A DNA stretch of 64,000 nucleotides, taken from the NCBI RefSeq assembly GCF_014696355.1, contig NZ_JACJQA010000045.1, positions 1 through 64,000 of the forward strand, written 5' to 3'. Each line of letters begins with the position of its first letter. Within the stretch, counting starts at the first letter, position 1. The stretch comes from Pseudanabaena sp. FACHB-1998. Lineage in GTDB: Bacteria > Cyanobacteriota > Cyanobacteriia > Pseudanabaenales > Pseudanabaenaceae. Under the pieces are notes generated by a model. It saw nothing but the letters and a program-made list of their open reading frames with translations. It had not been told where the DNA came from and ran no database searches. A program made the translations under genes and the position numbers. Below are positions 1 through 64,000 of the stretch, piece after piece.

Positions 1-325
1 AAACTACTGATTAGGTAATCTGAGTATAGGTCTAAGAACTTTCTGTCCATACCTTTCAACCTCTGTCGGAGTCTATCTTTACTCTACTCTGTTTTCCTTC
101 CACGTAACATCAGATTTAAGTCGAACTGACAAGCGCAATCTTTTGCAATGGATAACCTTGGCGAAAAGGGAAGAGACGAGGCAAAAACGCATTAGAGAAA
201 TTGTATTTTCCGCAGAAAATAAAAGAAAGCCCAAGCAGTTTTGAGAGTAAACACCAGTAAAATATCACTTGTGTATCAAACATAGCCTAAAATTTTAATC
301 ACATTCGCAATTGGTTATCTCGCTC
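1..325. other. Non-coding left edge of the window
   Basis: This stretch precedes the first gene. I find no convincing reading frame, RNA gene or strong hairpin in it. It is moderately AT-rich and probably carries the promoter of the small EACC1-like gene. No clear Shine-Dalgarno sequence is visible before that gene's ATG. Confidence 0.4.
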
Positions 326-661
326 ATGTCAGAAATCATTTCAGAAATTAAATTCGCGATCGAAGGTGATGGCGCGATCGCAGCGACAGAAGAATTATTA
401 GCAATGGAGGGAATTGAAGGTTCCTATAATGTGGATGAAGAGATTCAGCGCGAAGGTGTATTGGCGGTAATCGCTTCGATTGTCGGGATTGCGTCTGGAG
501 CTTTGGCGATTGCTGAACAAATCCGTAAGTGGTATCAGGAATATAAACAGGGTAAGTCGGGCAAGAAAATCGCGAAGGTTTTGATTGTCGGGCGTAATGG
601 CGATCGCCTCTTGTTAGAAAATGCGACAATCGAACAAATACGTAAGGTTTTGGAGAGTTAA
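326..661 (+). CDS. EACC1-like effector-associated small protein
   Basis: A protein of 111 residues. I chose the ATG at 326 because an upstream in-frame TTG at 311 only adds MVISL. It has an acidic N-terminal half, then a hydrophobic glycine/alanine-rich helix (about residues 43-64, IVGIASGALAIAEQIRKWY), a basic linker, and a small beta-alpha ending (VLIVGRNGDRLLLENAT, then IEQIRKVLES). This layout matches what I recall of EACC1 (Effector Associated Constant Component 1), a family found beside caspase-like or peptidase effectors in NTPase-based bacterial conflict systems. The CHAT-NTPase-TPR gene about 1 kb downstream on the same strand fits that setting. The role is inferred: a regulatory or membrane-proximal adaptor. 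The family call is by pattern only. Confidence 0.6.
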   Translation: MSEIISEIKFAIEGDGAIAATEELLAMEGIEGSYNVDEEIQREGVLAVIASIVGIASGALAIAEQIRKWYQEYKQGKSGKKIAKVLIVGRNGDRLLLENATIEQIRKVLES

Positions 662-694
662 CTTTATGGCTCACAGTGTTGAGATTGCATTGAC

Positions 695-1114
695 TCAAAG
701 ATTTTGGGAATAGCGAGCAAAAAGTTGACGTGAATGTAAAGATGCTAATCGATTCATTCGCAATAAATTCACGGTGACGCGCCCGATCTCTGACAATGGT
801 TGAATTGCACCACTTTCCGAGTCAAGATAAAAATGTTCTTGCCAGATATCTTGTCTAGGGTTGTAAAGCCTCACGGTATAACCAGTCTCAGGATCGATGG
901 AGGCAATATCGCTACCTTTTGCTTGATTGCAGAGTGAGCAGGAGAGAGCCAGATTTTCCTCTATAGTTTTCCCGCCATGCTTTTCAGCAATTACATGATC
1001 AACTTGATGGGAAACTAACACTAATATTTCTGGAATCAAGCAATATTCACAACAATTTTTAGCCCGATCGCTAACTATTCGACGCAAATTTGTCGAAATA
1101 TAAGTTCTACTCAT
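695..1114 (-). CDS. HNH endonuclease family protein
   Basis: A protein of 139 residues with a clear HNH/zinc-ribbon core. An N-terminal CCEYC pair is followed by HQVDHVIAEKHGG (the metal and catalytic His region), NLALSC and SLCNQAKGSD. This is the usual layout of small stand-alone cyanobacterial HNH proteins, presumed DNA nucleases. Its start overlaps the stop of the preceding minus-strand gene by four bases, so the two are probably translationally coupled. It lies between the EACC1-like gene and the CHAT gene but on the opposite strand. That position and a duplicated EACC1 end on its far side suggest later insertion into that locus. The substrate is unknown. Confidence 0.85.
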   Translation of the reverse strand: MSRTYISTNLRRIVSDRAKNCCEYCLIPEILVLVSHQVDHVIAEKHGGKTIEENLALSCSLCNQAKGSDIASIDPETGYTVRLYNPRQDIWQEHFYLDSESGAIQPLSEIGRVTVNLLRMNRLASLHSRQLFARYSQNL

Positions 1115-1467
1115 GCACTTTGTTGGAGTTTGAGTAGAGCCTGTGCCTTGGCAATGCGGACTAGATGTTCGACAAATTCATAGTGTTGCCATAGACGGCG
1201 ATCTCTTTCATTAAGTCCTTCGGTGCGGTTTTTATCTAAAAGATTTTCAATCTCAGTTTGGAGGTTAGGAGCAGGGCGGAGGGCAAGAATTTCTTGAGGG
1301 GATGGCAGTTTTGCAAAAAATTCTAAGACTTCGGTGAGTCCAGAAAAGCCTGTGGTAGGGTTAGCTGTGATTTCTTGTAAGCCTAGAGCCAGAATTTGCG
1401 GAAGTTTGTCTTTGAGAGGTTCTAAACGCTGGGCGATATCATCGGGTATTTCTACAGTAATTTGCAT
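1111..1467 (-). CDS. Small HNH-associated protein, possible antitoxin or partner
   Basis: A protein of 118 residues that starts MQITVEIPDDIAQRLEP, resembling the short N-terminal strand of cyanobacterial small proteins encoded just before HNH nucleases or PIN toxins. The C-terminal half is charged and helical (residues about 70-118, with NERDRRLWQHYEFVEHLV). No enzyme motif is visible. The gene overlaps the HNH gene by four bases, so the two probably form one transcription unit and act together. Antitoxin, DNA-binding partner or folding partner are all possible. The pairing is seen in the sequence; the function is inferred. Confidence 0.65.
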   Translation of the reverse strand: MQITVEIPDDIAQRLEPLKDKLPQILALGLQEITANPTTGFSGLTEVLEFFAKLPSPQEILALRPAPNLQTEIENLLDKNRTEGLNERDRRLWQHYEFVEHLVRIAKAQALLKLQQSA

Positions 1468-1539
1468 GGTTCAGCACTATTTTTAACTGTATTGTATCCA
1501 TAATTAATTAAATATAGCTTGTTCTACCCTGTCGCCTTC

Positions 1540-1581
1540 TGCTCGACAATCGAACAAATCCGTAAGGTCTTAGAGATTTAG
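1540..1581 (+). pseudogene. Duplicated 3' end fragment of the EACC1-like gene
   Basis: The sequence from 1546 to 1581 reads TIEQIRKVLEI-stop. It is nearly identical in DNA to the last codons of the EACC1-like gene (TIEQIRKVLES, 626-661). A few bases upstream (CGCC, then TTCTGCTCG) still resemble that gene, with a deletion. It sits about 110 bp before the CHAT gene. It is best explained as the remnant of a second EACC1 copy, or of a duplication made when the HNH pair was inserted. Confidence 0.7.
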
Positions 1582-1583
1582 TT

Positions 1584-1661
1584 GTAGGGTGCTGTTAGCG
1601 ATAGCGTAACTCACCAATAGGTAAGGTTTGAATGCGTTACGCTGGCGCTAACACATCCTAC
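1584..1661. repeat. Imperfect palindrome of the GTAGGGTG...CATCCTAC type
   Basis: The left arm GTAGGGTGCTGTTAGCG, then ATAGCGTAAC, is mirrored by GTTACGCTGGCGC, then TAACACATCCTAC. Similar GTAGGGTG-ended palindromes are scattered through many cyanobacterial genomes. It lies just upstream of the CHAT gene and ends about 30 bp before its start codon. Confidence 0.7.
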
Positions 1662-1694
1662 GAAAAAATTTTGTAATCAACTTGGGAGTAGTTT

Positions 1695-4600
1695 GTGCAA
1701 ATCCTGTATGTCGAGTTACATCCTCGCAGTGAGACTAAGGTTGAGTTGCGATATCAAAAGCTGAATGGTCAGGGCTATGAAAAGCAGATCTTGCAGATTA
1801 GCGCGATCGCTGATCTGATCGCTTTGGCGGAAAGGGATATTTATGTATCTATGCCTGATCCTGTGGCGATGGGGAAGAAATTATTTGGCTGGTTGGATGG
1901 GGATGGGCGCTGGTTGAGTCGTGCTTTGGCGGATTGTCAGGGGGAGTTATTGGTATTGGCGATCGCCAATCTTGCGAAGCTACCGCATTTGCCTTGGGAG
2001 GTACTGCACGATCGCGAGGGATTTTTGATCGATCGCACTTTTCCTAAAGTTGTGCCTGTGCGCTGGACTAAGGGAGAAGTGGCAGCAAGTGAGCCAGCCG
2101 ATCGCCCTTTGCGGGTGATGTTTATGGCTACCGATCCTGAAGGGGTAGAGCCACGCTTGAATTTTGAGGGGGAAGAGGGGCGGATCTTGGATGCGACTCG
2201 TGGGGTGGCGCTGACTTTGCGGGTGGAGGAGAGTGGCTGTGTGAGTGAGTTAAAAAAGACTTGGCGGCGCTATGGGGCTAATCATTTTGATGTGTTTCAT
2301 TTGACGGGTCATGCTTCGATAAATGATAAGGGCGAGCCGTTTTTTATTACGGAAACGGAGACGGGCGATCGCTTTGATGCGAAGGCGGGTGAGATTGTTG
2401 ATGCTTTGCGGTATCGATTCCCGCGTTTAGTATTTTTGTCGGGCTGTCGCACGGGTCAGGCGGGATCGCAGGGAGCAACGCCATCGATGGCGGAGGCTTT
2501 GTTAAATTTGGGACTGGCGGCGGTGTTGGGTTGGGGTCGTCCGATTGGGGATAATGTGGCGACTCAGGCGGCGGCTTGTTTGTATGAATCGTTGGCAACG
2601 GGTTCAAATCTGGTAGAGGCGATCGCGGCGACCTATCAGAAATTGCGAGAGGAAAATATTCCCAATTGGTATTTGTTGCGGTTGTATGGGCGCGGCAAGT
2701 TGGATGTGAGTTTGGCGGCGTTGGTGTTGCCGATGGGCGATCGCCTGTTGCCCTTGAGTTCGGAGATCGAGCAGTTATTTCTCGATCCTGATGATGCGAC
2801 TACGCCGAGGGTGGTGCGGCGCGAGGATTTTGTGGGACGGCGGCGGATCTTGCAATCAAGTTTGCGGCGATTGCAGGGGAGCGATCTGGGTGTGTTGTTG
2901 CATGGGATGGGTGGTTTGGGTAAGACGACGGTGGCGAAGCGGTTGTTGGAACGGATGGCTGATCCGCAAAACTCGAACTATGACACGATTTTTAATTACA
3001 AGCAGTTTGATGAAGGGAAGCTGTTGCAGGATTTGGCGAGAAATTGCATTTCTGAGGCGGGGCATGAGGTTCTTAATGGTAAGTTACCGCTCATGCAGAA
3101 GTTGACGAAGTTTCTCAAGGAGGGTATGAACGATAAGGATCGCTGTTTGATGTTTGTGTTGGATGATTTTGAGGAGAATCTGGAAGAGAATGCGTTTGGG
3201 GCATGGGTGCTGAAGTATGAGGTGGTGGAGCCTTTGATGGCTTTAGTGAGTGCGATCGCCCGTTCTGGTTTGCGCCATCGGTTGATTGTGACCTGTCGCT
3301 ATGATTTTAATTTGCCAGACGTTGCCCTAAATGCAAGGCTGTTTCGTGTCCCGTTGTTTTCGTTGCGGGGTGTGGATCTCAAGAAGAAGTGCGAGCGCCT
3401 TGCGGGGTTTAAGTTGCCAATGTTGTCGCGTGAGGATGCGGAGCCTTTGGTGGCGTTGCAAAAACAGGCGATCGCGGTGGCGGATGGGAATCCGAGGTTG
3501 TTGGAGTGGTTGGCGGCGATTTTGCCGAATGATGTGTTGACGGAGGCACAAAAGCAGGAAGTTTTGGATCGGATGATAGCGAAGCAAATTGAGTTTCGCG
3601 AACATATTCTCGCGGAGACGTTACTGGCTCAGCAAAGTCCAGATTTGCGGGAAATGTTAAGGCTGGGTTTGGTGTTCGATTTGCCTGTGCCTGAGTTGGT
3701 GTTTGGGAAGGTATGTGAGGGAGTTGAGAATCTCAAGGTGCATCAAGTTCGGGCAAAGGCGATCGGTTTGTTAGAAGTAAATGGCGATCTTTATCGTGTG
3801 CCGAAGATTTTGGTGGAGTTGTTAAGTCCAGAGTTTACGCAGGAGATTTATGCGACAGCAGCAAGGGAACTCTATCGAGTTTGGTGGGAAGAATCTAAGT
3901 CTTCTACTGAGGAGCAAAGATTAGAAATTCATCGGTTGGCTTTGTTGGGTGATGAGAAAGAGATAGCGGTTACTATCAATCAATCTTTAGCACCTAATTG
4001 GAATGATAAAAGTCGTTATCGAGAAGTTGTAAATATCTGCAAATCAACCCTTTCCATTACAGAAAATTATCAAACATTACACAGCATTGCTATAGCTGAA
4101 GATCCTCTTGGCATTATGGAAGATTGTCTTCAGCACTATCAAAGAGCTTTGGAATTATGTCCTGAAGAAGATGAAGAAAAAGCGACAATCCTTCATAACT
4201 TGGCAACTGTGAAAGCAAAACAAGGTCAAGTTGAAGAAGCACTCGACCTTTACACACAAGCAAAAGAAATTTACAAAGGAACTGGAAATACTGGATTCAA
4301 AGCCGCGACCTTACATCAAATGGCGGTTATCTATGCCCAACAGGGACAGGTAGAGCAAGCGATCGCCCTCTATCAGCAGTCCTTGGAAATCAAAGAACGC
4401 ATCGGTGACGTGCAGGGCAAAGCCGCGACCTTGCATTGTATGGCGGGTATCTATGCCCAAAAGGGACAGGTAGAGCAAGCGATCGCCCTCTATCAGCAAG
4501 TCGCAGAAATCGATGAACGCACTGGCAACGTGCAGGGCAAAGCCACGACCTTGCATCAAATGGCGGGTATCTATGCCCAAAAGGGACAGGTAGAGCAAGC

Positions 4601-5186
4601 GATCGTCCTCTATCAGCAGTCCTTAGAAATCACAGATCGCATCGGTGATGTGCAGACCAAAGCCGCGACCTTGCATTGTATGGCGGGTATCTACGCCCAA
4701 CAGGGACAGGTAGAGCAAGCGATCGCCCTCTATCAGCAGTCTTTAGAAATCAAAGAAAGCATCGGCAACGTGCAGGGCAAAGCCGCCACTTTGCATCAAA
4801 TGGCAGGAATCTATGCCGATCAGGGACAGGTAGAGCAAGCGATCGCCCTCTATCAGCAGTCCTTTGAAATCCAAGAACGCATCGGCAACGCGCAGGGCAA
4901 AGCCGCGACCTTGCATCAAATAGCGGTTATCTATGCCCAACATGGACAGGTAGACCAAGCGATCAATCTCTTTAATCAGTCTTTGGAAATACAAGAACGT
5001 ATAGGAGATGTTCATGGTAAAGCAATGACGCTCTGGTGGTTAGGCGGTCTTGCAAACGAGCAAGGAGATTTTCAAACGGCGATTTCCTATCTCCAAGAAT
5101 CTCTCACCATCCTGCAACACCTCAAATCCCCCGATGCAGCCAAAGTTCAGAGTTTGTTAGAACAAGTGAGAGCGATGGCGGGGTAA
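1695..5186 (+). CDS. CHAT protease - STAND NTPase - TPR repeat protein
   Basis: A protein of 1163 residues that starts at GTG 1695 behind GGGAG. Residues about 85-340 form a caspase-like CHAT domain with the catalytic pair visible: His206 in FHLTGHAS and Cys251 in VFLSGCRTGQAG. A STAND/NB-ARC-type NTPase follows: DFVGR at 378-382, Walker A GMGGLGKTT at 404-412, Walker B LMFVLDD at 485-491, and RLIVTCRYDF near 530-538. The C-terminal third is TPRs of 40 residues each. The last six units are near-identical at the DNA level with a 120-nt period (about 4300-5020). The family logic is that a signal binds the repeats, the NTPase oligomerises, and the protease is released to cut a partner, giving defence or suicide. 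The protease target is not evident here. The neighbouring EACC1-like gene supports a conflict-system role. Confidence 0.88.
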   Translation: MQILYVELHPRSETKVELRYQKLNGQGYEKQILQISAIADLIALAERDIYVSMPDPVAMGKKLFGWLDGDGRWLSRALADCQGELLVLAIANLAKLPHLPWEVLHDREGFLIDRTFPKVVPVRWTKGEVAASEPADRPLRVMFMATDPEGVEPRLNFEGEEGRILDATRGVALTLRVEESGCVSELKKTWRRYGANHFDVFHLTGHASINDKGEPFFITETETGDRFDAKAGEIVDALRYRFPRLVFLSGCRTGQAGSQGATPSMAEALLNLGLAAVLGWGRPIGDNVATQAAACLYESLATGSNLVEAIAATYQKLREENIPNWYLLRLYGRGKLDVSLAALVLPMGDRLLPLSSEIEQLFLDPDDATTPRVVRREDFVGRRRILQSSLRRLQGSDLGVLLHGMGGLGKTTVAKRLLERMADPQNSNYDTIFNYKQFDEGKLLQDLARNCISEAGHEVLNGKLPLMQKLTKFLKEGMNDKDRCLMFVLDDFEENLEENAFGAWVLKYEVVEPLMALVSAIARSGLRHRLIVTCRYDFNLPDVALNARLFRVPLFSLRGVDLKKKCERLAGFKLPMLSREDAEPLVALQKQAIAVADGNPRLLEWLAAILPNDVLTEAQKQEVLDRMIAKQIEFREHILAETLLAQQSPDLREMLRLGLVFDLPVPELVFGKVCEGVENLKVHQVRAKAIGLLEVNGDLYRVPKILVELLSPEFTQEIYATAARELYRVWWEESKSSTEEQRLEIHRLALLGDEKEIAVTINQSLAPNWNDKSRYREVVNICKSTLSITENYQTLHSIAIAEDPLGIMEDCLQHYQRALELCPEEDEEKATILHNLATVKAKQGQVEEALDLYTQAKEIYKGTGNTGFKAATLHQMAVIYAQQGQVEQAIALYQQSLEIKERIGDVQGKAATLHCMAGIYAQKGQVEQAIALYQQVAEIDERTGNVQGKATTLHQMAGIYAQKGQVEQAIVLYQQSLEITDRIGDVQTKAATLHCMAGIYAQQGQVEQAIALYQQSLEIKESIGNVQGKAATLHQMAGIYADQGQVEQAIALYQQSFEIQERIGNAQGKAATLHQIAVIYAQHGQVDQAINLFNQSLEIQERIGDVHGKAMTLWWLGGLANEQGDFQTAISYLQESLTILQHLKSPDAAKVQSLLEQVRAMAG
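4300..5020 (+). repeat. Tandem 120-nt coding repeat (TPR array)
   Basis: Six consecutive 120-nt units inside the CHAT protein gene repeat almost exactly. The phrase GGACAGGTAGAGCAAGCGAT recurs at 4344, 4464, 4584, 4704 and 4824. The last unit, starting near 4920, is diverged. Units differ at a few codons (ERIGDVQG versus ERTGNVQG, QQSLEI versus QQVAEI). Such identity points to recent expansion or gene conversion. Confidence 0.9.
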
Positions 5187-5208
5187 GGAAAAAGGAAAAA
5201 ATTCTGGT

Positions 5209-5276
5209 AGGGGCAAAGCATTCCCGCAGAGATTTATAAAATTTGCAATTCCCTCAATACGGGAATGCTCTGCCCT
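5209..5276. repeat. Imperfect palindrome of the GGGGCAAAGCATTCCC type
   Basis: AGGGGCAAAGCATTCCCG is mirrored by CGGGAATGCTCTGCCCT about 35 bp later. It starts about 20 bp after the CHAT gene stop. It looks like a dispersed cyanobacterial palindromic repeat, not an intrinsic terminator. Confidence 0.65.
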
Positions 5277-5336
5277 AAACCTTGTCATCCGCCCCAATCC
5301 CCAAACCGCAGGGATAATTTATTGGTAAAAGCACAG

Positions 5337-5406
5337 AGGGCGCAGCATTTGCGTATATAGATTTCTGTGATGGGTTTAAAAATTGTCGCGCAAATGCAAC
5401 GCCCCT
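5337..5406. repeat. Second imperfect palindrome, GGGCGCAGCATTTGCG type
   Basis: AGGGCGCAGCATTTGCG is mirrored by CGCAAATGCAACGCCCCT, with about 35 bp between the arms. Together with the preceding palindrome it fills most of the 284-bp gap between the CHAT gene and the nucleotidase gene. No gene is seen in the gap. Confidence 0.6.
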
Positions 5407-5470
5407 ACGAGCCATTTGCGATCGCTTGCTGCGAACTCAAAATATGGCTCTTGCGATCATTGGGTTACAT

Positions 5471-7144
5471 TTACTGACGCACAATGCGATTCTCGATTTT
5501 TATCTGCAACGGCGAACTAGCACTGATATATTCAGCGATCGCATCCGATAGAAGATAGCCAGTTTCCAACAGATTTTTGCCTTCAGCAAAAACGCGATAA
5601 CCGTCACCACCAGAGGCAAGAAAGTTATTTGTTGCTACCTTGTAAACTTGATTAGAATTTAACAATTGGAACTTGCCTGAAGCGTCTTTTACTTCTACTT
5701 TCGTAACGCGCTTACCTGCGGGAAGTTTGCTATCCCAGACAAAGCGAATTCCTGCCACTTGCGGAAATCTCCCTTCCCCTTGCTCTGCCATACTCACACC
5801 ACTCTCTAAGGCTTCTGTTAACTGCTTGCCAGTTAACTCCACCCGCGTAATCGTATTGCCGAAGGGAAGCGCTTCTAACACATTCCCCATCGTGATATCA
5901 CCTAAAGGGAATCCATTGCGAATGCCACCTGCATTAATTAGAACGACTTGAACTTGATCCACCTTTGTTTTTGCCAAGATTGCATCGGCAATCAAGTTAC
6001 CTAGAGCCGTTTCGCTAGTTCGTAGTTTAACGCGATCGCCATCTAGAGCTACCAAAGATTTTCCGATAATCTTCTGGCGCAATGCTTCAATTGGTGCGGC
6101 ATAGGCTTTGAGCTTATCCGCAAATTCTTGATTGGGTTTGATACTTGCATCAAGGACATGGGGTTTTCCTGCCCAAGCAATTAACTTACCTGTGCGATCA
6201 AAGCTCACGGACAAATCACCCAAATATTTACCCCATTCCCAATCTGTTACTACTAGCACAGGTTCCTTGGTTCCATTCTTCTCCACTAATGGATAGGGAT
6301 GATTAGCATTGGGAATATTGCCGACAGATGTATGGCTATGACCACCGATGATGATATCAATGTCAGGGACTTTTCGCGCTAGGGTGACATCATTCTCAAA
6401 GCCAATGTGGGTTAGCGCTACAATTTTATTAATTCCCTGTTGCTTGAGAGCCGATACTGAGGCTTTTGCTGCTGCGATCGGGTCAGTAAACTTCACACCA
6501 TCACCAACGCTAGCTAAAATTGCGGTATCGGGAGTCGTCAAACCAAACATCCCAATCTTTTCGCCTTGCATATCCAGCACCTGCCAAGGACGAACTTTGC
6601 CATAGAGAGGAGATTCGGGCGCAATGTCGATATTTGCAGAAATGATGGGGAATTTGGCTTTAGTGATGAAGTCGGCGAGTACCTGCTGACCGCGATCAAA
6701 CTCATGATTACCAATCGTACTAGCATCGTAGTTAAGGGCGTTATAAAAATCCAGATCCGCTTGTCCCAGATATTGATTGAAATAGAGAGTCCCTTGAAAA
6801 ATATCCCCTGCATCCAATAGCAGCAAAGGTTCCTGATTAGCCTTGTTCTCTGCACGAATTTGATCGATGAGCGTGCGGCGACGGGCTATTCCACCCAGCA
6901 AGCGATCGCCATATTTGGTAGGTTCCAAATGGGCGTGATGATCGTTGGTATGCAAAATCCTTAGTGAGAAGCGACTTTCCTGTGCGACGACATTTAACAG
7001 CGCGGGAGAAACGGCGAGCAGAAATGTAACTATGAAAGCTATGAATATCTGAAAAGACCGCAAAATCTGAGGTTTCAGTTTTAAGTAATTGGCGATCGCT
7101 TTAAAATTATTCTTCGCTTTCACAATCATCACCCTCAAATTCAC
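5471..7144 (-). CDS. 5'-nucleotidase / UshA-type metallophosphoesterase
   Basis: A protein of 557 residues. A membrane or signal segment lies at about 31-54 after a basic N-terminus, so it is secreted or anchored in the periplasm. The metallophosphoesterase motifs follow in order: HTNDHHAHLEP (about 65-75), LLDAGDIFQGT, TIGNHEFDRG, ALTHIGFEND and GGHSHT. The C-terminal nucleotidase domain contains NAGGIRNGF and ASGGDGY. The family hydrolyses nucleoside monophosphates, UDP-sugars or 2',3'-cyclic nucleotides, here probably for phosphate and nucleoside salvage. It stands alone in a minus-strand unit followed by dapL's terminator region. The exact substrate cannot be read from the sequence. Confidence 0.9.
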   Translation of the reverse strand: MNLRVMIVKAKNNFKAIANYLKLKPQILRSFQIFIAFIVTFLLAVSPALLNVVAQESRFSLRILHTNDHHAHLEPTKYGDRLLGGIARRRTLIDQIRAENKANQEPLLLLDAGDIFQGTLYFNQYLGQADLDFYNALNYDASTIGNHEFDRGQQVLADFITKAKFPIISANIDIAPESPLYGKVRPWQVLDMQGEKIGMFGLTTPDTAILASVGDGVKFTDPIAAAKASVSALKQQGINKIVALTHIGFENDVTLARKVPDIDIIIGGHSHTSVGNIPNANHPYPLVEKNGTKEPVLVVTDWEWGKYLGDLSVSFDRTGKLIAWAGKPHVLDASIKPNQEFADKLKAYAAPIEALRQKIIGKSLVALDGDRVKLRTSETALGNLIADAILAKTKVDQVQVVLINAGGIRNGFPLGDITMGNVLEALPFGNTITRVELTGKQLTEALESGVSMAEQGEGRFPQVAGIRFVWDSKLPAGKRVTKVEVKDASGKFQLLNSNQVYKVATNNFLASGGDGYRVFAEGKNLLETGYLLSDAIAEYISASSPLQIKIENRIVRQ

Positions 7145-7220
7145 AGGTTTTTCTATGACAGTTTAACGCTTGGTTTTAGCAATAGTCTACTTGCTCAATT
7201 GATTGTCACATTTGCGATCG

Positions 7221-7261
7221 GTAAACAAAAAAGCGGCACGAAGTGCCGCTTTTTTGTTTAC
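7221..7261. terminator. Hairpin terminator at the dapL end
   Basis: The perfect inverted repeat GTAAACAAAAAAGCGGCAC / GTGCCGCTTTTTTGTTTAC has a GAA loop. It acts as a T-rich intrinsic terminator for the minus-strand dapL gene and could work in both directions. One arm contains the dapL stop codon (7258-7260). Confidence 0.85.
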
Positions 7262-8490
7262 TTGAACTTGTCGAGAATGCGGCGCATTGCTTCATTCACG
7301 TTATCGCGACTGTTGAAAGCCGAAATACGGAAGTAACCTTCACCTGCTGCACCAAAACCAGAGCCGGGGGTTCCCACGACATTACAGGTTTGCAAGAGCT
7401 TATCAAAGAAATCCCAACTGGTTAGCCCTGCGGGAGTCTGCACCCATACATAGGGAGCATTCTCACCACCATAAACTGCTAAACCAGCTTCGGTTAGCTT
7501 CTCACGAATGATCTTGGCATTTTCCATGTAGAAGTCAATCAAGGCTCTAGTTTGCGCTTTTCCTTCTTCAGAATAGACTGCCTCTGCACCACGTTGAACG
7601 ATGTAGGAAACACCATTAAACTTGGTAGACTGACGACGATTCCATAGCTTCCATAATTCTACATCAGAGCCATCTTTCGCCTTGCCAATCAAGTTCTTAG
7701 GAACTACGGTTAACGCGCAACGAGTACCTGTAAATCCTGCATTCTTCGAGAAAGAACGGAACTCGATCGCACATTCCTTAGCGCCTTCGATTTCATAAAT
7801 AGAATGAGGAAGACTCGGATCGGTGATAAATGCTTCGTAGGCGGCATCAAAGAAGATGATCGAACCATTGGCACGGGCATAATCGACCCATGCTTGCAGA
7901 TGTTCCTTGGTAGCAGTTGCGCCTGTGGGATTGTTGGGGAAGCAGAGATAAATCAGATCGACTTTTTGAGTAGGAATCTCGGCTGTGAAGTTGTTTTCCG
8001 CAGTCACAGGCAAATAAACTAAGCCCTCGTATTCGCCTTTCTCGTTGATGTCGCCTGTGTGTCCTGCCATCACGTTAGTATCCACATACACGGGATAGAC
8101 AGGATCGGTGACAGCAATAATATTATCATCGCCAAAAATATCGAGAATGTTGCCGCAGTCGCACTTGGAGCCATCAGAAATAAAAATCTCGGAAGCGTCA
8201 ATATCGCAGCCTCTCGCTTGAAAATCATTTGCCGCAATCTTTTCACGCAACCATGCGTAGCCTTGTTCGGGGCCATATCCCTTAAATGAATTGCGATCGC
8301 CCATATCTTCAACGGCTTTGATCATGGCATCACGACAGGCTTGGGGCAAGGGTTCGGTGACATCGCCAATGCCAAGACGGATCACTTTTGAGTCAGGGTT
8401 TGCCTCGATAAAGGCGTTTACCCGTCTTGCAATTTCGGGAAACAGGTAGCCTGCCTTGAGTTTGAGATAGTTGTCGTTAACGGTAGCCAT
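7258..8490 (-). CDS. dapL: LL-diaminopimelate aminotransferase
   Basis: A protein of 410 residues. It converts tetrahydrodipicolinate directly to LL-diaminopimelate in lysine and peptidoglycan synthesis, the route used by cyanobacteria and plants. The class I/II aminotransferase fold shows in [11 protein letters not shown] (PLP region), DAAYEAF and [13 protein letters not shown] (Schiff-base Lys in SKN). The opening [16 protein letters not shown] and [12 protein letters not shown] are typical of DapL. It is monocistronic, with its own terminator hairpin. Length and motifs agree with the family. Confidence 0.95.
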
Positions 8491-8605
8491 GATGGATGAG
8501 TTAATCTTTTTTGATTTTTGTATAGTTTTATATTATGCCTTGGTGAAGTTGCTAAAGCGACCAATCAATATGCGACAAGTTTGATTATTGTCAAATGTAA
8601 TAATT

Positions 8606-8720
8606 TATAGCAAAGCAAGAATTAGCCAGTACAAACCAAAACCCAAAAAGCGAGTGGCGGCGCTTCGCGCCGCCACTCGCTTTTTGGGTTTTATGTCCTA
8701 AGCAAAACTTACATTGCTAT
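8606..8720. repeat. 115-bp MITE-like element, copy 1
   Basis: The ends form short inverted repeats (TATAGCAAAGCAAG and TTACATTGCTAT). The centre (8638-8692) is a 26-bp perfect hairpin with a TTC loop. A second copy lies at 19089-19205 and matches along its whole length. There is no coding capacity. The element has the shape of a miniature inverted-repeat transposable element or a mobile hairpin. Confidence 0.8.
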
Positions 8721-8767
8721 CTATATTGAGCTTTAGAGGTATAGCTAAGTACTTGTGCAAAATAAAT

Positions 8768-8822
8768 TACCAAAAGCCATAAAGTTGCGCCCCTACGGAG
8801 CGAAACTTTATGGCTTTTGGTT
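8768..8822. repeat. Hairpin repeat with ACCAAAAGCCATAAAG arms
   Basis: ACCAAAAGCCATAAAGTT is mirrored by AACTTTATGGCTTTTGGT around GCGCCCCTACGGAGCG. The lead-in ACTTGTGCAAAATAAATTACC recurs, slightly changed, at 27328-27350 downstream of the aldehyde dehydrogenase gene, so this is a second dispersed family. Confidence 0.75.
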
Positions 8823-8864
8823 TGTAATTTTAAAAGTTTGGCTGCAATGGCTAAACCTGATGCT

Positions 8865-8898
8865 AATCCCTTCCCAAGGATTAGTGGGAAGGGATTAA
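8865..8898. terminator. Probable terminator of the DUF2808 gene
   Basis: The inverted repeat TAATCCCTTCCC / GGGAAGGGATTA lies 10 bp beyond the minus-strand stop codon at 8908. In the transcript the hairpin comes just after the stop. There is no long U-run. Confidence 0.55.
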
Positions 8899-8907
8899 GA
8901 AAAATAT

Positions 8908-9441
8908 TTAGTTAATATTTACTAGCCACTGACCAATAAATTGAAATAAGGGATTCGCCTCAGTACCAAGCGCTTGCAAATCAATGCGATACATCCCTGA
9001 CTGCGAAGGATTGCTTACACCTGAGGAAATAATTTCGATTTCCCGATTGTTGCTAGAGGGAATCGGCTCCTTAAACAGAAATCGCACCGTACCCACCTCG
9101 CGATCGATGGAAGCTTCTTTAATTTCGACTTCCTTCCGATTATTGCGATCGATGACTCTGATATTGTCTGGACTAAAAACATTGCCAAAGCCTTGAGGAT
9201 ACTGAATTTGTATTTCCGCGATCGCCTTACTTTTAGGCAGCTTTACAAAAAAATTAATCGTATTTAAACGGGCATTAGCCCGATTAGTGCGAATTGTGTA
9301 ACCAAGTGCCGCTTCTTTCCCCGAACCTAATAAAACAAAATTATTCTGAGATTTTACTGATTGTGGCGCAAAAGTAATACTGCCTAAAAATGCCATAGGC
9401 AACAAAGATAACAGCACCGCCGAAAAGTAGTTAGTTCTCAT
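8908..9441 (-). CDS. DUF2808 family exported protein
   Basis: A protein of 177 residues from the ATG at 9441. A longer frame to 9513 has no signal-peptide logic. The chosen start gives a clean signal peptide (MRTNYFSAVLLSLLPMAFLG, cut after about SVKSQ). The mature part has beta-rich phrases such as IQIQYPQGFGNVF, RVIDRNNRKEV, VGTVRFLFKEPIP and MYRIDLQALG, which I recognise as the cyanobacterial DUF2808 pattern. Members are periplasmic or outer-envelope proteins of unknown role. It is single and followed by a small hairpin. Confidence 0.75.
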   Translation of the reverse strand: MRTNYFSAVLLSLLPMAFLGSITFAPQSVKSQNNFVLLGSGKEAALGYTIRTNRANARLNTINFFVKLPKSKAIAEIQIQYPQGFGNVFSPDNIRVIDRNNRKEVEIKEASIDREVGTVRFLFKEPIPSSNNREIEIISSGVSNPSQSGMYRIDLQALGTEANPLFQFIGQWLVNIN

Positions 9442-9644
9442 AGAATTCTGATAAATATTTAGCAGTATAGCTCTCAAACCGAGATCCCCATAAATTCTTT
9501 GAAAGTGCGGCAAAGTAGCACCTTCAAAAAACTGATTTTAGCTAGCGCCAAGCGCCTCAGTCGCTAAAATAAATTCTAACCCATACGTTCAAGCGTTAAG
9601 ATATTGATTGGTTCGTAGATGCGGTTTCGGGGTATCCCAAATCA

Positions 9645-10496
9645 ATGGCTGTTAAACTTGCGCTGGATGATAAACAAGAAATACTTCGCCTATATCGTGA
9701 GTCGGATGCGACCACGACCCAACTGGCTAAGCAGTTTGGCATTAGTACGAGTACAGTTTTACGACTGCTACAAGAACTAATACCTGTTGAGGAATATCGA
9801 CAACTGGTAATCCAAAAACAGGCTAAGGGTAAACGAGGCTCCAAAAATAATGACGTTGGCAACTATCAAATAAATCAGCTTGCGCTGATTGCTGATGATT
9901 TGTCATTGTCTGTTGCTAGTAATAGTTTTGATGAAGGTGAAGAAACGGCGATCGCAATGGATGACAATCTAAATACTTTGGGCAATAGCATTGAAGAAGA
10001 AGATATCGAACTAGAGGATCTTGCCGAAGATCTTGATGACGATAGCCTCGATGACGAGGATGAGGACGATCTTGTTGACGAAGATAACCTTGAACTAGAT
10101 GAAGATGAATTAGATTTTGTTGATGAAGATCTAGATTCTAGTTTGTCTATATTTGCCGATCTCCATAGCGGTCATGCGGCAAGCGATCGCCTTGAGATAT
10201 TGCCCCTAAACGATGCAGAATTGCCATCGATCTGTTATATCGTTGTTGATCGCATTGCCGAAATCATCACTCGCCCGCTTAAAGATTTTAAAGATCTCGG
10301 AGTCATCCCTCCCGAAGAGTTGCTATCCAAAACCATTCCCATTTTTGATAACCACCGAGTGGCGCGACGGTTTTCTCACCACAACCAACGAGTTATCAAG
10401 TTCCCCAGTGACTTAATCCATGTCACTCGTCCTAACCTAGTCCAGAAGGGGATTACGCGCATTCTTTTTAGCGGACAGGTATATACATTAAACTAA
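9645..10496 (+). CDS. HTH protein with long acidic linker
   Basis: A protein of 283 residues. Residues about 8-47 form a helix-turn-helix of the transposase/sigma-like type (IRLYRESDATTTQLAKQFG is close to the visible reading; then ISTSTVLRLLQEL). Residues about 105-165 are extremely acidic (runs of D and E such as DDDSLDDEDEDDLVDED) and are probably disordered. The C-terminal 110 residues form a compact conserved-looking domain (CYIVVDRIAEIITRPLKDF, HHNQRVIKFPSDLI, LFSGQVYTLN). I do not know its function; a DNA-binding regulator peculiar to cyanobacteria is the best guess. A hairpin starts directly after the stop codon. Confidence 0.6.
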   Translation: MAVKLALDDKQEILRLYRESDATTTQLAKQFGISTSTVLRLLQELIPVEEYRQLVIQKQAKGKRGSKNNDVGNYQINQLALIADDLSLSVASNSFDEGEETAIAMDDNLNTLGNSIEEEDIELEDLAEDLDDDSLDDEDEDDLVDEDNLELDEDELDFVDEDLDSSLSIFADLHSGHAASDRLEILPLNDAELPSICYIVVDRIAEIITRPLKDFKDLGVIPPEELLSKTIPIFDNHRVARRFSHHNQRVIKFPSDLIHVTRPNLVQKGITRILFSGQVYTLN

Positions 10497-10531
10497 AAGA
10501 ATGGGGCGGCGCTTAGCGCCGCCCCATTCTT
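10497..10531. terminator. GC-rich perfect hairpin after the HTH gene
   Basis: The arms AAGAATGGGGCGGCGC / GCGCCGCCCCATTCTT have a TTA loop. The hairpin begins at the base after the TAA stop. It belongs to the hairpin family with a GGCGC apex and locus-specific outer stems. Confidence 0.75.
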
Positions 10532-10567
10532 ACCTATTTAGCACTACCAAAATTAATCAGGACTATT

Positions 10568-11404
10568 GTGTTAAGTCTTTCTCCAGCGAGACAAAAATTC
10601 TGGCAAGTTGCTCATACACCCGATTCTAAAATGTCCATCGACCATTTAATTGAAGGTACTTTGGCGATCGCATGGGAGGAATATCCCCGCATGGATCTTG
10701 GGTATTACCGTGAAATGTTAGATCGGATGGTAAGCGATTTACAACCACGCCTTGCCCAAATTAACTATCCCCTCAAGATCGTGCAGGAGATCAATCAATA
10801 TTTATTTGTGGAACAAGGTTTTATCGGCAATGACAATGACTACTACGATCCTCGCAATAGCTTCATTAACGATGTTTTAGAACGTCGCTTAGGCATCCCT
10901 TTATCCCTATCCATAATTTATATGGCGATTGGCGATCGCCTTAAATTTCCCATTGAAGGCATTAGTTTTCCGGGGCATTTTATTGTGCGCCCCCAACACC
11001 CTGATATAGAAATTTTTATCGATCCTTATAACAAAGGAGAAATCCTATTTCCTGAAGACTGCGCCGCCAAATTAGCGCAACTATACGGTCGGGAAGTCCC
11101 TCTCCAAAAAGAATATCTCCAACCTGTTGGGGTGCGTCGCATTTTAGATCGCCTACTAACTAATTTAAAGCTGATTTATTTGCGTCGCCGCGAACCCACC
11201 AAAGCTCTAGCCGCAATCGAGCGATCGCTAATGCTCAATCCTGATGTGCCAACCCAATGGCGCGATCGCGGCTTAATTTGCTATCAACTAGATCGCCACA
11301 CCGAGGCAAGAATCGATCTCGAAAATTATTTACAGCAACTTCCCTATGCCGATGACACCCAAATTATCAAGCAATTAATAGCAGAAATGGGGGAACCAAT
11401 ATAG
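10568..11404 (+). CDS. SirB1 family transglutaminase-like/TPR protein
   Basis: A protein of 278 residues from GTG 10568. An internal ATG at 10631 is possible, but the N-terminal SPARQKFWQV stretch looks conserved with homologues. It has the SirB1 core: YYDPRNSFINDVLERRLGIP, SLSIIYMAIGDRL and ISFPGHFIVR (the Cys-less transglutaminase-like region), then TPR-like helices (about 205-270, RREPTKALAAIERSLMLNPD). Members accompany various housekeeping genes; the biochemical role is unclear. Monocistronic. Confidence 0.8.
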   Translation: MLSLSPARQKFWQVAHTPDSKMSIDHLIEGTLAIAWEEYPRMDLGYYREMLDRMVSDLQPRLAQINYPLKIVQEINQYLFVEQGFIGNDNDYYDPRNSFINDVLERRLGIPLSLSIIYMAIGDRLKFPIEGISFPGHFIVRPQHPDIEIFIDPYNKGEILFPEDCAAKLAQLYGREVPLQKEYLQPVGVRRILDRLLTNLKLIYLRRREPTKALAAIERSLMLNPDVPTQWRDRGLICYQLDRHTEARIDLENYLQQLPYADDTQIIKQLIAEMGEPI

Positions 11405-11875
11405 CTTTTCCCCGTCTACGATAATTCTGGGCCTTGTGAATGAACCCATAATCTTCCTGTAACCATATGATCAAGGAGATTAAGCCATCTGTCTCTATCT
11501 AAGTAGATCAAGAGTTGTCATTTATATCACTGTCTAGAGAAAGTAAGATAATAGCCTTGTAATAAATTACAAATCGCAGGCTTAAATCACTTTAATCGGA
11601 AAGCTTTATATGTTAGTTTCTCTAAGATCTACCCAGATTTTCAGAATGCCACAGTTCATTATATAGAGTAATACTTAATCTTCAATTACTCTAAAAATCT
11701 AAAGTCATCAAACTTATTTGCTCATATCAATATGAGTATGTTATAAGTCTTTGTATTGTTGTACTTTAATCATCTTTACACCTTAAGCAAATGATGGGCA
11801 ATGCTTAATTAGATACGTCTCTTAGCGAGAGTCAGATTATACATTTATCAAACTTACTTCCCCTTCTAAATCAAA
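11405..11875. other. 471-bp AT-rich non-coding gap
   Basis: No reading frame of note, no RNA gene and no long hairpin. Only short inverted repeats are visible (CTCATA-TCAA-TATGAG near 11730 and TCTCTTAGCGAGAG near 11818). It probably contains the promoter and leader of the sorting-signal exoprotein. The lack of the usual long hairpin is unusual for this half of the window. Confidence 0.4.
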
Positions 11876-12826
11876 ATGAAAATTTCATCTATATCTTTAA
11901 AAAATGTAAGTCTGCTAAGTCTGCCGATTCTAATAGCATCTAATACATTGTCTATCGGATCAGCTAGGGCTTTTTCTCTCATCAATCCTAGTTTTGAGGC
12001 AAACAGTGTTACAAACTTACCCTCTACAAGTCCTGGTAATTCAAGTTTTGAATCAGCACCTCCCCCAAGACCTAATCCAGGATTTGTGATTACTGCCGAA
12101 ACTAACGTTAATGGGTGGACAACCACTGACGTAGGTATTGAGCTTTGGCAATCTGGTTTTAACGGTGTTCAAAGCGCAAATGTAGACAATGGTAACCAAT
12201 TTGCGGAAGTTAATGCAACTCAGAATAAAGGCATATTTCAAGACATAACTTTGGGAGCAACTGCAAATACACCGCTATATTTTAATTTTTGGCATCGGGC
12301 TAGAGAAAATGGCAATGGTCAAGGGGCAGGGTCAATTCAGGTCAATGCAATTACAGTAACAATTACTGATTCAGTTGATGGCATTTTTGGCAATGGCAAC
12401 GACAATAACGTATTCAGTGCAGTATTTGCCACCCAATTGAATCCTGCTGCTCTTGGTAGCAATAATGGGTGGGTCAATTACTCCTCTTTGGCTTCAGGGC
12501 TAAATATTCCTCTCAATACTGGTGCTACTGCTGGGGATAGATTGTTCCGTTATGGCTTTATCGCAACTCAGCTAACTGCTACTACTCCTAATTATTATGG
12601 GACAAGTGCAGCAGGTGTTACTACGCCTATAGCAGTTACTACTACTAATACGGATATTTCCTTTGGCAATTTCTTAGACAACGCTAATTTTGGTGATGAC
12701 CCTACATTTAGCACACCAGTTCCATTTGATTTTGAGGCAAATGTAGGGATTGGTATTTTAGGTGCTTTATATTTCGGGCGTAAAGCATTCAAGTCTTGGA
12801 AAAACAAGAAAGACAACTCAAATTAG
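11876..12826 (+). CDS. Exoprotein with cyanobacterial PEP-CTERM-like (PFE-type) sorting tail
   Basis: A protein of 316 residues. It has a signal peptide (about 1-33, ending IGSARAFS), then a beta-rich low-lysine body with phrases such as NPSFEA, GWTTTDVGIELWQ and NGNQFAEVNA that resemble carbohydrate-binding or choice-of-anchor domains. The C-terminus has TPVPFDFEANVGIG, a hydrophobic segment (ILGALYFG), then a basic end (RKAFKSWKNKK). This tripartite tail is that of exosortase substrates; the PFDFE form is a cyanobacterial variant. It is probably secreted and processed or anchored at the cell surface. No exosortase is encoded nearby. Confidence 0.75.
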   Translation: MKISSISLKNVSLLSLPILIASNTLSIGSARAFSLINPSFEANSVTNLPSTSPGNSSFESAPPPRPNPGFVITAETNVNGWTTTDVGIELWQSGFNGVQSANVDNGNQFAEVNATQNKGIFQDITLGATANTPLYFNFWHRARENGNGQGAGSIQVNAITVTITDSVDGIFGNGNDNNVFSAVFATQLNPAALGSNNGWVNYSSLASGLNIPLNTGATAGDRLFRYGFIATQLTATTPNYYGTSAAGVTTPIAVTTTNTDISFGNFLDNANFGDDPTFSTPVPFDFEANVGIGILGALYFGRKAFKSWKNKKDNSN

Positions 12827-12837
12827 TGATCATCCCC

Positions 12838-12880
12838 AAATAAATGAGTGGCAACAATTAACCTTACCACTCATTTATTT
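12838..12880. terminator. Shared convergent hairpin
   Basis: AAATAAATGAGTGG is mirrored by CCACTCATTTATTT across a 15-base loop. It lies between two convergent genes and touches the first base of the minus-strand stop codon, so it can serve as a bidirectional terminator. Confidence 0.75.
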
Positions 12881-13782
12881 TAGGTAAGGTATTCGGCTAA
12901 TTTTTTCCGATCGCGCCATCCCGCATAAGCACTATATATACATTTATCTTGGTATTTATCGCTGATGCTAACGAATACATGAGTTATTTGTAATGCGCTT
13001 TGCCATTGCCAGAGTTTGACTTGATCGGGATAGGTTTTAATGAGTTTCGCTTTGGAAAAGTTTTGAAAATCGGTTTCTGTAAGATCTAGCGATCGCAGTT
13101 TAGCGATTAGTTGAGAAGCCGTATCGGTTTGGCGGGGAGCAATTTGAGGATTTTGCCAAAAGCTTTGAATAGTTGTGGCGACTCTAGGATGATTTTTTAA
13201 GGTGGGGTGACGCAAACCATCTAGGCAAAAGAAGTTGGCATGGGCGAACTGAGAGCATCCGATTGGTACAGTGCCATCAGTATTGTTGCCAATGTCGCCA
13301 ACTATCGAAGCTGTGGGAATCTGGGCAGCGATCGCCTCGGCAATGGGACGGCGATTTGTGCCGAGGTCGCGTGCAATCAGAGGAAACCAACCGAAAGGAT
13401 CGAATAACCTCCCTAAATCTGAGCCACCAAGCGGTGAGCCAACCAAAACTAAACTATGGACTTTGGTTAGCCATTCGGGATGCCGATTTAATACTTCTAA
13501 CCAAATTAGTCCCCCCATTGAATGTCCCACGATGCGTAGCGGTAAATCAGGATAGGCAGCGATCGCCTCTAAAGCAATTTTTTCGACTTTATCGATCAGT
13601 GGGGCGATCGTCAGCCAAGTATTAGTCCATCCAAGGTCTGGCGTATAGACAATAGTTTGTTCGCTAGCTAGAGCCTTAGCTAAGTACGCAATATCATGAT
13701 AGGTATCAGCCCAACCATGCTGAGCAAATAAGATAAAGTTATGTTCCTGCGATGCAGGCTGAAGTGTTGACGAATTAGACAT
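12880..13782 (-). CDS. Alpha/beta hydrolase
   Basis: A protein of 300 residues. The alpha/beta hydrolase signs are FAQHGWADTYHDIAYLAKAL (oxyanion-hole HG region) and the nucleophile elbow GHSMGGLIWLEVL (Ser about 117), followed by LVLVGSPLGGSD and a late His in QFAHANFFCLDGLRH. The resemblance is to lipase or esterase-like proteins. No signal peptide is seen. It is downstream of, and 9 bp from, the receiver-like gene on the same strand, so the two may be co-transcribed. The substrate is unknown. Confidence 0.8.
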   Translation of the reverse strand: MSNSSTLQPASQEHNFILFAQHGWADTYHDIAYLAKALASEQTIVYTPDLGWTNTWLTIAPLIDKVEKIALEAIAAYPDLPLRIVGHSMGGLIWLEVLNRHPEWLTKVHSLVLVGSPLGGSDLGRLFDPFGWFPLIARDLGTNRRPIAEAIAAQIPTASIVGDIGNNTDGTVPIGCSQFAHANFFCLDGLRHPTLKNHPRVATTIQSFWQNPQIAPRQTDTASQLIAKLRSLDLTETDFQNFSKAKLIKTYPDQVKLWQWQSALQITHVFVSISDKYQDKCIYSAYAGWRDRKKLAEYLT

Positions 13783-13791
13783 ATAAAAATT

Positions 13792-14403
13792 TTAGCGTCT
13801 AACCCTTACACCTCGATACATCACAACGTTATCTCCATCAGATTTTGTATCGGCTCTGTTACTTTGAGTTTTATTTTTCGTAGTTGATTCTGATTTCTTT
13901 TCTAAGGCTTGAGTATTGCCTTCATTAGTGAGCTTGTTAGATGTACTGGATAAGCTTTGAGCGATTTTTTCTAGGGGTTGAGAAATTAATGAACAACCGA
14001 TCAGAGCTGTTACTCTCGCAACTTCCGCCATTAGATTTTCCCGTGAGAGCCTTGGTAGCACGTCAGAAGCCCCCCTTCTTAACGCCCAACTATGCTCAAT
14101 GTCTTTAATCCGATCTTGTCGGGGATTAAATAAAACGACCTTTGTGGGTACTTGTTGTTTACCTACCCATTGGCAAACCGATGAGGATTGCAAGGTTTCC
14201 GAGTTAGGGCTTTTTACAGCCATGTCTAACAGTAAAAGAGCAGGTAGATTTTGGCGATCGCAATTTCCTAGATACTGCACTAGATCTAAGGATAAACTTT
14301 CCCAAACTACGTTTAGTTGCTGAGTTTCCAAAGCTGATTGCCACAATTGCCCTTGCTCTTGGTCGATGTGAATCATTAAGACAGCTTTTTTTTGCTCAGC
14401 CAT
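13792..14403 (-). CDS. Receiver-like protein with basic tail
   Basis: A protein of 203 residues. The N-terminal 125 residues have a response-regulator receiver pattern: AVLMIHIDQEQG, a possible phospho-Asp in LPALLLLDMAVKSP, and RRGASDVLPRLSRENL near the last strand. The usual paired acidic residues near the start are weak (only one Asp is obvious), so phosphorylation is uncertain. Residues 140-190 are polar and disordered. The end, VMYRGVRVRR, resembles the short MYRG motif seen at the ends of several cyanobacterial proteins. It lies just upstream of the hydrolase gene. It is probably an adaptor or atypical regulator. Confidence 0.55.
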   Translation of the reverse strand: MAEQKKAVLMIHIDQEQGQLWQSALETQQLNVVWESLSLDLVQYLGNCDRQNLPALLLLDMAVKSPNSETLQSSSVCQWVGKQQVPTKVVLFNPRQDRIKDIEHSWALRRGASDVLPRLSRENLMAEVARVTALIGCSLISQPLEKIAQSLSSTSNKLTNEGNTQALEKKSESTTKNKTQSNRADTKSDGDNVVMYRGVRVRR

Positions 14404-14534
14404 ATGCTTCTTTTTTCTTCCCCATCAAGATGAGTTACAAACTTTAAGTTCTGATTAAGACAAATTAACTTATCTAAAGAGAGGATTTTGTACTGTAGTT
14501 AACCAAATATAAACAAAGATTTGCAGCTATTCTC

Positions 14535-15101
14535 TTACTGGGTTTTGATTGTTGGCATTCCTTCTTGCCAGTCAATGGGACAGACTTCATTTTCATGGAC
14601 TTGAGTATGCTGAATCGCTTTGAGAGTGCGAAGAGTTTCGTCAATGCTGCGACCAAAAGCTAGGTTATTGATGGTTGCGTGCTGGACGATTCCTGATTTA
14701 TCGATAATAAATAAGCCTCGTAAGGCGATACCTGCGATTGGGTCGAGGACGTTGAAGTCGGTAGCGATCGCTTTGGTAATATCGGAAACAAGCGGACATT
14801 TAATATCGCCACCAAGCCCACCATCAGCTAATGAAGTCTGAATCCATGCAAGGTGAGCATATTTACTATCCACCGAAATACCAATGACTTCGGTATTTAA
14901 TTTGGCAAACTCATCATAGCGATCGCTAAAGGCGAGAACTTCCGTAGGACAGACAAAGGTGAAATCGAGGGGATAAAAAAATAAAACTAGATATTTTTGA
15001 TGTTTATAGCTCGAAAGTTTAATTTTTATAAATTCTTGATCGAATACAGCATCAGCCTCAAAGTCTGGAGCAGGATTGCCCACCCGTAAGAATTCCGCCA
15101 T
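14535..15101 (-). CDS. Typical 2-Cys peroxiredoxin
   Basis: A protein of 188 residues. I prefer the start [14 protein letters not shown] at 15101 over the codon four residues upstream. The peroxidatic Cys is in [16 protein letters not shown] and the resolving Cys in [11 protein letters not shown], with the active-site Thr and Pro in place. It reduces hydrogen peroxide and organic peroxides using thioredoxin, in the cytosol. The ending is short and lacks the YF motif that makes eukaryotic enzymes sensitive to over-oxidation. Two hairpins lie upstream (15132-15213). Confidence 0.93.
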
Positions 15102-15131
15102 AGTACATTTCACCTAATTTGTTATGAAGTG

Positions 15132-15176
15132 AATAACTGAGTGGTGCGCGACATCACCGCGCACCACTCAGTTATT
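15132..15176. repeat. Long hairpin, AATAACTGAGTGGTGCGCG arms
   Basis: AATAACTGAGTGGTGCGCG is mirrored by CGCGCACCACTCAGTTATT around ACATCAC (one flanking base pairs less well). It sits between the divergent peroxiredoxin and cupin genes, where a terminator is not expected, so it is a dispersed element. Confidence 0.75.
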
Positions 15177-15180
15177 AGTA

Positions 15181-15213
15181 AAAGCACAAAATGGCTACGC
15201 CATTTTGCGCTTT
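15181..15213. repeat. Hairpin, AAAGCACAAAATGGC arms
   Basis: AAAGCACAAAATGGC / GCCATTTTGCGCTTT around TAC, with one A:G mismatch. It follows the previous hairpin by four bases in the divergent promoter gap. Confidence 0.7.
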
Positions 15214-15260
15214 GGTATTAATGCTATTCTAAGGAGCAATTAGCTTTCTAAATAGCAGTT

Positions 15261-15677
15261 ATGTCACCAGTAAAAGAAGTTTCTGCGGCGATCGCAACTA
15301 TAGCTAGCCCGAATGGAAATTCGGCTCATGCAACTGTAGAACGTCCTTGGGGATCATTTACCACTTTGGAAGAAGGGCGCGGTTATAAAATTAAGCGCAT
15401 CGAAGTCAAACCCGGACATCGCCTCAGCCTGCAAATGCATCACCATCGCAGTGAACATTGGATTGTGGTGTCGGGGACAGCCAAGGTTACCTGTGGTGAC
15501 AAGGAAACCATGATCAGCACGAATCAATCCACCTATGTACCTAAATGTACATCCCATCGTCTGGAAAACCCCGGAATCATTCCCTTGATTCTGATTGAAG
15601 TCCAAAATGGCGAATATTTAGGTGAAGATGACATTATTCGCTTTCAAGATGACTATTCGCGCCACGAAAAAAAATAA
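15261..15677 (+). CDS. Mannose-6-phosphate isomerase type II cupin
   Basis: A protein of 138 residues. It is the stand-alone cupin that forms the C-terminal isomerase domain of bifunctional ManC/AlgA enzymes. Visible signs are VERPWGSFTTLEEG, KIKRIEVKPGHRLSLQMHHH (metal-binding His cluster), SEHWIVVSGTAKV and IEVQNGEYLGEDDIIRFQDD. It interconverts fructose-6-phosphate and mannose-6-phosphate for GDP-mannose supply. The first 30 residues are not conserved-looking. The next gene on this strand is a sugar aminotransferase, which fits nucleotide-sugar chemistry, but two hairpins separate them. Confidence 0.85.
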   Translation: MSPVKEVSAAIATIASPNGNSAHATVERPWGSFTTLEEGRGYKIKRIEVKPGHRLSLQMHHHRSEHWIVVSGTAKVTCGDKETMISTNQSTYVPKCTSHRLENPGIIPLILIEVQNGEYLGEDDIIRFQDDYSRHEKK

Positions 15678-15690
15678 TTGCCATTAAAAT

Positions 15691-15735
15691 CCCAAAAGCA
15701 GTGGCGCACCCGCAGGGTGCGCCACTGCTTTTGGG
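15691..15735. repeat. Perfect 21-bp hairpin after the cupin gene
   Basis: CCCAAAAGCAGTGGCGCACCC is mirrored exactly by GGGTGCGCCACTGCTTTTGGG with a GCA loop. It starts 14 bp after the stop codon. Confidence 0.85.
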
Positions 15736-15751
15736 CGGATTTGAGCAGTCT

Positions 15752-15800
15752 AGAAAGATTTTGGAAAGCGCCGCAAAGCGGTATTTTCCAAAATCTTTCT
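15752..15800. repeat. Hairpin followed by conserved flank GGGTTTTAAG...
   Basis: AGAAAGATTTTGGAAA is mirrored by TTTCCAAAATCTTTCT around GCGCCGCAAAGCGGTA. The right flank, CTGGGTTTTAAG then TCGGCGCAAAGCGCTGTAA, recurs after the unrelated hairpin at 25742-25786. Confidence 0.8.
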
Positions 15801-15867
15801 GGGTTTTAAGTCGGCGCAAAGCGCTGTAACGTTTAAAATGGTTGAGACAATCTAGCATCGTTTCAAC

Positions 15868-16980
15868 GTGAATAAAATTCCTCCCTTTGATGTATCGCAG
15901 CAGTATCAACAAATTGGCGATCGCTTAAATCAAGCTGCTTTAGACGTGTTGGCATCGGGGCAGTACATTGGCGGACAAACTGTAAGTCAGTTTGAGAGTG
16001 AGTTTGCTCAATATATTGGCTCGAAGCATGGTATCGCTTGCAACTCTGGTACTGATGCGCTGTATTTAGCCATGCGAGCTTTAGATATCGGGGAGGGTGA
16101 TGAGGTCATTACTTCACCATTTACATTTTTTGCTAGTGCCGAAACGATTAGCCTGACGGTTGCGAAGCCTGTATTTGTAGATATTGAAGCCCATAGTTTT
16201 AATATCAATCTGGATTTACTGGAAGCGGCGATTACCGATCGCACTAAGGCGATTATGCCAGTGCATTTGTTTGGTCGTCCTGTGGATATGCCGAAGTTAA
16301 TGGCGATCGCTAAAAAGCATGATCTCTATGTGATCGAAGATTGCGCTCAGGCGACGGGAGCAGTTTCTAACGGTGAGAAGGTGGGTAATATTGGCGATGT
16401 TGGTTGTTTTAGCTTTTATCCCACCAAAAATCTCGGAGGCTGTGGCGATGGCGGGATGATGACAACTAACGATGCGGCGCTGGATGAAAAATTAAGAATT
16501 TTGCGTGAGCATGGTAGCCCTAAGCGTTATTACCACGAGTACATTGGTATGAATTCGCGGCTTGATTCCCTACAGGCGGCTTTATTGCAAGTGAAGCTTC
16601 CCTATCTCGATAAGTGGAATGCTCAACGTCGCGAAATTAGCGATCGCTATAGCAATTTACTCAAAGCTGCTAATATTCCGCATGTGGTCACACCTCACCA
16701 TTGTCCGGGAAGTGTATGGAATCAATATACTGTTTGCGTTGGCGAAGGCAAGCGTAATGATGTGCAAGCTAAATTGCGCGAACAGAATATCATCACGATG
16801 ATTTACTATCCTTTGCCGCTACATCTGCAATCGGTGTACAGCAATTTAGGACATCAAAAGGGTTCTTTTCCTGTAACTGAAGATATTTGCGATCGCGTCC
16901 TCTCCTTGCCAATGTTCCCCGAACTAAGCATCGAACAGCAGGAAAGAGTGGTGAGTACTTTGCAAGATATTTTGCAATAA
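15868..16980 (+). CDS. DegT/DnrJ/EryC1 family sugar aminotransferase
   Basis: A protein of 370 residues starting at GTG 15868. It is a PLP-dependent aminotransferase acting on keto-sugars linked to a nucleotide. Visible are SGTDALYLAMRAL, SPFTFFASAETI, VIEDCAQATGA and the Schiff-base Lys in FSFYPTKNLGGCGDGG. The N-terminal PPFDVSQQYQQI is typical. The product is an amino-sugar for surface glycans; the specific sugar cannot be read. It may form a unit with the upstream cupin gene. A perfect 20-bp hairpin follows. Confidence 0.88.
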   Translation: MNKIPPFDVSQQYQQIGDRLNQAALDVLASGQYIGGQTVSQFESEFAQYIGSKHGIACNSGTDALYLAMRALDIGEGDEVITSPFTFFASAETISLTVAKPVFVDIEAHSFNINLDLLEAAITDRTKAIMPVHLFGRPVDMPKLMAIAKKHDLYVIEDCAQATGAVSNGEKVGNIGDVGCFSFYPTKNLGGCGDGGMMTTNDAALDEKLRILREHGSPKRYYHEYIGMNSRLDSLQAALLQVKLPYLDKWNAQRREISDRYSNLLKAANIPHVVTPHHCPGSVWNQYTVCVGEGKRNDVQAKLREQNIITMIYYPLPLHLQSVYSNLGHQKGSFPVTEDICDRVLSLPMFPELSIEQQERVVSTLQDILQ

Positions 16981-16990
16981 ATTTTTGACA

Positions 16991-17031
16991 TAAATTTTTA
17001 AGGCAGCGCTGAGCGCTGCCTTAAAAATTTA
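16991..17031. terminator. Perfect 20-bp hairpin after the aminotransferase gene
   Basis: TAAATTTTTAAGGCAGCGCT / AGCGCTGCCTTAAAAATTTA with a single-base loop. It has a GC-rich apex and an A/T-rich outer stem, so it would work as a terminator, and it belongs to the locus-specific hairpin set. Confidence 0.8.
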
Positions 17032-17058
17032 TTTAGTCGTTATCGTTCACATAGAATC

Positions 17059-19008
17059 ATGACCAAATTTGAATTTCTATCGGATACCCAAAAACCTTGG
17101 CATCACATGAATGTTGAGGAAGTATTAACGGCTTTGGAATCTTCGGTAGAAGGTTTATCCTATGTGAATGCCAGACAAAGATTACGCCATTTGGGAGCCA
17201 ACAAACCACCGCGATCGCGTCCCATTGGCAAGATCTTTTTACAGCCTTGGCTAAATCCTTTAACCTACCTGCTATTGTTAGTCGCAATTTATCTTCAAGC
17301 CAATGGAGCGGAAGGCTGGGCTTTAATCTTAGTGGCAATTTTGCATGGGGGGAGTGGCTTAGTGATTTCCCTATGGTCGATGAAAACTCGCGAGAAGGTT
17401 AGTCGCGATCGCCCTCAACGCCGCCAAAATGAACCTTCTAATTCAGTGATGGTGTTACGCGATCGCGATGAAATGGAACTTCCTTCACGGGATCTGGTAT
17501 TAGGCGATGTGTTAATTCTCAAGGAAGGTGATCGCCCGAATGTCGATTTGCGCCTCATCGAAGTATCGGAAGACTTTGTAGTTAATCAATCAAACTTAGG
17601 AGGTGAAGCGATTTGCCCTAAGAAAGCAGATTTGACCTTTGAAGAAAAAGTGTCTCCCCTTGATTGCAGCAATATGGTTTACGCAGGTACAGAAGTCGCT
17701 GCTGGGAACGCCAAAGGTATTGTGGTCGCAACAGGGCGCTTCACCCAAGAACAGGCGGCGATCATTAAAGAAAAACCTCTATCCGTAATTCATGCAGAAC
17801 TGCGTCAATTACGACGATTTTGGCTAGGACTGTCTATTTTTGTTACGGTAGTAGCGATCGCCTTCGCGTGGCAGCGAGGGATCATCATCAATGCGATGAC
17901 GGCGGCGGCTTTAATCGTGAGTACCTATCCGCAAAATTTGCTCCGCATCGCTACCCAAGTACAACTACTGGGCATGGGCGATCTCGCCAGACAAAGGATC
18001 TGGGCAAGATTTCCGTCGGTTTTAGATGCCCTAGCGAGGGTCACCACCATCGTGCCAATTCTGGAATCCGATGTGGTGCTTAGTTTTGATAACTTGAGTC
18101 GCGCAGGTATTGAATGGCGCGGATTAATCCGTACTTCTGAGGAAGATGCCCAAGCCTTTGGTCAGGTAATTGGCATCGAGACCCATAGTTATTTTGATGC
18201 ACCTCAAGAAAGGATTCGAGAATGGCAAGGAAATCGTCCCAAGTCTACACAAGCTGTTGCAGTAATCGGTAATGATGTGGAAGATATTTCCCTATTGCGC
18301 CTAGCGGATGTGGGAATTAGCGATCGCACTTGCCGTAAAGAACTACAGGATAGTTCAGGATTGATTTTGCCAAAGGAAGACTTCCATTATCTGCCGATCG
18401 CCATTCTCGAAGGACGCGCCATCTTTGATCGGCTGCAACGGACTGCCATGCTTACAGCCTCTAGTTCCTTTACCTTGGCGACAATCACCCTCATGGATAC
18501 GGCCGCAGGGTTTTCTATGCCGCCATTGCAGTTAATTTGGATCGGCGCGATCGCCACACCTTTAGTTTCTCTACCTTTAGTTTTTGAGCCTACTCACGAA
18601 ATCCTCTTAGCTCAACCTGCGCGACGTTTTCAGACGATCCTCCGCTCTAGCAATTATCTACGAATCTTGCTCGCGGTAATCGCCTCCGTTACGGCTGTAG
18701 CTGCGGTATTTTGGCTTAAATATCAAGGACAAACAGCTATGTTTTCGCAAGCTAGGTCAATGGCGTTTGTGACCCTTGGCTTTAGCCAAATTTTTCATGC
18801 CTGTGCGATCGCACGTCAAAGTATATTTCACAATTTACCTTTGTTGATCGGCATATCTTTGATTGCGGTTTGCCAAATTATCTTTGTGCAATTACCTTGG
18901 TTCGGAGAGCTAATGGCAACGGTTCCTTTGAGTGGTATTGAGTGGGCGATCGCCATTCTGAGTGCTACAGCCGTATTTTGGGTACAAGAGCTAATTAAAA
19001 CTAGCTAA
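17059..19008 (+). CDS. Catalytically dead P-type ATPase relative (pseudo-ATPase)
   Basis: A protein of 649 residues against about 900 in P2-type cation ATPases. It starts with the family's N-terminal domain (EGLSYVNARQRLRHLGANKP), then M1-M2 and an actuator domain. Every catalytic landmark is altered: SNLGGEAI replaces the TGES loop (178-185), STYPQNL replaces PEGLP in M4 (288-294), ILESDVVLS replaces the phosphorylation site SDKTGTLT (334-342), and GNDVEDISLLRLADVGIS (404-421) replaces GDGVNDAPALKQADIGIA. The nucleotide-binding domain, normally about 280 residues between the last two sites, is cut to about 60. M5-M10 remain (LQLIWIGAIATPLVSLPLVF). The frame is open and clean, which suggests a retained non-transporting function. 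Confidence 0.85.
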   Translation: MTKFEFLSDTQKPWHHMNVEEVLTALESSVEGLSYVNARQRLRHLGANKPPRSRPIGKIFLQPWLNPLTYLLLLVAIYLQANGAEGWALILVAILHGGSGLVISLWSMKTREKVSRDRPQRRQNEPSNSVMVLRDRDEMELPSRDLVLGDVLILKEGDRPNVDLRLIEVSEDFVVNQSNLGGEAICPKKADLTFEEKVSPLDCSNMVYAGTEVAAGNAKGIVVATGRFTQEQAAIIKEKPLSVIHAELRQLRRFWLGLSIFVTVVAIAFAWQRGIIINAMTAAALIVSTYPQNLLRIATQVQLLGMGDLARQRIWARFPSVLDALARVTTIVPILESDVVLSFDNLSRAGIEWRGLIRTSEEDAQAFGQVIGIETHSYFDAPQERIREWQGNRPKSTQAVAVIGNDVEDISLLRLADVGISDRTCRKELQDSSGLILPKEDFHYLPIAILEGRAIFDRLQRTAMLTASSSFTLATITLMDTAAGFSMPPLQLIWIGAIATPLVSLPLVFEPTHEILLAQPARRFQTILRSSNYLRILLAVIASVTAVAAVFWLKYQGQTAMFSQARSMAFVTLGFSQIFHACAIARQSIFHNLPLLIGISLIAVCQIIFVQLPWFGELMATVPLSGIEWAIAILSATAVFWVQELIKTS

Positions 19009-19030
19009 TAGCAGCATTCGCTGCCCTTAC

Positions 19031-19071
19031 CCAAGAATTGTGATGCGGCGCGAAGCGCCACTAATTCTTGG
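19031..19071. repeat. Imperfect hairpin, CCAAGAATT arms
   Basis: CCAAGAATTGTGATGCGGCGC is partly mirrored by GCGCCACTAATTCTTGG. It starts 22 bp after the pseudo-ATPase gene and has mismatches, so it is a decayed member of the hairpin set. Confidence 0.65.
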
Positions 19072-19088
19072 ATAGTGAAGAGAGTCTC

Positions 19089-19205
19089 TATAGCAAAGCA
19101 AGAGTTAGCTAGTACAAACCAAAACCCAAAAAGCGAGTTGCGGCGCTTCGCGGCGCAACTCGCTTTTTGGGTTTTATGTCCTAAGCAAAACTTACATTGC
19201 TATAG
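19089..19205. repeat. 115-bp MITE-like element, copy 2
   Basis: It matches the element at 8606-8720 along its full length, with the same ends and the same TTTTTGGGTTTTATGTCCTA right flank. In the stem a G/C pair of copy 1 is a T/A pair here, a compensatory change. One other stem base is unpaired. It fills most of the gap before the RnfD-like gene. Confidence 0.8.
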
Positions 19206-19305
19206 TTTTGATCGTTACAAAAAATGCAACAAGTATCATTTCTAAAATTTTGGCGGCTATACTAAACCGAAAATTAAAACTTAAACCTAGGTTTGTCAGA
19301 AAGCT

Positions 19306-20181
19306 ATGCAGTCTCTAAAATTGCCTTTCACGATTAGCCCCATTTTCAAAGATGCCCGCGATTATCAAATTCTTTTTTTATCAGTCTTTTTATTACTTGG
19401 TGTAAGTACCCGTGACTGGTCATTAAATCCGATCGCGATCGCGATTACCTTCATAATCTGTTGGCTTACGCAAATAGTAATGATCAGCTTATTTCCAAAT
19501 CCGTCTACTCCAAAAGCTGAACGGTGGCTATCTCTTAAAAGTGCCACGATTACCGCCTTAGGCTTGAGTTTGCTATTGCGTTCCGATAGCTATGGCGCGA
19601 TCGCCTGTGCGGCTTTTTTGGCGATCGCTAGCAAATTTATCTTTCGGACTAATGGCAAACATTGGTTCAATCCTGCCAACTTCGGCATAGTTGTCGTTCT
19701 ATTACTAGATAATCTCTGGAATAACCACGCATGGGTATCGAATGGACAATGGGGCGAGGATAGTCTCTATGCTTTAGTATTTCTAGGTTTAGGTGGCATC
19801 GTTCTCAAAAAAGTAGGACGTTGGGATACTAGTTTTATGTTTTTAGCTGCTTACGCAGTCCTCGAAGGAATCCGCAATCTCTGGCTAGGCTGGACTTGGG
19901 ATGTGCTAATTCATCGGCTGACCAGTGGTTCGCTCCTGCTATTTGCGCTATTTATGATTACCGATCCGCGTTCCATTCCCAATGCCAAGATAGCGCGATT
20001 AATTTGGGCAGTAGCGATCGCTCTCTTAACTTTTATCTTTCGGAATATGTTCTTTAACTCGGATGCGGTGTTTTATGCCCTGTTCCTGCTATCGCCGCTA
20101 ACAGTGCTAGGCGATCGCCTATGGAATGCGCCACGTTTCCAATGGCTAAACCGTCGCCATCAATCCCTACCCTCTAGCTAA
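19306..20181 (+). CDS. RnfD/NqrB-like membrane protein
   Basis: A protein of 291 residues with about eight to ten membrane helices. The RnfD/NqrB pattern shows in GKHWFNPANFGIVVVLLL and in LFALFMITDPRSIPN near the end, which is close to the FMATDP motif of RnfD. The covalent-flavin motif of RnfD and NqrB is not obvious. No other rnf or nqr gene is present, so a complete ion-pumping complex is not encoded here. The next gene, 39 bp downstream, is a DUF2330 exoprotein, probably in the same operon. It may be a flavin-linked electron-transfer or membrane-anchor component. Confidence 0.7.
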   Translation: MQSLKLPFTISPIFKDARDYQILFLSVFLLLGVSTRDWSLNPIAIAITFIICWLTQIVMISLFPNPSTPKAERWLSLKSATITALGLSLLLRSDSYGAIACAAFLAIASKFIFRTNGKHWFNPANFGIVVVLLLDNLWNNHAWVSNGQWGEDSLYALVFLGLGGIVLKKVGRWDTSFMFLAAYAVLEGIRNLWLGWTWDVLIHRLTSGSLLLFALFMITDPRSIPNAKIARLIWAVAIALLTFIFRNMFFNSDAVFYALFLLSPLTVLGDRLWNAPRFQWLNRRHQSLPSS

Positions 20182-20220
20182 TATCTGAATTTCTCTAAAA
20201 ACCTTGCTCAGAACTTCCCT

Positions 20221-21606
20221 ATGAAATACTTTCAGAATTGGATGCGAGTAATCCTTAATACGGCTCTAGCTTGTCTAGTCGTCTTTGCCTATTCTCCTGC
20301 GGTCTTTGCTTTTTGTGGTTTTTATGTCTCCCAAGCCGATGCTAGCCTCTTTAACAAAGCCTCACAAGTAGTCATCGCCCGCGATGGCAAACGCACGGTT
20401 CTCACCATGGCAAATGACTATCAAGGCGATGTCAAAGACTTTGCCCTTGTTGTACCTGTGCCAGTTCTTCTCAAAAAAGAACAAGTTCGCATCGGTGAGC
20501 AGAAAATTATCGATCGCCTCGATTCCTTTAGCGCTCCTCGCCTAGTGGAATATTTTGACTCTGATCCTTGCGCCAGATATGAAGCCTATGATCGAGTAAT
20601 GACAACAGCAGGAGCTACCAGAAGTGCGGCTCCATTAATGGAAGCCAAGGCAAGGCGCGACAATTATCAAGTCACCATCGAAGCCAAATTTTCTGTTGGT
20701 GAGTATGACATTCTCGTCTTAAGCGCCAAAGAGTCCGATGGATTAGAGGCTTGGCTGATTGATAATGATTACAAAATTCCTCAAGGCGCAAAGGATTTAC
20801 TTCAGCCCTATATTCGCCAAAACATGAAGTTCTTTGTGGCAAAGGTGAATATCACGGAACTCAACAAAACTGGCTCTCAAGTTCTCAGACCGCTAATGAT
20901 GGCGTATGAATCTCCTAAGTTTATGCTGCCCATTCGCTTAGGAATGTTAAACGCTAATGGTGATCAGGATTTGCTAGTTTACATTCTCTCACCAAAGGGA
21001 AGATCGGAAGTTGCGAACTACCGCACTATTAAGGTTCCATCGGATGCGGATATTCCTGTTTATGTCAAAAATGAGTTTGGCGATTTCTACAAATCCATGT
21101 TCCAAACTTCCTATACTAAGGAAGGTCGCAAAGTTGCTTTCTTAGAGTATGCATGGGATATGTCAAATTGTGATCCCTGCTCAGCAGAACCTCTCTCCCA
21201 AGAAGAACTGCGTAAAGCAGGAGTATTTTGGCTAAATTCGTCCAATCCAACAGGATCATCGCGATGGATTCTCCCTCGTCCCAGTCCTAACAATGGGCGA
21301 GTATTCATCACGCGCCTACATATTCGCTACAATCGCGATAAGTTCCCTGAGGATCTCACCTTTAAGGAAACTTCTAACCAAGAGCTATTCCAAGGACGCT
21401 ATGTGTTAAGACATGCCTTTACGGGTGAAGCAAATTGTGATGCTGGAAAAGAATATCGGCGATCGCTACGTCCCCGTTTTGAGAAGGAAGCCCAAACGCT
21501 ATCCAAATTAACGGGTTGGAATATTGCCGATATTCGCCGCAAGATGAATATTTCGAGTCTACCTGATCCCGTAGAAACGCCTTTCTGGCAAAATATTTGG
21601 AAATAA
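20221..21606 (+). CDS. DUF2330 family exported protein
   Basis: A protein of 461 residues with a signal peptide (about 1-30, ending SPAVFAFCGFYV). The body shows the DUF2330 pattern: NKASQVVIARDGKRTVLTM, NDYQGDVKDFALVVPVPV, RLVEYFDSDPCARYE, and later MSNCDPCSAEPLSQEELR and VFITRLHIRYNRDKFPEDL. Several conserved Cys residues are typical of extracytoplasmic proteins. Its function is not known. It lies directly behind the RnfD-like gene, so the two probably work together in the envelope. Two strong hairpins follow. Confidence 0.8.
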   Translation: MKYFQNWMRVILNTALACLVVFAYSPAVFAFCGFYVSQADASLFNKASQVVIARDGKRTVLTMANDYQGDVKDFALVVPVPVLLKKEQVRIGEQKIIDRLDSFSAPRLVEYFDSDPCARYEAYDRVMTTAGATRSAAPLMEAKARRDNYQVTIEAKFSVGEYDILVLSAKESDGLEAWLIDNDYKIPQGAKDLLQPYIRQNMKFFVAKVNITELNKTGSQVLRPLMMAYESPKFMLPIRLGMLNANGDQDLLVYILSPKGRSEVANYRTIKVPSDADIPVYVKNEFGDFYKSMFQTSYTKEGRKVAFLEYAWDMSNCDPCSAEPLSQEELRKAGVFWLNSSNPTGSSRWILPRPSPNNGRVFITRLHIRYNRDKFPEDLTFKETSNQELFQGRYVLRHAFTGEANCDAGKEYRRSLRPRFEKEAQTLSKLTGWNIADIRRKMNISSLPDPVETPFWQNIWK

Positions 21607-21643
21607 CTTCAGTGGCTAGTCGCTGTTAAATATAAAACTCCAA

Positions 21644-21682
21644 AAAAACTGTAGCGCACGCGGCGCGTGCGCTACAGTTTTT
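21644..21682. terminator. Perfect 18-bp hairpin after the DUF2330 gene
   Basis: AAAAACTGTAGCGCACGC / GCGTGCGCTACAGTTTTT with a GGC loop, 37 bp after the stop. A T-run at the 3' side makes it a plausible terminator. Confidence 0.8.
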
Positions 21683-21691
21683 GATCTTTAG

Positions 21692-21738
21692 CCCCAGAAA
21701 GAAGTGTCAGAGCAAAGCGCCGCCACTTCTTTCTGGGG
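21692..21738. repeat. Hairpin, CCCCAGAAAGAAGTG arms
   Basis: CCCCAGAAAGAAGTG is mirrored by CACTTCTTTCTGGGG around TCAGAGCAAAGCGCCGC, followed by TTTTATGCTTAA. It is a second element next to the preceding hairpin, upstream of der. Confidence 0.75.
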
Positions 21739-21816
21739 TTTTATGCTTAAAAGTATTGACTATTACACAAAAACAAAGCTATATTAGTTAGTTCGGAATT
21801 TTAAAACTGTAAAGCC

Positions 21817-23175
21817 ATGCCGCTACCGATTGTTGCCATTGTCGGTCGCCCCAATGTGGGCAAATCTACTCTCGTAAACCGCCTCTCAGGTGAACAATAT
21901 GCCATCGTCTATGATGAACCCGGTGTAACGCGCGATCGCGTTTATCGTGAATGTTTCTGGGGCGCACATGAATTTCAAGTCGTTGATACAGGTGGGTTAG
22001 TTTTTGACGACGAAACTGAATTTTTACCTATGATTCGCGAACAGGCGGAAATCGCCATCCGTGAATCAGTTGCCGTTATTTTTGTCGTAGATGGATTAGC
22101 AGGAATTACCGATGCCGATGAGCAGTTGGGCGGCTGGCTAAGAAGACAAAATATTCCTGTGCTATTAGCTGTTAATAAATGCGAAGGCTCTAAATATGGA
22201 CTGTCGTTAGCCGCCGAATTTTGGAATCTTGGCTTAGGTGAGCCAATCCCCCTATCAGGAATTCATGGTAATGGTACTGGTGAATTGCTAGATGAATTAA
22301 TTAAGCATTTACCATCACCCGAAGAAGTAATTAAAGAAAGCGATGAAATCAAAGTCGCAATTATTGGTCGTCCAAATGTCGGCAAATCCAGCTTACTGAA
22401 TTCCTTCATCGGCGAAAATCGCAGTATTGTTAGTCCAATTTCTGGTACAACTCGCGATGCGATCGATATGTCCGTGGAGCGGGATGGCAAGAAATATCGC
22501 CTGATCGATACTGCGGGTGTGCGCCGCAAAAAAAATATTGATTACGGCATTGAATTTTTTAGTATTAACCGAGCCTTTAAAGCGATCGGGCGTTCCGATG
22601 TAGTTTTGCTAGTCATCGATGCCCTTGATGGAGTGACTGACCAAGATCAAAAGCTGGCAGGTCGGATCAATGACGAAGGCAAAGCTTGCGTAATTGTGGT
22701 CAATAAATGGGATGCGATCGAAAAAGATTCTTACACCATCTACGACTACACTGCCGAAGTTAAAAGCCGCCTCATGTTTGTGGAATATGCGCCAATTATT
22801 TTTGTAAGTGCGCTGACAGGTCAGCGTGTGACCCAAATCCTCGATCGCGTTGATATTGCTGCCGAACAACACAAACGCCGCGTCCCCACAGCCATCTTAA
22901 ATGAAGCTCTCACCGAAGCGGTCACATGGCACTCACCGCCTACCAGTCGTGGCGGGAAACAGGGCAAGGTTTATTACTGCACCCAAATTTCAGATAGTCC
23001 ACCTACGATCATTTTATTTGTGAACGATCCGCATCGCTTTAACGACAATTACAAGCGTTATATCGAAAATCAGTTTCGTAAAACTCTAGGTTTTGAAGGC
23101 ACGCCCCTCCGATTTATCTGGCGCGGCAAGAAGGATCGCGAAGTCGAAAAATCAAAGAATTCAGCCCTTCGATAA
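21817..23175 (+). CDS. der: Ribosome-assembly GTPase Der (EngA)
   Basis: A protein of 452 residues with two tandem GTPase domains and a KH-like tail, the hallmark of Der. The first domain has [19 protein letters not shown] and NKCE. The second has [22 protein letters not shown] and NKWD. It helps maturation of the 50S ribosomal subunit and is essential in most bacteria. Length is as expected. It is monocistronic, with a hairpin 28 bp downstream. Confidence 0.97.
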
Positions 23176-23202
23176 ACAAAAATGGCGTAAAGCGCTATTT
23201 TT

Positions 23203-23249
23203 CTAAAAAGATGAGTTGCAGCGCTTCGCGCCGCAACTCATCTTTTTAG
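23203..23249. repeat. Hairpin, CTAAAAAGATGAGTTGC arms
   Basis: CTAAAAAGATGAGTTGC is mirrored by GCAACTCATCTTTTTAG around AGCGCTTCGCGCC. It lies between der and the cyclase gene. The apex resembles those of the 115-bp elements. Confidence 0.8.
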
Positions 23250-23326
23250 TTTTCGTGTTAAGCACTATGACGGTTGCTATGATAACGTTGCTACGATTCA
23301 ATAAGTATCAGTAGCAGGGAGAACTC

Positions 23327-24769
23327 ATGGAAGAGCGATCGCAAGCACTGCTGAGCTTAGCCAAAGCTAGATTATCAAGACGGATAGCTTTTTGGATTTT
23401 TGTCAGTATTGTTGTGATTGAGGCAATTATTCTAGTTCCGTCTTACTTTCGGCGCGAGCAGGAATTGCTGGAACAAACTGAAAATGTCTCAGCCATTCAA
23501 GCAAGATTTTTTTTGCAATCGGCTCAATCGATGAAATCGGAGCCACAGCTTTTAGATCTAGCCAAATCTATTAAACGGGATACCAACATTGCAGGCTGGG
23601 CGATCGAAGATAATACGGGACGACGCATCATGCAAATGGGAGAAGTATCTACCCTTACTGCTGCCGATGTTCGGGACAAAAATATAGTTCGTCACCGTAG
23701 TGATAAGGGCGATCGCTATGATGTCGCATGGAATGGCAATCAATTCGGCAGTGAGTATGTCTTAATTGTTCGCCATAATGTGGAGTTTATTAAACAAGAA
23801 TTAGTTGCCTATGTTTGGCGAATTATTGGATTAGTGGCGATTATTTCCCTGTTTGTGACGGCTAGTACTTTGGTGATTTTGGGGGCGATCGTCATTTTGC
23901 CAATTTTAAAACTGCGTGAAGATCTGGAACTTGTAGCCGATTCGATCAGTCAAGAGCAGATGAATTTGCAATTTCACTCAATGCTAACCTTGAGAAAAGA
24001 TGAAGTGGGGGAAGTGATGGCTGCCTTTAATCAGATGTATGCCCGCATCATTAAAGAAATTTCTGAACGTAAAAGAGCAGAAGCCATTATTCAAAAGGAA
24101 AAGGATACTTCGGAGCATTTATTGCTTAATATCTTGCCTAGCGCGATCGCTGATCGCCTAAAAATGGGAGAAAAAATTATTGCTGATGGCTTTAATGAAG
24201 CGACGGTCTTATTTGCCGACATTGTAAATTTCACTGAACTGTCGTCTAAAGTTGCACCAGTCAAATTAGTATGCTTGCTGAATGAAATTTTTTCTGAATT
24301 TGATTATTTAGCCGAGAAGTACGGGTTAGAAAAAATCAAAACTATTGGTGATGCCTACATGGTAGTTGGGGGACTACCGACCTATCGCCCCAATCATGCC
24401 GAGGCGATCGCGGACATGGCTCTAGATATGCAAAAAGTAATTAACAATTTTGCTAGCGATCTAGGAGAGCCTTTTACGATTCGGATTGGGATTAATACGG
24501 GACCAGTGGTGGCTGGGGTCATCGGGATCAAGAAATTTATTTATGATTTGTGGGGAGATACGGTTAACGTAGCTAGTCGGATGGAGTCTCACGGCTTAGC
24601 AGGGAATATTCAAGTTTCCGACTCAACTTATGGCATTTTGCAGAAAAAATATAATTTTGCTGATCGCGGCAAGATTATGATTAAGGGCAAAGGAGAGATG
24701 CAAACCTATTTTTTAATTGATAAGATCCCTGAAACTATTAATCACGCAAATACTCACTCCAAAAGTTAA
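23327..24769 (+). CDS. Membrane adenylate cyclase, class III, with HAMP
   Basis: A protein of 480 residues. TM1 is at about 20-40, a periplasmic sensor of about 125 residues follows, TM2 is at about 165-192, then a HAMP (193-245), a short helix (ERKRAEAIIQKEKDTSEHLL) and the cyclase domain (290-470). Catalytic residues can be seen: metal Asp298 (LFADIVNF) and Asp342 (IGDAYM), purine-selecting Lys338 and Asp407 (YDLWGDTVN), and transition-state Asn414 and Arg418 (VNVASRM). The Lys/Asp pair indicates ATP, so the product should be cAMP. The periplasmic domain has no motif I recognise, so the signal is unknown. A hypothetical gene and a DUF29 gene follow on the same strand. Confidence 0.92.
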   Translation: MEERSQALLSLAKARLSRRIAFWIFVSIVVIEAIILVPSYFRREQELLEQTENVSAIQARFFLQSAQSMKSEPQLLDLAKSIKRDTNIAGWAIEDNTGRRIMQMGEVSTLTAADVRDKNIVRHRSDKGDRYDVAWNGNQFGSEYVLIVRHNVEFIKQELVAYVWRIIGLVAIISLFVTASTLVILGAIVILPILKLREDLELVADSISQEQMNLQFHSMLTLRKDEVGEVMAAFNQMYARIIKEISERKRAEAIIQKEKDTSEHLLLNILPSAIADRLKMGEKIIADGFNEATVLFADIVNFTELSSKVAPVKLVCLLNEIFSEFDYLAEKYGLEKIKTIGDAYMVVGGLPTYRPNHAEAIADMALDMQKVINNFASDLGEPFTIRIGINTGPVVAGVIGIKKFIYDLWGDTVNVASRMESHGLAGNIQVSDSTYGILQKKYNFADRGKIMIKGKGEMQTYFLIDKIPETINHANTHSKS

Positions 24770-24804
24770 TTTTTATGCGCTCAGACTTGATTATTTAAAA
24801 TGCT

Positions 24805-25194
24805 ATGAGCGATTCTGCCAGAATTACTATGACAGACTTAGAAGAACGATCATTTGAATCCTATACCCTTGGAGCCGCAACCTTTGATTTGAGCGGTTTA
24901 CCTAAGGAATATTACACTCTTGTTGATGGCAGCAAAAGTATCATTTGGGTTCAACCGATTTTTCAAGCACTGGGTCTAAAGTCTTTATTAGCCGCCTCTT
25001 TGCCTGTGGAAAATTTTACCCATGCGGTGATTCACGGTAAGGACTATACGGCGGTAGTAATTAAGCAACAGGGTAATTATTTGGCGTTGCTGATCGAACC
25101 TAATACCGAAATTATTAATAATAAGTTTTTATTCTGGGCGCAATCTTTTGATGCCACTTCTCTAAAAAACAATCCTAAATTTCAAGTAATTTAA
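24805..25194 (+). CDS. Conserved-looking hypothetical protein
   Basis: A protein of 129 residues starting at ATG 24805, 35 bp after the cyclase gene. It is predicted soluble and mixed alpha/beta, with phrases such as LPKEYYTLVDGSKSIIWVQ, YTAVVIKQQGNYLALLIEPN and KFLFWAQSFDATSL. I do not recognise a family. The position and codon usage fit a real gene, possibly co-transcribed with the cyclase upstream and the DUF29 gene 30 bp downstream. Confidence 0.6.
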   Translation: MSDSARITMTDLEERSFESYTLGAATFDLSGLPKEYYTLVDGSKSIIWVQPIFQALGLKSLLAASLPVENFTHAVIHGKDYTAVVIKQQGNYLALLIEPNTEIINNKFLFWAQSFDATSLKNNPKFQVI

Positions 25195-25224
25195 AGCGCC
25201 AAAAGAATAGACAAGGAGCAGTAA

Positions 25225-25680
25225 ATGACTCAATCCATCGTTCGTAAATCTCTATATGAGTCCGATTTCTTGCTATGGACTCAAGATACTGTAGCTAAAC
25301 TAAAGGCTAAGGATTTTGATCATGTGGATTTAGAAAATTTAATAGAGGAGATTGAGAGCTTGGGTAGTTCCTACCGTGATGAGTTAGAAAGTCGTTTAGA
25401 AACTTTGTTGGCTCATTGCCTCAAACGGGTTTATGTAGACCTGCCCTACTGTTTTAATGGCTGGCAGAACACAATTAAAGAGCAACGCCGACGGATCGCT
25501 CTGAGACTCAGAAAAACTCCTAGCCTTAGGGCAGTTTGGAATGAAATTTTTGATGATGCTTGGGATCTAGCTTTAGGCTCCGTTCGCGACCATTATGAGC
25601 CTAAAGGATATCAATTTCCTGATACATGGCAGTTTGGGCGCGACATCGATACGATGCTCAATGCTAATTTTTGGGAATGA
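25225..25680 (+). CDS. DUF29 family protein
   Basis: A protein of 151 residues. It has the cyanobacterial DUF29 pattern: SLYESDFLLWTQDTVAKL, FDHVDLENLIEEIESLG, LESRLETLLAHCLKR and SWQ-like GWQNTIKEQRRRI. Length is typical. These all-helical small proteins are present in many copies in cyanobacteria and often sit near mobile or toxin-antitoxin genes. The function is unknown. It has an SD-like AAGGAG 8 bp before the ATG. A broken paralogue lies at 48.86-49.28 kb. Confidence 0.85.
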   Translation: MTQSIVRKSLYESDFLLWTQDTVAKLKAKDFDHVDLENLIEEIESLGSSYRDELESRLETLLAHCLKRVYVDLPYCFNGWQNTIKEQRRRIALRLRKTPSLRAVWNEIFDDAWDLALGSVRDHYEPKGYQFPDTWQFGRDIDTMLNANFWE

Positions 25681-25684
25681 TGAT

Positions 25685-25719
25685 TAAAGATGGGCGACGC
25701 AAAGCGTCGCCCATCTTTA
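25685..25719. terminator. Perfect 16-bp hairpin after DUF29
   Basis: TAAAGATGGGCGACGC / GCGTCGCCCATCTTTA with an AAA loop, starting 5 bp after the stop and followed by GCTTTTTT. A plausible terminator. Confidence 0.85.
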
Positions 25720-25741
25720 GCTTTTTTAAGCCTCTTTTTGA

Positions 25742-25786
25742 ACAAGTTAAAAGAAAGCTCGCTTCGCGAGCTTTCTTTTAACTTGT
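25742..25786. repeat. Perfect 21-bp hairpin with conserved right flank
   Basis: ACAAGTTAAAAGAAAGCTCGC is mirrored exactly, with a TTC loop. It is followed by CTGGGTTTTAAGCAAGCG and CAAAGCGCTGTAA, the same flank as after the unrelated hairpin at 15752-15800. Confidence 0.85.
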
Positions 25787-25960
25787 CTGGGTTTTAAGCA
25801 AGCGCAAAGCGCTGTAATTGTCCAAATAATAAAGTAACTTGAACTATTAGGTTGTTTGTTAATGGCAAAGCTTATGATCTTGAATAGTAAGTGGTTTGTG
25901 ATTTTGTAAACGCAAAAAGCAAACTGCTAAAGCTATCTTCTCAGGAATGGAGAAAAGATC

Positions 25961-27325
25961 ATGGCGATCGCCTCAGTAAATCCTGCAACAGGGGAATTGT
26001 TAAAGACCTTTACGCCTTTAACAGATCAGGAAATCGAACATAAATTAGCCCTTGCCGATCGCACCTTTGCGACCTATAGACATACAAGTTTTAGCGATCG
26101 CGCTCAATGGATGCATCAAGCTGCGGATATCCTTGAGGCGAAAAAAACTGAACTTGGGATCGTGATGACCCTCGAAATGGGAAAAACCTTAAAAAGTGCG
26201 ATCTCCGAAATCGAAAAATGCGCGCATCTTTGTCGTTATTACGCCGAATCTGCCCCCCAATATTTAGCCGATACTCCCGCCCAAACCGATGCGAGTCGAA
26301 CGATGATTCGCTATCAGCCCTTAGGAATTATTCTGGCGGTAATGCCGTGGAACTTTCCTTTTTGGCAAGTCTTTCGATTTGCCGTACCTGCTCTGATGGC
26401 AGGGAATGTGGGGCTACTAAAGCACGCTTCCAATGTGCCGCAATGTGCCTTGGCGATCGCCGAGATTTTTCATGCCGCAGGGATTCCTGAAGGCGCATTT
26501 CAAACTCTGCTCGTGGGGGCAGATAAGGTGGCAGGCTTAGTTGCTGACCATCGCATTAAGGCGGCAACCTTGACAGGCAGTGAACCTGCGGGACAGAGTC
26601 TGGCGGCGATCGCAGGACATCATCTCAAAAAAGTGGTTTTAGAATTAGGAGGAAGCGATCCCTTTATTGTTTTTAAAAGCGCAGATTTGGAATTAGCAGT
26701 CAATACAGCCGTGACCGCTAGGGTGATGAATAATGGTCAGACCTGTATCGCTGCGAAGCGCTTCATTATTGAAGAGGCGATCGCCGAGCAGTTTATTAAT
26801 AAGTTTGTCGAAAAATTTAAAGCCTTAAAAGTGGGCGATCCCCTGCAACCTGAGACTGATGTGGGACCCCTTGCCACACCGCAAATTCTCAACGAACTCG
26901 ATTCGCAGGTAAAAGCCTCTGTGGACTTAGGCGCAAAAATCCTTGTCGGTGGTTATCGCCTCAAGGACAAAGGCAATTTCTATGCACCCACAATTTTGGC
27001 AGATATTCCGCAAGGTGCGCCGCCTTATTATCAGGAGTTTTTTGGCCCCGTTGCTTCCATATTTCGAGTTAAGAGCTTAGCTGAGGCGATTGCCTTGGCA
27101 AACAGCACAGACTTTGGACTGGGGGCAAGCTTTTGGAGTAATGATGAGCAAGAAATTGAGCAGGCGATCGAACAAATTGAGGCTGGGGCAGTCTTTGTAA
27201 ATGGGATGGTCAAATCCGATCCGCGGGTTCCCTTTGGTGGGATTAAGCGATCAGGCTTTGGTCGAGAATTAGGCTGCGAAGGCATCCGCGAATTTGTCAA
27301 TATCAAAACTATTTGGATCAAATAA
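25961..27325 (+). CDS. gabD: Succinate-semialdehyde dehydrogenase
   Basis: A protein of 454 residues of the aldehyde dehydrogenase superfamily. Seen are NPATGELLKTF, VMPWNFPFWQVFRFA (cofactor site), LTGSEPAGQS, the catalytic Glu in VLELGGSDPF, Cys262 in NNGQTCIAAKR, and the ending PFGGIKRSGFGRELG. The length matches the shorter bacterial SSADH type. Its partner gene, 232 bp downstream, is the acetolactate synthase-like 2-oxoglutarate decarboxylase. That pair is known from Synechococcus sp. PCC 7002 to convert 2-oxoglutarate through succinic semialdehyde to succinate, closing the cyanobacterial TCA cycle. This enzyme does the second step. Confidence 0.9.
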   Translation: MAIASVNPATGELLKTFTPLTDQEIEHKLALADRTFATYRHTSFSDRAQWMHQAADILEAKKTELGIVMTLEMGKTLKSAISEIEKCAHLCRYYAESAPQYLADTPAQTDASRTMIRYQPLGIILAVMPWNFPFWQVFRFAVPALMAGNVGLLKHASNVPQCALAIAEIFHAAGIPEGAFQTLLVGADKVAGLVADHRIKAATLTGSEPAGQSLAAIAGHHLKKVVLELGGSDPFIVFKSADLELAVNTAVTARVMNNGQTCIAAKRFIIEEAIAEQFINKFVEKFKALKVGDPLQPETDVGPLATPQILNELDSQVKASVDLGAKILVGGYRLKDKGNFYAPTILADIPQGAPPYYQEFFGPVASIFRVKSLAEAIALANSTDFGLGASFWSNDEQEIEQAIEQIEAGAVFVNGMVKSDPRVPFGGIKRSGFGRELGCEGIREFVNIKTIWIK

Positions 27326-27393
27326 GTGCTTGTCCAAAATAAATTACCCAAACCTGTAAAGTTCCGCCCCGTAGGGGCGCAACTCTAGCTACT

Positions 27394-27436
27394 TAAAGTC
27401 TGTAAAAGGGCGCGAAGCGCCCTTTTACAGACTTTA
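27394..27436. repeat. Perfect 20-bp hairpin inside the TCA-bypass gene pair
   Basis: TAAAGTCTGTAAAAGGGCGC / GCGCCCTTTTACAGACTTTA with a GAA loop. It lies between the dehydrogenase and decarboxylase genes and could attenuate read-through between them. The stretch before it (27328-27380) resembles the lead-in at 8755-8790. Confidence 0.8.
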
Positions 27437-27442
27437 GGATTA

Positions 27443-27513
27443 AATAAAAATCACTTTATAGGTGTGATTTACACAATTGCGAAGACTTAAAGATTAAACG
27501 ACAATCACTTTAC
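27443..27513. promoter_or_regulatory. Direct repeats upstream of the decarboxylase gene
   Basis: GGATTAAATAAAAATCACTTTA near 27437 and AGATTAAACGACAATCACTTTA near 27491 share the frame GATTAAA-n-AATCACTTTA. Two such copies about 50 bp apart, before the start at 27558, could be an operator or the product of a small duplication. Function is not known. Confidence 0.35.
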
Positions 27514-27557
27514 AACTGCATAAAGCTCAGTTGTAAAGATTTTAGGAATTAACAACT

Positions 27558-29198
27558 ATGAATACCGCCGAATTATTAGTCAAATGTTTAGAAAACGAGG
27601 GAGTGGAATATATTTTCGGTCTTCCGGGGGAAGAAAATATGGCAGTTCTCAACGCTCTAGAGAACTCATCAATAAAATTTATTACGACGCGTCATGAACA
27701 AGGTGCAGCCTTTATGGCGGATGTCTATGGAAGGCTCACGGGTAAAGCGGGCGTATGCCTCTCCACTTTAGGACCAGGAGCAACGAATTTAATGACAGGG
27801 GTTGCGGATGCCAATTTGGACTGTGCGCCCTTAATTGCGATCACTGGACAGGTGGGAACTGACCGAATGCATACCAATTCCCATCAATATCTCGATCTAG
27901 TCGCTATGTTTGAGCCAGTCACGAAATGGAATGCCCAAATAGTCCGTCCTAGCATTACCCCAGAAATTGTCCGCAAAGCATTTAAATTAGCCACCTCCGA
28001 AAAGCCGGGCGCAGTGCATATTGACTTGCCTGAAAACATTGCCGATATGGAAGTCACAGGCAACCCTTTATCCACTAAAGGCGATCGCCAACCGATGTTT
28101 GCATCCTATCGCAGTCTGTCGGAAGCCGCCCTATTAATTGCCAAAGCCAAAAATCCCTTAGTCTTAGTCGGCAATGGAGCAATTCGCTCCCATGCCAGCC
28201 AAGCCGTCACCGATTTTGCCACTCGCTTAAATATTCCCGTGGCTAATACTTTTATGGGTAAAGGTGTCATCCCTTACCGCCATCCTTTAGCCCTTTGGTC
28301 ATTGGGATTGCAGCAACGGGACATCATTAATTGTGCCTTTGATGAAACGGATTTAGTAATTGCCATTGGCTATGACCTCATCGAATATTCCCCAAAGAAA
28401 TGGAATCCTAAAGCCACAATCCCCATTATTCATATTGGTGAATTGCCCGCAGAAGTCGATAGTAGCTATATGCCACAGGTGGAAATAGTGGGCGATATTT
28501 CTGATTCATTAGTGGAAATTATGCATCGTTGCGATCGCACAGGCAGATCTGAACCTCATGCGATCGCCCTACGTCATAAAATCCTTGCCACCTATGAGCA
28601 GTACGCCCATGACGAAGGCTACCCCATTAAGCCCCAAAAAATTATCTACGACCTCCGCCAAGTCATGGGGGATGAGGATGTAGTCATTTCCGATGTGGGC
28701 GCACATAAAATGTGGATGGCAAGACATTATCACTGCGATCGCCCCAATACCTGCATTATTGCCAATGGCTTCGCCGCAATGGGTATTGCGATTCCGGGGG
28801 CGATCGCCGCAAAATTAATTAATCCTCAGCGCAAGATTGTTGCTGTCACAGGTGATGGCGGCTTCATGATGAATATGCAAGAACTCGAAACGGCGACTCG
28901 CATCGGTACACCCTTTGTAACTCTCATCTTTAATGATGGCGGCTACGGACTGATCGAGTGGAAACAAAATATTCACTATGGCAGATCGGCTTTTGTCAAA
29001 TTTGGGAATCCTGATTTTGTAAAGCTAGCCGAAAGCATGGGACTCAAAGGCTATCGGATCACCTCAGCGATCGACCTAATTCCTACCCTCAAAGACGCTC
29101 TAGAACAGAATATCCCAGCCGTTATCGATTGCCCCGTAGACTACAGCGAGAATATGAAGTTTTCTCGCAAAGTTGGTGAATTAACCTGCCCTTTATAA
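27558..29198 (+). CDS. ThDP-dependent 2-oxoglutarate decarboxylase (acetolactate synthase-like)
   Basis: A protein of 546 residues of the acetolactate synthase superfamily. It has the ThDP-activating Glu47 in TRHEQGAAFMADVYGR, LSTLGPGATNL, and the ThDP/Mg motif GDGGFMMNMQELETA. By sequence alone this family is often labelled acetolactate synthase. The adjacent succinate-semialdehyde dehydrogenase gene argues for the 2-oxoglutarate decarboxylase of the cyanobacterial TCA bypass, as in Synechococcus sp. PCC 7002. It would release CO2 and give succinic semialdehyde. No ilvN-type small subunit is nearby, which also fits. Confidence 0.82.
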   Translation: MNTAELLVKCLENEGVEYIFGLPGEENMAVLNALENSSIKFITTRHEQGAAFMADVYGRLTGKAGVCLSTLGPGATNLMTGVADANLDCAPLIAITGQVGTDRMHTNSHQYLDLVAMFEPVTKWNAQIVRPSITPEIVRKAFKLATSEKPGAVHIDLPENIADMEVTGNPLSTKGDRQPMFASYRSLSEAALLIAKAKNPLVLVGNGAIRSHASQAVTDFATRLNIPVANTFMGKGVIPYRHPLALWSLGLQQRDIINCAFDETDLVIAIGYDLIEYSPKKWNPKATIPIIHIGELPAEVDSSYMPQVEIVGDISDSLVEIMHRCDRTGRSEPHAIALRHKILATYEQYAHDEGYPIKPQKIIYDLRQVMGDEDVVISDVGAHKMWMARHYHCDRPNTCIIANGFAAMGIAIPGAIAAKLINPQRKIVAVTGDGGFMMNMQELETATRIGTPFVTLIFNDGGYGLIEWKQNIHYGRSAFVKFGNPDFVKLAESMGLKGYRITSAIDLIPTLKDALEQNIPAVIDCPVDYSENMKFSRKVGELTCPL

Positions 29199-29220
29199 TA
29201 CTTACTCGGGAGATGGCTCT

Positions 29221-30135
29221 ATGCAAGATAAAAACTACCGCTATCAAGATTTTTACAATCAATCCTTTCAAGAAGAATTGCGGATAGAAAATCCAGCTAC
29301 CGTTGACTTTACGGGTGCGAGACTAACAGGCTGCGATTTTCAGAATACAAATCTTACGGGTGCTGATTTCTCAAAAACAGAAATCAAGCATGATTATAAA
29401 AAAATACAATCTGAAATTAGTCAAATAGCTTTACATATCCTTTGGGGTATTCCGCTCGGCTGGTTATCATGGCAGCTTAACTATGTCTCTTTTGGATGTG
29501 GCATGAGTGATAACTTACCTAACCTCTATGGATGGTTCACCAATCCTCTCTGGATTGTGGGCTTTGGAGCAGCGACAGTTGTTTCCTCTCGGTGGATGTT
29601 TCTAACATTTCTGGGACTTATTAGCCTATTGGTCATTACCTCAATTATTCTTAGCCCTGCTGTCCCCGTAATGGGCATTATTATTATGGTAGCCGCCTTT
29701 GTCGCCGCCTTATTTGGCATCTACCTTGGCTATCGCAAAGGCTCGATCTCTATAGGAATGATCTGGATTGCAGTGGGAGTATCTTCAGCAATTTCATCGG
29801 GCTACAGTTGGCTCCGTTACCAAGAGATTCATTTTGCCCTTCTATTTGCCGCATTAGCAATTTTACCCGCCGCTCTAGCAACTCAAGCATTTACAAAGCA
29901 CTTGCGTAAAGTTAAATCCGCACTGATCACTTCCTTTGATGGGGCGGATTTAACTAAGGCAAGATTTATCAATGCTGACCTTGAAAATTGTGATTTTACA
30001 AAGGCAAATCTTACAGATGTTGATTGGCATGGCGCAACTTTTAAAAATTGCAAATTTCCTAAAAACTGGGCTAAGGATGACCACCAAGCGATCGCATCAC
30101 CGTCAGAGTATGCTCTGGTATTAGAAAAGCTATAA
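29221..30135 (+). CDS. Pentapeptide-repeat membrane protein
   Basis: A protein of 304 residues. Two short pentapeptide-repeat blocks (residues about 25-60: DFTGARLTGCDFQNTNLTG; and about 235-275: FDGADLTKARFINADLEN, then CDFTKANLTDVDWHGA) flank a hydrophobic core with about five or six membrane helices (65-210). Pentapeptide repeats form right-handed quadrilateral helices that bind other proteins. The topology would place both repeat blocks on the same side of the membrane. The gene starts 22 bp after the decarboxylase gene, so the two may be co-transcribed. The role is unknown. Confidence 0.8.
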   Translation: MQDKNYRYQDFYNQSFQEELRIENPATVDFTGARLTGCDFQNTNLTGADFSKTEIKHDYKKIQSEISQIALHILWGIPLGWLSWQLNYVSFGCGMSDNLPNLYGWFTNPLWIVGFGAATVVSSRWMFLTFLGLISLLVITSIILSPAVPVMGIIIMVAAFVAALFGIYLGYRKGSISIGMIWIAVGVSSAISSGYSWLRYQEIHFALLFAALAILPAALATQAFTKHLRKVKSALITSFDGADLTKARFINADLENCDFTKANLTDVDWHGATFKNCKFPKNWAKDDHQAIASPSEYALVLEKL

Positions 30136-30171
30136 ATTTGTGAATTAAAAATTAAACCCAGTAAGGATTTT

Positions 30172-30205
30172 AAAATCACAAAATGACTATGCATTTTGTG
30201 ATTTT
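30172..30205. repeat. Hairpin, AAAATCACAAAATG arms
   Basis: AAAATCACAAAATG / CATTTTGTGATTTT with an ACTATG loop, ending 12 bp before the start codon of the hydroxylase gene. It could act as a terminator for the preceding gene. Confidence 0.75.
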
Positions 30206-30216
30206 GGATAACTCTA

Positions 30217-30984
30217 ATGCTAGAAATACCCGATGTTTTTAAAGGTCTATTAATACTTATTTGTGTGTTTGTCCCCATTGAAAAAATATGGTCAATGCAC
30301 AAACAAAATTTATGGCGTGATGGCACAATTACCGATCTTTGCTATTACTTTGCAGGGTTTTTTATTGGTAAAGGGACAACTCAATTATTGATTATCGTTG
30401 CATTGTTGAGTCAAGGATCGATGCCGATATTGACAAGTTTTACTTCACAGCAGCCCTTGATTTTGCAAGTTCCCGTAGCAATTTTTATCGGTGATTTAAG
30501 CTTTTATATTTTGCATCGGTTGATGCATACTGTGCCTTGGCTGTGGAAGTTTCACGTAATTCATCACAGTTCCGAGCAGATTGATTGGCTATCTACTGTA
30601 CGGGTGCATCCTTTCGAGCAGATTTTAACCAAAGCCTGTCAAATGATTCCCCTTTATTGGTTAGGCTTTTCGACACAAGCGTTAGCAATTTATGCAATTT
30701 TCTCTAGTGCGATCGCCTTTTTTATCCATGCCAATATTCAGATAAAAATACCGATTATTAAATGGATTATTGCTACGCCCGAATTTCATCGTTGGCATCA
30801 TGCCAGCAGTCCCGAATTATCCAATAAAAATCTTGCCGTTCAGCTACCAATCATTGATTATTTATTTGGGACTTTTCATCTATCTTCAGAAAAATCACCT
30901 TCAAAGTATGGGTCTAAACTTAAAACCAAAACTAGCTATTTTAAGCATTTATCCTATCCATTTATAGAAATCCTCAAAATTTGA
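30217..30984 (+). CDS. Fatty acid hydroxylase / sterol desaturase superfamily protein
   Basis: A protein of 255 residues with four or more membrane helices. It has the di-iron histidine boxes: LHRLMH, HVIHHSS and HRWHHA (with TVRVHPFE between). These bind two irons for oxygen-dependent hydroxylation or desaturation of lipids. The substrate may be a hopanoid, carotenoid or fatty acid and cannot be read here. A hairpin overlaps its stop codon. Confidence 0.87.
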   Translation: MLEIPDVFKGLLILICVFVPIEKIWSMHKQNLWRDGTITDLCYYFAGFFIGKGTTQLLIIVALLSQGSMPILTSFTSQQPLILQVPVAIFIGDLSFYILHRLMHTVPWLWKFHVIHHSSEQIDWLSTVRVHPFEQILTKACQMIPLYWLGFSTQALAIYAIFSSAIAFFIHANIQIKIPIIKWIIATPEFHRWHHASSPELSNKNLAVQLPIIDYLFGTFHLSSEKSPSKYGSKLKTKTSYFKHLSYPFIEILKI

Positions 30985-31019
30985 ACTTAAAAGGGGCTGA
31001 AGCACCTTTTAAGTTCAAA
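30980..31019. terminator. Hairpin overlapping the hydroxylase stop codon
   Basis: TTTGAACTTAAAAGG is mirrored by CCTTTTAAGTTCAAA around GGCTGAAGCA. The left arm includes the TGA stop (30982-30984). Confidence 0.8.
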
Positions 31020-31023
31020 TACT

Positions 31024-31072
31024 AAGAAAGCCTTTAAAAGCGTTGCTTTGCAGCGCTTTTAAAGGCTTTCTT
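31024..31072. terminator. Hairpin overlapping the end of the HEAT gene
   Basis: AAGAAAGCCTTTAAAAGCG is mirrored by CGCTTTTAAAGGCTTTCTT around a short GC-rich centre. The right arm contains the last three codons and the stop of the minus-strand HEAT gene, so it is partly coding. Confidence 0.85.
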
Positions 31073-31751
31073 GATTGGGTGCTAAGCGCTCCAGAGCATA
31101 TCTCGCGGCTGAGGCAACCTGCGGATGAGCATCCTTAACTAGATAATTTAAAGCGGACAAACTTTTGTCACAATTCAAATTTCCTAAGGCTTCCGCCAAA
31201 CGTTGTCTGGTCAGCCAATCATCAGACTGAGCAAAACGTAAAATTGCATCCACACATCGGATATCGCCAACTTCTCCTAGAGCCGCGATCGCCGCCTGAT
31301 GCAACATGGTTTCCTTGCTATCTAAGGCTTGCATCAGCGCATCATAGGCTCGTAAGTCTCCCAGATTTCCCAAAGAAACAGCCGCACTAAATCGTACCAG
31401 CCATTCCGTATCTTCATAAAAAGCTCGCAAAAGCGGTTCTACAGCCCGATTATCTTGCAAATAACCCATCGCCCCCGCCGCATCGGCTCGAATTCCATAA
31501 TCATTCTCCGTCTCTAAAATCTTGGCTAGGACAGGAAAACAATCTTCCGTATGCTTTAGCCCCAAGGCAAATACCGCCATCGACCTAATCTGCAAATTTT
31601 CATCGTCAATTACCTTCAAAATTAAAGGCACAGCCTCCTCTGGAGCCAAATCTCGCAAAGACACCAACGCCCGTAGGCGATCGCGAGAATTTTCACTCTC
31701 TAGTTGTTCAGCAATATTGCTTATATTTAGATTTGGATCAGGTAAAGACAT
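31059..31751 (-). CDS. HEAT-repeat protein
   Basis: A protein of 230 residues built of about six HEAT / PBS-lyase-like repeats: ALVSLRDLAPEEAVPLILK, MAVFALGLKHTEDCFPVLAK, DAAGAMGYLQDNRAVEPLLR, SAAVSLGNLGDLRAYDALMQ and so on. In cyanobacteria such proteins include bilin lyases (CpcE/NblB-like) and scaffolding proteins. No phycobilisome gene is near, so I do not assign a lyase role. Its last codons lie inside the hairpin arm. Confidence 0.85.
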   Translation of the reverse strand: MSLPDPNLNISNIAEQLESENSRDRLRALVSLRDLAPEEAVPLILKVIDDENLQIRSMAVFALGLKHTEDCFPVLAKILETENDYGIRADAAGAMGYLQDNRAVEPLLRAFYEDTEWLVRFSAAVSLGNLGDLRAYDALMQALDSKETMLHQAAIAALGEVGDIRCVDAILRFAQSDDWLTRQRLAEALGNLNCDKSLSALNYLVKDAHPQVASAARYALERLAPNQESL

Positions 31752-32098
31752 AAAAATTTCTATAAATTTATAAAGTTTTAACCAATGGTAACGCTCCAGA
31801 ACTTAATAAAAACTAAAATTGTTCCGTCGCGCGAAGATTTCAGACCAAACAATTTGTAGCGATACTTCCAATAAAATTTTAAGATGCCCCGATAGAATGA
31901 ATTAACATCAAAACTAGGTATGCTAGGATACAAACGCAGTCTGTACTTATGTAGCGAACTTATCAGTATACAGAGGCATGAAAGCTTATTTTATATAAGC
32001 CTAGTCTAATAAGACTGTCTTAATCGTTTTGTTAATCTTATAAATCAAATCGATTAATCTGCACAAAACCCTAAATTTACTCTCGTGAGGAGTGGAAT
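31752..32098. promoter_or_regulatory. Divergent regulatory gap upstream of the porin gene
   Basis: A 347-bp gap between the divergent HEAT and porin genes, with no hairpin element. A good ribosome site, GAGGAG, lies 8 bp before the porin ATG. TATGCTAGGATAC near 31919 contains a possible -10 box. The long leader would suit a strongly expressed, regulated porin. No promoter can be proved by eye. Confidence 0.4.
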
Positions 32099-33712
32099 AT
32101 GAAAAAAGTATCTTTGAATTTGGCTGGTAGCCTAGGCTTGCTTGGAGTTTTTGGCGCGGTAGCGGCGGCTCCAATGTTCGCCGAAACCACCACAGGCGTT
32201 TCGGAAATTAGCCAAGCTATTAGCAGCGATCCAGTAGCCCAAAACGTTACCTCCGTATCTCAGCTAAGTGATGTCAAGCCTACTGACTGGGCTTTCACCG
32301 CACTACAATCCTTAGTAGAACGTTACGGTTGTATCGCTGGTTATCCTGATCGCACCTTCCGTGGAAAGCAAGCAACTAGCCGCTATGAATTTGCTGCGGG
32401 TTTAAACGCTTGCTTAGACAAAATCAACGAAATTATCTCTGCTGGTCTAGCTGACAAAGTAAGCAAAGAAGATCTTGCCACCTTGCAAAAGCTTCAAGAA
32501 GAGTTTGCTTCTGAATTGGCAACCCTTCGTGGTCGTGTAGATGCCCTTGATGCTAAGACCGCTAAGCTCGAAGCTCAACAATTCTCTACCACCACTAAGC
32601 TTTCTGGCGAAGCCATCATGGCAGTTACAGGCGGTAGTGGCAACACACTCGCTCCTACTAACACCAATGTTTTCGTTACTAGCCGTGTTCGTCTCGACCT
32701 CAACACCAGCTTCACTGGCAGTGACTTGTTGAAAACCAGACTCGAAGTTGGTAACTCGAGCGGCTCTGTACCCGGTACATTTGGTGCAGCAGCTCCCTTT
32801 GGTGTTGGTACTGATAGCAATATCGGTTTTGATACCTACGGTCAAGACTATGCAGGTGCAAGCAACAACTTCACCCTTGCTAAACTTCGTTATGACTTCA
32901 ATGTTGGCGATCAAGTACGTGTATCCTTGGGCCCTGTAATGCACGCCTACGATCACATTGATACCAACAGCTTTGCAAACAACGAAGCCGTAGACTTTTC
33001 TTCCACATTCTTCATCAATAACCCTCTCCAAGTTTTGATTAATAGTCAAACAGGTGGAGCTGGTGCATTTATTGATTGGAATATCAACAAGACAGCTTTT
33101 AGCCTCCGTGCGTTGTACTTAGCTGGTAATGCATCACAGCCTACAGCCGCCGCAACCAATCGTGGTTTGTTTGGCGATCCTTACCAAGGTACTGTTGAAC
33201 TTGAATATGCGCCTAAAGCAGCCGACGAATCTAAACCTTTTGCTCTCAAGCTTCAATTCACCAGAGGTGCAGTCGCTAATGCTGATGTCACTTCAGGTGG
33301 CGTAAACTTTGAATGGGCATTTTCCAAGAAAATTGCAGCATTCGGACGTTACGGTTTTGGAACCATTGACAATCGTGGTACAGCAGTTGGTACGGCAGGT
33401 TCGTTTGCAAGTACTCTTGGCGTAAATGCTGGGGTAACTTCCAACAGCCTGAGCCCTCAAACTTGGATGTTTGGATTTGCTTTCCCTGACTTGTTTAAGG
33501 AAGGAGCAATGGCAGGTATTGCTGTTGGTCAGCCTTTCATCGAAAGCAAGATTGGCAACGCAACCCAAACTAACTTGGAATTGTTCTACAACTTCCCAGT
33601 GTCTAGCAATATCAGAATCACTCCTGATGTTCAATTCATCTTCAACCCCAACAACAGCAGCGCTAACAGCACTATCTTTGTTGGTACTTTGAGAACTGTA
33701 TTCTCCTTCTAA
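32099..33712 (+). CDS. SLH-domain outer-membrane porin (OprB/SomA type)
   Basis: A protein of 537 residues. It has a signal peptide (about 1-30), one SLH domain (SQLSDVKPTDWAFTALQSL, YGCIAGYPDRTFRG, SRYEFAAGLNACLDKI) that binds the pyruvylated cell wall, a coiled coil (about 115-160), and a long beta-barrel ending in Phe (LRTVFSF). This is the major cyanobacterial porin family for ions and small solutes. The ending in an aromatic residue suits outer-membrane insertion. A clean terminator hairpin follows. Confidence 0.93.
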   Translation: MKKVSLNLAGSLGLLGVFGAVAAAPMFAETTTGVSEISQAISSDPVAQNVTSVSQLSDVKPTDWAFTALQSLVERYGCIAGYPDRTFRGKQATSRYEFAAGLNACLDKINEIISAGLADKVSKEDLATLQKLQEEFASELATLRGRVDALDAKTAKLEAQQFSTTTKLSGEAIMAVTGGSGNTLAPTNTNVFVTSRVRLDLNTSFTGSDLLKTRLEVGNSSGSVPGTFGAAAPFGVGTDSNIGFDTYGQDYAGASNNFTLAKLRYDFNVGDQVRVSLGPVMHAYDHIDTNSFANNEAVDFSSTFFINNPLQVLINSQTGGAGAFIDWNINKTAFSLRALYLAGNASQPTAAATNRGLFGDPYQGTVELEYAPKAADESKPFALKLQFTRGAVANADVTSGGVNFEWAFSKKIAAFGRYGFGTIDNRGTAVGTAGSFASTLGVNAGVTSNSLSPQTWMFGFAFPDLFKEGAMAGIAVGQPFIESKIGNATQTNLELFYNFPVSSNIRITPDVQFIFNPNNSSANSTIFVGTLRTVFSF

Positions 33713-33729
33713 GGCTGAATAAAAAATAA

Positions 33730-33768
33730 AAATAAAAAAGAGGTCACATCGTGACCTCTTTTTTATTT
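33730..33768. terminator. Terminator between convergent genes
   Basis: AAATAAAAAAGAGGTCAC / GTGACCTCTTTTTTATTT with an ATC loop and a T-run. It serves the porin gene and touches the stop codon of the convergent minus-strand gene. Confidence 0.9.
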
Positions 33769-34183
33769 ATCTAATACCCATGAGCGCTTTAGCCATCGGG
33801 AAATAGGTAGCCCATACTTTGGGATCGGGACGACTAGCCCATTCATCACGAGAAACAATCAACTGCAAAATAATCGCTGCTTGATCTTGACTTTGGGCGG
33901 TAACTTTTACTGCTACATCCGACACAAGCACCTCGCGATCAAAAGTGCGTTGGGCTGCCGATCGCGCCAATATTTCCGCTCTACGGGTCATAACCGTAAA
34001 GCCTTCATCTTGATTGACAGGCAAACGAATATCCACCTCACGACGCTCAGCTAAGGCACTGCTGGCGATCGCTAAAGTTGATAAAGTGGCGATCGCTGAC
34101 ACCATTAAGCAATTAGTCACTCCCCGAAGATATCTAGCAATAGAAATTATCGAAGAAACATGCGAGTTATTTTTCATAGTCAT
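33767..34183 (-). CDS. Small exported protein of unknown function
   Basis: A protein of 138 residues from ATG 34183 (MTMKNNS); a second ATG is two codons later and a longer frame to 34237 adds no signal sequence. It has a signal peptide (about residues 24-46, ending ASSALAE). The mature part, REVDIRLPVNQDEGFTVM, then ILARSAAQRTFDRE and VKVTAQSQDQAAIILQLIV, looks like a small alpha/beta domain. I do not recognise a named family. It is a single gene, convergent with the porin gene. Confidence 0.6.
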   Translation of the reverse strand: MTMKNNSHVSSIISIARYLRGVTNCLMVSAIATLSTLAIASSALAERREVDIRLPVNQDEGFTVMTRRAEILARSAAQRTFDREVLVSDVAVKVTAQSQDQAAIILQLIVSRDEWASRPDPKVWATYFPMAKALMGIR

Positions 34184-34414
34184 ATTCGCCAGAAACTCAC
34201 AAAAAAATTTATAGAAAAATCGCCAAGATATTAGCAAAAAACTGGGAAAGATGTGTGCTATTGTCTGCTAACAAATTTGGCTTTAAAGTTTAGCTCATCT
34301 AAGCTCTTATTTGTCAGCCATTTTTGGGAAATCTAGGATTTATGATGTTCTGCACTCTAAATTCTCGAAACCCGTCTATATATTTATCGTCATGGAGGTC
34401 ATCTAGGGGGCGTT

Positions 34415-37400
34415 ATGTCAAAAGTTCTGATTAGTAGTTTGATTGATGAAATCAATGCATTGTTGAGCCGCCCTGTAGGATCGGTATCGAGGAAAGCATC
34501 CCAAGATACAATTCACCAAAGAGAGCAGCTCAAACAGTTGCGATCGCATCTTGAAACCCTAACAGACGATGCTCATCTGGGTAACTTAGAGCAGCAATAT
34601 CAAGCTTTGGTAACGCGCTTACAAAGACCAGCCTATCCCCATAGTGAAGAGCCTTATGAAATTACCGTAAATGCTCAGATTAATACAGAGCGCACAACAG
34701 AAAAATCTAAAACAGATAAACTAGAAACATTGCCACCCCTATTAGTTAGCCCAGTAATTAGCAACTTATTTGGCGCTGAATCTGACTTAGTAATGGAGAC
34801 TAGCACCATGACAAATGGCACACCCGAACCTAATTCTACGTTTGTCAACGATCGCATGATTGCTGCTCTCCAGCAAGCGATTCAACAAACGCTGCAACAA
34901 GTAGTTAAGGAGTCTGTCCAGCTATCGGTACAGGAAGTAGTCAGCCAAACTCTCGCCGTCGAAAGGGCGCTTATGGTGGGTGAAATTTCTGCTAGTCTCA
35001 ATAAAATGGTGGAAGCTCAGCAGCAATCACAAATTAATCAAGAATTAATCAACTTAAATCAGCAAAAACAAAAGCTTAGTGCCGAAATATCGCAACTAGA
35101 AGGCGATCGGGCAAATTGGATGCAGCAGTTTCAAGCTTTTCAAAGCGCCCATCAAGAATCCTTAGATCGCTCATTGCAATCAGTTAATAACTATTTGCGA
35201 GATCAAATAACCGATACAGTGCAACAGACAATGGCAGGAACAGTAGCGAGTACTGTAAACCAGACTGTGGCTCAGACCTTACAAGATAATTTAATAAATC
35301 TATCATCCCCAACTGCCGACCCCATAGAGCCTAGCTCCGTCTCACCGCAGGAAGCTGAATTTGTCAACAAAGTCCAAGAGCAAACCGATCGCTTTTTATT
35401 ACATCTAGACGAAATGTTTAATTCCACATTTCGATCGCTAGAGCAGGATATTCAAAGCTATCAAAGCTCGATCGCGGCAAAACTAGATCACATTGAAACC
35501 CTTGAGCAAAAGGGAGAAGCCTTAATCAACGCCTTAGTTGATCGCATTAGCCAACAGTCGGAACAACAAGTTCCTAGTCCTAGAGTTATAACTAGCCCAG
35601 AGATCGTAACCTCTTTGCCTGAGTTACCCGATGATATTCCTATTCACTATCTCGAAACCGTAACTGAGCCTGCTGACGAAAATCTCATTAGTGCCTTATT
35701 AGCGGGTAATGAGTTTGGAGAACCTATTAGTGAAGTATCTGAAGTTAACGAGCTAGAGAATGATCTCCAGAATTTGGAATCACTTGCCGAAGTGGGTTTC
35801 ATCGAAATTGAACCCTTAGATATTGCCATGCCTTCCGAAGTGGGTTTTATCGAAATTGAACCCTCAGACATTTCCATATCTTCCGAAGTGGGTTTGGATG
35901 AATTTAGAGAAGATAGCGCCTCGGATGAGGTAGTTAGCTATCGTGAAGATATTGCAGAACTGGAATCTTTGATAGCCGCAGTCAACCCTAGGGAAGACAA
36001 GATCGAGCCTAATGTAACTGAATTTGAAAGCTTACTAGGAGCATCTCCAGACACTCTCTTTGAGAAGTCTATCGAAAAAGATACTGCCCCCAACCCTTTA
36101 ATTGATATTTCGCTAGATGGTCAGATTATTGAAGACCGTCAAAGCGCTTTGGCAGCAAGGGAGCTAAATCCAGACTTTGATGTAGAAGCCGCAACCCAAA
36201 TAGTTGAAATGTTCGATATGCGTAGAACTGATAGGGAAGAATCCCTCTTCAGGGAATATGATCAAGATTTACAGCAAATGGATATGGGTGATATCACTGA
36301 GCCTGTCACCCCTGAGCTTATGTTGTGGTTAGACGAGCGCAGTGAACAAACTCCCATTAATATAGTAGAAGTCTCACCAGATGAAGATTTAATGTCTTGG
36401 ATAGGCAGTGAAAATCTGGATATGGGCGAAAACTTTGCTCAAGAGAACTCTCAAGAACCTATTTTTAATCCTTCATCGGAGCTATTTATTAAGGGTAATA
36501 AAGATCGAAAAACTTTAAACAAAGAAAGTAATCAAAATATAGCCGTAGTTCAGGAAAGCTCAGACTATAAAATTACGGAACCAATTGAGCAATTTCTAAA
36601 CCGATCTCTCAGCGATCAAGCGGAAGATTCAGAGGAATCGCTGATTCTACTGACTAATAAATCTAATGACAATGCTAATGATTTTCCAGAATGGGAAGAT
36701 TCGTTAGTTAATGAACTCAGTTCTGACCTCGAACGTCTTGAATCTGGGATTGGGGGCGATCCATTGATTGCGGCTAATCTTGATCAGTTTATTCGCAATA
36801 CACCCTATGCTTTCACTAGCTGGGATGCGGAAGAATCTGAGTCCTATCCCACGATCATTGATATCTCTGTGGGAGAACCGAATAAAGAGGTTACCCCCCA
36901 ACCATCGTCTCTAGAGTCTTCAGATATACCACAAATCATTGAGAATCCGAATGCTCTATTTATAGAGCAGTTTGCGGACTCATTTACCAATTCTTCTGAC
37001 GATACTTCACTTATTTTTCAATCCAGAGAACAATTAGAAGTTGATAATCCAGACTCTCTAGGATCACCCTTTGATACGGAATCTAAGGAAATACCTGAAA
37101 TATTTGATAATCCTGATTCATTATTCGATTCCAATGCCGACGAAAGAGAAAATACTAGAACGGAAGCTGCATCTAGTGATGATATGGATGCGATTTTTGC
37201 TGAGGTAATAGCTGAAAATGCTGCCAAACATACATCACCACCCACACCCTTTGACAGTGATGATGAACTTGACCAGTTATTTGTGCGATCGCCTGAAGTC
37301 GCTGAAGTCCCTGAAGTCTCTGAAGCTAATATATTTTCGTCAAATCTTGAACAAGACTATCTCAATGATCTTTCTAGCAACACTCTCCAATCTGAATCCG

Positions 37401-39979
37401 TAGACAAAACAAACACAAATTCCCTTGAAAATGAGAATAATTTTAATACTCTTTTATTTGGGTTTGATCCTGTAACTGAAAGTGAACATGTATTCAATCA
37501 GTTTGATACTTCCGAAACTCATCGCCGCGAAGATATTGATACCGTAATGCAATCATTGTCACCAGATAGGAGCGAAGGTATTGATTTTGGTGCAGAGACA
37601 ATACAGGATTCGATAACTTTTTCAGAACCAATTGAAATTATTGAAGAGTTAGATACAATTCTGCAAGGATTTGCGTCTACTGAAATGACAAGTAGTGCTT
37701 CAGACGCAACCAGTTTTATTGCCATTGAAGATGCGCCAACCGTTTTAGAAGACCCTACAGAAAATCTCATTCAAGACAATGATTGGAGTAGTGTTTTAGA
37801 GCAAATAGAGGCAACTCTAGTCCAGCCAATTTCTAAGGAGAAATCTGAGAATAAGCCTAGTGAAAGTGCGGCAGAGCTTTCAGCAGATGAGTTTTTCGCA
37901 TCTTTAGAATATGAAAAGCTGAATAGTTTCGCCGATTCTGTAGACAAGCCTAAATCGGTTGCTTCTTCTTTAACTTCCTCAACTTCCTCAAATATAGCGA
38001 TCGCCAACATTGATGAGGCAAACTTTAATGATTTAGATGGTGACCTCGATAATTTCGGTAGTGATAATGATGAGGATGAAGACTTATTGCTCAATGAGTT
38101 TGCGGATTCCCAAAACAATAAATTTGATAATGAGTGGGATAACCTGCTTAACGATCTCAATTCTTTTAATTTTAAAGAACCACTACTGGATGAGCATCGC
38201 GAGCAACTTGGGCTATCTTCCGTCGCACCTATTACAGACTCCTTAGATAATGTTCTTGACATTGATTCATTGGTATTAGAATCTCGTAGTCAATCCTTAA
38301 TTCCCGCACCACCAGAGAAAGAAGTTTATAGCCTTAATGACAATTGGATTTTAGGTGTAGATTTTGGTAGCACTGCCATTCGGGTTAGTCTACTCAATGC
38401 GAATACAGGTAAAGTATATCCGCTCTATCTAGATGAAGCTGATGAAATGCCCTGTAAGTTAGTGTGGGATTCCGATCATAGCCTTGACGATCCCATAAAT
38501 AAAGAGATTCGAGTGCTTGTTAAAAAGAATCAAAGTTCTAGTTTAGAAGAAGGAGAAATGGCTTTAGTCCATTTCAAGCAATTCTTAAAATTAGGGCTTC
38601 CCTATCGAGGAGTCAGTACTTGGCAGCCAATACTTCAATGGACAGACAATTGCCAAGTCAGTCTTCGGTGGTTAATTGCGGGACTAAAAAATCTATTGGA
38701 ACAAATTCAAACTCGTTCCAATCATCCCAAATTACCTGATGTTGGTTTAATTCTCTTAAAGCTAAGTGGAGTTGTCTTTGGTTATCCCTCAAATTGGTCG
38801 GACACCTATATCTTAAATGTCCGCGAAGCAATTCTGAAGGCGGGCTTAGTCGCGCAACCAGAGCAGGTAATGTCGGTCGAACAGGCGATCGCCCCCGTTG
38901 TGTCTTTACTGCACGATCAGAAACTCTCTCAAGAAATTACGCTGTTAATTGATGCAGGTGCTGTTACGACCAGTCTTTGCTTAACTAAAGGGATAAATAA
39001 ACAAGCAATAGATCGCTCTAAGATTCATGTACGCAGTCTGGACTATGCAGGGCTAAGTATTAGTCAAGATATTATTGTGCAGTTGTTCTATCCCCATTGG
39101 CAATTAATCACTAATCCTAATCGTCATCTTTTCAAATTCGATCATCTAAGCATTCCAGAGATTGGCGTATCTGCACCCCAGCAACGTAGCCTCCTTCAGC
39201 AGTATCTATTGAGTTCTCAAATTGGACAACAAATGATGGATCTTGCCGATCGCGTCAAAGCTACATTTGGTAGAGATAGCAATCTTGAGACATGGAATGA
39301 AGAAATCTTGGGGCAGCCTATTGTGGTGCTACGTCGTGAATTGGAAAACTTGATTTTGCAACCATTTATTCAACGACTTAACCGAGAACTTAACTTTATT
39401 CTCAGTAATGCGGGGATTTTAGGAGAAGATGTGCATCAAGTATTATTACTTGGTAGTACGGTAAATATCCCGCTTCTATCGCGTTGGCTGTCTCAAAAAC
39501 TCCCCAATGCAGTTATTGATCCTGTATCTACTTCGATAGTTGCCACAGGCTTAGCAGTTTCTCCACTCTATCCTAATTTCCACGATGTGGCTCGTCAGCA
39601 ATATTCTGACTATTTCCTGTTACAAGAAATTTGTCGCTTAAATCTAACTAAATCCATTAATCCCACTCAACTCCTAAAGAATTTACAAATGCGTGGCATT
39701 AATATCAAATCCTGTCGCGATCGCATTCTCACCATTTTGCAAGGAGATTTGCCTGAAGGACTTTTCCCTTGGCAAGAAGTGGAACAGGGCGTGGTACTGG
39801 AAGATCCGACTCTCAGTAGTGAGCTATTTTCTGGACGATTATTTGAGTTGGAGACTGATGGCACATATCAGCCTAATATCGCTAAGTTCCAACAACTGCG
39901 TGTTTATTTACAAGCGATCGTTGGCAATATGAGCCAAACTCTGAGCGAACCGCTTGTTTTTCCTGAGGTTAATGTATAG
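34415..39979 (+). CDS. Giant Hsp70-related protein with coiled coil and long acidic linker
   Basis: A protein of 1854 residues, a single open frame. Residues about 1-60 are helical. About 145-250 form a Gln-rich coiled coil (LQQAIQQTLQQVVKESVQL, SQINQELINLNQQKQKLS). About 320-370 form a second helical part. About 410-1295 are very acidic and Ser/Glu/Asp-rich, predicted disordered. The last 540 residues are an Hsp70/actin-fold ATPase: GVDFGSTAIRVSLL (phosphate-1, about 1314), PEQVMSVEQAIAPVV, LLIDAGAVTTSL (phosphate-2, about 1510) and LLLGSTVNIPLLSRWL (adenosine region). The usual Hsp70 substrate-binding domain is missing, and the ATPase is at the C-terminus, not the N-terminus. A scaffold or chaperone-like ATPase is likely. 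Confidence 0.75.
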   Translation: MSKVLISSLIDEINALLSRPVGSVSRKASQDTIHQREQLKQLRSHLETLTDDAHLGNLEQQYQALVTRLQRPAYPHSEEPYEITVNAQINTERTTEKSKTDKLETLPPLLVSPVISNLFGAESDLVMETSTMTNGTPEPNSTFVNDRMIAALQQAIQQTLQQVVKESVQLSVQEVVSQTLAVERALMVGEISASLNKMVEAQQQSQINQELINLNQQKQKLSAEISQLEGDRANWMQQFQAFQSAHQESLDRSLQSVNNYLRDQITDTVQQTMAGTVASTVNQTVAQTLQDNLINLSSPTADPIEPSSVSPQEAEFVNKVQEQTDRFLLHLDEMFNSTFRSLEQDIQSYQSSIAAKLDHIETLEQKGEALINALVDRISQQSEQQVPSPRVITSPEIVTSLPELPDDIPIHYLETVTEPADENLISALLAGNEFGEPISEVSEVNELENDLQNLESLAEVGFIEIEPLDIAMPSEVGFIEIEPSDISISSEVGLDEFREDSASDEVVSYREDIAELESLIAAVNPREDKIEPNVTEFESLLGASPDTLFEKSIEKDTAPNPLIDISLDGQIIEDRQSALAARELNPDFDVEAATQIVEMFDMRRTDREESLFREYDQDLQQMDMGDITEPVTPELMLWLDERSEQTPINIVEVSPDEDLMSWIGSENLDMGENFAQENSQEPIFNPSSELFIKGNKDRKTLNKESNQNIAVVQESSDYKITEPIEQFLNRSLSDQAEDSEESLILLTNKSNDNANDFPEWEDSLVNELSSDLERLESGIGGDPLIAANLDQFIRNTPYAFTSWDAEESESYPTIIDISVGEPNKEVTPQPSSLESSDIPQIIENPNALFIEQFADSFTNSSDDTSLIFQSREQLEVDNPDSLGSPFDTESKEIPEIFDNPDSLFDSNADERENTRTEAASSDDMDAIFAEVIAENAAKHTSPPTPFDSDDELDQLFVRSPEVAEVPEVSEANIFSSNLEQDYLNDLSSNTLQSESVDKTNTNSLENENNFNTLLFGFDPVTESEHVFNQFDTSETHRREDIDTVMQSLSPDRSEGIDFGAETIQDSITFSEPIEIIEELDTILQGFASTEMTSSASDATSFIAIEDAPTVLEDPTENLIQDNDWSSVLEQIEATLVQPISKEKSENKPSESAAELSADEFFASLEYEKLNSFADSVDKPKSVASSLTSSTSSNIAIANIDEANFNDLDGDLDNFGSDNDEDEDLLLNEFADSQNNKFDNEWDNLLNDLNSFNFKEPLLDEHREQLGLSSVAPITDSLDNVLDIDSLVLESRSQSLIPAPPEKEVYSLNDNWILGVDFGSTAIRVSLLNANTGKVYPLYLDEADEMPCKLVWDSDHSLDDPINKEIRVLVKKNQSSSLEEGEMALVHFKQFLKLGLPYRGVSTWQPILQWTDNCQVSLRWLIAGLKNLLEQIQTRSNHPKLPDVGLILLKLSGVVFGYPSNWSDTYILNVREAILKAGLVAQPEQVMSVEQAIAPVVSLLHDQKLSQEITLLIDAGAVTTSLCLTKGINKQAIDRSKIHVRSLDYAGLSISQDIIVQLFYPHWQLITNPNRHLFKFDHLSIPEIGVSAPQQRSLLQQYLLSSQIGQQMMDLADRVKATFGRDSNLETWNEEILGQPIVVLRRELENLILQPFIQRLNRELNFILSNAGILGEDVHQVLLLGSTVNIPLLSRWLSQKLPNAVIDPVSTSIVATGLAVSPLYPNFHDVARQQYSDYFLLQEICRLNLTKSINPTQLLKNLQMRGINIKSCRDRILTILQGDLPEGLFPWQEVEQGVVLEDPTLSSELFSGRLFELETDGTYQPNIAKFQQLRVYLQAIVGNMSQTLSEPLVFPEVNV
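35789..35888 (+). repeat. 48-nt tandem coding repeat
   Basis: Within the Hsp70-related gene a 48-nt unit encodes EVGFIEIEPLDIAMPS, then EVGFIEIEPSDISISS, then a third start EVGLDEF. The units begin at 35789, 35837 and 35885. It shows recent growth of the acidic linker by duplication. Confidence 0.85.
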
Positions 39980-40003
39980 CTGTTGCCATTCTTAATTAGG
40001 ACA

Positions 40004-40060
40004 CAAAACCCAAGAAAGGAGTTGCGGCGCGAATCGCCGCAACTCCTTTCTTGGGTTTTG
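40004..40060. terminator. Long 26-bp hairpin after the Hsp70-related gene
   Basis: CAAAACCCAAGAAAGGAGTT and GCGGCG are mirrored by CGCCGC and AACTCCTTTCTTGGGTTTTG around CGAAT. The left flank ATTAGGACA matches (as reverse complement) the TGTCCTAA right flank of the 115-bp elements, linking the families. Confidence 0.85.
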
Positions 40061-40099
40061 AACAGCTTCTCCACTTTGAGCAGTACTAATCACTTCCCA

Positions 40100-40132
40100 G
40101 AGCAATAGCGGTGCGGCGCACCGCTATTGCTC
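40100..40132. repeat. Perfect 15-bp hairpin
   Basis: GAGCAATAGCGGTGC / GCACCGCTATTGCTC with a GGC loop. It lies 6 bp beyond the stop codon of the minus-strand deaminase gene and can terminate it. Confidence 0.85.
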
Positions 40133-40137
40133 CTAAG

Positions 40138-41484
40138 CTAAAAATTGATTAAATCATCTAACTCAGCATAATCAGGTAGAGTCGTATCAATCTTCATTCC
40201 ATTTCTAAATACAAGGCGATCGCTTTGAGGGCGAGATAGCAACTCGTTATAACTACGCGCCTTAAATAGCGAAAAATCCGCAGCTTGCCCGACCGAAATA
40301 TTCCCAGTGGGTAAGCCCATTAGAGAGGCGGGGCGCGTCGTCACCGACTCAATCCAATTTCCATAGGGAGTATCAAGATGCGAAATCTTCGTTCCCATCG
40401 TAAAAACTTGCAGCATGTCATGATCGCCAAATCCATAGAAAGGATCGCGACAGTTATCACTAGAAATCGCCACGTTTACTCCAGCCGCATCCAATTCGCG
40501 CACTAAGGTTACCCCACGCCAGCGCGGAGTTCTCTCAGCAACCCGATCTTGTAAATACAAATTGCACATAGGCAAGCTGACAATACCCACATTTGCCGCC
40601 TTTACAAGGGCGATCGTTTCATTCGCTGTTTCCTCATCCTGCACCGCCAGACTACAACAGTGACCGCAGACAATTTGCGATTTAAAATCGTGCTTCAAAG
40701 CTGCCGCCGCCACTCGATACAAGGTGCGAGATTCAGGATCGTTATTTTCATCGGTATGAAAATCTAGGCAAAGATTTCTTTCTATCGCTAAGGTCATAAT
40801 CCTTGCTAAGAACTGATCGAATTCAGGAACCATATGGGCAATTCCGCCAATGATGCCACCAAGATCAGCGATCGCATCAGCAAACTTTTCACCCTCAGGG
40901 GTTACAAAAAAAGAAAGTGGTACTAAAGAAACAGCCTGTAAGGTAATTTTTTCTTTCCATTTCTCTCGTAACTCCCTAAATACTTGGAAAGTAGTTTCAA
41001 ACTGATGCGGAGGACAATCTAAGTGCGTGCGAATTGCTCTGGTTCCATGAGCATAGCTACATTTCAGCCCAAACTCCATGCGGCGATAAAGATCATCATA
41101 GCTCCAGTTACCCTGCTCTGTGCAATCGCGATAAATCCCTTTAAGCGCCCCTTGAAAAGTTCCATCCAAGTTAGGACTGCGTTCCCAAATATGTCCCTTA
41201 TCGAGATGAGTATGGAGATCGCTAAAGCAAGGAATCAGCATTCCTTGCTTTGCATCAATAATTGGCAAGCTTTCCAGAGCAATGCTGTTGGCGATCGAAT
41301 CTGGAGAGTTGGCGATAACCTTGGCAATCTGACCATCACGGATTTCGAGGTGACAAGGAAAAAGGCGATCGCGCTGTAATGTAGGAATGAGAGGAAGATC
41401 TAAATTTTGCTCTCGAAATGAGCTATCAATCAAACAATCTGGAATCCGAACATTAACGATCCAATAATGCGAAGGTTCTGGCAT
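40138..41484 (-). CDS. Cytosine deaminase-like amidohydrolase
   Basis: A protein of 448 residues. Amidohydrolase metal motifs are in order: FSDLHTHLDKGHIW, DFHTDENNDPES, VCGHCCSLAV and ISSDNCRDPFYGFG (metal Asp). The HTHLDK opening and SSDNCRDPF tail resemble cytosine deaminase and the related isoguanine or N-isopropylammelide hydrolases. It would deaminate a pyrimidine or triazine in the cytosol. It is monocistronic. The exact substrate is not certain. Confidence 0.85.
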   Translation of the reverse strand: MPEPSHYWIVNVRIPDCLIDSSFREQNLDLPLIPTLQRDRLFPCHLEIRDGQIAKVIANSPDSIANSIALESLPIIDAKQGMLIPCFSDLHTHLDKGHIWERSPNLDGTFQGALKGIYRDCTEQGNWSYDDLYRRMEFGLKCSYAHGTRAIRTHLDCPPHQFETTFQVFRELREKWKEKITLQAVSLVPLSFFVTPEGEKFADAIADLGGIIGGIAHMVPEFDQFLARIMTLAIERNLCLDFHTDENNDPESRTLYRVAAAALKHDFKSQIVCGHCCSLAVQDEETANETIALVKAANVGIVSLPMCNLYLQDRVAERTPRWRGVTLVRELDAAGVNVAISSDNCRDPFYGFGDHDMLQVFTMGTKISHLDTPYGNWIESVTTRPASLMGLPTGNISVGQAADFSLFKARSYNELLSRPQSDRLVFRNGMKIDTTLPDYAELDDLINF

Positions 41485-41580
41485 GAGGCTGATTTATTTA
41501 ACGCACGAGCTAGTAGGGAAAACTTACAGTACATATTACTGTGAAATCTGGCTTAGAAAAGACAAGCAAACTACCTTCTC

Positions 41581-41637
41581 CCAAACCCAATAAGATAAAG
41601 GCAGCGCATTGCGCTGCCTTTATCTTATTGGGTTTGG
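41581..41637. terminator. Perfect 27-bp hairpin
   Basis: CCAAACCCAATAAGATAAAG and GCAGCGC are mirrored exactly around ATT. It lies between the minus-strand aroQ and deaminase genes, 16 bp past the aroQ stop. Confidence 0.87.
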
Positions 41638-41652
41638 TTTTTAATTCACCAA

Positions 41653-42084
41653 TTAGCTTAAGTGTGTGACTAAAGCTCGTAAGCCTAAGCGATAGCTTTC
41701 TGCGCCGAAGCCGCTAATTTGCCCGATCGCGATGGGGGCGATAAAAGAATGATGGCGAAATTCTTCGCGTTTGTGAATATTGCTGAGATGGACTTCTACG
41801 GTGGGGATATTTACTGAGGCGATCGCATCTCTTAGCGCCACACTTGTATGGGTTAAGCCCCCGGGATTGATTAATAGACCTTGTTGTACTTGAAAGGCGG
41901 CATGGATAGCATCAATTAGGACACCTTCGTGATTCGATTGCAAAAAGCTCAATTCTGCGCCCAACTCGGTTGCGTCTTGGGTTAGGCGATCGTTGATTTG
42001 GGCTAAGGTGGTGCTGCCATATATCTCTGGCTCGCGTAAGCCGAGCATATTGAGGTTTGGTCCATGCAGTACCAAGATTTTCAT
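41653..42084 (-). CDS. aroQ: 3-dehydroquinate dehydratase, type II
   Basis: A protein of 143 residues. The type II enzyme motifs are [20 protein letters not shown] (flexible lid with catalytic Tyr), [46 protein letters not shown] and [11 protein letters not shown]. It removes water from 3-dehydroquinate in the shikimate pathway and forms a dodecamer. Length is normal. Confidence 0.96.
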
Positions 42085-42117
42085 TGTGCTTATTTTTTGC
42101 TGTGTATCTCGTGATTA

Positions 42118-42152
42118 AGAGTATAGGCGGCGCATTGGGTCGCCTATACTCT
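42118..42152. repeat. Hairpin, AGAGTATAGGCG arms
   Basis: AGAGTATAGGCG / CGCCTATACTCT around GCGCATTGGGT, followed by a T-run in the plus direction. It lies between ccmK and aroQ, both on the minus strand. Confidence 0.75.
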
Positions 42153-42205
42153 ATTTTTTTGGTAGTGAGCAATGCAGCGATCGCGCGGCACATATTATTG
42201 ATTGT

Positions 42206-42532
42206 TTATCGGAATTGCTCAAGTGCTGAGCTAAAGCGCATCGTCTTAGTAATCGCTTCGACGTTCTCGTGGGGACGGGGAATTATAGTCGCCGAAAGAA
42301 ATAGAGCCTTATCTTTGGAACTTAAGACTTCAATTTTTTTGGCGGCTTCTACGCCTGCTTCTACGGCTCTTTTGACATCGCCAACTGACCCCCGAATGAT
42401 GATGGTTAGGCGAGCGCCGCTAACTTTTTCGTAGCCAACAAAGGTAACTTTGGCGGCTTTAACCATTGTGTCAGCGACGGAAAGTGCTGGAGGATGTCCT
42501 AGCACCTCAACCAAACCAACTGCCATTCCCAT
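42206..42532 (-). CDS. Carboxysome shell protein, CcmK family
   Basis: A protein of 108 residues with one bacterial microcompartment (BMC) domain: VGLVEVLGHPPALSVADTM, then VKAAKVTFVGYEK, IIIRGSVGDVKRAVEAG and IIPRPHENVEAI. The pore loop reads K-V-S-G-A-R (36-41) where CcmK2 has K-I-G-S-G-R. An extra stretch (about 66-80, KIEVLSSKDKALFLS) precedes the last strand, longer than in CcmK1/2. It has a strong SD (AAGGAGA) 6 bp before the start. It is encoded alone, away from any ccmLMNO genes in view, so it is a satellite shell hexamer subunit. The symbol is left open because CcmK3-K6 cannot be separated by eye. Confidence 0.88.
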   Translation of the reverse strand: MGMAVGLVEVLGHPPALSVADTMVKAAKVTFVGYEKVSGARLTIIIRGSVGDVKRAVEAGVEAAKKIEVLSSKDKALFLSATIIPRPHENVEAITKTMRFSSALEQFR

Positions 42533-42783
42533 AAAATCTCCTTGCGCTTAATAAAACAGCTAATAAATCAATAAGTAACGATAATTATCTTAAATTTTTT
42601 GTTTTTAATACTTTATGGAGACTTGGCTCCTAAAAATATCTTGTAGCTAGTTATAAGGTTGCCTTTGACAGGTTTCTTAATAACTTAGGCTTAGTTTTTT
42701 AACAGTCTCCATCATAAATCTCAATGGTATCGATTGAATGATATGCATCGTTTATTAAGGCTATAAACAAATGTAAATAATAA
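42533..42783. promoter_or_regulatory. AT-rich leader upstream of the satellite ccmK gene
   Basis: A non-coding gap of 294 bp up to the DUF1499 gene, strongly AT-rich. It holds the ribosome site AAGGAGA close to the ccmK start on the minus strand. A loose inverted pair (TTTATGGAGACT and AGTCTCCATCATAAA, about 85 bp apart) is visible. No gene is seen. Confidence 0.4.
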
Positions 42784-42828
42784 AAAGCAAAAAAAAAGAG
42801 GTGCTATGCACCTCTTTTTTTTTGCTTT
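42784..42828. terminator. A/T-tract hairpin terminator
   Basis: AAAGCAAAAAAAAAGAGGTGC / GCACCTCTTTTTTTTTGCTTT with a TAT loop. It is an efficient intrinsic terminator for the minus-strand DUF1499 gene; one arm covers two bases of its stop codon. Confidence 0.9.
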
Positions 42829-43348
42829 ATGCAAACTTGCTACGAATCGACTCAATGCGATCGCGGTTTACACCAAGATCGGATTTGCCTAAACGGGATG
42901 CAGAGCGAACTTCAATGATTGACTTATCGGTATTTAGATAAAACTCCACGTCATCGACATAACCCATAAAAGCGCTAGTAAACTCAGCGTAGATATAGTT
43001 ACCGTCAGCAGTGATGATTTTGGTGCGAGGCAAACTTTTAATTAAAGCTTGGAGATCGGCTAGAGCCTTGGCGGGATCACCTGTGTAGGTTAAGGGGGCA
43101 ATCTGATGCTCTGGATCGCTGCTTTGGCTAGAAACACAGTTAGGGGAGTCGGGGCAAGCGAGCAGTTTGTTATCAGTAACGCCTAAGTTAGCGGGACGTG
43201 TGCCAGAAAAAGAAAAAAGTGCCATAGGTGTTGCGATCGCAGAATTTAAAGAATGGGTAAGAGAATTTGCGGAAGCGGTGGGAGCAAAGCCAAAATAGGC
43301 AAGGGTAACAAAATAAATGCTTGCGGCGATCGCGACAAGTTTAGACAT
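42827..43348 (-). CDS. DUF1499 family exported protein
   Basis: A protein of 173 residues. It has a signal peptide (about 1-28, ending ASANS). The DUF1499 core shows in LLACPDSPNCVSSQ, then SDPEHQIAPLTYTGD, YIYAEFTSAFMGYVDDVEFY, and IEVRSASRLGKSDLGVNRDR. It is a small periplasmic or thylakoid-lumen protein family of unknown chemistry, common in cyanobacteria and plastids. Monocistronic. Confidence 0.88.
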   Translation of the reverse strand: MSKLVAIAASIYFVTLAYFGFAPTASANSLTHSLNSAIATPMALFSFSGTRPANLGVTDNKLLACPDSPNCVSSQSSDPEHQIAPLTYTGDPAKALADLQALIKSLPRTKIITADGNYIYAEFTSAFMGYVDDVEFYLNTDKSIIEVRSASRLGKSDLGVNRDRIESIRSKFA

Positions 43349-43451
43349 AGTTGCTAGTTACTAGTTTTGTTGAATTGCTGAGTATTTATACGCAATTGAT
43401 TATGCCATTTAGTTTCTGGTTAGTTCTATATGTCTATAGGAACGGATTGCA

Positions 43452-43480
43452 TTGAGGGAGTGCGCCAAGCACTCCCTCAA
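43452..43480. repeat. Short hairpin, TTGAGGGAGTGC arms
   Basis: TTGAGGGAGTGC / GCACTCCCTCAA with a GCCAA loop. It is the first of three hairpins in the 318-bp gap between the DUF1499 and MAPEG genes. Confidence 0.75.
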
Positions 43481-43538
43481 CCTATTTAAGATTGGCTAAA
43501 GAGTTAGGCTTTGAAGTAAGTAGCTATGCATAATTAAA

Positions 43539-43589
43539 AACCCCAAAACCTGTGGCGCACGCGCAGCGTGCGCCACAGGTTTTGGGGTT
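43539..43589. repeat. Perfect 24-bp hairpin
   Basis: AACCCCAAAACCTGTGGCGC and ACGC are mirrored exactly around GCA. Its stem sequence is unlike those of its neighbours but shares the GGCGC-type apex. Confidence 0.87.
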
Positions 43590-43613
43590 GGGTTTATATT
43601 TAATTTTGCTTAG

Positions 43614-43670
43614 ATAAGTAATAGCAAATTAAGAAATGGCGTAGCCATTTCTTAATTTGCTATTACTTAT
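43614..43670. terminator. 27-bp hairpin overlapping the MAPEG stop codon
   Basis: ATAAGTAATAGCAAATTAAG and AAATGGC are mirrored exactly around GTA. The right arm contains the TAA stop of the minus-strand MAPEG gene (43667-43669). Confidence 0.88.
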
Positions 43671-44074
43671 GCGGGGAATAACACGCCGCGCACGAGATTG
43701 TAGAGTGTGCCAAAGATTAACACCATCGTGACTAAAGAGCCGATCGCAAATCCTGCGGCTCTCTTGCTAGCTTCGATGTAGTAGCCCCAAGCATAGGCGA
43801 TGCGTCCGACAATCCACACCGCACCCAAAACTGCTCCCAAATTTGGGTTTACAAAAATACTAAATAGCCACAGACTGGGCAGAAATAGCACAATTTGCTC
43901 AAGGGTGTTTTGATGGGCGCGATAGACTCTTTCAAAGTCTTCATTACCTGTGGTTTGGGGAACAGGAACTTTATATTTGGCACGGGCTACACCGACCGCT
44001 ATCCCCAAGCCGAAATACACAATTAACGCGCCGAGAGAAGCGATCGCAGGAAATATTAGAGTTTTGATGTCCAT
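43667..44074 (-). CDS. MAPEG family membrane protein
   Basis: A protein of 135 residues from ATG 44074; a longer frame to 44263 adds a non-conserved Cys-rich stretch. Four membrane helices carry the MAPEG signature: ERVYRAHQNTLEQIVLFLPS and WIVGRIAYAWGYY. MAPEG proteins are glutathione-dependent transferases or peroxidases acting on lipophilic substrates. A GST is encoded about 1 kb away, but no operon links them. Confidence 0.88.
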   Translation of the reverse strand: MDIKTLIFPAIASLGALIVYFGLGIAVGVARAKYKVPVPQTTGNEDFERVYRAHQNTLEQIVLFLPSLWLFSIFVNPNLGAVLGAVWIVGRIAYAWGYYIEASKRAAGFAIGSLVTMVLIFGTLYNLVRGVLFPA

Positions 44075-44119
44075 TGCTTGTCCCTTTATGATGATGAGTG
44101 CTAGATCTCGTTTTATGTT

Positions 44120-44989
44120 ATGCCAAAGTTTTCCATCTATATCGGAATTGCCGCGATCGCAGGTTTGTTTATGGGCTGTCAGCCGACTCCATCCCCCAGC
44201 CCTACCCCAACAGCAGCAAATAAAGTCATTAATAATAAAGCTATTGATTATTTGCGATCGCAACTGAGTCTATCGCCAAGCTTAGCGATCGTGGCGGAGT
44301 CTCAAAAATCGCAAGCTGCCAATATTAATGATTTGTGTCAAACAGCTACACCGACCCAAGAGGGTTGGGAAATCGCCCTAGTTGCTGAAGATACTCGTTA
44401 TATTTTGCAAACTAATCAAGATGCTAGCAAAATCGAAATTTGTCGCTCTGAAGATGCTCAGCCCGCCACCACAGGTAAATATACGGGCGCAGGTTATCTA
44501 TTGCGCTATCCTGCGACATGGAAGGCGATCGACCTCGGTTTAGAACCTTCAGGAGCCAGTGCCGTAATTTTTACGCCAAGTCCTGAGCTTAATTTGACAG
44601 GTGAAAATAATTTAGAGAAGTTAAGACAACAGCTTTACCAGAGCCAACAGGCTTATGCCTTAGTCCTCAGACAGCCCATCGGTGGTAAGGCGATCGCCGC
44701 CTCGGATGATTCCTCTCAAGCAAAGGATGTGGTGACGGTTCCCTTTGATGCGAAAGTTAAAGGTGCGAAATCTGGCTCTAAAAAAGAATTTACGATCGCG
44801 ATCGCGAATACTTCGCCGAATGACTCTAGCGAAGCTATTCCTTGGCAAGTAAAAGTTTTAACCCTAGAAACGGATCGGTTTATTTACACTGTCAGCTATT
44901 ACCAACCTAAATCTAGTATTGCCGCGAATAGTTCAGCAAAAATCTTTGAGCAGTTTGCCAATAGTTTTGCGCTAGTTCAATCACCATAA
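44120..44989 (+). CDS. Predicted lipoprotein
   Basis: A protein of 289 residues. The signal peptide ends in a lipobox, LFMGC (Cys20), followed by a Pro/Ser/Thr linker (QPTPSPSPTPTAAN). The body has one region around residues 115-160 (AGYLLRYPATWKAIDLG) that resembles PsbP-like or lipoprotein beta-sheet domains, and it ends FEQFANSFALVQSP. I do not assign a precise family. It is divergent from the MAPEG gene. Its last two codons and the stop lie inside a hairpin arm. Confidence 0.7.
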   Translation: MPKFSIYIGIAAIAGLFMGCQPTPSPSPTPTAANKVINNKAIDYLRSQLSLSPSLAIVAESQKSQAANINDLCQTATPTQEGWEIALVAEDTRYILQTNQDASKIEICRSEDAQPATTGKYTGAGYLLRYPATWKAIDLGLEPSGASAVIFTPSPELNLTGENNLEKLRQQLYQSQQAYALVLRQPIGGKAIAASDDSSQAKDVVTVPFDAKVKGAKSGSKKEFTIAIANTSPNDSSEAIPWQVKVLTLETDRFIYTVSYYQPKSSIAANSSAKIFEQFANSFALVQSP

Positions 44990-45022
44990 AGAGCGTTGCT
45001 TCGCAACGCTCTTTATGGTGAT
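44980..45022. terminator. Perfect 20-bp hairpin including coding end
   Basis: ATCACCATAAAGAGCGTTGC / GCAACGCTCTTTATGGTGAT with a TTC loop. The left arm includes the Ser-Pro codons and TAA stop of the lipoprotein gene (44981-44989), and the right arm is an exact inverted copy. Confidence 0.9.
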
Positions 45023-45024
45023 AT

Positions 45025-45579
45025 TTACGAAACTCCTAAAATTGCTTTCTGGTAAGCTGGGCGATCGCTAATGCGTTTGATGTAAGCATCAACGGCAGGA
45101 TAATCGGCATAGGACATTTTCAGCATCATAATCGCATAGCCGAGAATTGTGGCTACGGCGACATCCGACACAGTGAAGTTTTCACCTGTGATGTAGGTTT
45201 GATTTTCGAGAACCTTATTGAGTCCACTGAGTAAACGAGGAGATTCCTTTTCTCGCGACTCGGCAACAAATAAACCAGTGCCAAGAGTAGAGTTAGCGAA
45301 TAAGACCCATTGAGAGGCGATCGCTTTTTCTTCTATGGTTTTGACTTCGCCAAATTTTTCTGCTAGGTAGAGCAAGATTGCACCTGATTCCCATAATTGA
45401 AAGTCGCCATCAGCGATCGCTGGCACTTTGCCGAAGGGATTGATCGCTAAGAAATCAGGTTGTAAATGCTCACCTGCGGACATATCTAGAAGTTGAAACT
45501 CGTAGGGAGCTTGCAATTCTTCTAAATACCACTTAACGATTGAGGCACGACTTCGCGCACCACCATAGAGCTTAATCAT
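45025..45579 (-). CDS. Glutathione S-transferase
   Basis: A protein of 184 residues. The N-terminal thioredoxin fold shows in MIKLYGGARSRASIVKWYL (active-site Ser/Arg region), NPFGKVPAIADGD (cis-Pro) and LWESGAILLYLAEKFG. The C-terminal helical domain contains YITGENFTVSDVAVATIL (N-capping motif). It is a cytosolic enzyme conjugating glutathione to electrophiles, close to bacterial beta/theta types. Slightly short but complete. Confidence 0.9.
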   Translation of the reverse strand: MIKLYGGARSRASIVKWYLEELQAPYEFQLLDMSAGEHLQPDFLAINPFGKVPAIADGDFQLWESGAILLYLAEKFGEVKTIEEKAIASQWVLFANSTLGTGLFVAESREKESPRLLSGLNKVLENQTYITGENFTVSDVAVATILGYAIMMLKMSYADYPAVDAYIKRISDRPAYQKAILGVS

Positions 45580-45630
45580 AGTTTGAGGCTAGTCTAAATA
45601 TTGAACTTTTTGATCATACAGTCTCATACG

Positions 45631-45663
45631 AAAACTAAAAATGGCGCTGCCATTTTTAGTTTT
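45631..45663. repeat. Perfect 15-bp hairpin
   Basis: AAAACTAAAAATGGC / GCCATTTTTAGTTTT with a GCT loop, between the minus-strand Rieske and GST genes. Confidence 0.82.
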
Positions 45664-45674
45664 AAAAAACTACA

Positions 45675-45719
45675 CCAAACAGAGAAGGGAGTCGCTTCGC
45701 GACTCCCTTCTCTGTTTGG
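45675..45719. terminator. Perfect 21-bp hairpin
   Basis: CCAAACAGAGAAGGGAGTCGC is mirrored exactly around TTC and is followed by GTTTTAAAG. It lies 4 bp beyond the Rieske gene stop. Confidence 0.85.
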
Positions 45720-45722
45720 GTT

Positions 45723-47180
45723 TTAAAGATTGCGTAATGGAGTTTCTTGTCCGTAGATGAGTTTACGTTCGAGATTGCTGCACAATAGCCAAATAGCTAC
45801 AGCGATCGCGGCGGGAACTGCACTGAACAAAATGGCTAATAAATTAGCGGGAGCGAAGAAAAAGGCAAGTAAAGGGCTAGCCGTCCAAGCAATGGCGGCG
45901 ATCGCTAAGCTAATGGTTTTTAGCTTCCGCACAGTTCGCAAAGCCTGACTACAACTGGCACATTTAGATGTATGGGAATGATAGCGATCGAGCAGAACTT
46001 CTTTACTTAAGGGCTTCGCTAAGCGTTGACCAGCAAAGGGATCGGCTTGATAGCGAACAACCCATTTTCGCAATTCAGAAACATAGGTATCGGCAGCAGT
46101 CGCTAAATAGAAGGCTTTGGCATAGTTACCATCAACCTCTGGCTTTGCTAAAGCTTGAGTTAAGTAGCGTTCCTGATAGTGTAGGAAAATTTGGTCATCT
46201 TCTAAGATTCCATTTTGTCCAATGTGGGAATACCAACGGGGCGTAATGCCGATAAAAAATCTCGGTATTGCGGAATTAAATTGAAAAGGGAATCGCGCAA
46301 ACATTCGACATTCACCTTTGCGAGTGGGCGTAGCATATACCACGGTCATTGTCCGCCCAAACTGCTTTGAGGTAAGGTCATGCCACATCAGCGAAGGCGC
46401 AATGAAAGTGGTGTCCTGTTGTCCGAGTTTGCCACGACGAGGTCCCTCAGCCCACGTGCCTTGGAATCCATTTTTATTGGTTTCGAGAACTTCCAATACC
46501 ATTGGCGCAGCATTGACACGATTACCAACGGATTTATGATGGGTAAAAGGCAGATGACTGGCATCTAATACATTTTCTAAGAGCGTAATCGCATCGTAAG
46601 GTAAATCGCGGAAGGTTCCAAATAGAGTCCATTTTTCTGTATCGGTTTCTAGAGGCTCAATAATAGGGATTTTGACAAGGGGCGCATTTTCGGGCTTACC
46701 TGCGTAGATGAATAACATTCCTTGACGCTCAGCAGTGGGTAAGGATTCTACACAGGCGCGTTTTGATTGGTGGGCGTTGCCGCCTTCGGGCTGTTGGGGA
46801 ATACGATCGCAGCTACCATCACCCTTAAACGCCCAACCATGATAGGGACATTCCAATAAACCATTTTCAGCAATGCGACCTTCCGATAGAGGCACAAGTC
46901 GATGGGGACAGCGATCGTCAAAGGCTTTCCATGCATTACTCAGGCGATCCCACCAAATTACTAAGTCTCGCTCGATTAGCGTAAATTTAGCTAGCTTCGC
47001 CTTATCTAAATCTTCCAGATAAAAGACGGGATACCATGCCTCTTGCCAATCAAAGCGATCGCGATCCTCTCCACCCGCAGGTAAAACTTGCGCTTCTTGA
47101 GTTGTTATTTGACTATTCTGACGATCAGGAGGAGTAAACTCTTCGTTTGGATTATCTTTCAGCAAAGTATTTGCAGTCAT
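45723..47180 (-). CDS. Rieske oxygenase, pheophorbide a oxygenase-like
   Basis: A protein of 485 residues. The Rieske [2Fe-2S] site is CPHRLVPLSEGR and CPYHGWAFKGDG. The mononuclear-iron site follows in ENVLDASHLPFTHH. Near the C-terminus is a CASC pair (SKCASCSQALR) and two membrane helices (about 410-465), the plan of PaO/Tic55-like proteins of cyanobacteria and plastids. Such enzymes oxygenate chlorophyll breakdown products or related substrates at membranes. The cyanobacterial substrate is not established here. Complete, monocistronic. Confidence 0.87.
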   Translation of the reverse strand: MTANTLLKDNPNEEFTPPDRQNSQITTQEAQVLPAGGEDRDRFDWQEAWYPVFYLEDLDKAKLAKFTLIERDLVIWWDRLSNAWKAFDDRCPHRLVPLSEGRIAENGLLECPYHGWAFKGDGSCDRIPQQPEGGNAHQSKRACVESLPTAERQGMLFIYAGKPENAPLVKIPIIEPLETDTEKWTLFGTFRDLPYDAITLLENVLDASHLPFTHHKSVGNRVNAAPMVLEVLETNKNGFQGTWAEGPRRGKLGQQDTTFIAPSLMWHDLTSKQFGRTMTVVYATPTRKGECRMFARFPFQFNSAIPRFFIGITPRWYSHIGQNGILEDDQIFLHYQERYLTQALAKPEVDGNYAKAFYLATAADTYVSELRKWVVRYQADPFAGQRLAKPLSKEVLLDRYHSHTSKCASCSQALRTVRKLKTISLAIAAIAWTASPLLAFFFAPANLLAILFSAVPAAIAVAIWLLCSNLERKLIYGQETPLRNL

Positions 47181-47257
47181 AGCCGCTACGTTGATCGCAT
47201 TGTAAAGTTATGTAAATAGTGTAGCTTGCGATTTGAGCTATTGCCAATCTAGCCAAA

Positions 47258-47292
47258 TAGATAAAGTCGGCGCATCGCCCTGCCTTTATCTA
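47258..47292. repeat. Decayed hairpin, TAGATAAAG arms
   Basis: TAGATAAAG / CTTTATCTA with a mismatched GC-rich centre, just past the stop codon of the minus-strand FAD oxidase gene. Confidence 0.65.
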
Positions 47293-47297
47293 GGGAT

Positions 47298-48629
47298 TTA
47301 TTGCCATCCGCGCATTTTGTCAGGATTCATCAGCCCATAGGGATCGACCATGCGCTTGAAATTAAGCTGATCACGATCGATTTCCTTCATTCCTCCATCT
47401 TCGAGAATGTAAGTATGGGGATTAGCGATAAATACGCCTTGGGATTCGTGATATTCAATGATTTCATTGAGGCGATCGCTAGTTGTAAAGCGCACTACCT
47501 GAATCGCCGCAGGAATCACAGTGCCATTGACCTTAATAAATTCGAGGTGCATCATCACTTCATCGCCAAAATACTCATACATACGCTGTACAAGGGTTAA
47601 TTGCGGATCGTTGAGAAATAGACTTTGGAGATAGGTGAGGCTGGAATCAGCAGCACGGGCATGGAGGGTGGTGTGATTCCAAGAAAACTCCACGAGACTG
47701 ATACCTTTACTGGCTTCTTGAGGAGTCTTCTCATAGCAAACCTCACCATTAAATACCTTTACCAGACTTAGAAATGGCTCGCGATCGCTTTCGGCAACTA
47801 GCACCAAAGCACAATGGGAATCCTTAGGAATATAGCTTTGTAAAGCCGTGAAATAATTAGTAATGGGAGCCGCATGAACGCTAATCATCTTTTTGATGAT
47901 GCCATCACTATTACCAAGCGCTTGTCCAAACCTTGAAGCCGCCACAAAATCGGTAAAACTAACTATAAATTCTGACCACCCATAGGCTGGAGCTAAGGGA
48001 ACTTCTAATTCGGTAATGATGCCGTTGGTTCCATAGGCATGAGCAACCTTCTTAACATCATCACCCCGCAATTCTATAATTCTTGGCTCATCTTCGAGGG
48101 TGACCACTCGCACGGCTCTCAAATTACCGCGATCGCGCAATTGTCCATACAAAATCGAACCAATTCCACCACTTCCTCCCGCAATAAATCCCCCCACCGT
48201 AGCACTTTTGACAGTAGAAGGAACCATACGCGATTCCCAACCAATTTCCTGAGCTTTGCGATCGAGGGTTATCATCTTTACGCCTGTTTCTACGCAAGCG
48301 AGCCCCTCTTTAACCCATTTAATCGCTTGCAAACGCGAAGTTTCTAAAATTACACCTCCTCGCATGGGCGTACATTGCCCATAGTTACCTGTTCCACTTC
48401 CGCGCACGGTCAAAGGGATTTTATGTTTAACACAGATTTGAGCGACTCTCAGAACTTCGCTTTCGTCACTAGGTCGAACGACAATATCACCAACTTTCCC
48501 AGCTAATAATGGTACGAGTATGGGACTAAAGTGAGAATAATCTTCGGAAAGTTTGGCAATTTGGGCAGGATTAGTAATTGATTCTATGCCAGATAGTTCT
48601 TCTAAAAGGTTTTCTAAGGATATTTGCAT
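47298..48629 (-). CDS. FAD-linked oxidase (GlcD-type)
   Basis: A protein of 443 residues of the VAO/PCMH flavoprotein fold. Visible are VVRPSDESEVLRVAQICVKH, PLTVRGSGTGNYGQCTPMRG (FAD pyrophosphate loop), and VGGFIAGGSGGIGSILYGQL. The C-terminus has DPYGLMNPDKMRGWQ, typical of lactate/glycolate oxidase-type enzymes. It oxidises a hydroxy-acid or sugar alcohol; the substrate is unknown. No iron-sulfur partner is encoded nearby. It is the last minus-strand gene before the island edge. Confidence 0.85.
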   Translation of the reverse strand: MQISLENLLEELSGIESITNPAQIAKLSEDYSHFSPILVPLLAGKVGDIVVRPSDESEVLRVAQICVKHKIPLTVRGSGTGNYGQCTPMRGGVILETSRLQAIKWVKEGLACVETGVKMITLDRKAQEIGWESRMVPSTVKSATVGGFIAGGSGGIGSILYGQLRDRGNLRAVRVVTLEDEPRIIELRGDDVKKVAHAYGTNGIITELEVPLAPAYGWSEFIVSFTDFVAASRFGQALGNSDGIIKKMISVHAAPITNYFTALQSYIPKDSHCALVLVAESDREPFLSLVKVFNGEVCYEKTPQEASKGISLVEFSWNHTTLHARAADSSLTYLQSLFLNDPQLTLVQRMYEYFGDEVMMHLEFIKVNGTVIPAAIQVVRFTTSDRLNEIIEYHESQGVFIANPHTYILEDGGMKEIDRDQLNFKRMVDPYGLMNPDKMRGWQ

Positions 48630-48681
48630 ATTTGCCCATTTTTGCTACTGCTTTATTTTAATTTATCTATCCTCTGAGATA

Positions 48682-48740
48682 TATAGCAATCCTATTTCAT
48701 TTGTGAGAAAGACAAGGGGCTTAAGCCCTTTGTTATAGCA
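48682..48740. repeat. TATAGCA-bounded short repeat
   Basis: Direct copies of TATAGCA at 48682 and 48734 bound a segment with the hairpin ACAAGGGGCTT / AAGCCCTTTGT (one mismatch). Similar TATAGCAATCC-type repeats are common in cyanobacteria, and the same motif marks the ends of the 115-bp elements. Confidence 0.6.
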
Positions 48741-48747
48741 CCATGAG

Positions 48748-48789
48748 GATTTTTGTAGCGTGGCTGTGCATCGCCACGCTACAAAAATC
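48748..48789. repeat. 17-bp hairpin, GATTTTTGTAGCGTGGC arms
   Basis: GATTTTTGTAGCGTGGC / GCCACGCTACAAAAATC around TGTGCATC. It is the last hairpin of the set before the AT-rich island. The next is at 56470. Confidence 0.82.
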
Positions 48790-48858
48790 TTGTTCCTTGG
48801 TCTGGGAAGGGAGTAAAATACAAGATTAGATTCACCTTTTTATAGAAGCTTGTAAGTC

Positions 48859-49279
48859 ATGAGCAAAACTTTGTACGAACAGGACTTTGGGCTGAGCAAA
48901 TGGCAGATCTGATCGAGGCAGGACGCTTTGCAGAGCTAGATATCGAAAATTTAGTTGAAGAGGTGCGGGACTTATCTAAACGTGAGCGCGATCGCCTATT
49001 GAGTAGCCTCCGTTTAATCGGGCATCATTTGCTAAAGTGGGATTATTAACCACAAAAAAGATCACGAAGTTGGCAGGGAACTATTGAAATAGAAAGACTA
49101 CATATTAATGATTATTTACAAGATAGTCCAAGCTTAAAATGCTATTTAACGGATGAATATTTGTATAAAATTATGAAATTGCTAGATTAGACGCGATCGC
49201 AGAGACAGAGACAGATATGCCTGTTGATTGTGGCTATACTATCGCGAATGTATTGGAACGCGATGTTAATTTGACTTAG
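48859..49279 (+). pseudogene. Broken DUF29 gene
   Basis: The translation in changing frames reads MSKTLYEQDFGL, then (after a frame change) WAEQMADLIEAGRFAELDIE, then NLVEEVRDLSKRERDRLLS up to LLKWDY-stop, then RSWQGTIEIERLHINDYL, and finally the typical DUF29 ending AETETDMPVDCGYTIANVLE. At least two frameshifts and one stop separate these parts. It is a recently decayed paralogue of the DUF29 gene at 25.2 kb, directly upstream of the MNT/HEPN pair. Confidence 0.9.
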
Positions 49280-49298
49280 TTAGTTATACAGTGATTTG

Positions 49299-49622
49299 AT
49301 GATGCAACAAGTAACCACTGAGTTATTAGAGCAGATTACCCAAAAATTAGCGGCAACTCTGAACCCAGAGCAAATAATCTTGTTTGGTTCCTATGCCTAT
49401 GGTGAACCTAATGAGGATAGCGATATTGACTTGATGGTAATCGTATCTCACTCTGATGAACCTCGTTATCGGCGATCGCGTCCAGCTTATAGGGCTTTGC
49501 GTGGAATTGGTATAGCTAAAGATATTATTGTGATGACTCGCGCAGAGGTTGAACGTAAGGCTAATGTCCGAAGCTCACTAGTTTATCAAGTGCTGAATCA
49601 GGGTAAGGTTTTATATGGATAG
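49299..49622 (+). CDS. MNT-type nucleotidyltransferase antitoxin
   Basis: A protein of 107 residues from ATG 49299 (another ATG follows at once; an upstream TTG is less likely). The minimal nucleotidyltransferase motif is complete: LFGSYAYGEPNEDSDIDLMV, with the GS and the DxD metal-binding Asp pair. MNT proteins neutralise the partner HEPN toxin, in known cases by adding AMP to a Tyr of it. Its end overlaps the HEPN gene by eight bases, so the two are translationally coupled. Confidence 0.92.
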   Translation: MMQQVTTELLEQITQKLAATLNPEQIILFGSYAYGEPNEDSDIDLMVIVSHSDEPRYRRSRPAYRALRGIGIAKDIIVMTRAEVERKANVRSSLVYQVLNQGKVLYG

Positions 49623-50016
49623 TCCCCAATATGAAGAGGTTCAGCAATGGATTAACAAAAGTCAAAGAGATCTTAAAGTTGCTTGGGTGCTAATTAATCA
49701 GGAAGAGTCTCTGCTAGATGCTGTTGTCTATCATTGTCAACAATCTGCTGAAAAATCTTTGAAGGCTTATTTGACGTATCAAAATGTAGCATTTAGAAAA
49801 AACCATGATCTTGATGTTTTAGTGGATTTATGCGCTTTGTCTGAACCTAGTTTCCAAGACTTGAAGAGTAGTGCAGATAGTCTAACGCCCTATGCAACAG
49901 AGTTTCGATACCCTAGTGATACTATGGAGCCTGAGATATATGAGGCTGAAGAAGCGTTAGATATAGCGGGTTCGATTTTAAATTTTGTGATTAAGTTATT
50001 ACCAGATAATTTCTAG
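49615..50016 (+). CDS. HEPN domain toxin
   Basis: A protein of 133 residues, all-helical HEPN domain: WINKSQRDLKVAWVLINQ, AVVYHCQQSAEKSLKAYL, FRKNHDLDVLVDLC and LTPYATEFRYPSD. The R-K-N-H stretch resembles the RxxxH RNase motif of HEPN toxins, although spacing is short, so nuclease activity is likely but not certain. It forms a type VII toxin-antitoxin pair with the overlapping MNT gene. It ends 6 bp before the ABC transporter gene. Confidence 0.9.
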   Translation: MDSPQYEEVQQWINKSQRDLKVAWVLINQEESLLDAVVYHCQQSAEKSLKAYLTYQNVAFRKNHDLDVLVDLCALSEPSFQDLKSSADSLTPYATEFRYPSDTMEPEIYEAEEALDIAGSILNFVIKLLPDNF

Positions 50017-50022
50017 TTAAAT

Positions 50023-51297
50023 ATGTCGGATACTGTGATCAAGGTCGAAAATCTGAGTAAGCGCTATGTGATTGGGCATCAGGCGCAGAATGGGAATGTG
50101 ACATTGCGGGATGTGATCGCTAATAGTGCAAGGTCATTAAAACAAAAAATTTTTAACTCTAATCAAAAGTTTGAAGATCCCGCCCATGAGGAGTTTTGGG
50201 CGCTTAAGGACGTGTCTTTTGAAATTAAGCAAGGCGATCGCGTTGGCATCATCGGACGAAATGGGGCGGGAAAGTCCACTTTATTAAAAATCCTGAGCCG
50301 CATCACCGAACCAACTTCAGGAAGGATTTCGATTAAGGGAAGGGTGGCGAGTTTATTGGAAGTGGGGACAGGTTTTCATGCTGAGCTAACGGGACGGGAA
50401 AATATTTTTTTAAATGGCGCGATCTTGGGGATGAGTCGGGCGGAGATCAATAAAAAGTTTGATGAGATTGTAGATTTTGCTGAGGTAGAGAAGTTTCTAG
50501 ATACACCTGTAAAGCATTATTCTTCAGGGATGTATGTGCGGTTGGCGTTTGCAGTGGCGGCACATTTGGAGCCTGAGATTTTGATTGTGGATGAGGTGTT
50601 GGCAGTTGGGGATTCGTCATTTCAGAAGAAGTGTTTGGGGAAGATGGAGAATTTTTCCGATAAGGAAGGAAGAACAGTTTTATTCGTCAGCCATAATATG
50701 GCAACTATATCGACACTTTGCCACAGAGCTATTTGGCTAGTTGATGGTCAAGTCAAGTTACAAGGAAGTGTAGAGAAAGTAACTAGCAAATATTTAAACC
50801 TCGGTATTGAACAATCGGGAGAAGTAGTTATTAGTGAGACACATCAAAAGAATCAACGATTCTGTTTTCTAAAAGTGTCTTTAATTGATGTATATGGAAA
50901 TATTAACTCTGTCTTTGATGTTAGACATCCCATTAAAATACGCCTAATCTACCAAGTTAAACACAGCTTTAAAGTATTAGAAATTGGATTTAAAATTATT
51001 AACTCTGCGGGAATCTCTGTTTTTACAGTTGACAGATCATTTCATTTGTCTTCTGAAGTCGCTGTAGGCATCTATCAAGCAGAGGTTGAGATACCCCCTC
51101 TGTTTTTAGCCCCTAACTATTATAGTGTCAACGTGGGAGCGCATATACCCAATGTTGAAATTATATCTCTTTATCAATCTCTTATTAGTTTTGAAATTGA
51201 AGAAACAGGTAGCAATATGTCTGCTTATAAAGGTGCCGATATTGGAATTGTGCTTGTTGATTTTCCTTGGCAAGAATTAGTAGTTTCAATAAAATAA
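50023..51297 (+). CDS. wzt: Polysaccharide ABC exporter ATPase, Wzt type
   Basis: A protein of 424 residues. Residues 1-245 form the ABC ATPase: Walker A GRNGAGKST, signature HYSSGMYVRLAFAVA and Walker B ILIVDEVLAVGD. Residues about 265-424 form a beta-sandwich substrate domain as in Wzt proteins that recognise the finished O-antigen chain. It would drive export across the inner membrane with a Wzm permease, but no permease gene is next to it or anywhere in view. The 5' two-thirds resembles host DNA (with a HIP1 site at 50235); from about 50.7 kb it is AT-rich, so the gene looks mosaic. Confidence 0.9.
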   Translation: MSDTVIKVENLSKRYVIGHQAQNGNVTLRDVIANSARSLKQKIFNSNQKFEDPAHEEFWALKDVSFEIKQGDRVGIIGRNGAGKSTLLKILSRITEPTSGRISIKGRVASLLEVGTGFHAELTGRENIFLNGAILGMSRAEINKKFDEIVDFAEVEKFLDTPVKHYSSGMYVRLAFAVAAHLEPEILIVDEVLAVGDSSFQKKCLGKMENFSDKEGRTVLFVSHNMATISTLCHRAIWLVDGQVKLQGSVEKVTSKYLNLGIEQSGEVVISETHQKNQRFCFLKVSLIDVYGNINSVFDVRHPIKIRLIYQVKHSFKVLEIGFKIINSAGISVFTVDRSFHLSSEVAVGIYQAEVEIPPLFLAPNYYSVNVGAHIPNVEIISLYQSLISFEIEETGSNMSAYKGADIGIVLVDFPWQELVVSIK

Positions 51298-51302
51298 TCG
51301 AT

Positions 51303-52397
51303 ATGTTTAAAATTCCAATTTATCAACCATCACTTGTAGGAAATGAAAAAAAATATGTTAATGATTGTCTTGACTCTAATTGGATTTCTTCAAAAGGGAA
51401 ATATGTTTCTCTATTTGAGAAAGAATTTTCCAGATATGTGAATGTCAATTATGCTACTGGAGTATGTAATGGGACAGTAGCTTTGCACTTAGCTTTACTA
51501 GCTTTAGGGATTTCTCAAGGTGATGAAGTTATTGTGCCAACTTTAACTTATATTGCCTCAGTAAATTCAATTTCTTATACAGGAGCAACTCCTATCTTTG
51601 TGGATTCTCTTCCTGATACATGGCAAATAGATCCTGAAGAAGTTCGTAAAAGTATTACGCCAAAAACAAAAGCAATTATGGCTGTGCATTTGTACGGACA
51701 TCCTTGCGAGATGTCAGCCCTTAAGGAAATAGCTAATGAATATCGAATATTCCTTATAGAAGATTGTGCTGAAGCTATAGGTTCTAAATATCAAGGTATT
51801 CATGTTGGTACTTTTGGAGACGTAGCAACTTTTAGTTTCTATGGTAACAAAACTATAACAACTGGTGAAGGTGGAATGGTAGTTACCAATGACCAGACTA
51901 TCTTTGAACGTGTAGTTCATTTTAAGGGTCAGGGTTTGGCGAAATATCGTGAGTATTGGCACGATGTTATTGGATATAACTATCGCATGACGAATATTTG
52001 TGCGGCTATTGGATTAGCTCAATTAGAAAGAGTTAACGAAATATTAACTAAAAAACGGCAAGTTGCTGAATTATATAAAGAATTATTAAAGGAAACAGAT
52101 TATAAAGTTCATCCAGAAGTTGGCAATGTCTTGCATTCCTATTGGATGATTTCTATACTAGTTGACAAAGCTATTCGACGCGATCATGTTAGAGATCATT
52201 TAGAAAAAGTTGGAATTGAAACTAGACCTGTTTTTTATCCCGTACATACTATGCCAATGTATTCTCTTAAGTTTCAAAAACATAAATTTGCTGAAGACAT
52301 AGGATGGAGAGGAATTAATCTACCAAGTTATCCAGATTTGTCTAAAGAAGATATAGAATTCATTTGTCAAACCTTGAAAATTGCTGAGATATATTAA
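51303..52397 (+). CDS. DegT family aminotransferase, perosamine synthase-like
   Basis: A protein of 364 residues from ATG 51303 (MFKIPIYQPSLVGNEKKYV). PLP motifs are CNGTVALHLALLAL, VPTLTYIASVNSI, LIEDCAEAIGS and the Schiff-base Lys in FSFYGNKTITTGEGG. The opening and the TTGEGGM stretch resemble GDP-perosamine synthases, which aminate the 4-keto sugar. No GDP-mannose dehydratase is in view, so the sugar is not settled. It overlaps the acyltransferase gene by one base. Confidence 0.85.
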   Translation: MFKIPIYQPSLVGNEKKYVNDCLDSNWISSKGKYVSLFEKEFSRYVNVNYATGVCNGTVALHLALLALGISQGDEVIVPTLTYIASVNSISYTGATPIFVDSLPDTWQIDPEEVRKSITPKTKAIMAVHLYGHPCEMSALKEIANEYRIFLIEDCAEAIGSKYQGIHVGTFGDVATFSFYGNKTITTGEGGMVVTNDQTIFERVVHFKGQGLAKYREYWHDVIGYNYRMTNICAAIGLAQLERVNEILTKKRQVAELYKELLKETDYKVHPEVGNVLHSYWMISILVDKAIRRDHVRDHLEKVGIETRPVFYPVHTMPMYSLKFQKHKFAEDIGWRGINLPSYPDLSKEDIEFICQTLKIAEIY

Positions 52398-53011
52398 TGT
52401 ATGATTCCATTGTTTTTGGAGAAAAGGGACAGGATATAACCTTATATCCATACATAGTATTTGCTAACCCACAGAACATTTATTTAAAAAGCAACGTAAT
52501 TATTAGCGAATTTTGTTGGTTACATGGAGGAATTAAGACTGTTATAGGGAATTTTATCCATATAGCATCACATTGTAGTATTTCAGGTGGTGGGCTTTGT
52601 ATTCTAGAAGATTTTGTCGGACTAAGCGCAGGTGTTAGGCTTATTACTGGTTCAGAGATGCTTAAAGGAGAGGGTCTGACTAATCCAACTATTCCAGCGA
52701 AATATAGATCTGTTTATCGTTCATTTGTTCATTTACAGAAACACTCTTTTCTCTCTACTAATGTAGTGGTTCATCCTGGTATTACAATTGGAGAAGGGGC
52801 TGTTGTTGCCTCTAATTCAGTCGTTACAAAAGATGTTAAACCTTGGACAATAAATGCTGGGAATCCAACAAGAGTAATTGCTGAAAGAGAGTCGGAAAAA
52901 ATTAGATTTTTTGAGAGATCTGTATATGTAGAGACAAATACTACTCCCCTAGATGTTAATGATTTTCTAGATTTAAAAATTAACCATGAATTTGTACCTA
53001 AATATTCTTGA
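52397..53011 (+). CDS. Left-handed beta-helix acyltransferase
   Basis: A protein of 204 residues. It has hexapeptide-type repeats (VIGNFIHIASHCSISGGG, LCILEDFVGLSAGVRLI, VVVHPGITIGEGAVVASNSV) and a catalytic His in HIASHC. The family transfers acetyl or formyl groups to sugars. Directly behind the aminotransferase gene (one-base overlap), it probably acylates the amino group made there, giving an N-acetyl or N-formyl sugar for the surface glycan. The N-terminal 30 residues are less repeat-like. Confidence 0.85.
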   Translation: MYDSIVFGEKGQDITLYPYIVFANPQNIYLKSNVIISEFCWLHGGIKTVIGNFIHIASHCSISGGGLCILEDFVGLSAGVRLITGSEMLKGEGLTNPTIPAKYRSVYRSFVHLQKHSFLSTNVVVHPGITIGEGAVVASNSVVTKDVKPWTINAGNPTRVIAERESEKIRFFERSVYVETNTTPLDVNDFLDLKINHEFVPKYS

Positions 53012-53023
53012 TCAATAAATTTT

Positions 53024-54217
53024 ATGATTATAGGTTTTTGGCTAGGAGAAGCTTCATTAGAAAATGGAGGATCATCTCTCTATGCGTGGCGTGTTCTTGA
53101 AACTATATTAAATCAATCGCAATCGAATGAAATAGACTTACTGATATTATGCTCTACTAAAGTTCAAGACTCATGTATTAAGTTTCTCCAAAAACAGCAG
53201 TATCAAGCTAAGTTACTAGTTATTCCTGAATTATTTAAGCGCCCCCATTTTGTTAAACGCTTAATAAATAAGATTATACTTAAATTAAATATCATTCGTC
53301 CTGAATATCTTGATCCTTGTTTTTGTTGGTTTGATAGCTTAGATATTGATTTACTCCATGTACCTTATCAAGTAAGTCTTTACAACCAACTAAGATATCC
53401 ACTTATTACTACAATGCATGATGTTCAGGAATTACATTATCCAGAGTTTTTTACACCTCAAGAAAGGGCAGCTAGGGCAGGATATTATTGGCAGTCATTA
53501 GAAAGTTCTAGTGCTGTAGTTGTCTCATTTGAGCATGTAAAAAAAGATCTCATAAAATATTTTCGTCTGCCCAGCGAAAAAATAAAAGTGTGTCCACCAC
53601 CATACTCAAAAATCAAGCTATCTCCTCCTAATAAAGAGGAATACATCGTTTACCAGAATAAATACAATGAATGGCAAGACTTCGTGCTGTATCCAGCACA
53701 AACGTGGGAACATAAAAATCACTTGTCTCTTATAAGAGCGTTAGAACTGATTTTCTGTCAAACAGGAAAGACCGTTCACCTAATTTGCACGGGAAAAAAA
53801 AATTCAGATTTTTTTTCAAAAATAGAAAATTATTTAGAATCTTCTCCTATCTCAAAGTTGATACATTTCATGGATATTGTTCCTGAAAGTGAGCTTCACT
53901 GGCTTTATCAAAATTGTTCATTAGTGGTTATTCCCACATTGTATGAAGCTGGTAGTTTTCCTTTGTTGGAAGCAATGTCATTAGAAGTTCCTGTAATTTG
54001 TTCATCAGTAACCTCCTTGCCTGAAACAATTGCTGATACACGATTTGTCTTTGAGCCTTTAAATATAGAACAAATTGCGAATCTTATTCTTCAGCTTTTA
54101 AGCAATTCAGATTTACGTTATGCCAATATTGAAAATGGAAAGAAACAAATAAGTCGCTTAAAACAGATTGATAGTGCTAGATCATTTGTCGAGTTATGGA
54201 AATCTTTTCTTAATTAG
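53024..54217 (+). CDS. Glycosyltransferase family 4-like
   Basis: A protein of 397 residues with a GT-B fold. The retaining EX7E motif is in TLYEAGSFPLLEAMSLEVPV and LPETIADTRFVFEP, and TTMHDVQELHYPEFF is a typical acceptor-side loop. It adds a sugar from a nucleotide donor to a growing surface glycan at the inner membrane. It follows the acyltransferase gene by 12 bp. The DNA is strongly AT-rich with no HIP1 site. Confidence 0.85.
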   Translation: MIIGFWLGEASLENGGSSLYAWRVLETILNQSQSNEIDLLILCSTKVQDSCIKFLQKQQYQAKLLVIPELFKRPHFVKRLINKIILKLNIIRPEYLDPCFCWFDSLDIDLLHVPYQVSLYNQLRYPLITTMHDVQELHYPEFFTPQERAARAGYYWQSLESSSAVVVSFEHVKKDLIKYFRLPSEKIKVCPPPYSKIKLSPPNKEEYIVYQNKYNEWQDFVLYPAQTWEHKNHLSLIRALELIFCQTGKTVHLICTGKKNSDFFSKIENYLESSPISKLIHFMDIVPESELHWLYQNCSLVVIPTLYEAGSFPLLEAMSLEVPVICSSVTSLPETIADTRFVFEPLNIEQIANLILQLLSNSDLRYANIENGKKQISRLKQIDSARSFVELWKSFLN

Positions 54218-54305
54218 TTATACCAAAAAATAATAATTGCTATGATATTTAAGAATATAATTGTGGTCGTTGAAGAATTAAATCATAAAATAAATTCAAT
54301 CTTTA

Positions 54306-54347
54306 TCGATGACTATAAATAGTATTTCATAAATTTATAGTCATCGA
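54306..54347. repeat. 15-bp hairpin in the glycan island
   Basis: TCGATGACTATAAAT / ATTTATAGTCATCGA around AGTATTTCATA, in the 166-bp gap between two glycosyltransferase genes. It lacks the GGCGC apex of the host hairpin family, so it is probably a terminator. Confidence 0.7.
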
Positions 54348-54383
54348 ACCAAGAATTATCTTAAACCATACAAATATATAGAA

Positions 54384-55214
54384 ATGTTGACTATTATAAC
54401 TATTACTAAAAATGACTTGCAAGGTATTCAAAGAAATCTACAAAGTACCATTATGTTGAGACAGTTTTGTAATGTCAAACAAATTATTATCGATAGTAGT
54501 GATCAAGAAATATATCAACAATTAATACAAAAGACGACTAATGAGAATAATCTTGAAATTTACCATCAAGCTCCCCAAGGTATTTCTAAAGCTTTTAATT
54601 ATGGAATTGAGCTAGCTGAAGATGCTTGGCTATGGTTTCTCAATGGAGGAGATGAAGTTCATCCTGAACTAGATATAGATTTGTTTATTAAAATTCTTGA
54701 AACATCAGTATCAGATCTCATGATATTTCCGATAGAGGTTTTTAATATTGAAAATAACCAATTACTATATAATACACGGCTACCTTCATTACTAGACTTA
54801 TGGCCTCCAATTTATAACTGGGTCACCCATCCAGGTAATCTTATTCAAAAAAAATGTATAGTTAATTGTGGCAAATTTAAAGAAGAATTTAAAATTGCAA
54901 TGGATGCAGATCTTTGGTTTCGTCTTTTTTTTAAGAATTACACAACGGACTTATTATCTATAAAAATTGCAAGATTTTATGCTGGTGGTGTATCAAGTAA
55001 TGAAGAAGAAACATATAAAGAGATGGATTTAGTAATTAAAATATACTTTCTTTCTATTGTTAAAATATCTTTCAAAAAAATGATTGATGTTTTGAAAGTA
55101 TGGTTATTTTATAAAAAATATTCAATCTTACCTAAGTTAAAACAAAAATTTCCATTTCTTCGTTCTATAAAGAATTTATTGATTAATAAAATCAAATTGC
55201 CAGTAAACAAATAA
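54384..55214 (+). CDS. Glycosyltransferase family 2-like
   Basis: A protein of 276 residues, GT-A type. It begins MLTIITITKNDLQGIQRN, with HQAPQGISKAFNYGIELAED and the metal-site region WLWFLNGGDEVHPEL. The tail contains AMDADLWFRLFFKNY. This form (with ISKAFNYG and NGGDE) is common in capsule and O-antigen clusters. Donor and linkage are unknown. AT-rich, single frame, separated from its neighbours by small gaps. Confidence 0.85.
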   Translation: MLTIITITKNDLQGIQRNLQSTIMLRQFCNVKQIIIDSSDQEIYQQLIQKTTNENNLEIYHQAPQGISKAFNYGIELAEDAWLWFLNGGDEVHPELDIDLFIKILETSVSDLMIFPIEVFNIENNQLLYNTRLPSLLDLWPPIYNWVTHPGNLIQKKCIVNCGKFKEEFKIAMDADLWFRLFFKNYTTDLLSIKIARFYAGGVSSNEEETYKEMDLVIKIYFLSIVKISFKKMIDVLKVWLFYKKYSILPKLKQKFPFLRSIKNLLINKIKLPVNK

Positions 55215-55241
55215 TAACTAAAAAGACTAAAATGATTGATG

Positions 55242-56471
55242 ATGAAAATACTACAAATAACAGCTTGGGATAACTTGGGTCAGCAGTTTAATGGATATCA
55301 AATTCATCAAGCATTATTGAAATCAGGTCAAAATTCAAATATGGCAGTCAGTAATCGTGGATTTTCTGAGCCAAATATTCATCAATTAGGAAACTCTTTG
55401 ACCAGAAAAATTGATCGACGTTTAAGGAGGATTGAACAAAATTTATCTCTCCATGCGATTTTACCCCTATCAGCCTATAGTTTATACTTTTCAGACTATT
55501 ACAAACAATCAGATTTAGTTCATTTACAGCTTATACATGCAGAATCTTTTTTTAGCCTATTGAATTTACCAATTATTAGTAAACAGAAAAAAACTGTTTG
55601 GACTTTACATGACCCTTGGCTATTGTCAGGGCATTGTGTATATTCATTAGAATGCGATCGCTGGTTATCAGGATGTGGTAAATGCCCTGATTTAACCCTC
55701 TCTTTCCCTATCAAAAATGATACAACTGCTTTGATATGGAAACTCAAATATTGGATTATGCATCATTCGCAAATCACCTTAGTAGTTGCTTCACAGTGGA
55801 TGTATGAAAGAGTAAAAAAAAGTTCTATTCTTTCTCACTTACCTTGTCATATTATTCCCCTTGGATTAGATACAAACCTATTTCAACCTCGCGAAAAGGC
55901 AAAATGTCGCGATCGCTTTGGTATTCCCCAAAATGCACAAGTATTAGCTTTTCGATATCAAAGTGGAACAGGATCTTTTAAAGGTTGGCAATGGCTAGAA
56001 ACAGCTTTAATGGATTTAGAAATTGATAAGCCAACTTATTTAGTTAGCTTTGACCAGAAAGGGGGAATGGAAAAACTAAAAGACAAATATCAAGTTATCG
56101 AACTAGGATGGGTTCACGATCAAGACTTACTTTGTGATGCGCTCAATGCCACGGATATTTTTTTGATGCCATCGATCGCTGAAGCCTTTGGCATGATGGC
56201 AGTAGAAGCTATGGCTTGTGGTACGCCAGTAATTGCTTTTGAAAATACGGCTCTAAGTGATGTGATTCAGGCTCCAAAGGCAGGAATTGCCGTCCCCTAT
56301 AAAAATGCTCAAGCCTTAACTGAAGCGATCGCCAAGTTATTAAAAGATGCAGACTTAAGAGGAAAACTTTCAACCGAAGCTGTAAAGCTAGTTAGAGCAG
56401 AATATGATACAAAGCTTTATGTAAATCGACATATTAGTTTATACGAAAGCATAATAAGTAATCCGAGCTAG
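55242..56471 (+). CDS. Glycosyltransferase family 4 (WcaC-like)
   Basis: A protein of 409 residues from ATG 55242; two in-frame starts lie just upstream. The N-terminal VWTLHDPWLLSGHCVYSLEC and SGCGKCPDL is a Cys-rich motif of a particular GT4 subset. The C-terminus has the EX7E motif EAFGMMAVEAMACGTPVIAF. Unlike the preceding genes it has HIP1 sites (near 55653, 55908, 56326) and host-like codons. A long hairpin overlaps its stop codon. Confidence 0.88.
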   Translation: MKILQITAWDNLGQQFNGYQIHQALLKSGQNSNMAVSNRGFSEPNIHQLGNSLTRKIDRRLRRIEQNLSLHAILPLSAYSLYFSDYYKQSDLVHLQLIHAESFFSLLNLPIISKQKKTVWTLHDPWLLSGHCVYSLECDRWLSGCGKCPDLTLSFPIKNDTTALIWKLKYWIMHHSQITLVVASQWMYERVKKSSILSHLPCHIIPLGLDTNLFQPREKAKCRDRFGIPQNAQVLAFRYQSGTGSFKGWQWLETALMDLEIDKPTYLVSFDQKGGMEKLKDKYQVIELGWVHDQDLLCDALNATDIFLMPSIAEAFGMMAVEAMACGTPVIAFENTALSDVIQAPKAGIAVPYKNAQALTEAIAKLLKDADLRGKLSTEAVKLVRAEYDTKLYVNRHISLYESIISNPS

Positions 56472-56520
56472 AAGAAGTGATGATGTGTCGCGCCATACGC
56501 GACACATCATCACTTCTTCT
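56470..56520. terminator. Perfect 23-bp hairpin after the WcaC-like gene
   Basis: AGAAGAAGTGATGATGTGTC and GCG are mirrored by CGC and GACACATCATCACTTCTTCT around CCATA. The left arm starts inside the TAG stop codon. It is the only host-type hairpin inside the island. Confidence 0.85.
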
Positions 56521-56558
56521 CTACTAACCATAATTGTAGTAATAAGGCAATAGAAGAA

Positions 56559-57425
56559 ATGCGAGTTTTAATTCTTGGCGGGACAGGAATGTTAGGACAT
56601 CAACTTTGGCAAACATGGCAAGAAAAGTTTGATGTCTATATCTCTCATCGAGGCGGAAGTGAACTCTTAAAAAAAAATCCTTTATTTACTCTATTTAATA
56701 ATGGTGATCGCCTAATAACCTATGTTTCTACAGAAAACTTTGAAACTATAATTAGAGCATTAGAATTAGCCAATCCGTCAGTAGTTATTAACTGCATTGG
56801 CATTATTAAACAAATAGCGATCGCCAAAGATCCAATTTCTTCCATTACCGTCAACGCCCTATTTCCCCACCAACTCGCTCAGCTTTGCCAAAAACACAGC
56901 GCCAGACTAATCCAAATCAGTACTGATTGCGTATTTTCTGGAAATAAAGGCAATTACACCGAACAAGACAACCCTGATCCCATCGATCTCTATGGCAGAA
57001 CCAAACTACTAGGTGAAGTGATCGCCCCCCACTGCCTCACCATCCGCACTTCCATCATCGGACGTGAACTCAATAGCCAAAATAGCCTCGTTGAATGGTT
57101 AATCTCACAGAAAGGAAAAACTGTTAAAGGTTATGACCGAGCCATTTATACAGGCTTTACCACTCCAGCTTTAGCCAAGATCCTTGAAAAAATTATCCTA
57201 GAATATCCCAATCTCGAAGGGGTTTGGCACATTTCGTCAGACCCAACCACAAAGTATCAATTGCTTAATATGATAAATCAAGCCTTCACCTTGGGTATTA
57301 CTATTGAAAAGGATGAAAGCTTTATTTGCGATCGCAGCCTCAATAGCCAAAAATTCCGAGACCTTACAGGCTTTATTCCACCTTCATGGGAAGAGATGAT
57401 CTCACAACTCGCCGCCGCAAAATAA
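56559..57425 (+). CDS. RmlD-like nucleotide-sugar reductase (SDR)
   Basis: A protein of 288 residues. Rossmann motif LGGTGMLGHQLWQTW, active-site Ser-Tyr-Lys as ISTDCVFSG and DLYGRTKLLGE (YxxxK), the usual RmlD features. It lacks the C-terminal cupin of CapF/FnlB. Its neighbours are a CapE-like dehydratase and a 2-epimerase, so it should reduce the 4-keto group in a UDP-2-acetamido-2,6-dideoxy-hexose pathway, as WbvR does in the L-QuiNAc route. An alternative is dTDP-rhamnose reduction, but no rmlABC genes are in view. Confidence 0.85.
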   Translation: MRVLILGGTGMLGHQLWQTWQEKFDVYISHRGGSELLKKNPLFTLFNNGDRLITYVSTENFETIIRALELANPSVVINCIGIIKQIAIAKDPISSITVNALFPHQLAQLCQKHSARLIQISTDCVFSGNKGNYTEQDNPDPIDLYGRTKLLGEVIAPHCLTIRTSIIGRELNSQNSLVEWLISQKGKTVKGYDRAIYTGFTTPALAKILEKIILEYPNLEGVWHISSDPTTKYQLLNMINQAFTLGITIEKDESFICDRSLNSQKFRDLTGFIPPSWEEMISQLAAAK

Positions 57426-57450
57426 CTTAAGCAAAATATTAGGAAAACAA

Positions 57451-58509
57451 ATGCTAACAGGCAAGAAAATTGTCGTCACAGGTGGAACAGGCTCGCTAGG
57501 ACAAGTCCTGATCAGACGTTTGCTCTCAGGTGAGATGGGAAAGCCTGCAAAAATAATTGTCTTCTCCCGTGACGAAGCCAAACAGCATAATATGCGTGTC
57601 GAGTATATGCAAAAAAAAGTTGTCACCGATGAAGTAATCTATCGTAATTTTCAGCAGCTTCTCGAATTCCGCATTGGTGATGTCAGAGATTTTCATAGCG
57701 TTAGTTCCTGTTTGCGTAATGCCGATGTCGTCTTTAATGCCGCAGCCTTAAAACAGGTTCCTACCTGTGAATATTTCCCCTTTGAAGCCGTCCAAACAAA
57801 CATTGAGGGACCTCAAAACATAGTCAGAGCAATCCGCGAACTTAACCTTTCTGTGGAATTGGTGGTTGGTATTTCCACAGATAAAGCCTGTAAGCCAGTT
57901 AATGTTATGGGCATGACCAAAGCCATTCAGGAAAGATTATTTATTCGGGCTAATTTGGACTGTCCAGATACTCGGTTTATCTGTGTACGTTACGGCAATG
58001 TTCTCGCCTCGCGCGGTTCCGTAATTCCGTTATTTCATGAGCAAATTCGTCAAGGTGGCCCCATTACGATCACTACTGAAGACATGACTCGCTTTTTGCT
58101 AAGCCTAGATCAAGCAGTTGACACGATCTTTGCTGCTGTAAAAGATGGCTATCGAGGCGAAACCTATATTCCTAATGTTCCCTCCGCAAAAATGACCGAT
58201 CTTGCTAAAGTAATGATCGGCGATCGCGCTATCAAGACTGAAATTACAGGTATCCGTCCAGGAGAAAAAATCCACGAAATATTAGTTTCCGAAGAAGAAG
58301 CCCATCGCACTATTCCCAGAAATGGCTATTATGTCATTCTGCCAATTCTACCCGAATTAAGAACAGCAGAAGAGGAAAGTAATTACCTCATCAAAGAATA
58401 TAGCTCTGCCGACTATTTAATGTCTGAAAATGAATTAAAAAGACTTTTGTATGACTATCAGTTACTCAAAATAGAACAATCTGACTTGCAGCCTGAGCTA
58501 TTGAGATAA
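57451..58509 (+). CDS. UDP-GlcNAc 4,6-dehydratase/5-epimerase (CapE/WbjB-like)
   Basis: A protein of 352 residues, extended SDR: TGGTGSLGQVLIRRLL, DVRDFHSVSSCLRNADVVFN and AAALKQVPTCEYFPFEAV, a signature of this family. The catalytic triad uses Met in place of Tyr (VMGMTKAIQERL), also typical of CapE. RPGEKIHEILVSEEEA follows. It makes the 4-keto-6-deoxy L-hexose intermediate from UDP-GlcNAc, the first step of the L-FucNAc and L-QuiNAc routes. An SD-like AGGAA precedes the start. Neighbouring genes supply the next two steps. Confidence 0.92.
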   Translation: MLTGKKIVVTGGTGSLGQVLIRRLLSGEMGKPAKIIVFSRDEAKQHNMRVEYMQKKVVTDEVIYRNFQQLLEFRIGDVRDFHSVSSCLRNADVVFNAAALKQVPTCEYFPFEAVQTNIEGPQNIVRAIRELNLSVELVVGISTDKACKPVNVMGMTKAIQERLFIRANLDCPDTRFICVRYGNVLASRGSVIPLFHEQIRQGGPITITTEDMTRFLLSLDQAVDTIFAAVKDGYRGETYIPNVPSAKMTDLAKVMIGDRAIKTEITGIRPGEKIHEILVSEEEAHRTIPRNGYYVILPILPELRTAEEESNYLIKEYSSADYLMSENELKRLLYDYQLLKIEQSDLQPELLR

Positions 58510-58555
58510 AAAATATGTTTCTTAAATTAACACTTGAAACTCTTACTATAGATAA

Positions 58556-59638
58556 ATGAAAATTATTACAATCTTAGGTACTAGACCTGAAATAATTCGC
58601 CTTAGTCGCATCATTAATAAACTTGATCAATTTTGTGATCATGTCTTAGTTCATACAGGACAGAACTTTGATAAAAATCTTAGTGATGTTTTCTTTGAGC
58701 AATTGCAAATAAGGAAGCCAAATTATTTCTTAGGAATTCGTGGAGATACCTTTGGCGAACAAATAGGCAAAATTATTATTGAATGTGAAAAAGTATTTAA
58801 TAAAGAACAACCTGATAAAATTTTAATCCTCGGTGATACTAACAGCAGCCTTGCGGCGATCGTTGCTAAAAGAATGGGAATACCTGTTTACCATATGGAA
58901 GCAGGGAATAGATGTTATGACAATCGCGTTCCCGAAGAAGTTAATCGCAAAATTATCGATCACAGTAGCGATATTCTCATGCCCTACACAGAGAGAAGTC
59001 GCGCTAACTTACTGCGAGAAGGGATACCAAGCGATCGCATTTATGTCACAGGCAATCCCATATTTGAAGTAATTGAACATTATGCATCCCAAATTGCAGA
59101 ATCTCAAATTTTGTCACATCTAGCCCTTAAGCCGCAAAAGTATTTTTTAGTTACCATGCATCGTCAAGAGAATGTTGACATTAAAGAAAGATTAATAGCT
59201 TTAACTCAATCCTTAGAATCTCTTCAAAAGCAATACCAAATACCAATAGTTTGTAGTTGGCATCCACGAACTAAATATTGGATGCAACAACATAGTATTT
59301 CTATACATAATTCTGAAATTTATTTTTGTGAGCCTTTTAATTTTTTTGATTTTATTTCACTAGAACGCCATGCTCTCTGTGTACTTAGCGATAGCGGAAC
59401 CGTCCAAGAAGAATGCTGTATATTTCAAATCCCAAATGTCACCATCCGTGATGTGACTGAACGCCCAGAAACTATTGAATGTGGTAGCAATATATTAAGC
59501 GGAGCCGAGCCTGAAACAATAGAGCGTAGCGTGAAAATAGTTTTGTCAGAACCAAGTAACTGGGCTATTCCACCAGAATATTTAGTTGAATCCGTGAGCA
59601 ATAAAGTTATCAAAATATTACTTGGATATTCTTTATGA
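58556..59638 (+). CDS. UDP-N-acetylglucosamine 2-epimerase family (CapG/WbjD-like)
   Basis: A protein of 360 residues, GT-B-like epimerase: IITILGTRPEIIRLSRII, VHTGQNFDKNLSDVF, DTNSSLAAIVAKRMGIPVYH and MEAGNRCYDNRVPEEVNR. It inverts C2 of a UDP-2-acetamido sugar. Placed after the dehydratase and reductase genes it should do the last step of the UDP-L-FucNAc or UDP-L-QuiNAc route. A plain WecB-type UDP-ManNAc role is the alternative. Its end overlaps the next gene by four bases. Confidence 0.9.
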   Translation: MKIITILGTRPEIIRLSRIINKLDQFCDHVLVHTGQNFDKNLSDVFFEQLQIRKPNYFLGIRGDTFGEQIGKIIIECEKVFNKEQPDKILILGDTNSSLAAIVAKRMGIPVYHMEAGNRCYDNRVPEEVNRKIIDHSSDILMPYTERSRANLLREGIPSDRIYVTGNPIFEVIEHYASQIAESQILSHLALKPQKYFLVTMHRQENVDIKERLIALTQSLESLQKQYQIPIVCSWHPRTKYWMQQHSISIHNSEIYFCEPFNFFDFISLERHALCVLSDSGTVQEECCIFQIPNVTIRDVTERPETIECGSNILSGAEPETIERSVKIVLSEPSNWAIPPEYLVESVSNKVIKILLGYSL

Positions 59639-61107
59639 CCAATAAACCATTTTTTAGTATTCTTATCCCCACCTATAACCAAGCTCAGTATTTGGGCGCG
59701 GCTCTTGATAGTGCGATCGCGCAGACACATACAAACTGGGAAGCAATAATTATTAACGATGGCTCTACAGATACAACTGCGGAAATCATAGAAATATATT
59801 GTAATAAAGATTCTCGTTTTAAAGCGATCCATAAAGAAAATGGTGGAGTTAGTTCAGCTTTAAATAAAGGACTTGAAAATGCTCGAGGTGAATGGATCTG
59901 TTGGCTCAGTTCAGATGATTTATTTGAACCTAATAAATTAGAAATACATCAAAAGTGGATTAATGATTTTCCAGATTATAAATTTTTCTACTCTAATTAT
60001 TATCAGCTATTTGAAACTACTAATGGTTTTACTAAAGTTAAGATTAACTTATCAAAAGAAATACCTCCAATTGAACTACAAGTAGTCCAATTGTTGAAAA
60101 ACAACTATATTGCGGGTATTAATATATGCATTTCAAAATCTGCTTGGCTAAATGTTGGGTTATTTAACGAAAAATTACGATACGCTCAAGATCATGACAT
60201 GTGGTTCCGTCTTATGATGAGATATCCAGCTTTGTTTATCTCGGAATATACTTGCTTGCGTAGAGTACATCAGGAACAAGGAACAAATAAATTTAGGAGC
60301 TTTTGTATATTTGATTCCGCTAAATTAACTATACAAATTCTAAACAAATATGAGATTGAAGATTTACTCCCATTAATAAACCTACAAGACTGTAAGCAAA
60401 TAGAGTGTACTCTTAAATATATTTTAAACATAGCCTTAGATTCTAACTCATTTGTTTATAAATTTGGCTTCCATCCACTCTTAATATTTAAGATCCAAAA
60501 ATTTATTGCTAAATATATTGATATGAGCAATAGTATAAATAAAGTCTTGATCGAAAAAATAAGGTTTTATTCTAATGTATTTGGAGATACTCCTCAAGGC
60601 TTTTGGTGTAAAATGACTAAAACCATTAACTCTGAATTCTCTTTTATCGTGGACGATTCCTTTTTTCTTTGTTTCGAGAAACTGGGGGAAAACTATTACT
60701 GGTGGTTAAATTATACTAATTCTGATTTGCAAGATGATGTTTTATATTACCTGCATTCTTTTTGTGGATATGAGATATCTTTTAAAAAGGATTGCAGTAG
60801 TAAATTTCAGAATGGTGTCAATGAAATAATTAAATTCAATAATTCCGAAAGTCAAGAAATATATACTAAACTATTAGAGAGGAACCAAGTTGACTTTTCT
60901 AAATATACCTTTACAGATCAAATAATTACCTTTGAAAAATTTAATGTTTCTCTTAAGTTGATATCTAAATTAGTTTTTGAAAAATATGGAAAAATAATAG
61001 GATATTTAATAGTTTTTAAAATATATACATTGCGAATTTTTCGTTTGTGTAAACAAGGAATTGTTTGGGTTCGTTTTAAGAATTATTTACTAAGTTTAAT
61101 TTGTTGA
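59635..61107 (+). CDS. Glycosyltransferase family 2 with unknown C-terminal domain
   Basis: A protein of 490 residues. Residues 1-215 are a clear GT2 domain: FSILIPTYNQAQYLGAALDS, AIIINDGSTDTTAEI, GGVSSALNKGLENARGEW and the metal site WLSSDDLFEP. Residues about 260-490 are AT-rich-coded, basic and aromatic, with no motif that I recognise; a second catalytic or membrane-association role is possible. It overlaps the epimerase gene by four bases (ATGA), so it belongs to that operon, although HIP1 sites vanish after about 59.7 kb. Confidence 0.82.
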   Translation: MTNKPFFSILIPTYNQAQYLGAALDSAIAQTHTNWEAIIINDGSTDTTAEIIEIYCNKDSRFKAIHKENGGVSSALNKGLENARGEWICWLSSDDLFEPNKLEIHQKWINDFPDYKFFYSNYYQLFETTNGFTKVKINLSKEIPPIELQVVQLLKNNYIAGINICISKSAWLNVGLFNEKLRYAQDHDMWFRLMMRYPALFISEYTCLRRVHQEQGTNKFRSFCIFDSAKLTIQILNKYEIEDLLPLINLQDCKQIECTLKYILNIALDSNSFVYKFGFHPLLIFKIQKFIAKYIDMSNSINKVLIEKIRFYSNVFGDTPQGFWCKMTKTINSEFSFIVDDSFFLCFEKLGENYYWWLNYTNSDLQDDVLYYLHSFCGYEISFKKDCSSKFQNGVNEIIKFNNSESQEIYTKLLERNQVDFSKYTFTDQIITFEKFNVSLKLISKLVFEKYGKIIGYLIVFKIYTLRIFRLCKQGIVWVRFKNYLLSLIC

Positions 61108-61201
61108 ATTATAACGAAAATACTACTTCAAATAATTCTTTGGTTCAAGCTTTTAAAGAATATCAGAAACTAATTTTTATTGTTAAAGTATATTATTAAT
61201 T

Positions 61202-61954
61202 ATGGATGTGAAATCTTCATCTCAAAGATCTACTATAATGAATCGTCTTACTTATGAGGCATCTGGAGATCCAGAAAAGTTTATTGTTCCTTTATTGCGG
61301 AATCAAGTCGAAGAGGTAGTGGCAAGGTATAGTAAACCAAAATCTACTAACCCACATGTTCTAGATGTTGGATGTGGTCGTCAGCCTTTCCGTGAAAAGC
61401 TTGAAGAAATTGGATATATCTACAAAAGCTTAGATGTAAAACAAAATTTAGAAAAATCAGTTGATATAATTTGGCAAATAGATAAATTACTACCAGAAAA
61501 TCTTATTCCATTTGCATCTTTTGAGTTTATCTTTTGTACCGAAGTTTTAGAACATGTTGCTGATTGGGATATAGCATTTAATAATTTTAGTAAACTTTTA
61601 GAGGTAGGCGGAAGGTTATTTATAACTTGCCCTCATCTTTATATGCTTCATGAAGAACCTTATGACTTTTGGAGACCTACACCTTATGCTTTGAAGTATT
61701 TTGCTGATCGCTATGGATTTAAAGTCTTATATGAGGTTAAAGCAGGAAATGGGTGGGATGTAATAGGTACTGTATTGGCAAGTTGTTACTGTTCTCCAGT
61801 AAGTCGAAATATATTAGCTCGCTTATTAAACCAAATAATTGCTAAAACTCGTCGTCTATCGATTTTGCTTATTGCTAGTAAAATATTACAAAATCATGTG
61901 AACTTTGATAGTTCTCTTTACTTAAGTAATATTATTATGTTTGAAAAGTTGTAA
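61202..61954 (+). CDS. SAM-dependent methyltransferase
   Basis: A protein of 250 residues, class I Rossmann methyltransferase: HVLDVGCGRQPFREKLEE (motif I), ASFEFIFCTEVLEHVADWDI (motif IV, with FCTEVLEHV) and LEVGGRLFITCPHLYMLHEE (motif V). It is the type found in glycan clusters that methylates a sugar or the chain end, where chain-end methylation can signal export through Wzt. The exact substrate is unknown. It ends 6 bp before the next gene. Confidence 0.85.
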   Translation: MDVKSSSQRSTIMNRLTYEASGDPEKFIVPLLRNQVEEVVARYSKPKSTNPHVLDVGCGRQPFREKLEEIGYIYKSLDVKQNLEKSVDIIWQIDKLLPENLIPFASFEFIFCTEVLEHVADWDIAFNNFSKLLEVGGRLFITCPHLYMLHEEPYDFWRPTPYALKYFADRYGFKVLYEVKAGNGWDVIGTVLASCYCSPVSRNILARLLNQIIAKTRRLSILLIASKILQNHVNFDSSLYLSNIIMFEKL

Positions 61955-61960
61955 TATTTT

Positions 61961-62902
61961 ATGGATTTTACTATAAACATTACAAATAAAAATGACAACA
62001 TTCATATAGCATTTTGTATTGACAAAAATTATATTCAACACTGTGCAGTAACTATTACATCTATTTTTAATAATACAATAGCATCTAACATATCAATATC
62101 AATTATTTACAGCAATATTGATGATAAATCAAAATTAAAACTTGATTCATACATTAGAAAATTTACCTCTGATGTAAAATTTATATTAATCAATGAAAAG
62201 CGATTAAAAAGATTTCCAGTCTCAGATCATATTACTTTAGCTAGCTATTATCGAATCTTTTTAGCAGATCTTCTAGACTCAGAAATAAAAAAAGTTGTTT
62301 TCTTAGATTGTGACTTAATTGTTAGAAAAGATATTGTCGAGCTATGGAGCATTGATGTATCGAATTATAGCCATGCTGCGGCAATTGAAAATGGAGTAGA
62401 TATTGCTCATAAAGATTCTATAGGAATAAAAGAGAATTTTCACTATTTTAACGCTGGTGTTATGTTGATAAATTTAGAATATTGGAGATCTAATAGCGTA
62501 GCTGAAAAAGCTGTGGAATATATAAATAAAAATACAAATAAAATTCAATTATGGGATCAGGATGTATTAAATTTTATATTACAGTCACAATGGTTAGTTA
62601 TTAATTCCACTTGGAATGCTACTTGGATTGTTTTTATGAGTTCTGCTTGGACAAATTACAACTTTACAACACTAAAGTGTCAAGAATTAAAAGATATTAG
62701 TTTAGATCCTAGTATCATTCATTTTACTGGATCTGAAAAACCTTGGCATAGTTATTATGAGCATCCTTATAAAGACGAATACTATAATTATCTGAATAAA
62801 ACTCCTTGGCAAAAATTTAGACCTATAAATAGACCTAACTTACTTGCAAAATTCTTGATAAGAATCAAGAAAATTATGTCTTGGTTTAACAATATTTTAT
62901 GA
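61961..62902 (+). CDS. Glycosyltransferase family 8
   Basis: A protein of 313 residues with GT8 motifs: IAFCIDKNYIQHCAVTITSI, the DxD site VVFLDCDLIVRKDIVEL, YFNAGVMLINLEYWR, LWDQDVLNFIL and HFTGSEKPWHSY. GT8 enzymes retain configuration, usually adding glucose or galactose in lipopolysaccharide-type chains. It overlaps the next gene by four bases. AT-rich. Confidence 0.92.
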   Translation: MDFTINITNKNDNIHIAFCIDKNYIQHCAVTITSIFNNTIASNISISIIYSNIDDKSKLKLDSYIRKFTSDVKFILINEKRLKRFPVSDHITLASYYRIFLADLLDSEIKKVVFLDCDLIVRKDIVELWSIDVSNYSHAAAIENGVDIAHKDSIGIKENFHYFNAGVMLINLEYWRSNSVAEKAVEYINKNTNKIQLWDQDVLNFILQSQWLVINSTWNATWIVFMSSAWTNYNFTTLKCQELKDISLDPSIIHFTGSEKPWHSYYEHPYKDEYYNYLNKTPWQKFRPINRPNLLAKFLIRIKKIMSWFNNIL

Positions 62903-63843
62903 AAGAGATACTGTACATTCCTATTATATTTATCCATTATGGTGACAGTGATTATCTAAGATATACACTCAAGTCAGCTAGAATATTTAATCCTAAAACT
63001 AGAATTATTCTATTAGGTGATCAGCTTAATCAACACTATATCAATCTAAATATTGAGCATTTTTTCTTTGATAAATATAGCAATTCTTCAGAAATTCTTT
63101 TGTTTAAAAAAGTATACAAGTTTATTGCTGGGAATAAACATGGAAAAAATGAGTGGACTCAATTTGTATTTCAACGCTGGTTCCATATTTTTGAGTTTAT
63201 TCAATCTGAGTCAATTGAACAATTTTGGACGTTTGACTCTGACAACCTTATATTTACAGACTTACAAAAATATGTACCTCTTCTCTCAAACTATGACTGC
63301 ACCGAACAATGTAATGGCTGTTGTATGAATGGATTTGTAAATAGTCCAAAAATTGTCAAAGGTTACATTGATACAATTAATAATTTGTTTATGGACTCAA
63401 ATTATTTAGAGAAACAAATTCAGGAATTTGTTGATTATCCAGATTATGCTTTTACTGAAATGAGAGCATACTATGAATATCGAAAAACAAATAATCTAAA
63501 TAGCATTCGACTCCAAAATATATCAAAGAATGAAACATTTGATGAATGCTTCTGCCAAGAGCATGGCATGGAATTTATAAATGGAAAGAAAAAACTTTGT
63601 TTTAAAGAAGGAATTGTTTATCAAATAAACAAACTAGATCAAAAGCCAGTAAAAGTAAATACAATTAATATGAGTTGGGCTAAATTATATCTCATAGAAG
63701 AAATATTTACCTACACTGTAAATAACCATTTCGATTTATTTCCTAAAAATTATTTTATTATTCTCTGTATTACTAGATGTAAATTCTATATTTTAAAGTT
63801 GATATCCACTATCAAAAAGCTTTTTATCAATCTAAATCTATAG
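62899..63843 (+). CDS. Putative glycosyltransferase of unfamiliar type
   Basis: A protein of 314 residues. A possible GT-A nucleotide/metal site is IEQFWTFDSDNLIFTDLQKY (FDSDN), following an N-terminus IPIIFIHYGDSDYLRYTLKS that resembles glycosyltransferase starts. CNGCCMNGFVNSPKIVKGYI and DYPDYAFTEMRAYYEYR are further conserved-looking parts. I do not recognise the family. The four-base overlap with the GT8 gene makes a joint role in glycan assembly likely. Confidence 0.65.
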   Translation: MKEILYIPIIFIHYGDSDYLRYTLKSARIFNPKTRIILLGDQLNQHYINLNIEHFFFDKYSNSSEILLFKKVYKFIAGNKHGKNEWTQFVFQRWFHIFEFIQSESIEQFWTFDSDNLIFTDLQKYVPLLSNYDCTEQCNGCCMNGFVNSPKIVKGYIDTINNLFMDSNYLEKQIQEFVDYPDYAFTEMRAYYEYRKTNNLNSIRLQNISKNETFDECFCQEHGMEFINGKKKLCFKEGIVYQINKLDQKPVKVNTINMSWAKLYLIEEIFTYTVNNHFDLFPKNYFIILCITRCKFYILKLISTIKKLFINLNL

Positions 63844-63853
63844 TCTAAATCTA

Positions 63854-64000
63854 ATGCTAAAAACTCCGATCGCTTTTTTGATTTTCCGTCGTCCTGACCT
63901 TACGTCTAAGGTGTTTGAAGCCATTAGGCAAGTTCAGCCACGACAATTGTTTATCGTTGCTGATGGCGCTCGAAATGAGACAGAAGATATATTATGTCAG
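63854..64000 (+). CDS. Glycosyltransferase, 5' part only
   Basis: Forty-nine residues are in view, cut by the window edge. It starts MLKTPIAFLIFRRPDLTSKV and continues PRQLFIVADGARNETED, a pattern of GT-A-type glycosyltransferases that includes a small set of bacterial proteins annotated as hemolytic HlpA-like or sugar transferases. It follows the previous gene by 10 bp, so it is in the same island. Base composition rises again toward the host level. Confidence 0.65.
   Translation, partial: MLKTPIAFLIFRRPDLTSKVFEAIRQVQPRQLFIVADGARNETEDILCQ

Follow-up and report, generated by a model that had tools for sequence, protein, structure and literature searches.

Template switching between the arms of inverted repeats is already known, and the closest described systems, as the accessible portions of the respective papers present them, share several features with the hairpins considered here. 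In yeast genes, arms have been homogenised, spacers inverted and amino acids replaced, and switching between strands was proposed; the events lie within the coding sequence of 39 genes (Abraham and Hazkani-Covo 2021, PMC8604942). In RNA hairpins, compensatory changes, new stems and loop inversions are explained by one copying event (Monttinen and Loytynoja 2022, PMC8794818). A compensatory change together with a loop inversion was seen there in only 6 cases, and on how long perfect stems originate and are kept, that study itself calls its evidence for maintenance circumstantial. Escherichia coli quasipalindromes, that is, imperfect inverted repeats, are perfected by copying at laboratory reporter sites according to the Ripley model (Klaric et al. 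2020, PMC7202029). In the chloroplast trnH-psbA spacer, too, a small loop of 25-27 bp flanked by complementary arms can be inverted, and its orientation varies within species (PMC2903610, which cites Kelchner and Wendel 1996). Finally, a survey of perfect inverted repeats in 118,019 genomes found them enriched after stop codons, with conserved arms and variable spacers (PMC13155455). The term 'template switch' is absent from its main text, and spacer variation is counted there as single-base variants.

The hairpins of Pseudanabaena differ from each of these systems. Unlike the yeast cases, they belong to a bacterium and sit at gene ends, with one arm outside the gene or in a convergent neighbour, and number 469 in 1.21 Mb. 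In contrast to the RNA hairpins, their loops are often inverted, and a small sample includes three two-sided changes accompanied by an inversion. They are natural gene-end hairpins compared across species rather than reporter sites. Unlike the single plastid spacer, they involve many sites, loops of mostly 3 bases and arm copying into codons. The density of the probable template switching, and its reach into C-termini, look new. Among the matches listed in a literature search whose coverage mostly excludes subscription journals, no paper on such hairpins in Pseudanabaena was found. We consider it likely that the gene-end hairpins are terminators whose arms are repeatedly copied by template switching, the copied tracts at times extending into adjoining codons.

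The window, meaning the whole stretch of 64,000 nucleotides analysed (positions 1 to 64,000 of contig NZ_JACJQA010000045.1, Pseudanabaena sp. FACHB-1998), contains 26 perfect hairpins with arms of at least 12 bp and loops of at most 8, against 0 in each of five order-3 Markov sequences. The 213,010-bp contig holds 67 non-overlapping perfect hairpins with arms of at least 14 bp, again against 0 in each of five such sequences. These fall between genes (53) or across a gene 3' end (14), with none across a 5' end or inside an ORF; under random placement, 7.3 would be intergenic, 4.1 would be partly coding and 55.6 would lie inside an ORF. The 469 hairpins come from 12 stretches (about 1.21 Mb) of nine genomes, a count that includes both near-identical genomes G006 and G007 (G numbers are our handles for genomes). 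ORF 3' ends are overlapped by 74 of them, 5' ends by 6, and 9 lie inside ORFs; at least 6 coding bases are taken in by 28 of the 74. Density was compared over all 80 loci around homologues of one gene. The 16 nearest loci, 13 of them labelled Pseudanabaena, hold 36 hairpins in 98,032 bases (3.67 per 10 kb), against 20 in 400,858 bases (0.50 per 10 kb) for the remaining 64.

The make-up of the hairpins resembles that of terminators. GC content is 0.72 at the tip and 0.33 in the rest, and among 511 5' arms, element-borne and gene-end classes pooled, AAAA occurs in 257 and TTTT in 70. The GC-rich tip, the A/T-tract bias and the 3'-end bias are traits that, to judge from sequence, suggest a role in termination. 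In the cyanobacterium studied in PMC13289151, the accessible text of that paper gives intrinsic terminators for just 22% of transcription units. The same composition, along with the strong preference for 3' over 5' ends (74 vs 6), would also suit ordinary terminators that are kept perfect through selection on RNA pairing, by independent compensatory mutations and with no copying. That account is taken up again below with the changes in loops and arms.

Seven hairpins of the window had been singled out in the earlier note because their arms take in the ends of neighbouring genes. Arms were rechecked against ORF ends at all seven sites (Table 1), the ORFs being simple calls of at least 100 aa and not annotated genes. 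All seven hairpins are present, with 2 to 14 coding bases in their arms. The arm at 44980 does hold the final two codons and stop with an exact inverted copy opposite, the arm at 31024 does hold the final three codons and stop of the HEAT gene, and stop codons lie in the arms at 43614, 30980 and 7221. The overlap described as partial at 56470 and 42784 amounts to two stop bases each, and both sites were left out of the evidence for copying. Whole codons besides the stop are thus confined to 44980-45022 and 31024-31072; at the other five sites, no more than 2 bases are added to the stop codon. Sites that hold just a stop provide weak evidence for copying, because A-rich 5' arms adjoining TAA pair easily.

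Table 1. Hairpins and neighbouring ORFs of the Pseudanabaena window (positions in the window)
Feature	Coordinates	Strand	Description
Lipoprotein-like gene	44120..44989	+	ORF, named after the earlier note; 3' end within the 44980 hairpin
Hairpin	44980-45022		Perfect arms of 20 bp with a TTC loop; one arm includes 10 coding bases, ATCACCATAA (stop, final two codons and one further base)
Left arm	44980..44999	+	44980-44989 close the lipoprotein-like gene (10 bases; S, P and stop)
Inner stem of left arm	44990-44999	+
Loop	45000..45002	+	TTC
Outer arm	45003..45022	+	Exact inverted copy; stops 2 bases short of the convergent gene's stop
Convergent neighbour	45025..45579	-	ORF; putative GST-like
Hairpin	31024..31072	-	23-bp arms, 1 mismatch; the HEAT gene end contributes 14 coding bases (stop, final three codons and two further bases)
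HEAT gene	31059..31751	-	ORF, named after the earlier note; matches in 26/26 genomes
Hairpin	30980..31019	+	19-bp arms, 1 mismatch; 5 coding bases including the TGA stop of ORF 30217-30984
Hairpin	7221..7261	-	19-bp arms; 4 coding bases including the stop of gene 7258-8490
Aminotransferase-like gene	7258..8490	-	Conserved tail, stem 3' of the gene varies between species; we take it to be LL-diaminopimelate aminotransferase-like
Hairpin	43614..43670		27-bp arms; 4 coding bases including the stop of putative ORF 43667-44263 (198 aa)
Hairpin	42784..42828		Overlaps the stop of gene 42827-43348 by 2 bases
Hairpin	56470..56520		Overlaps the stop of gene 55236-56471 by 2 bases

Copying from a coding end is supported at a gene whose protein ends ...SQGRPEFA* (asterisk, stop). 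The PEFA* tail, and the NKIEP* tail discussed below, were sought in G005 and 13 further genomes, and ...SQGRPEFA* is kept in all 14. In nine of them, which are not independent since they comprise two clades of three and three others, the outer arm is an inverted copy of GAATT(T/C)GCATAA or of most of it. The base opposite the synonymous T/C position agrees with the coding state in all nine, the state being T in G005, G018, G010 and G000 (the genome of the window) and C in G012, G014, G016, G017 and G011. The stem in G010 is imperfect. In the other five (G019, G022, G015, G004 and G007) the coding end is kept and the outer copy is absent, so that the expectation of a conserved coding arm, with an outer arm only where there is a hairpin, holds here. 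Directly after the PEFA* stop in G011 (L417), a run of N stands in the middle of the hairpin.

The outer arm at PEFA* is itself coding in the five C-state genomes, where it forms the end of a convergent gene reading ...KPKEFA*; the same gene ends ...KPKELV* in G022 and G015. In G000, this second gene likewise ends KPKEFA*, but away from the hairpin, and the likeness of both tails could therefore be old. The two similar protein tails may thus be ancestral and pair by coincidence, and the outer arm in G005 may be a remnant of the second gene.

A second convergent pair suggests that copying can proceed either way in sister species. Here G005 and G010 have NKIEP* at the end of gene 1, and SIES* closes gene 2 in both G010 and G018. 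The gene 2 product of G005 ends SIEP* instead, encoded by 12 bases identical to those of gene 1, and the gene 1 product of G018 ends NHKE*, with bases of the end of gene 2. Because G010 has neither copy, a direction can be read: the sequences suggest copying from gene 1 into gene 2 in G005 and from gene 2 into gene 1 in G018, with altered protein ends. Neither case is beyond doubt, since the step from S to P in G005 is a single base and an NHL* end is found at this locus in G016, so that part of the NHKE* tail of G018, where the match is longer, could be older than the copying. The case for opposite directions at one locus rests on few bases or genomes. At the NKIEP* gene end, G019 and G014 also carry outer copies, each matching the coding end of its own genome.

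At 44980, lipoprotein tails were compared for 20 relatives out of the 25 in the genus. The tail ends QSP* without a hairpin in G017, and the other 19 tails differ. The occurrence of this coding end without a hairpin makes the site consistent with copying. The convergent gene has matches in 26 of 26 genus genomes, its own included, and homology to it starts at 45023-45040 in the 19 relatives compared as loci. The aminotransferase-like gene at 7221 has nearly the same tail in the 25 tails shown, followed by a stem that differs between species; G016 has an inner stem in common with the 7221 hairpin, with the loop inverted. At the end of the same gene, the palindrome GTAGGGGCAATTCATGAATTGCCCCTAC occurs in G010, G015, G012 and G020 (L254, L256, L257 and L267), with different surrounding bases.

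The hairpin at 31024 reads differently. Among 26 HEAT tails, NQESL* is found in this genome only, and arms of the CAAGAAA...GYGTTGC type, like those of 31024, occur at unrelated loci in other species. Since the tail is new and like arms stand at unrelated loci, insertion is at least as likely as copying at this site, and an inserted hairpin may have brought the coding arm with it. Extended to the hairpins at large, this explanation would have mobile palindromes land at gene ends, either as REP-like sequences or within short elements bounded by terminal repeats, and supply the stop and last codons. Such elements do exist in the genus: inserts of about 113 bp with terminal repeats carry AAAACCC...GGGTTTT hairpins at two G005 sites and are absent there in G018. 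A REP/RAYT system would combine a Y1 transposase gene with repeated palindromes of a single consensus. The IS200-like transposase domain PF01797 was present in 6 of 6 genomes tested, and also in 5 of 14 control genomes. On the contig, 13 of 67 hairpins share a 12-base arm word with another hairpin. The other 54 share none, however, coding ends without a hairpin exist at PEFA* and 44980, and outer arms match the gene end of their own lineage. As a general account, insertion is quite unlikely.

Two kinds of hairpin are accordingly present, the element-borne AAAACCC...GGGTTTT hairpins and those directly at gene ends. MITE-type terminal repeats were not seen by eye in the 45-base flanks of 44980 or of the other six sites of Table 1. 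In the window, AAAACCC...GGGTTTT hairpins lie at 8638-8692, 19121-19175 and 40004-40060 within short elements with TATAGC-type terminal repeats, and their flanks are similar to the G005 inserts.

These comparisons qualify the idea from which the analysis started, that arms are copied outward from local sequence by template switching and that stems are for this reason locus-specific. Local copying finds support at PEFA* and fits 44980, and at 31024 it competes with an insertion that is at least as likely. The direction is not solely outward, as the last codons of the G018 gene match the end of its neighbour. Locus-specificity describes the 54 contig hairpins without a common arm word, and does not extend to the 13 that share one or to the AAAACCC...GGGTTTT class, whose identical arms recur at different places of the G005 genome, an observation of the kind that the earlier note itself had named as refuting its idea, here for this class. 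The idea is thus partly supported, being right in kind, too narrow in direction and shown for a minority of the listed sites at most.

Comparison of loops in close species supports copying between arms. In the closest pair, G006 and G007, flanks differ by 150 substitutions in 26,782 bases (0.56%). Orthologous hairpins compared in this pair number 67, of which 41 are identical and 26 different; the stem is the same in 62, and G007 has no hairpin at three sites and another stem at two. Among the 62, the loop is exactly reverse-complemented in 18, unchanged in 40 and uninformative in 4, and 17 of the 18 inverted loops have at least 3 bases. By simple arithmetic, 18 flips in 58 correspond to about 0.48 inversions per hairpin per 0.0056 substitutions per site. 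The full comparison covered 168 hairpin pairs (67, 46, 27, 20, 2, 3 and 3), with the same stem in 110, on which the counts are based, no hairpin in the second genome in 30 and another stem in 28. Between G005 and G018, 10 loops were flipped, 7 the same and 6 other (10 of 24 same-stem comparisons flipped), between G010 and G018 the figures were 7, 2 and 1 (7 of 10), and between G005 and G010 they were 2, 6 and 2 (2 of 10). Eight of these 19 flips concern loops of one base and may instead be substitutions. No flip was seen in the four same-stem comparisons of the G012/G014/G016 group. Long synteny between G005 and G018 was too scarce to use, and orthologues were located through flanks and searches instead. 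The two genomes are about 96% identical in one gene, and stretches of about 240 kb (G018:C23 and G005:C1) share only two blocks with matches above 800 bases.

That loop inversion is the most frequent change between G006 and G007 would also be expected if whole hairpins were inverted, whether through a recombinase or when a cruciform is cut and rejoined, with no copying from arm to arm. Yet inverting a hairpin does not by itself give it matching arms. Copying is required for two-sided changes and for overwritten gene ends, and loops and stems differ between sites, with no common recombinase site evident by eye. It is very improbable that inversion of this kind explains the pattern. Sequencing or assembly artefacts have also been considered, as PCR polymerases likewise switch template at hairpins and invert loops; according to the accessible part of PMC5218489, such inversions reach up to 1.54% of reads for one enzyme, and G006 matches a MAG record. 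Read fractions near that value would nevertheless leave the consensus unchanged, the pattern recurs between other assemblies (G005 and G018), and the gene-end cases span many bases and are common to clade members. An artefact is therefore exceedingly improbable.

Changes in the arms tend to be paired, in line with copying by template switching, the reading preferred here. Among 1864 arm base pairs of same-stem orthologues of equal loop length in close species, 35 had changed on both sides and 8 on one side, with 3 internal indels, a two-sidedness that is overstated because only same-stem hairpins were counted. In the 46 comparisons of G005 with G018, the second species had no hairpin in 12 and another stem in 10, placing 22 of 46 outside the count; some of the pairs scored as lacking one in fact contain the same hairpin in mismatched form. 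The left flanks of the same set differ by 3.83% (717 transitions and 524 transversions), which by arithmetic would give about 143 single-base differences if arms evolved like flanks. The two-sided changes comprise 17 of the transition type and 18 of the transversion type. A transversion pair cannot pass through a single G-U intermediate. In the arms of G006 and G007, one change was two-sided and three were one-sided, and arm copying is less directly shown in this pair than loop inversion.

At three sites, a two-sided change and a 3-base loop inversion occur together: G006 37940, compared with G007, and G005_26 54188 and G010_85 13176, both compared with G018, the last also bearing a mismatch. 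At two further sites of the G006-G007 pair, 16615 and 36187, a mismatch in one species accompanies an inverted loop, which may reflect repair or fresh damage. Arm mismatches, counted without orientation to the transcription strand, total 27 in 10,008 paired positions, with 8 G-T and 16 A-C and hence no G-T excess.

Selection on RNA pairing alone accounts poorly for these observations. Loop inversions are irrelevant to stem pairing, yet there are 18 of them against 3 one-sided changes in G006-G007. Of the 35 two-sided changes, 18 are of the transversion type, there are three internal indels in arms, G-T mismatches are not in excess over A-C (8 vs 16 of 27), and pairing extends past the T tract into codons. 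Independent compensatory mutation without copying is thus an unlikely explanation. The gene-end hairpins combine perfect arms, loop inversions, two-sided changes and outer arms that match the coding end of their own lineage; paired arms as such would also be expected because terminator selection would favour them.

The following course of events is proposed. The gene-end hairpins are most likely two-way intrinsic terminators, given their GC-rich tip, A-rich 5' arm and T-rich 3' arm, and as such would terminate transcription. A replicating polymerase would repeatedly switch template at the hairpin and use one arm to rewrite its partner; template switching at replication is the copying process that we infer. 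A single switch between strands would both invert the loop and make the arms identical. A copied tract that extends beyond the terminator core would take in the stop and last codons and write their inverted copy on the opposite side, and between convergent genes the end of either gene could be overwritten. We also infer how new hairpins start, possibly from the 'small seed hairpin' that the earlier note had proposed. A broader version, in which copying runs both ways genome-wide, is put forward tentatively, its chances being somewhat below even. In this version, loops would flip far above the base-substitution rate, tracts would keep exchanging the C-terminal and stop codons of convergent genes, and neighbouring proteins would come to share tails (PEFA*/KPKEFA*, KIEP*/SIEP*).

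The genus has many hairpins with the strongest signature described in PMC8794818, a paired change with a loop inversion, between close species. The rate, direction and strand bias of copying could be measured in Pseudanabaena. If the copying of codons were wider, convergent gene ends would have a source of mutation that is missing from ordinary models, and loop variants counted as single-base variants in genome surveys would in part be inversions.

The frequency of codon copying was assessed by comparing the last 30 bases of each gene, stop excluded, with the next 150, taking the expectation from re-paired genes. Inverted copies of at least 10 coding bases were found at 16 of 913 3' ends in the stretches of the genus, six groups summed, against 6.75 expected. 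The same test gave 12 against 4.2 expected at 5' ends, and 4 of 359 against 1.8 expected in 64 more distant loci. The proposal that codon copying is common or specific to the genus was dropped because the excess is modest and a like excess appears at 5' ends and distant loci. Individual loci show codon copying, which is rare overall. The hairpin at 94359-94413 of the same contig, with 18 coding bases, was set aside because the terminal repeat of an element downstream may form its outer end; insertion of an element and pairing of arms overlap at this site.
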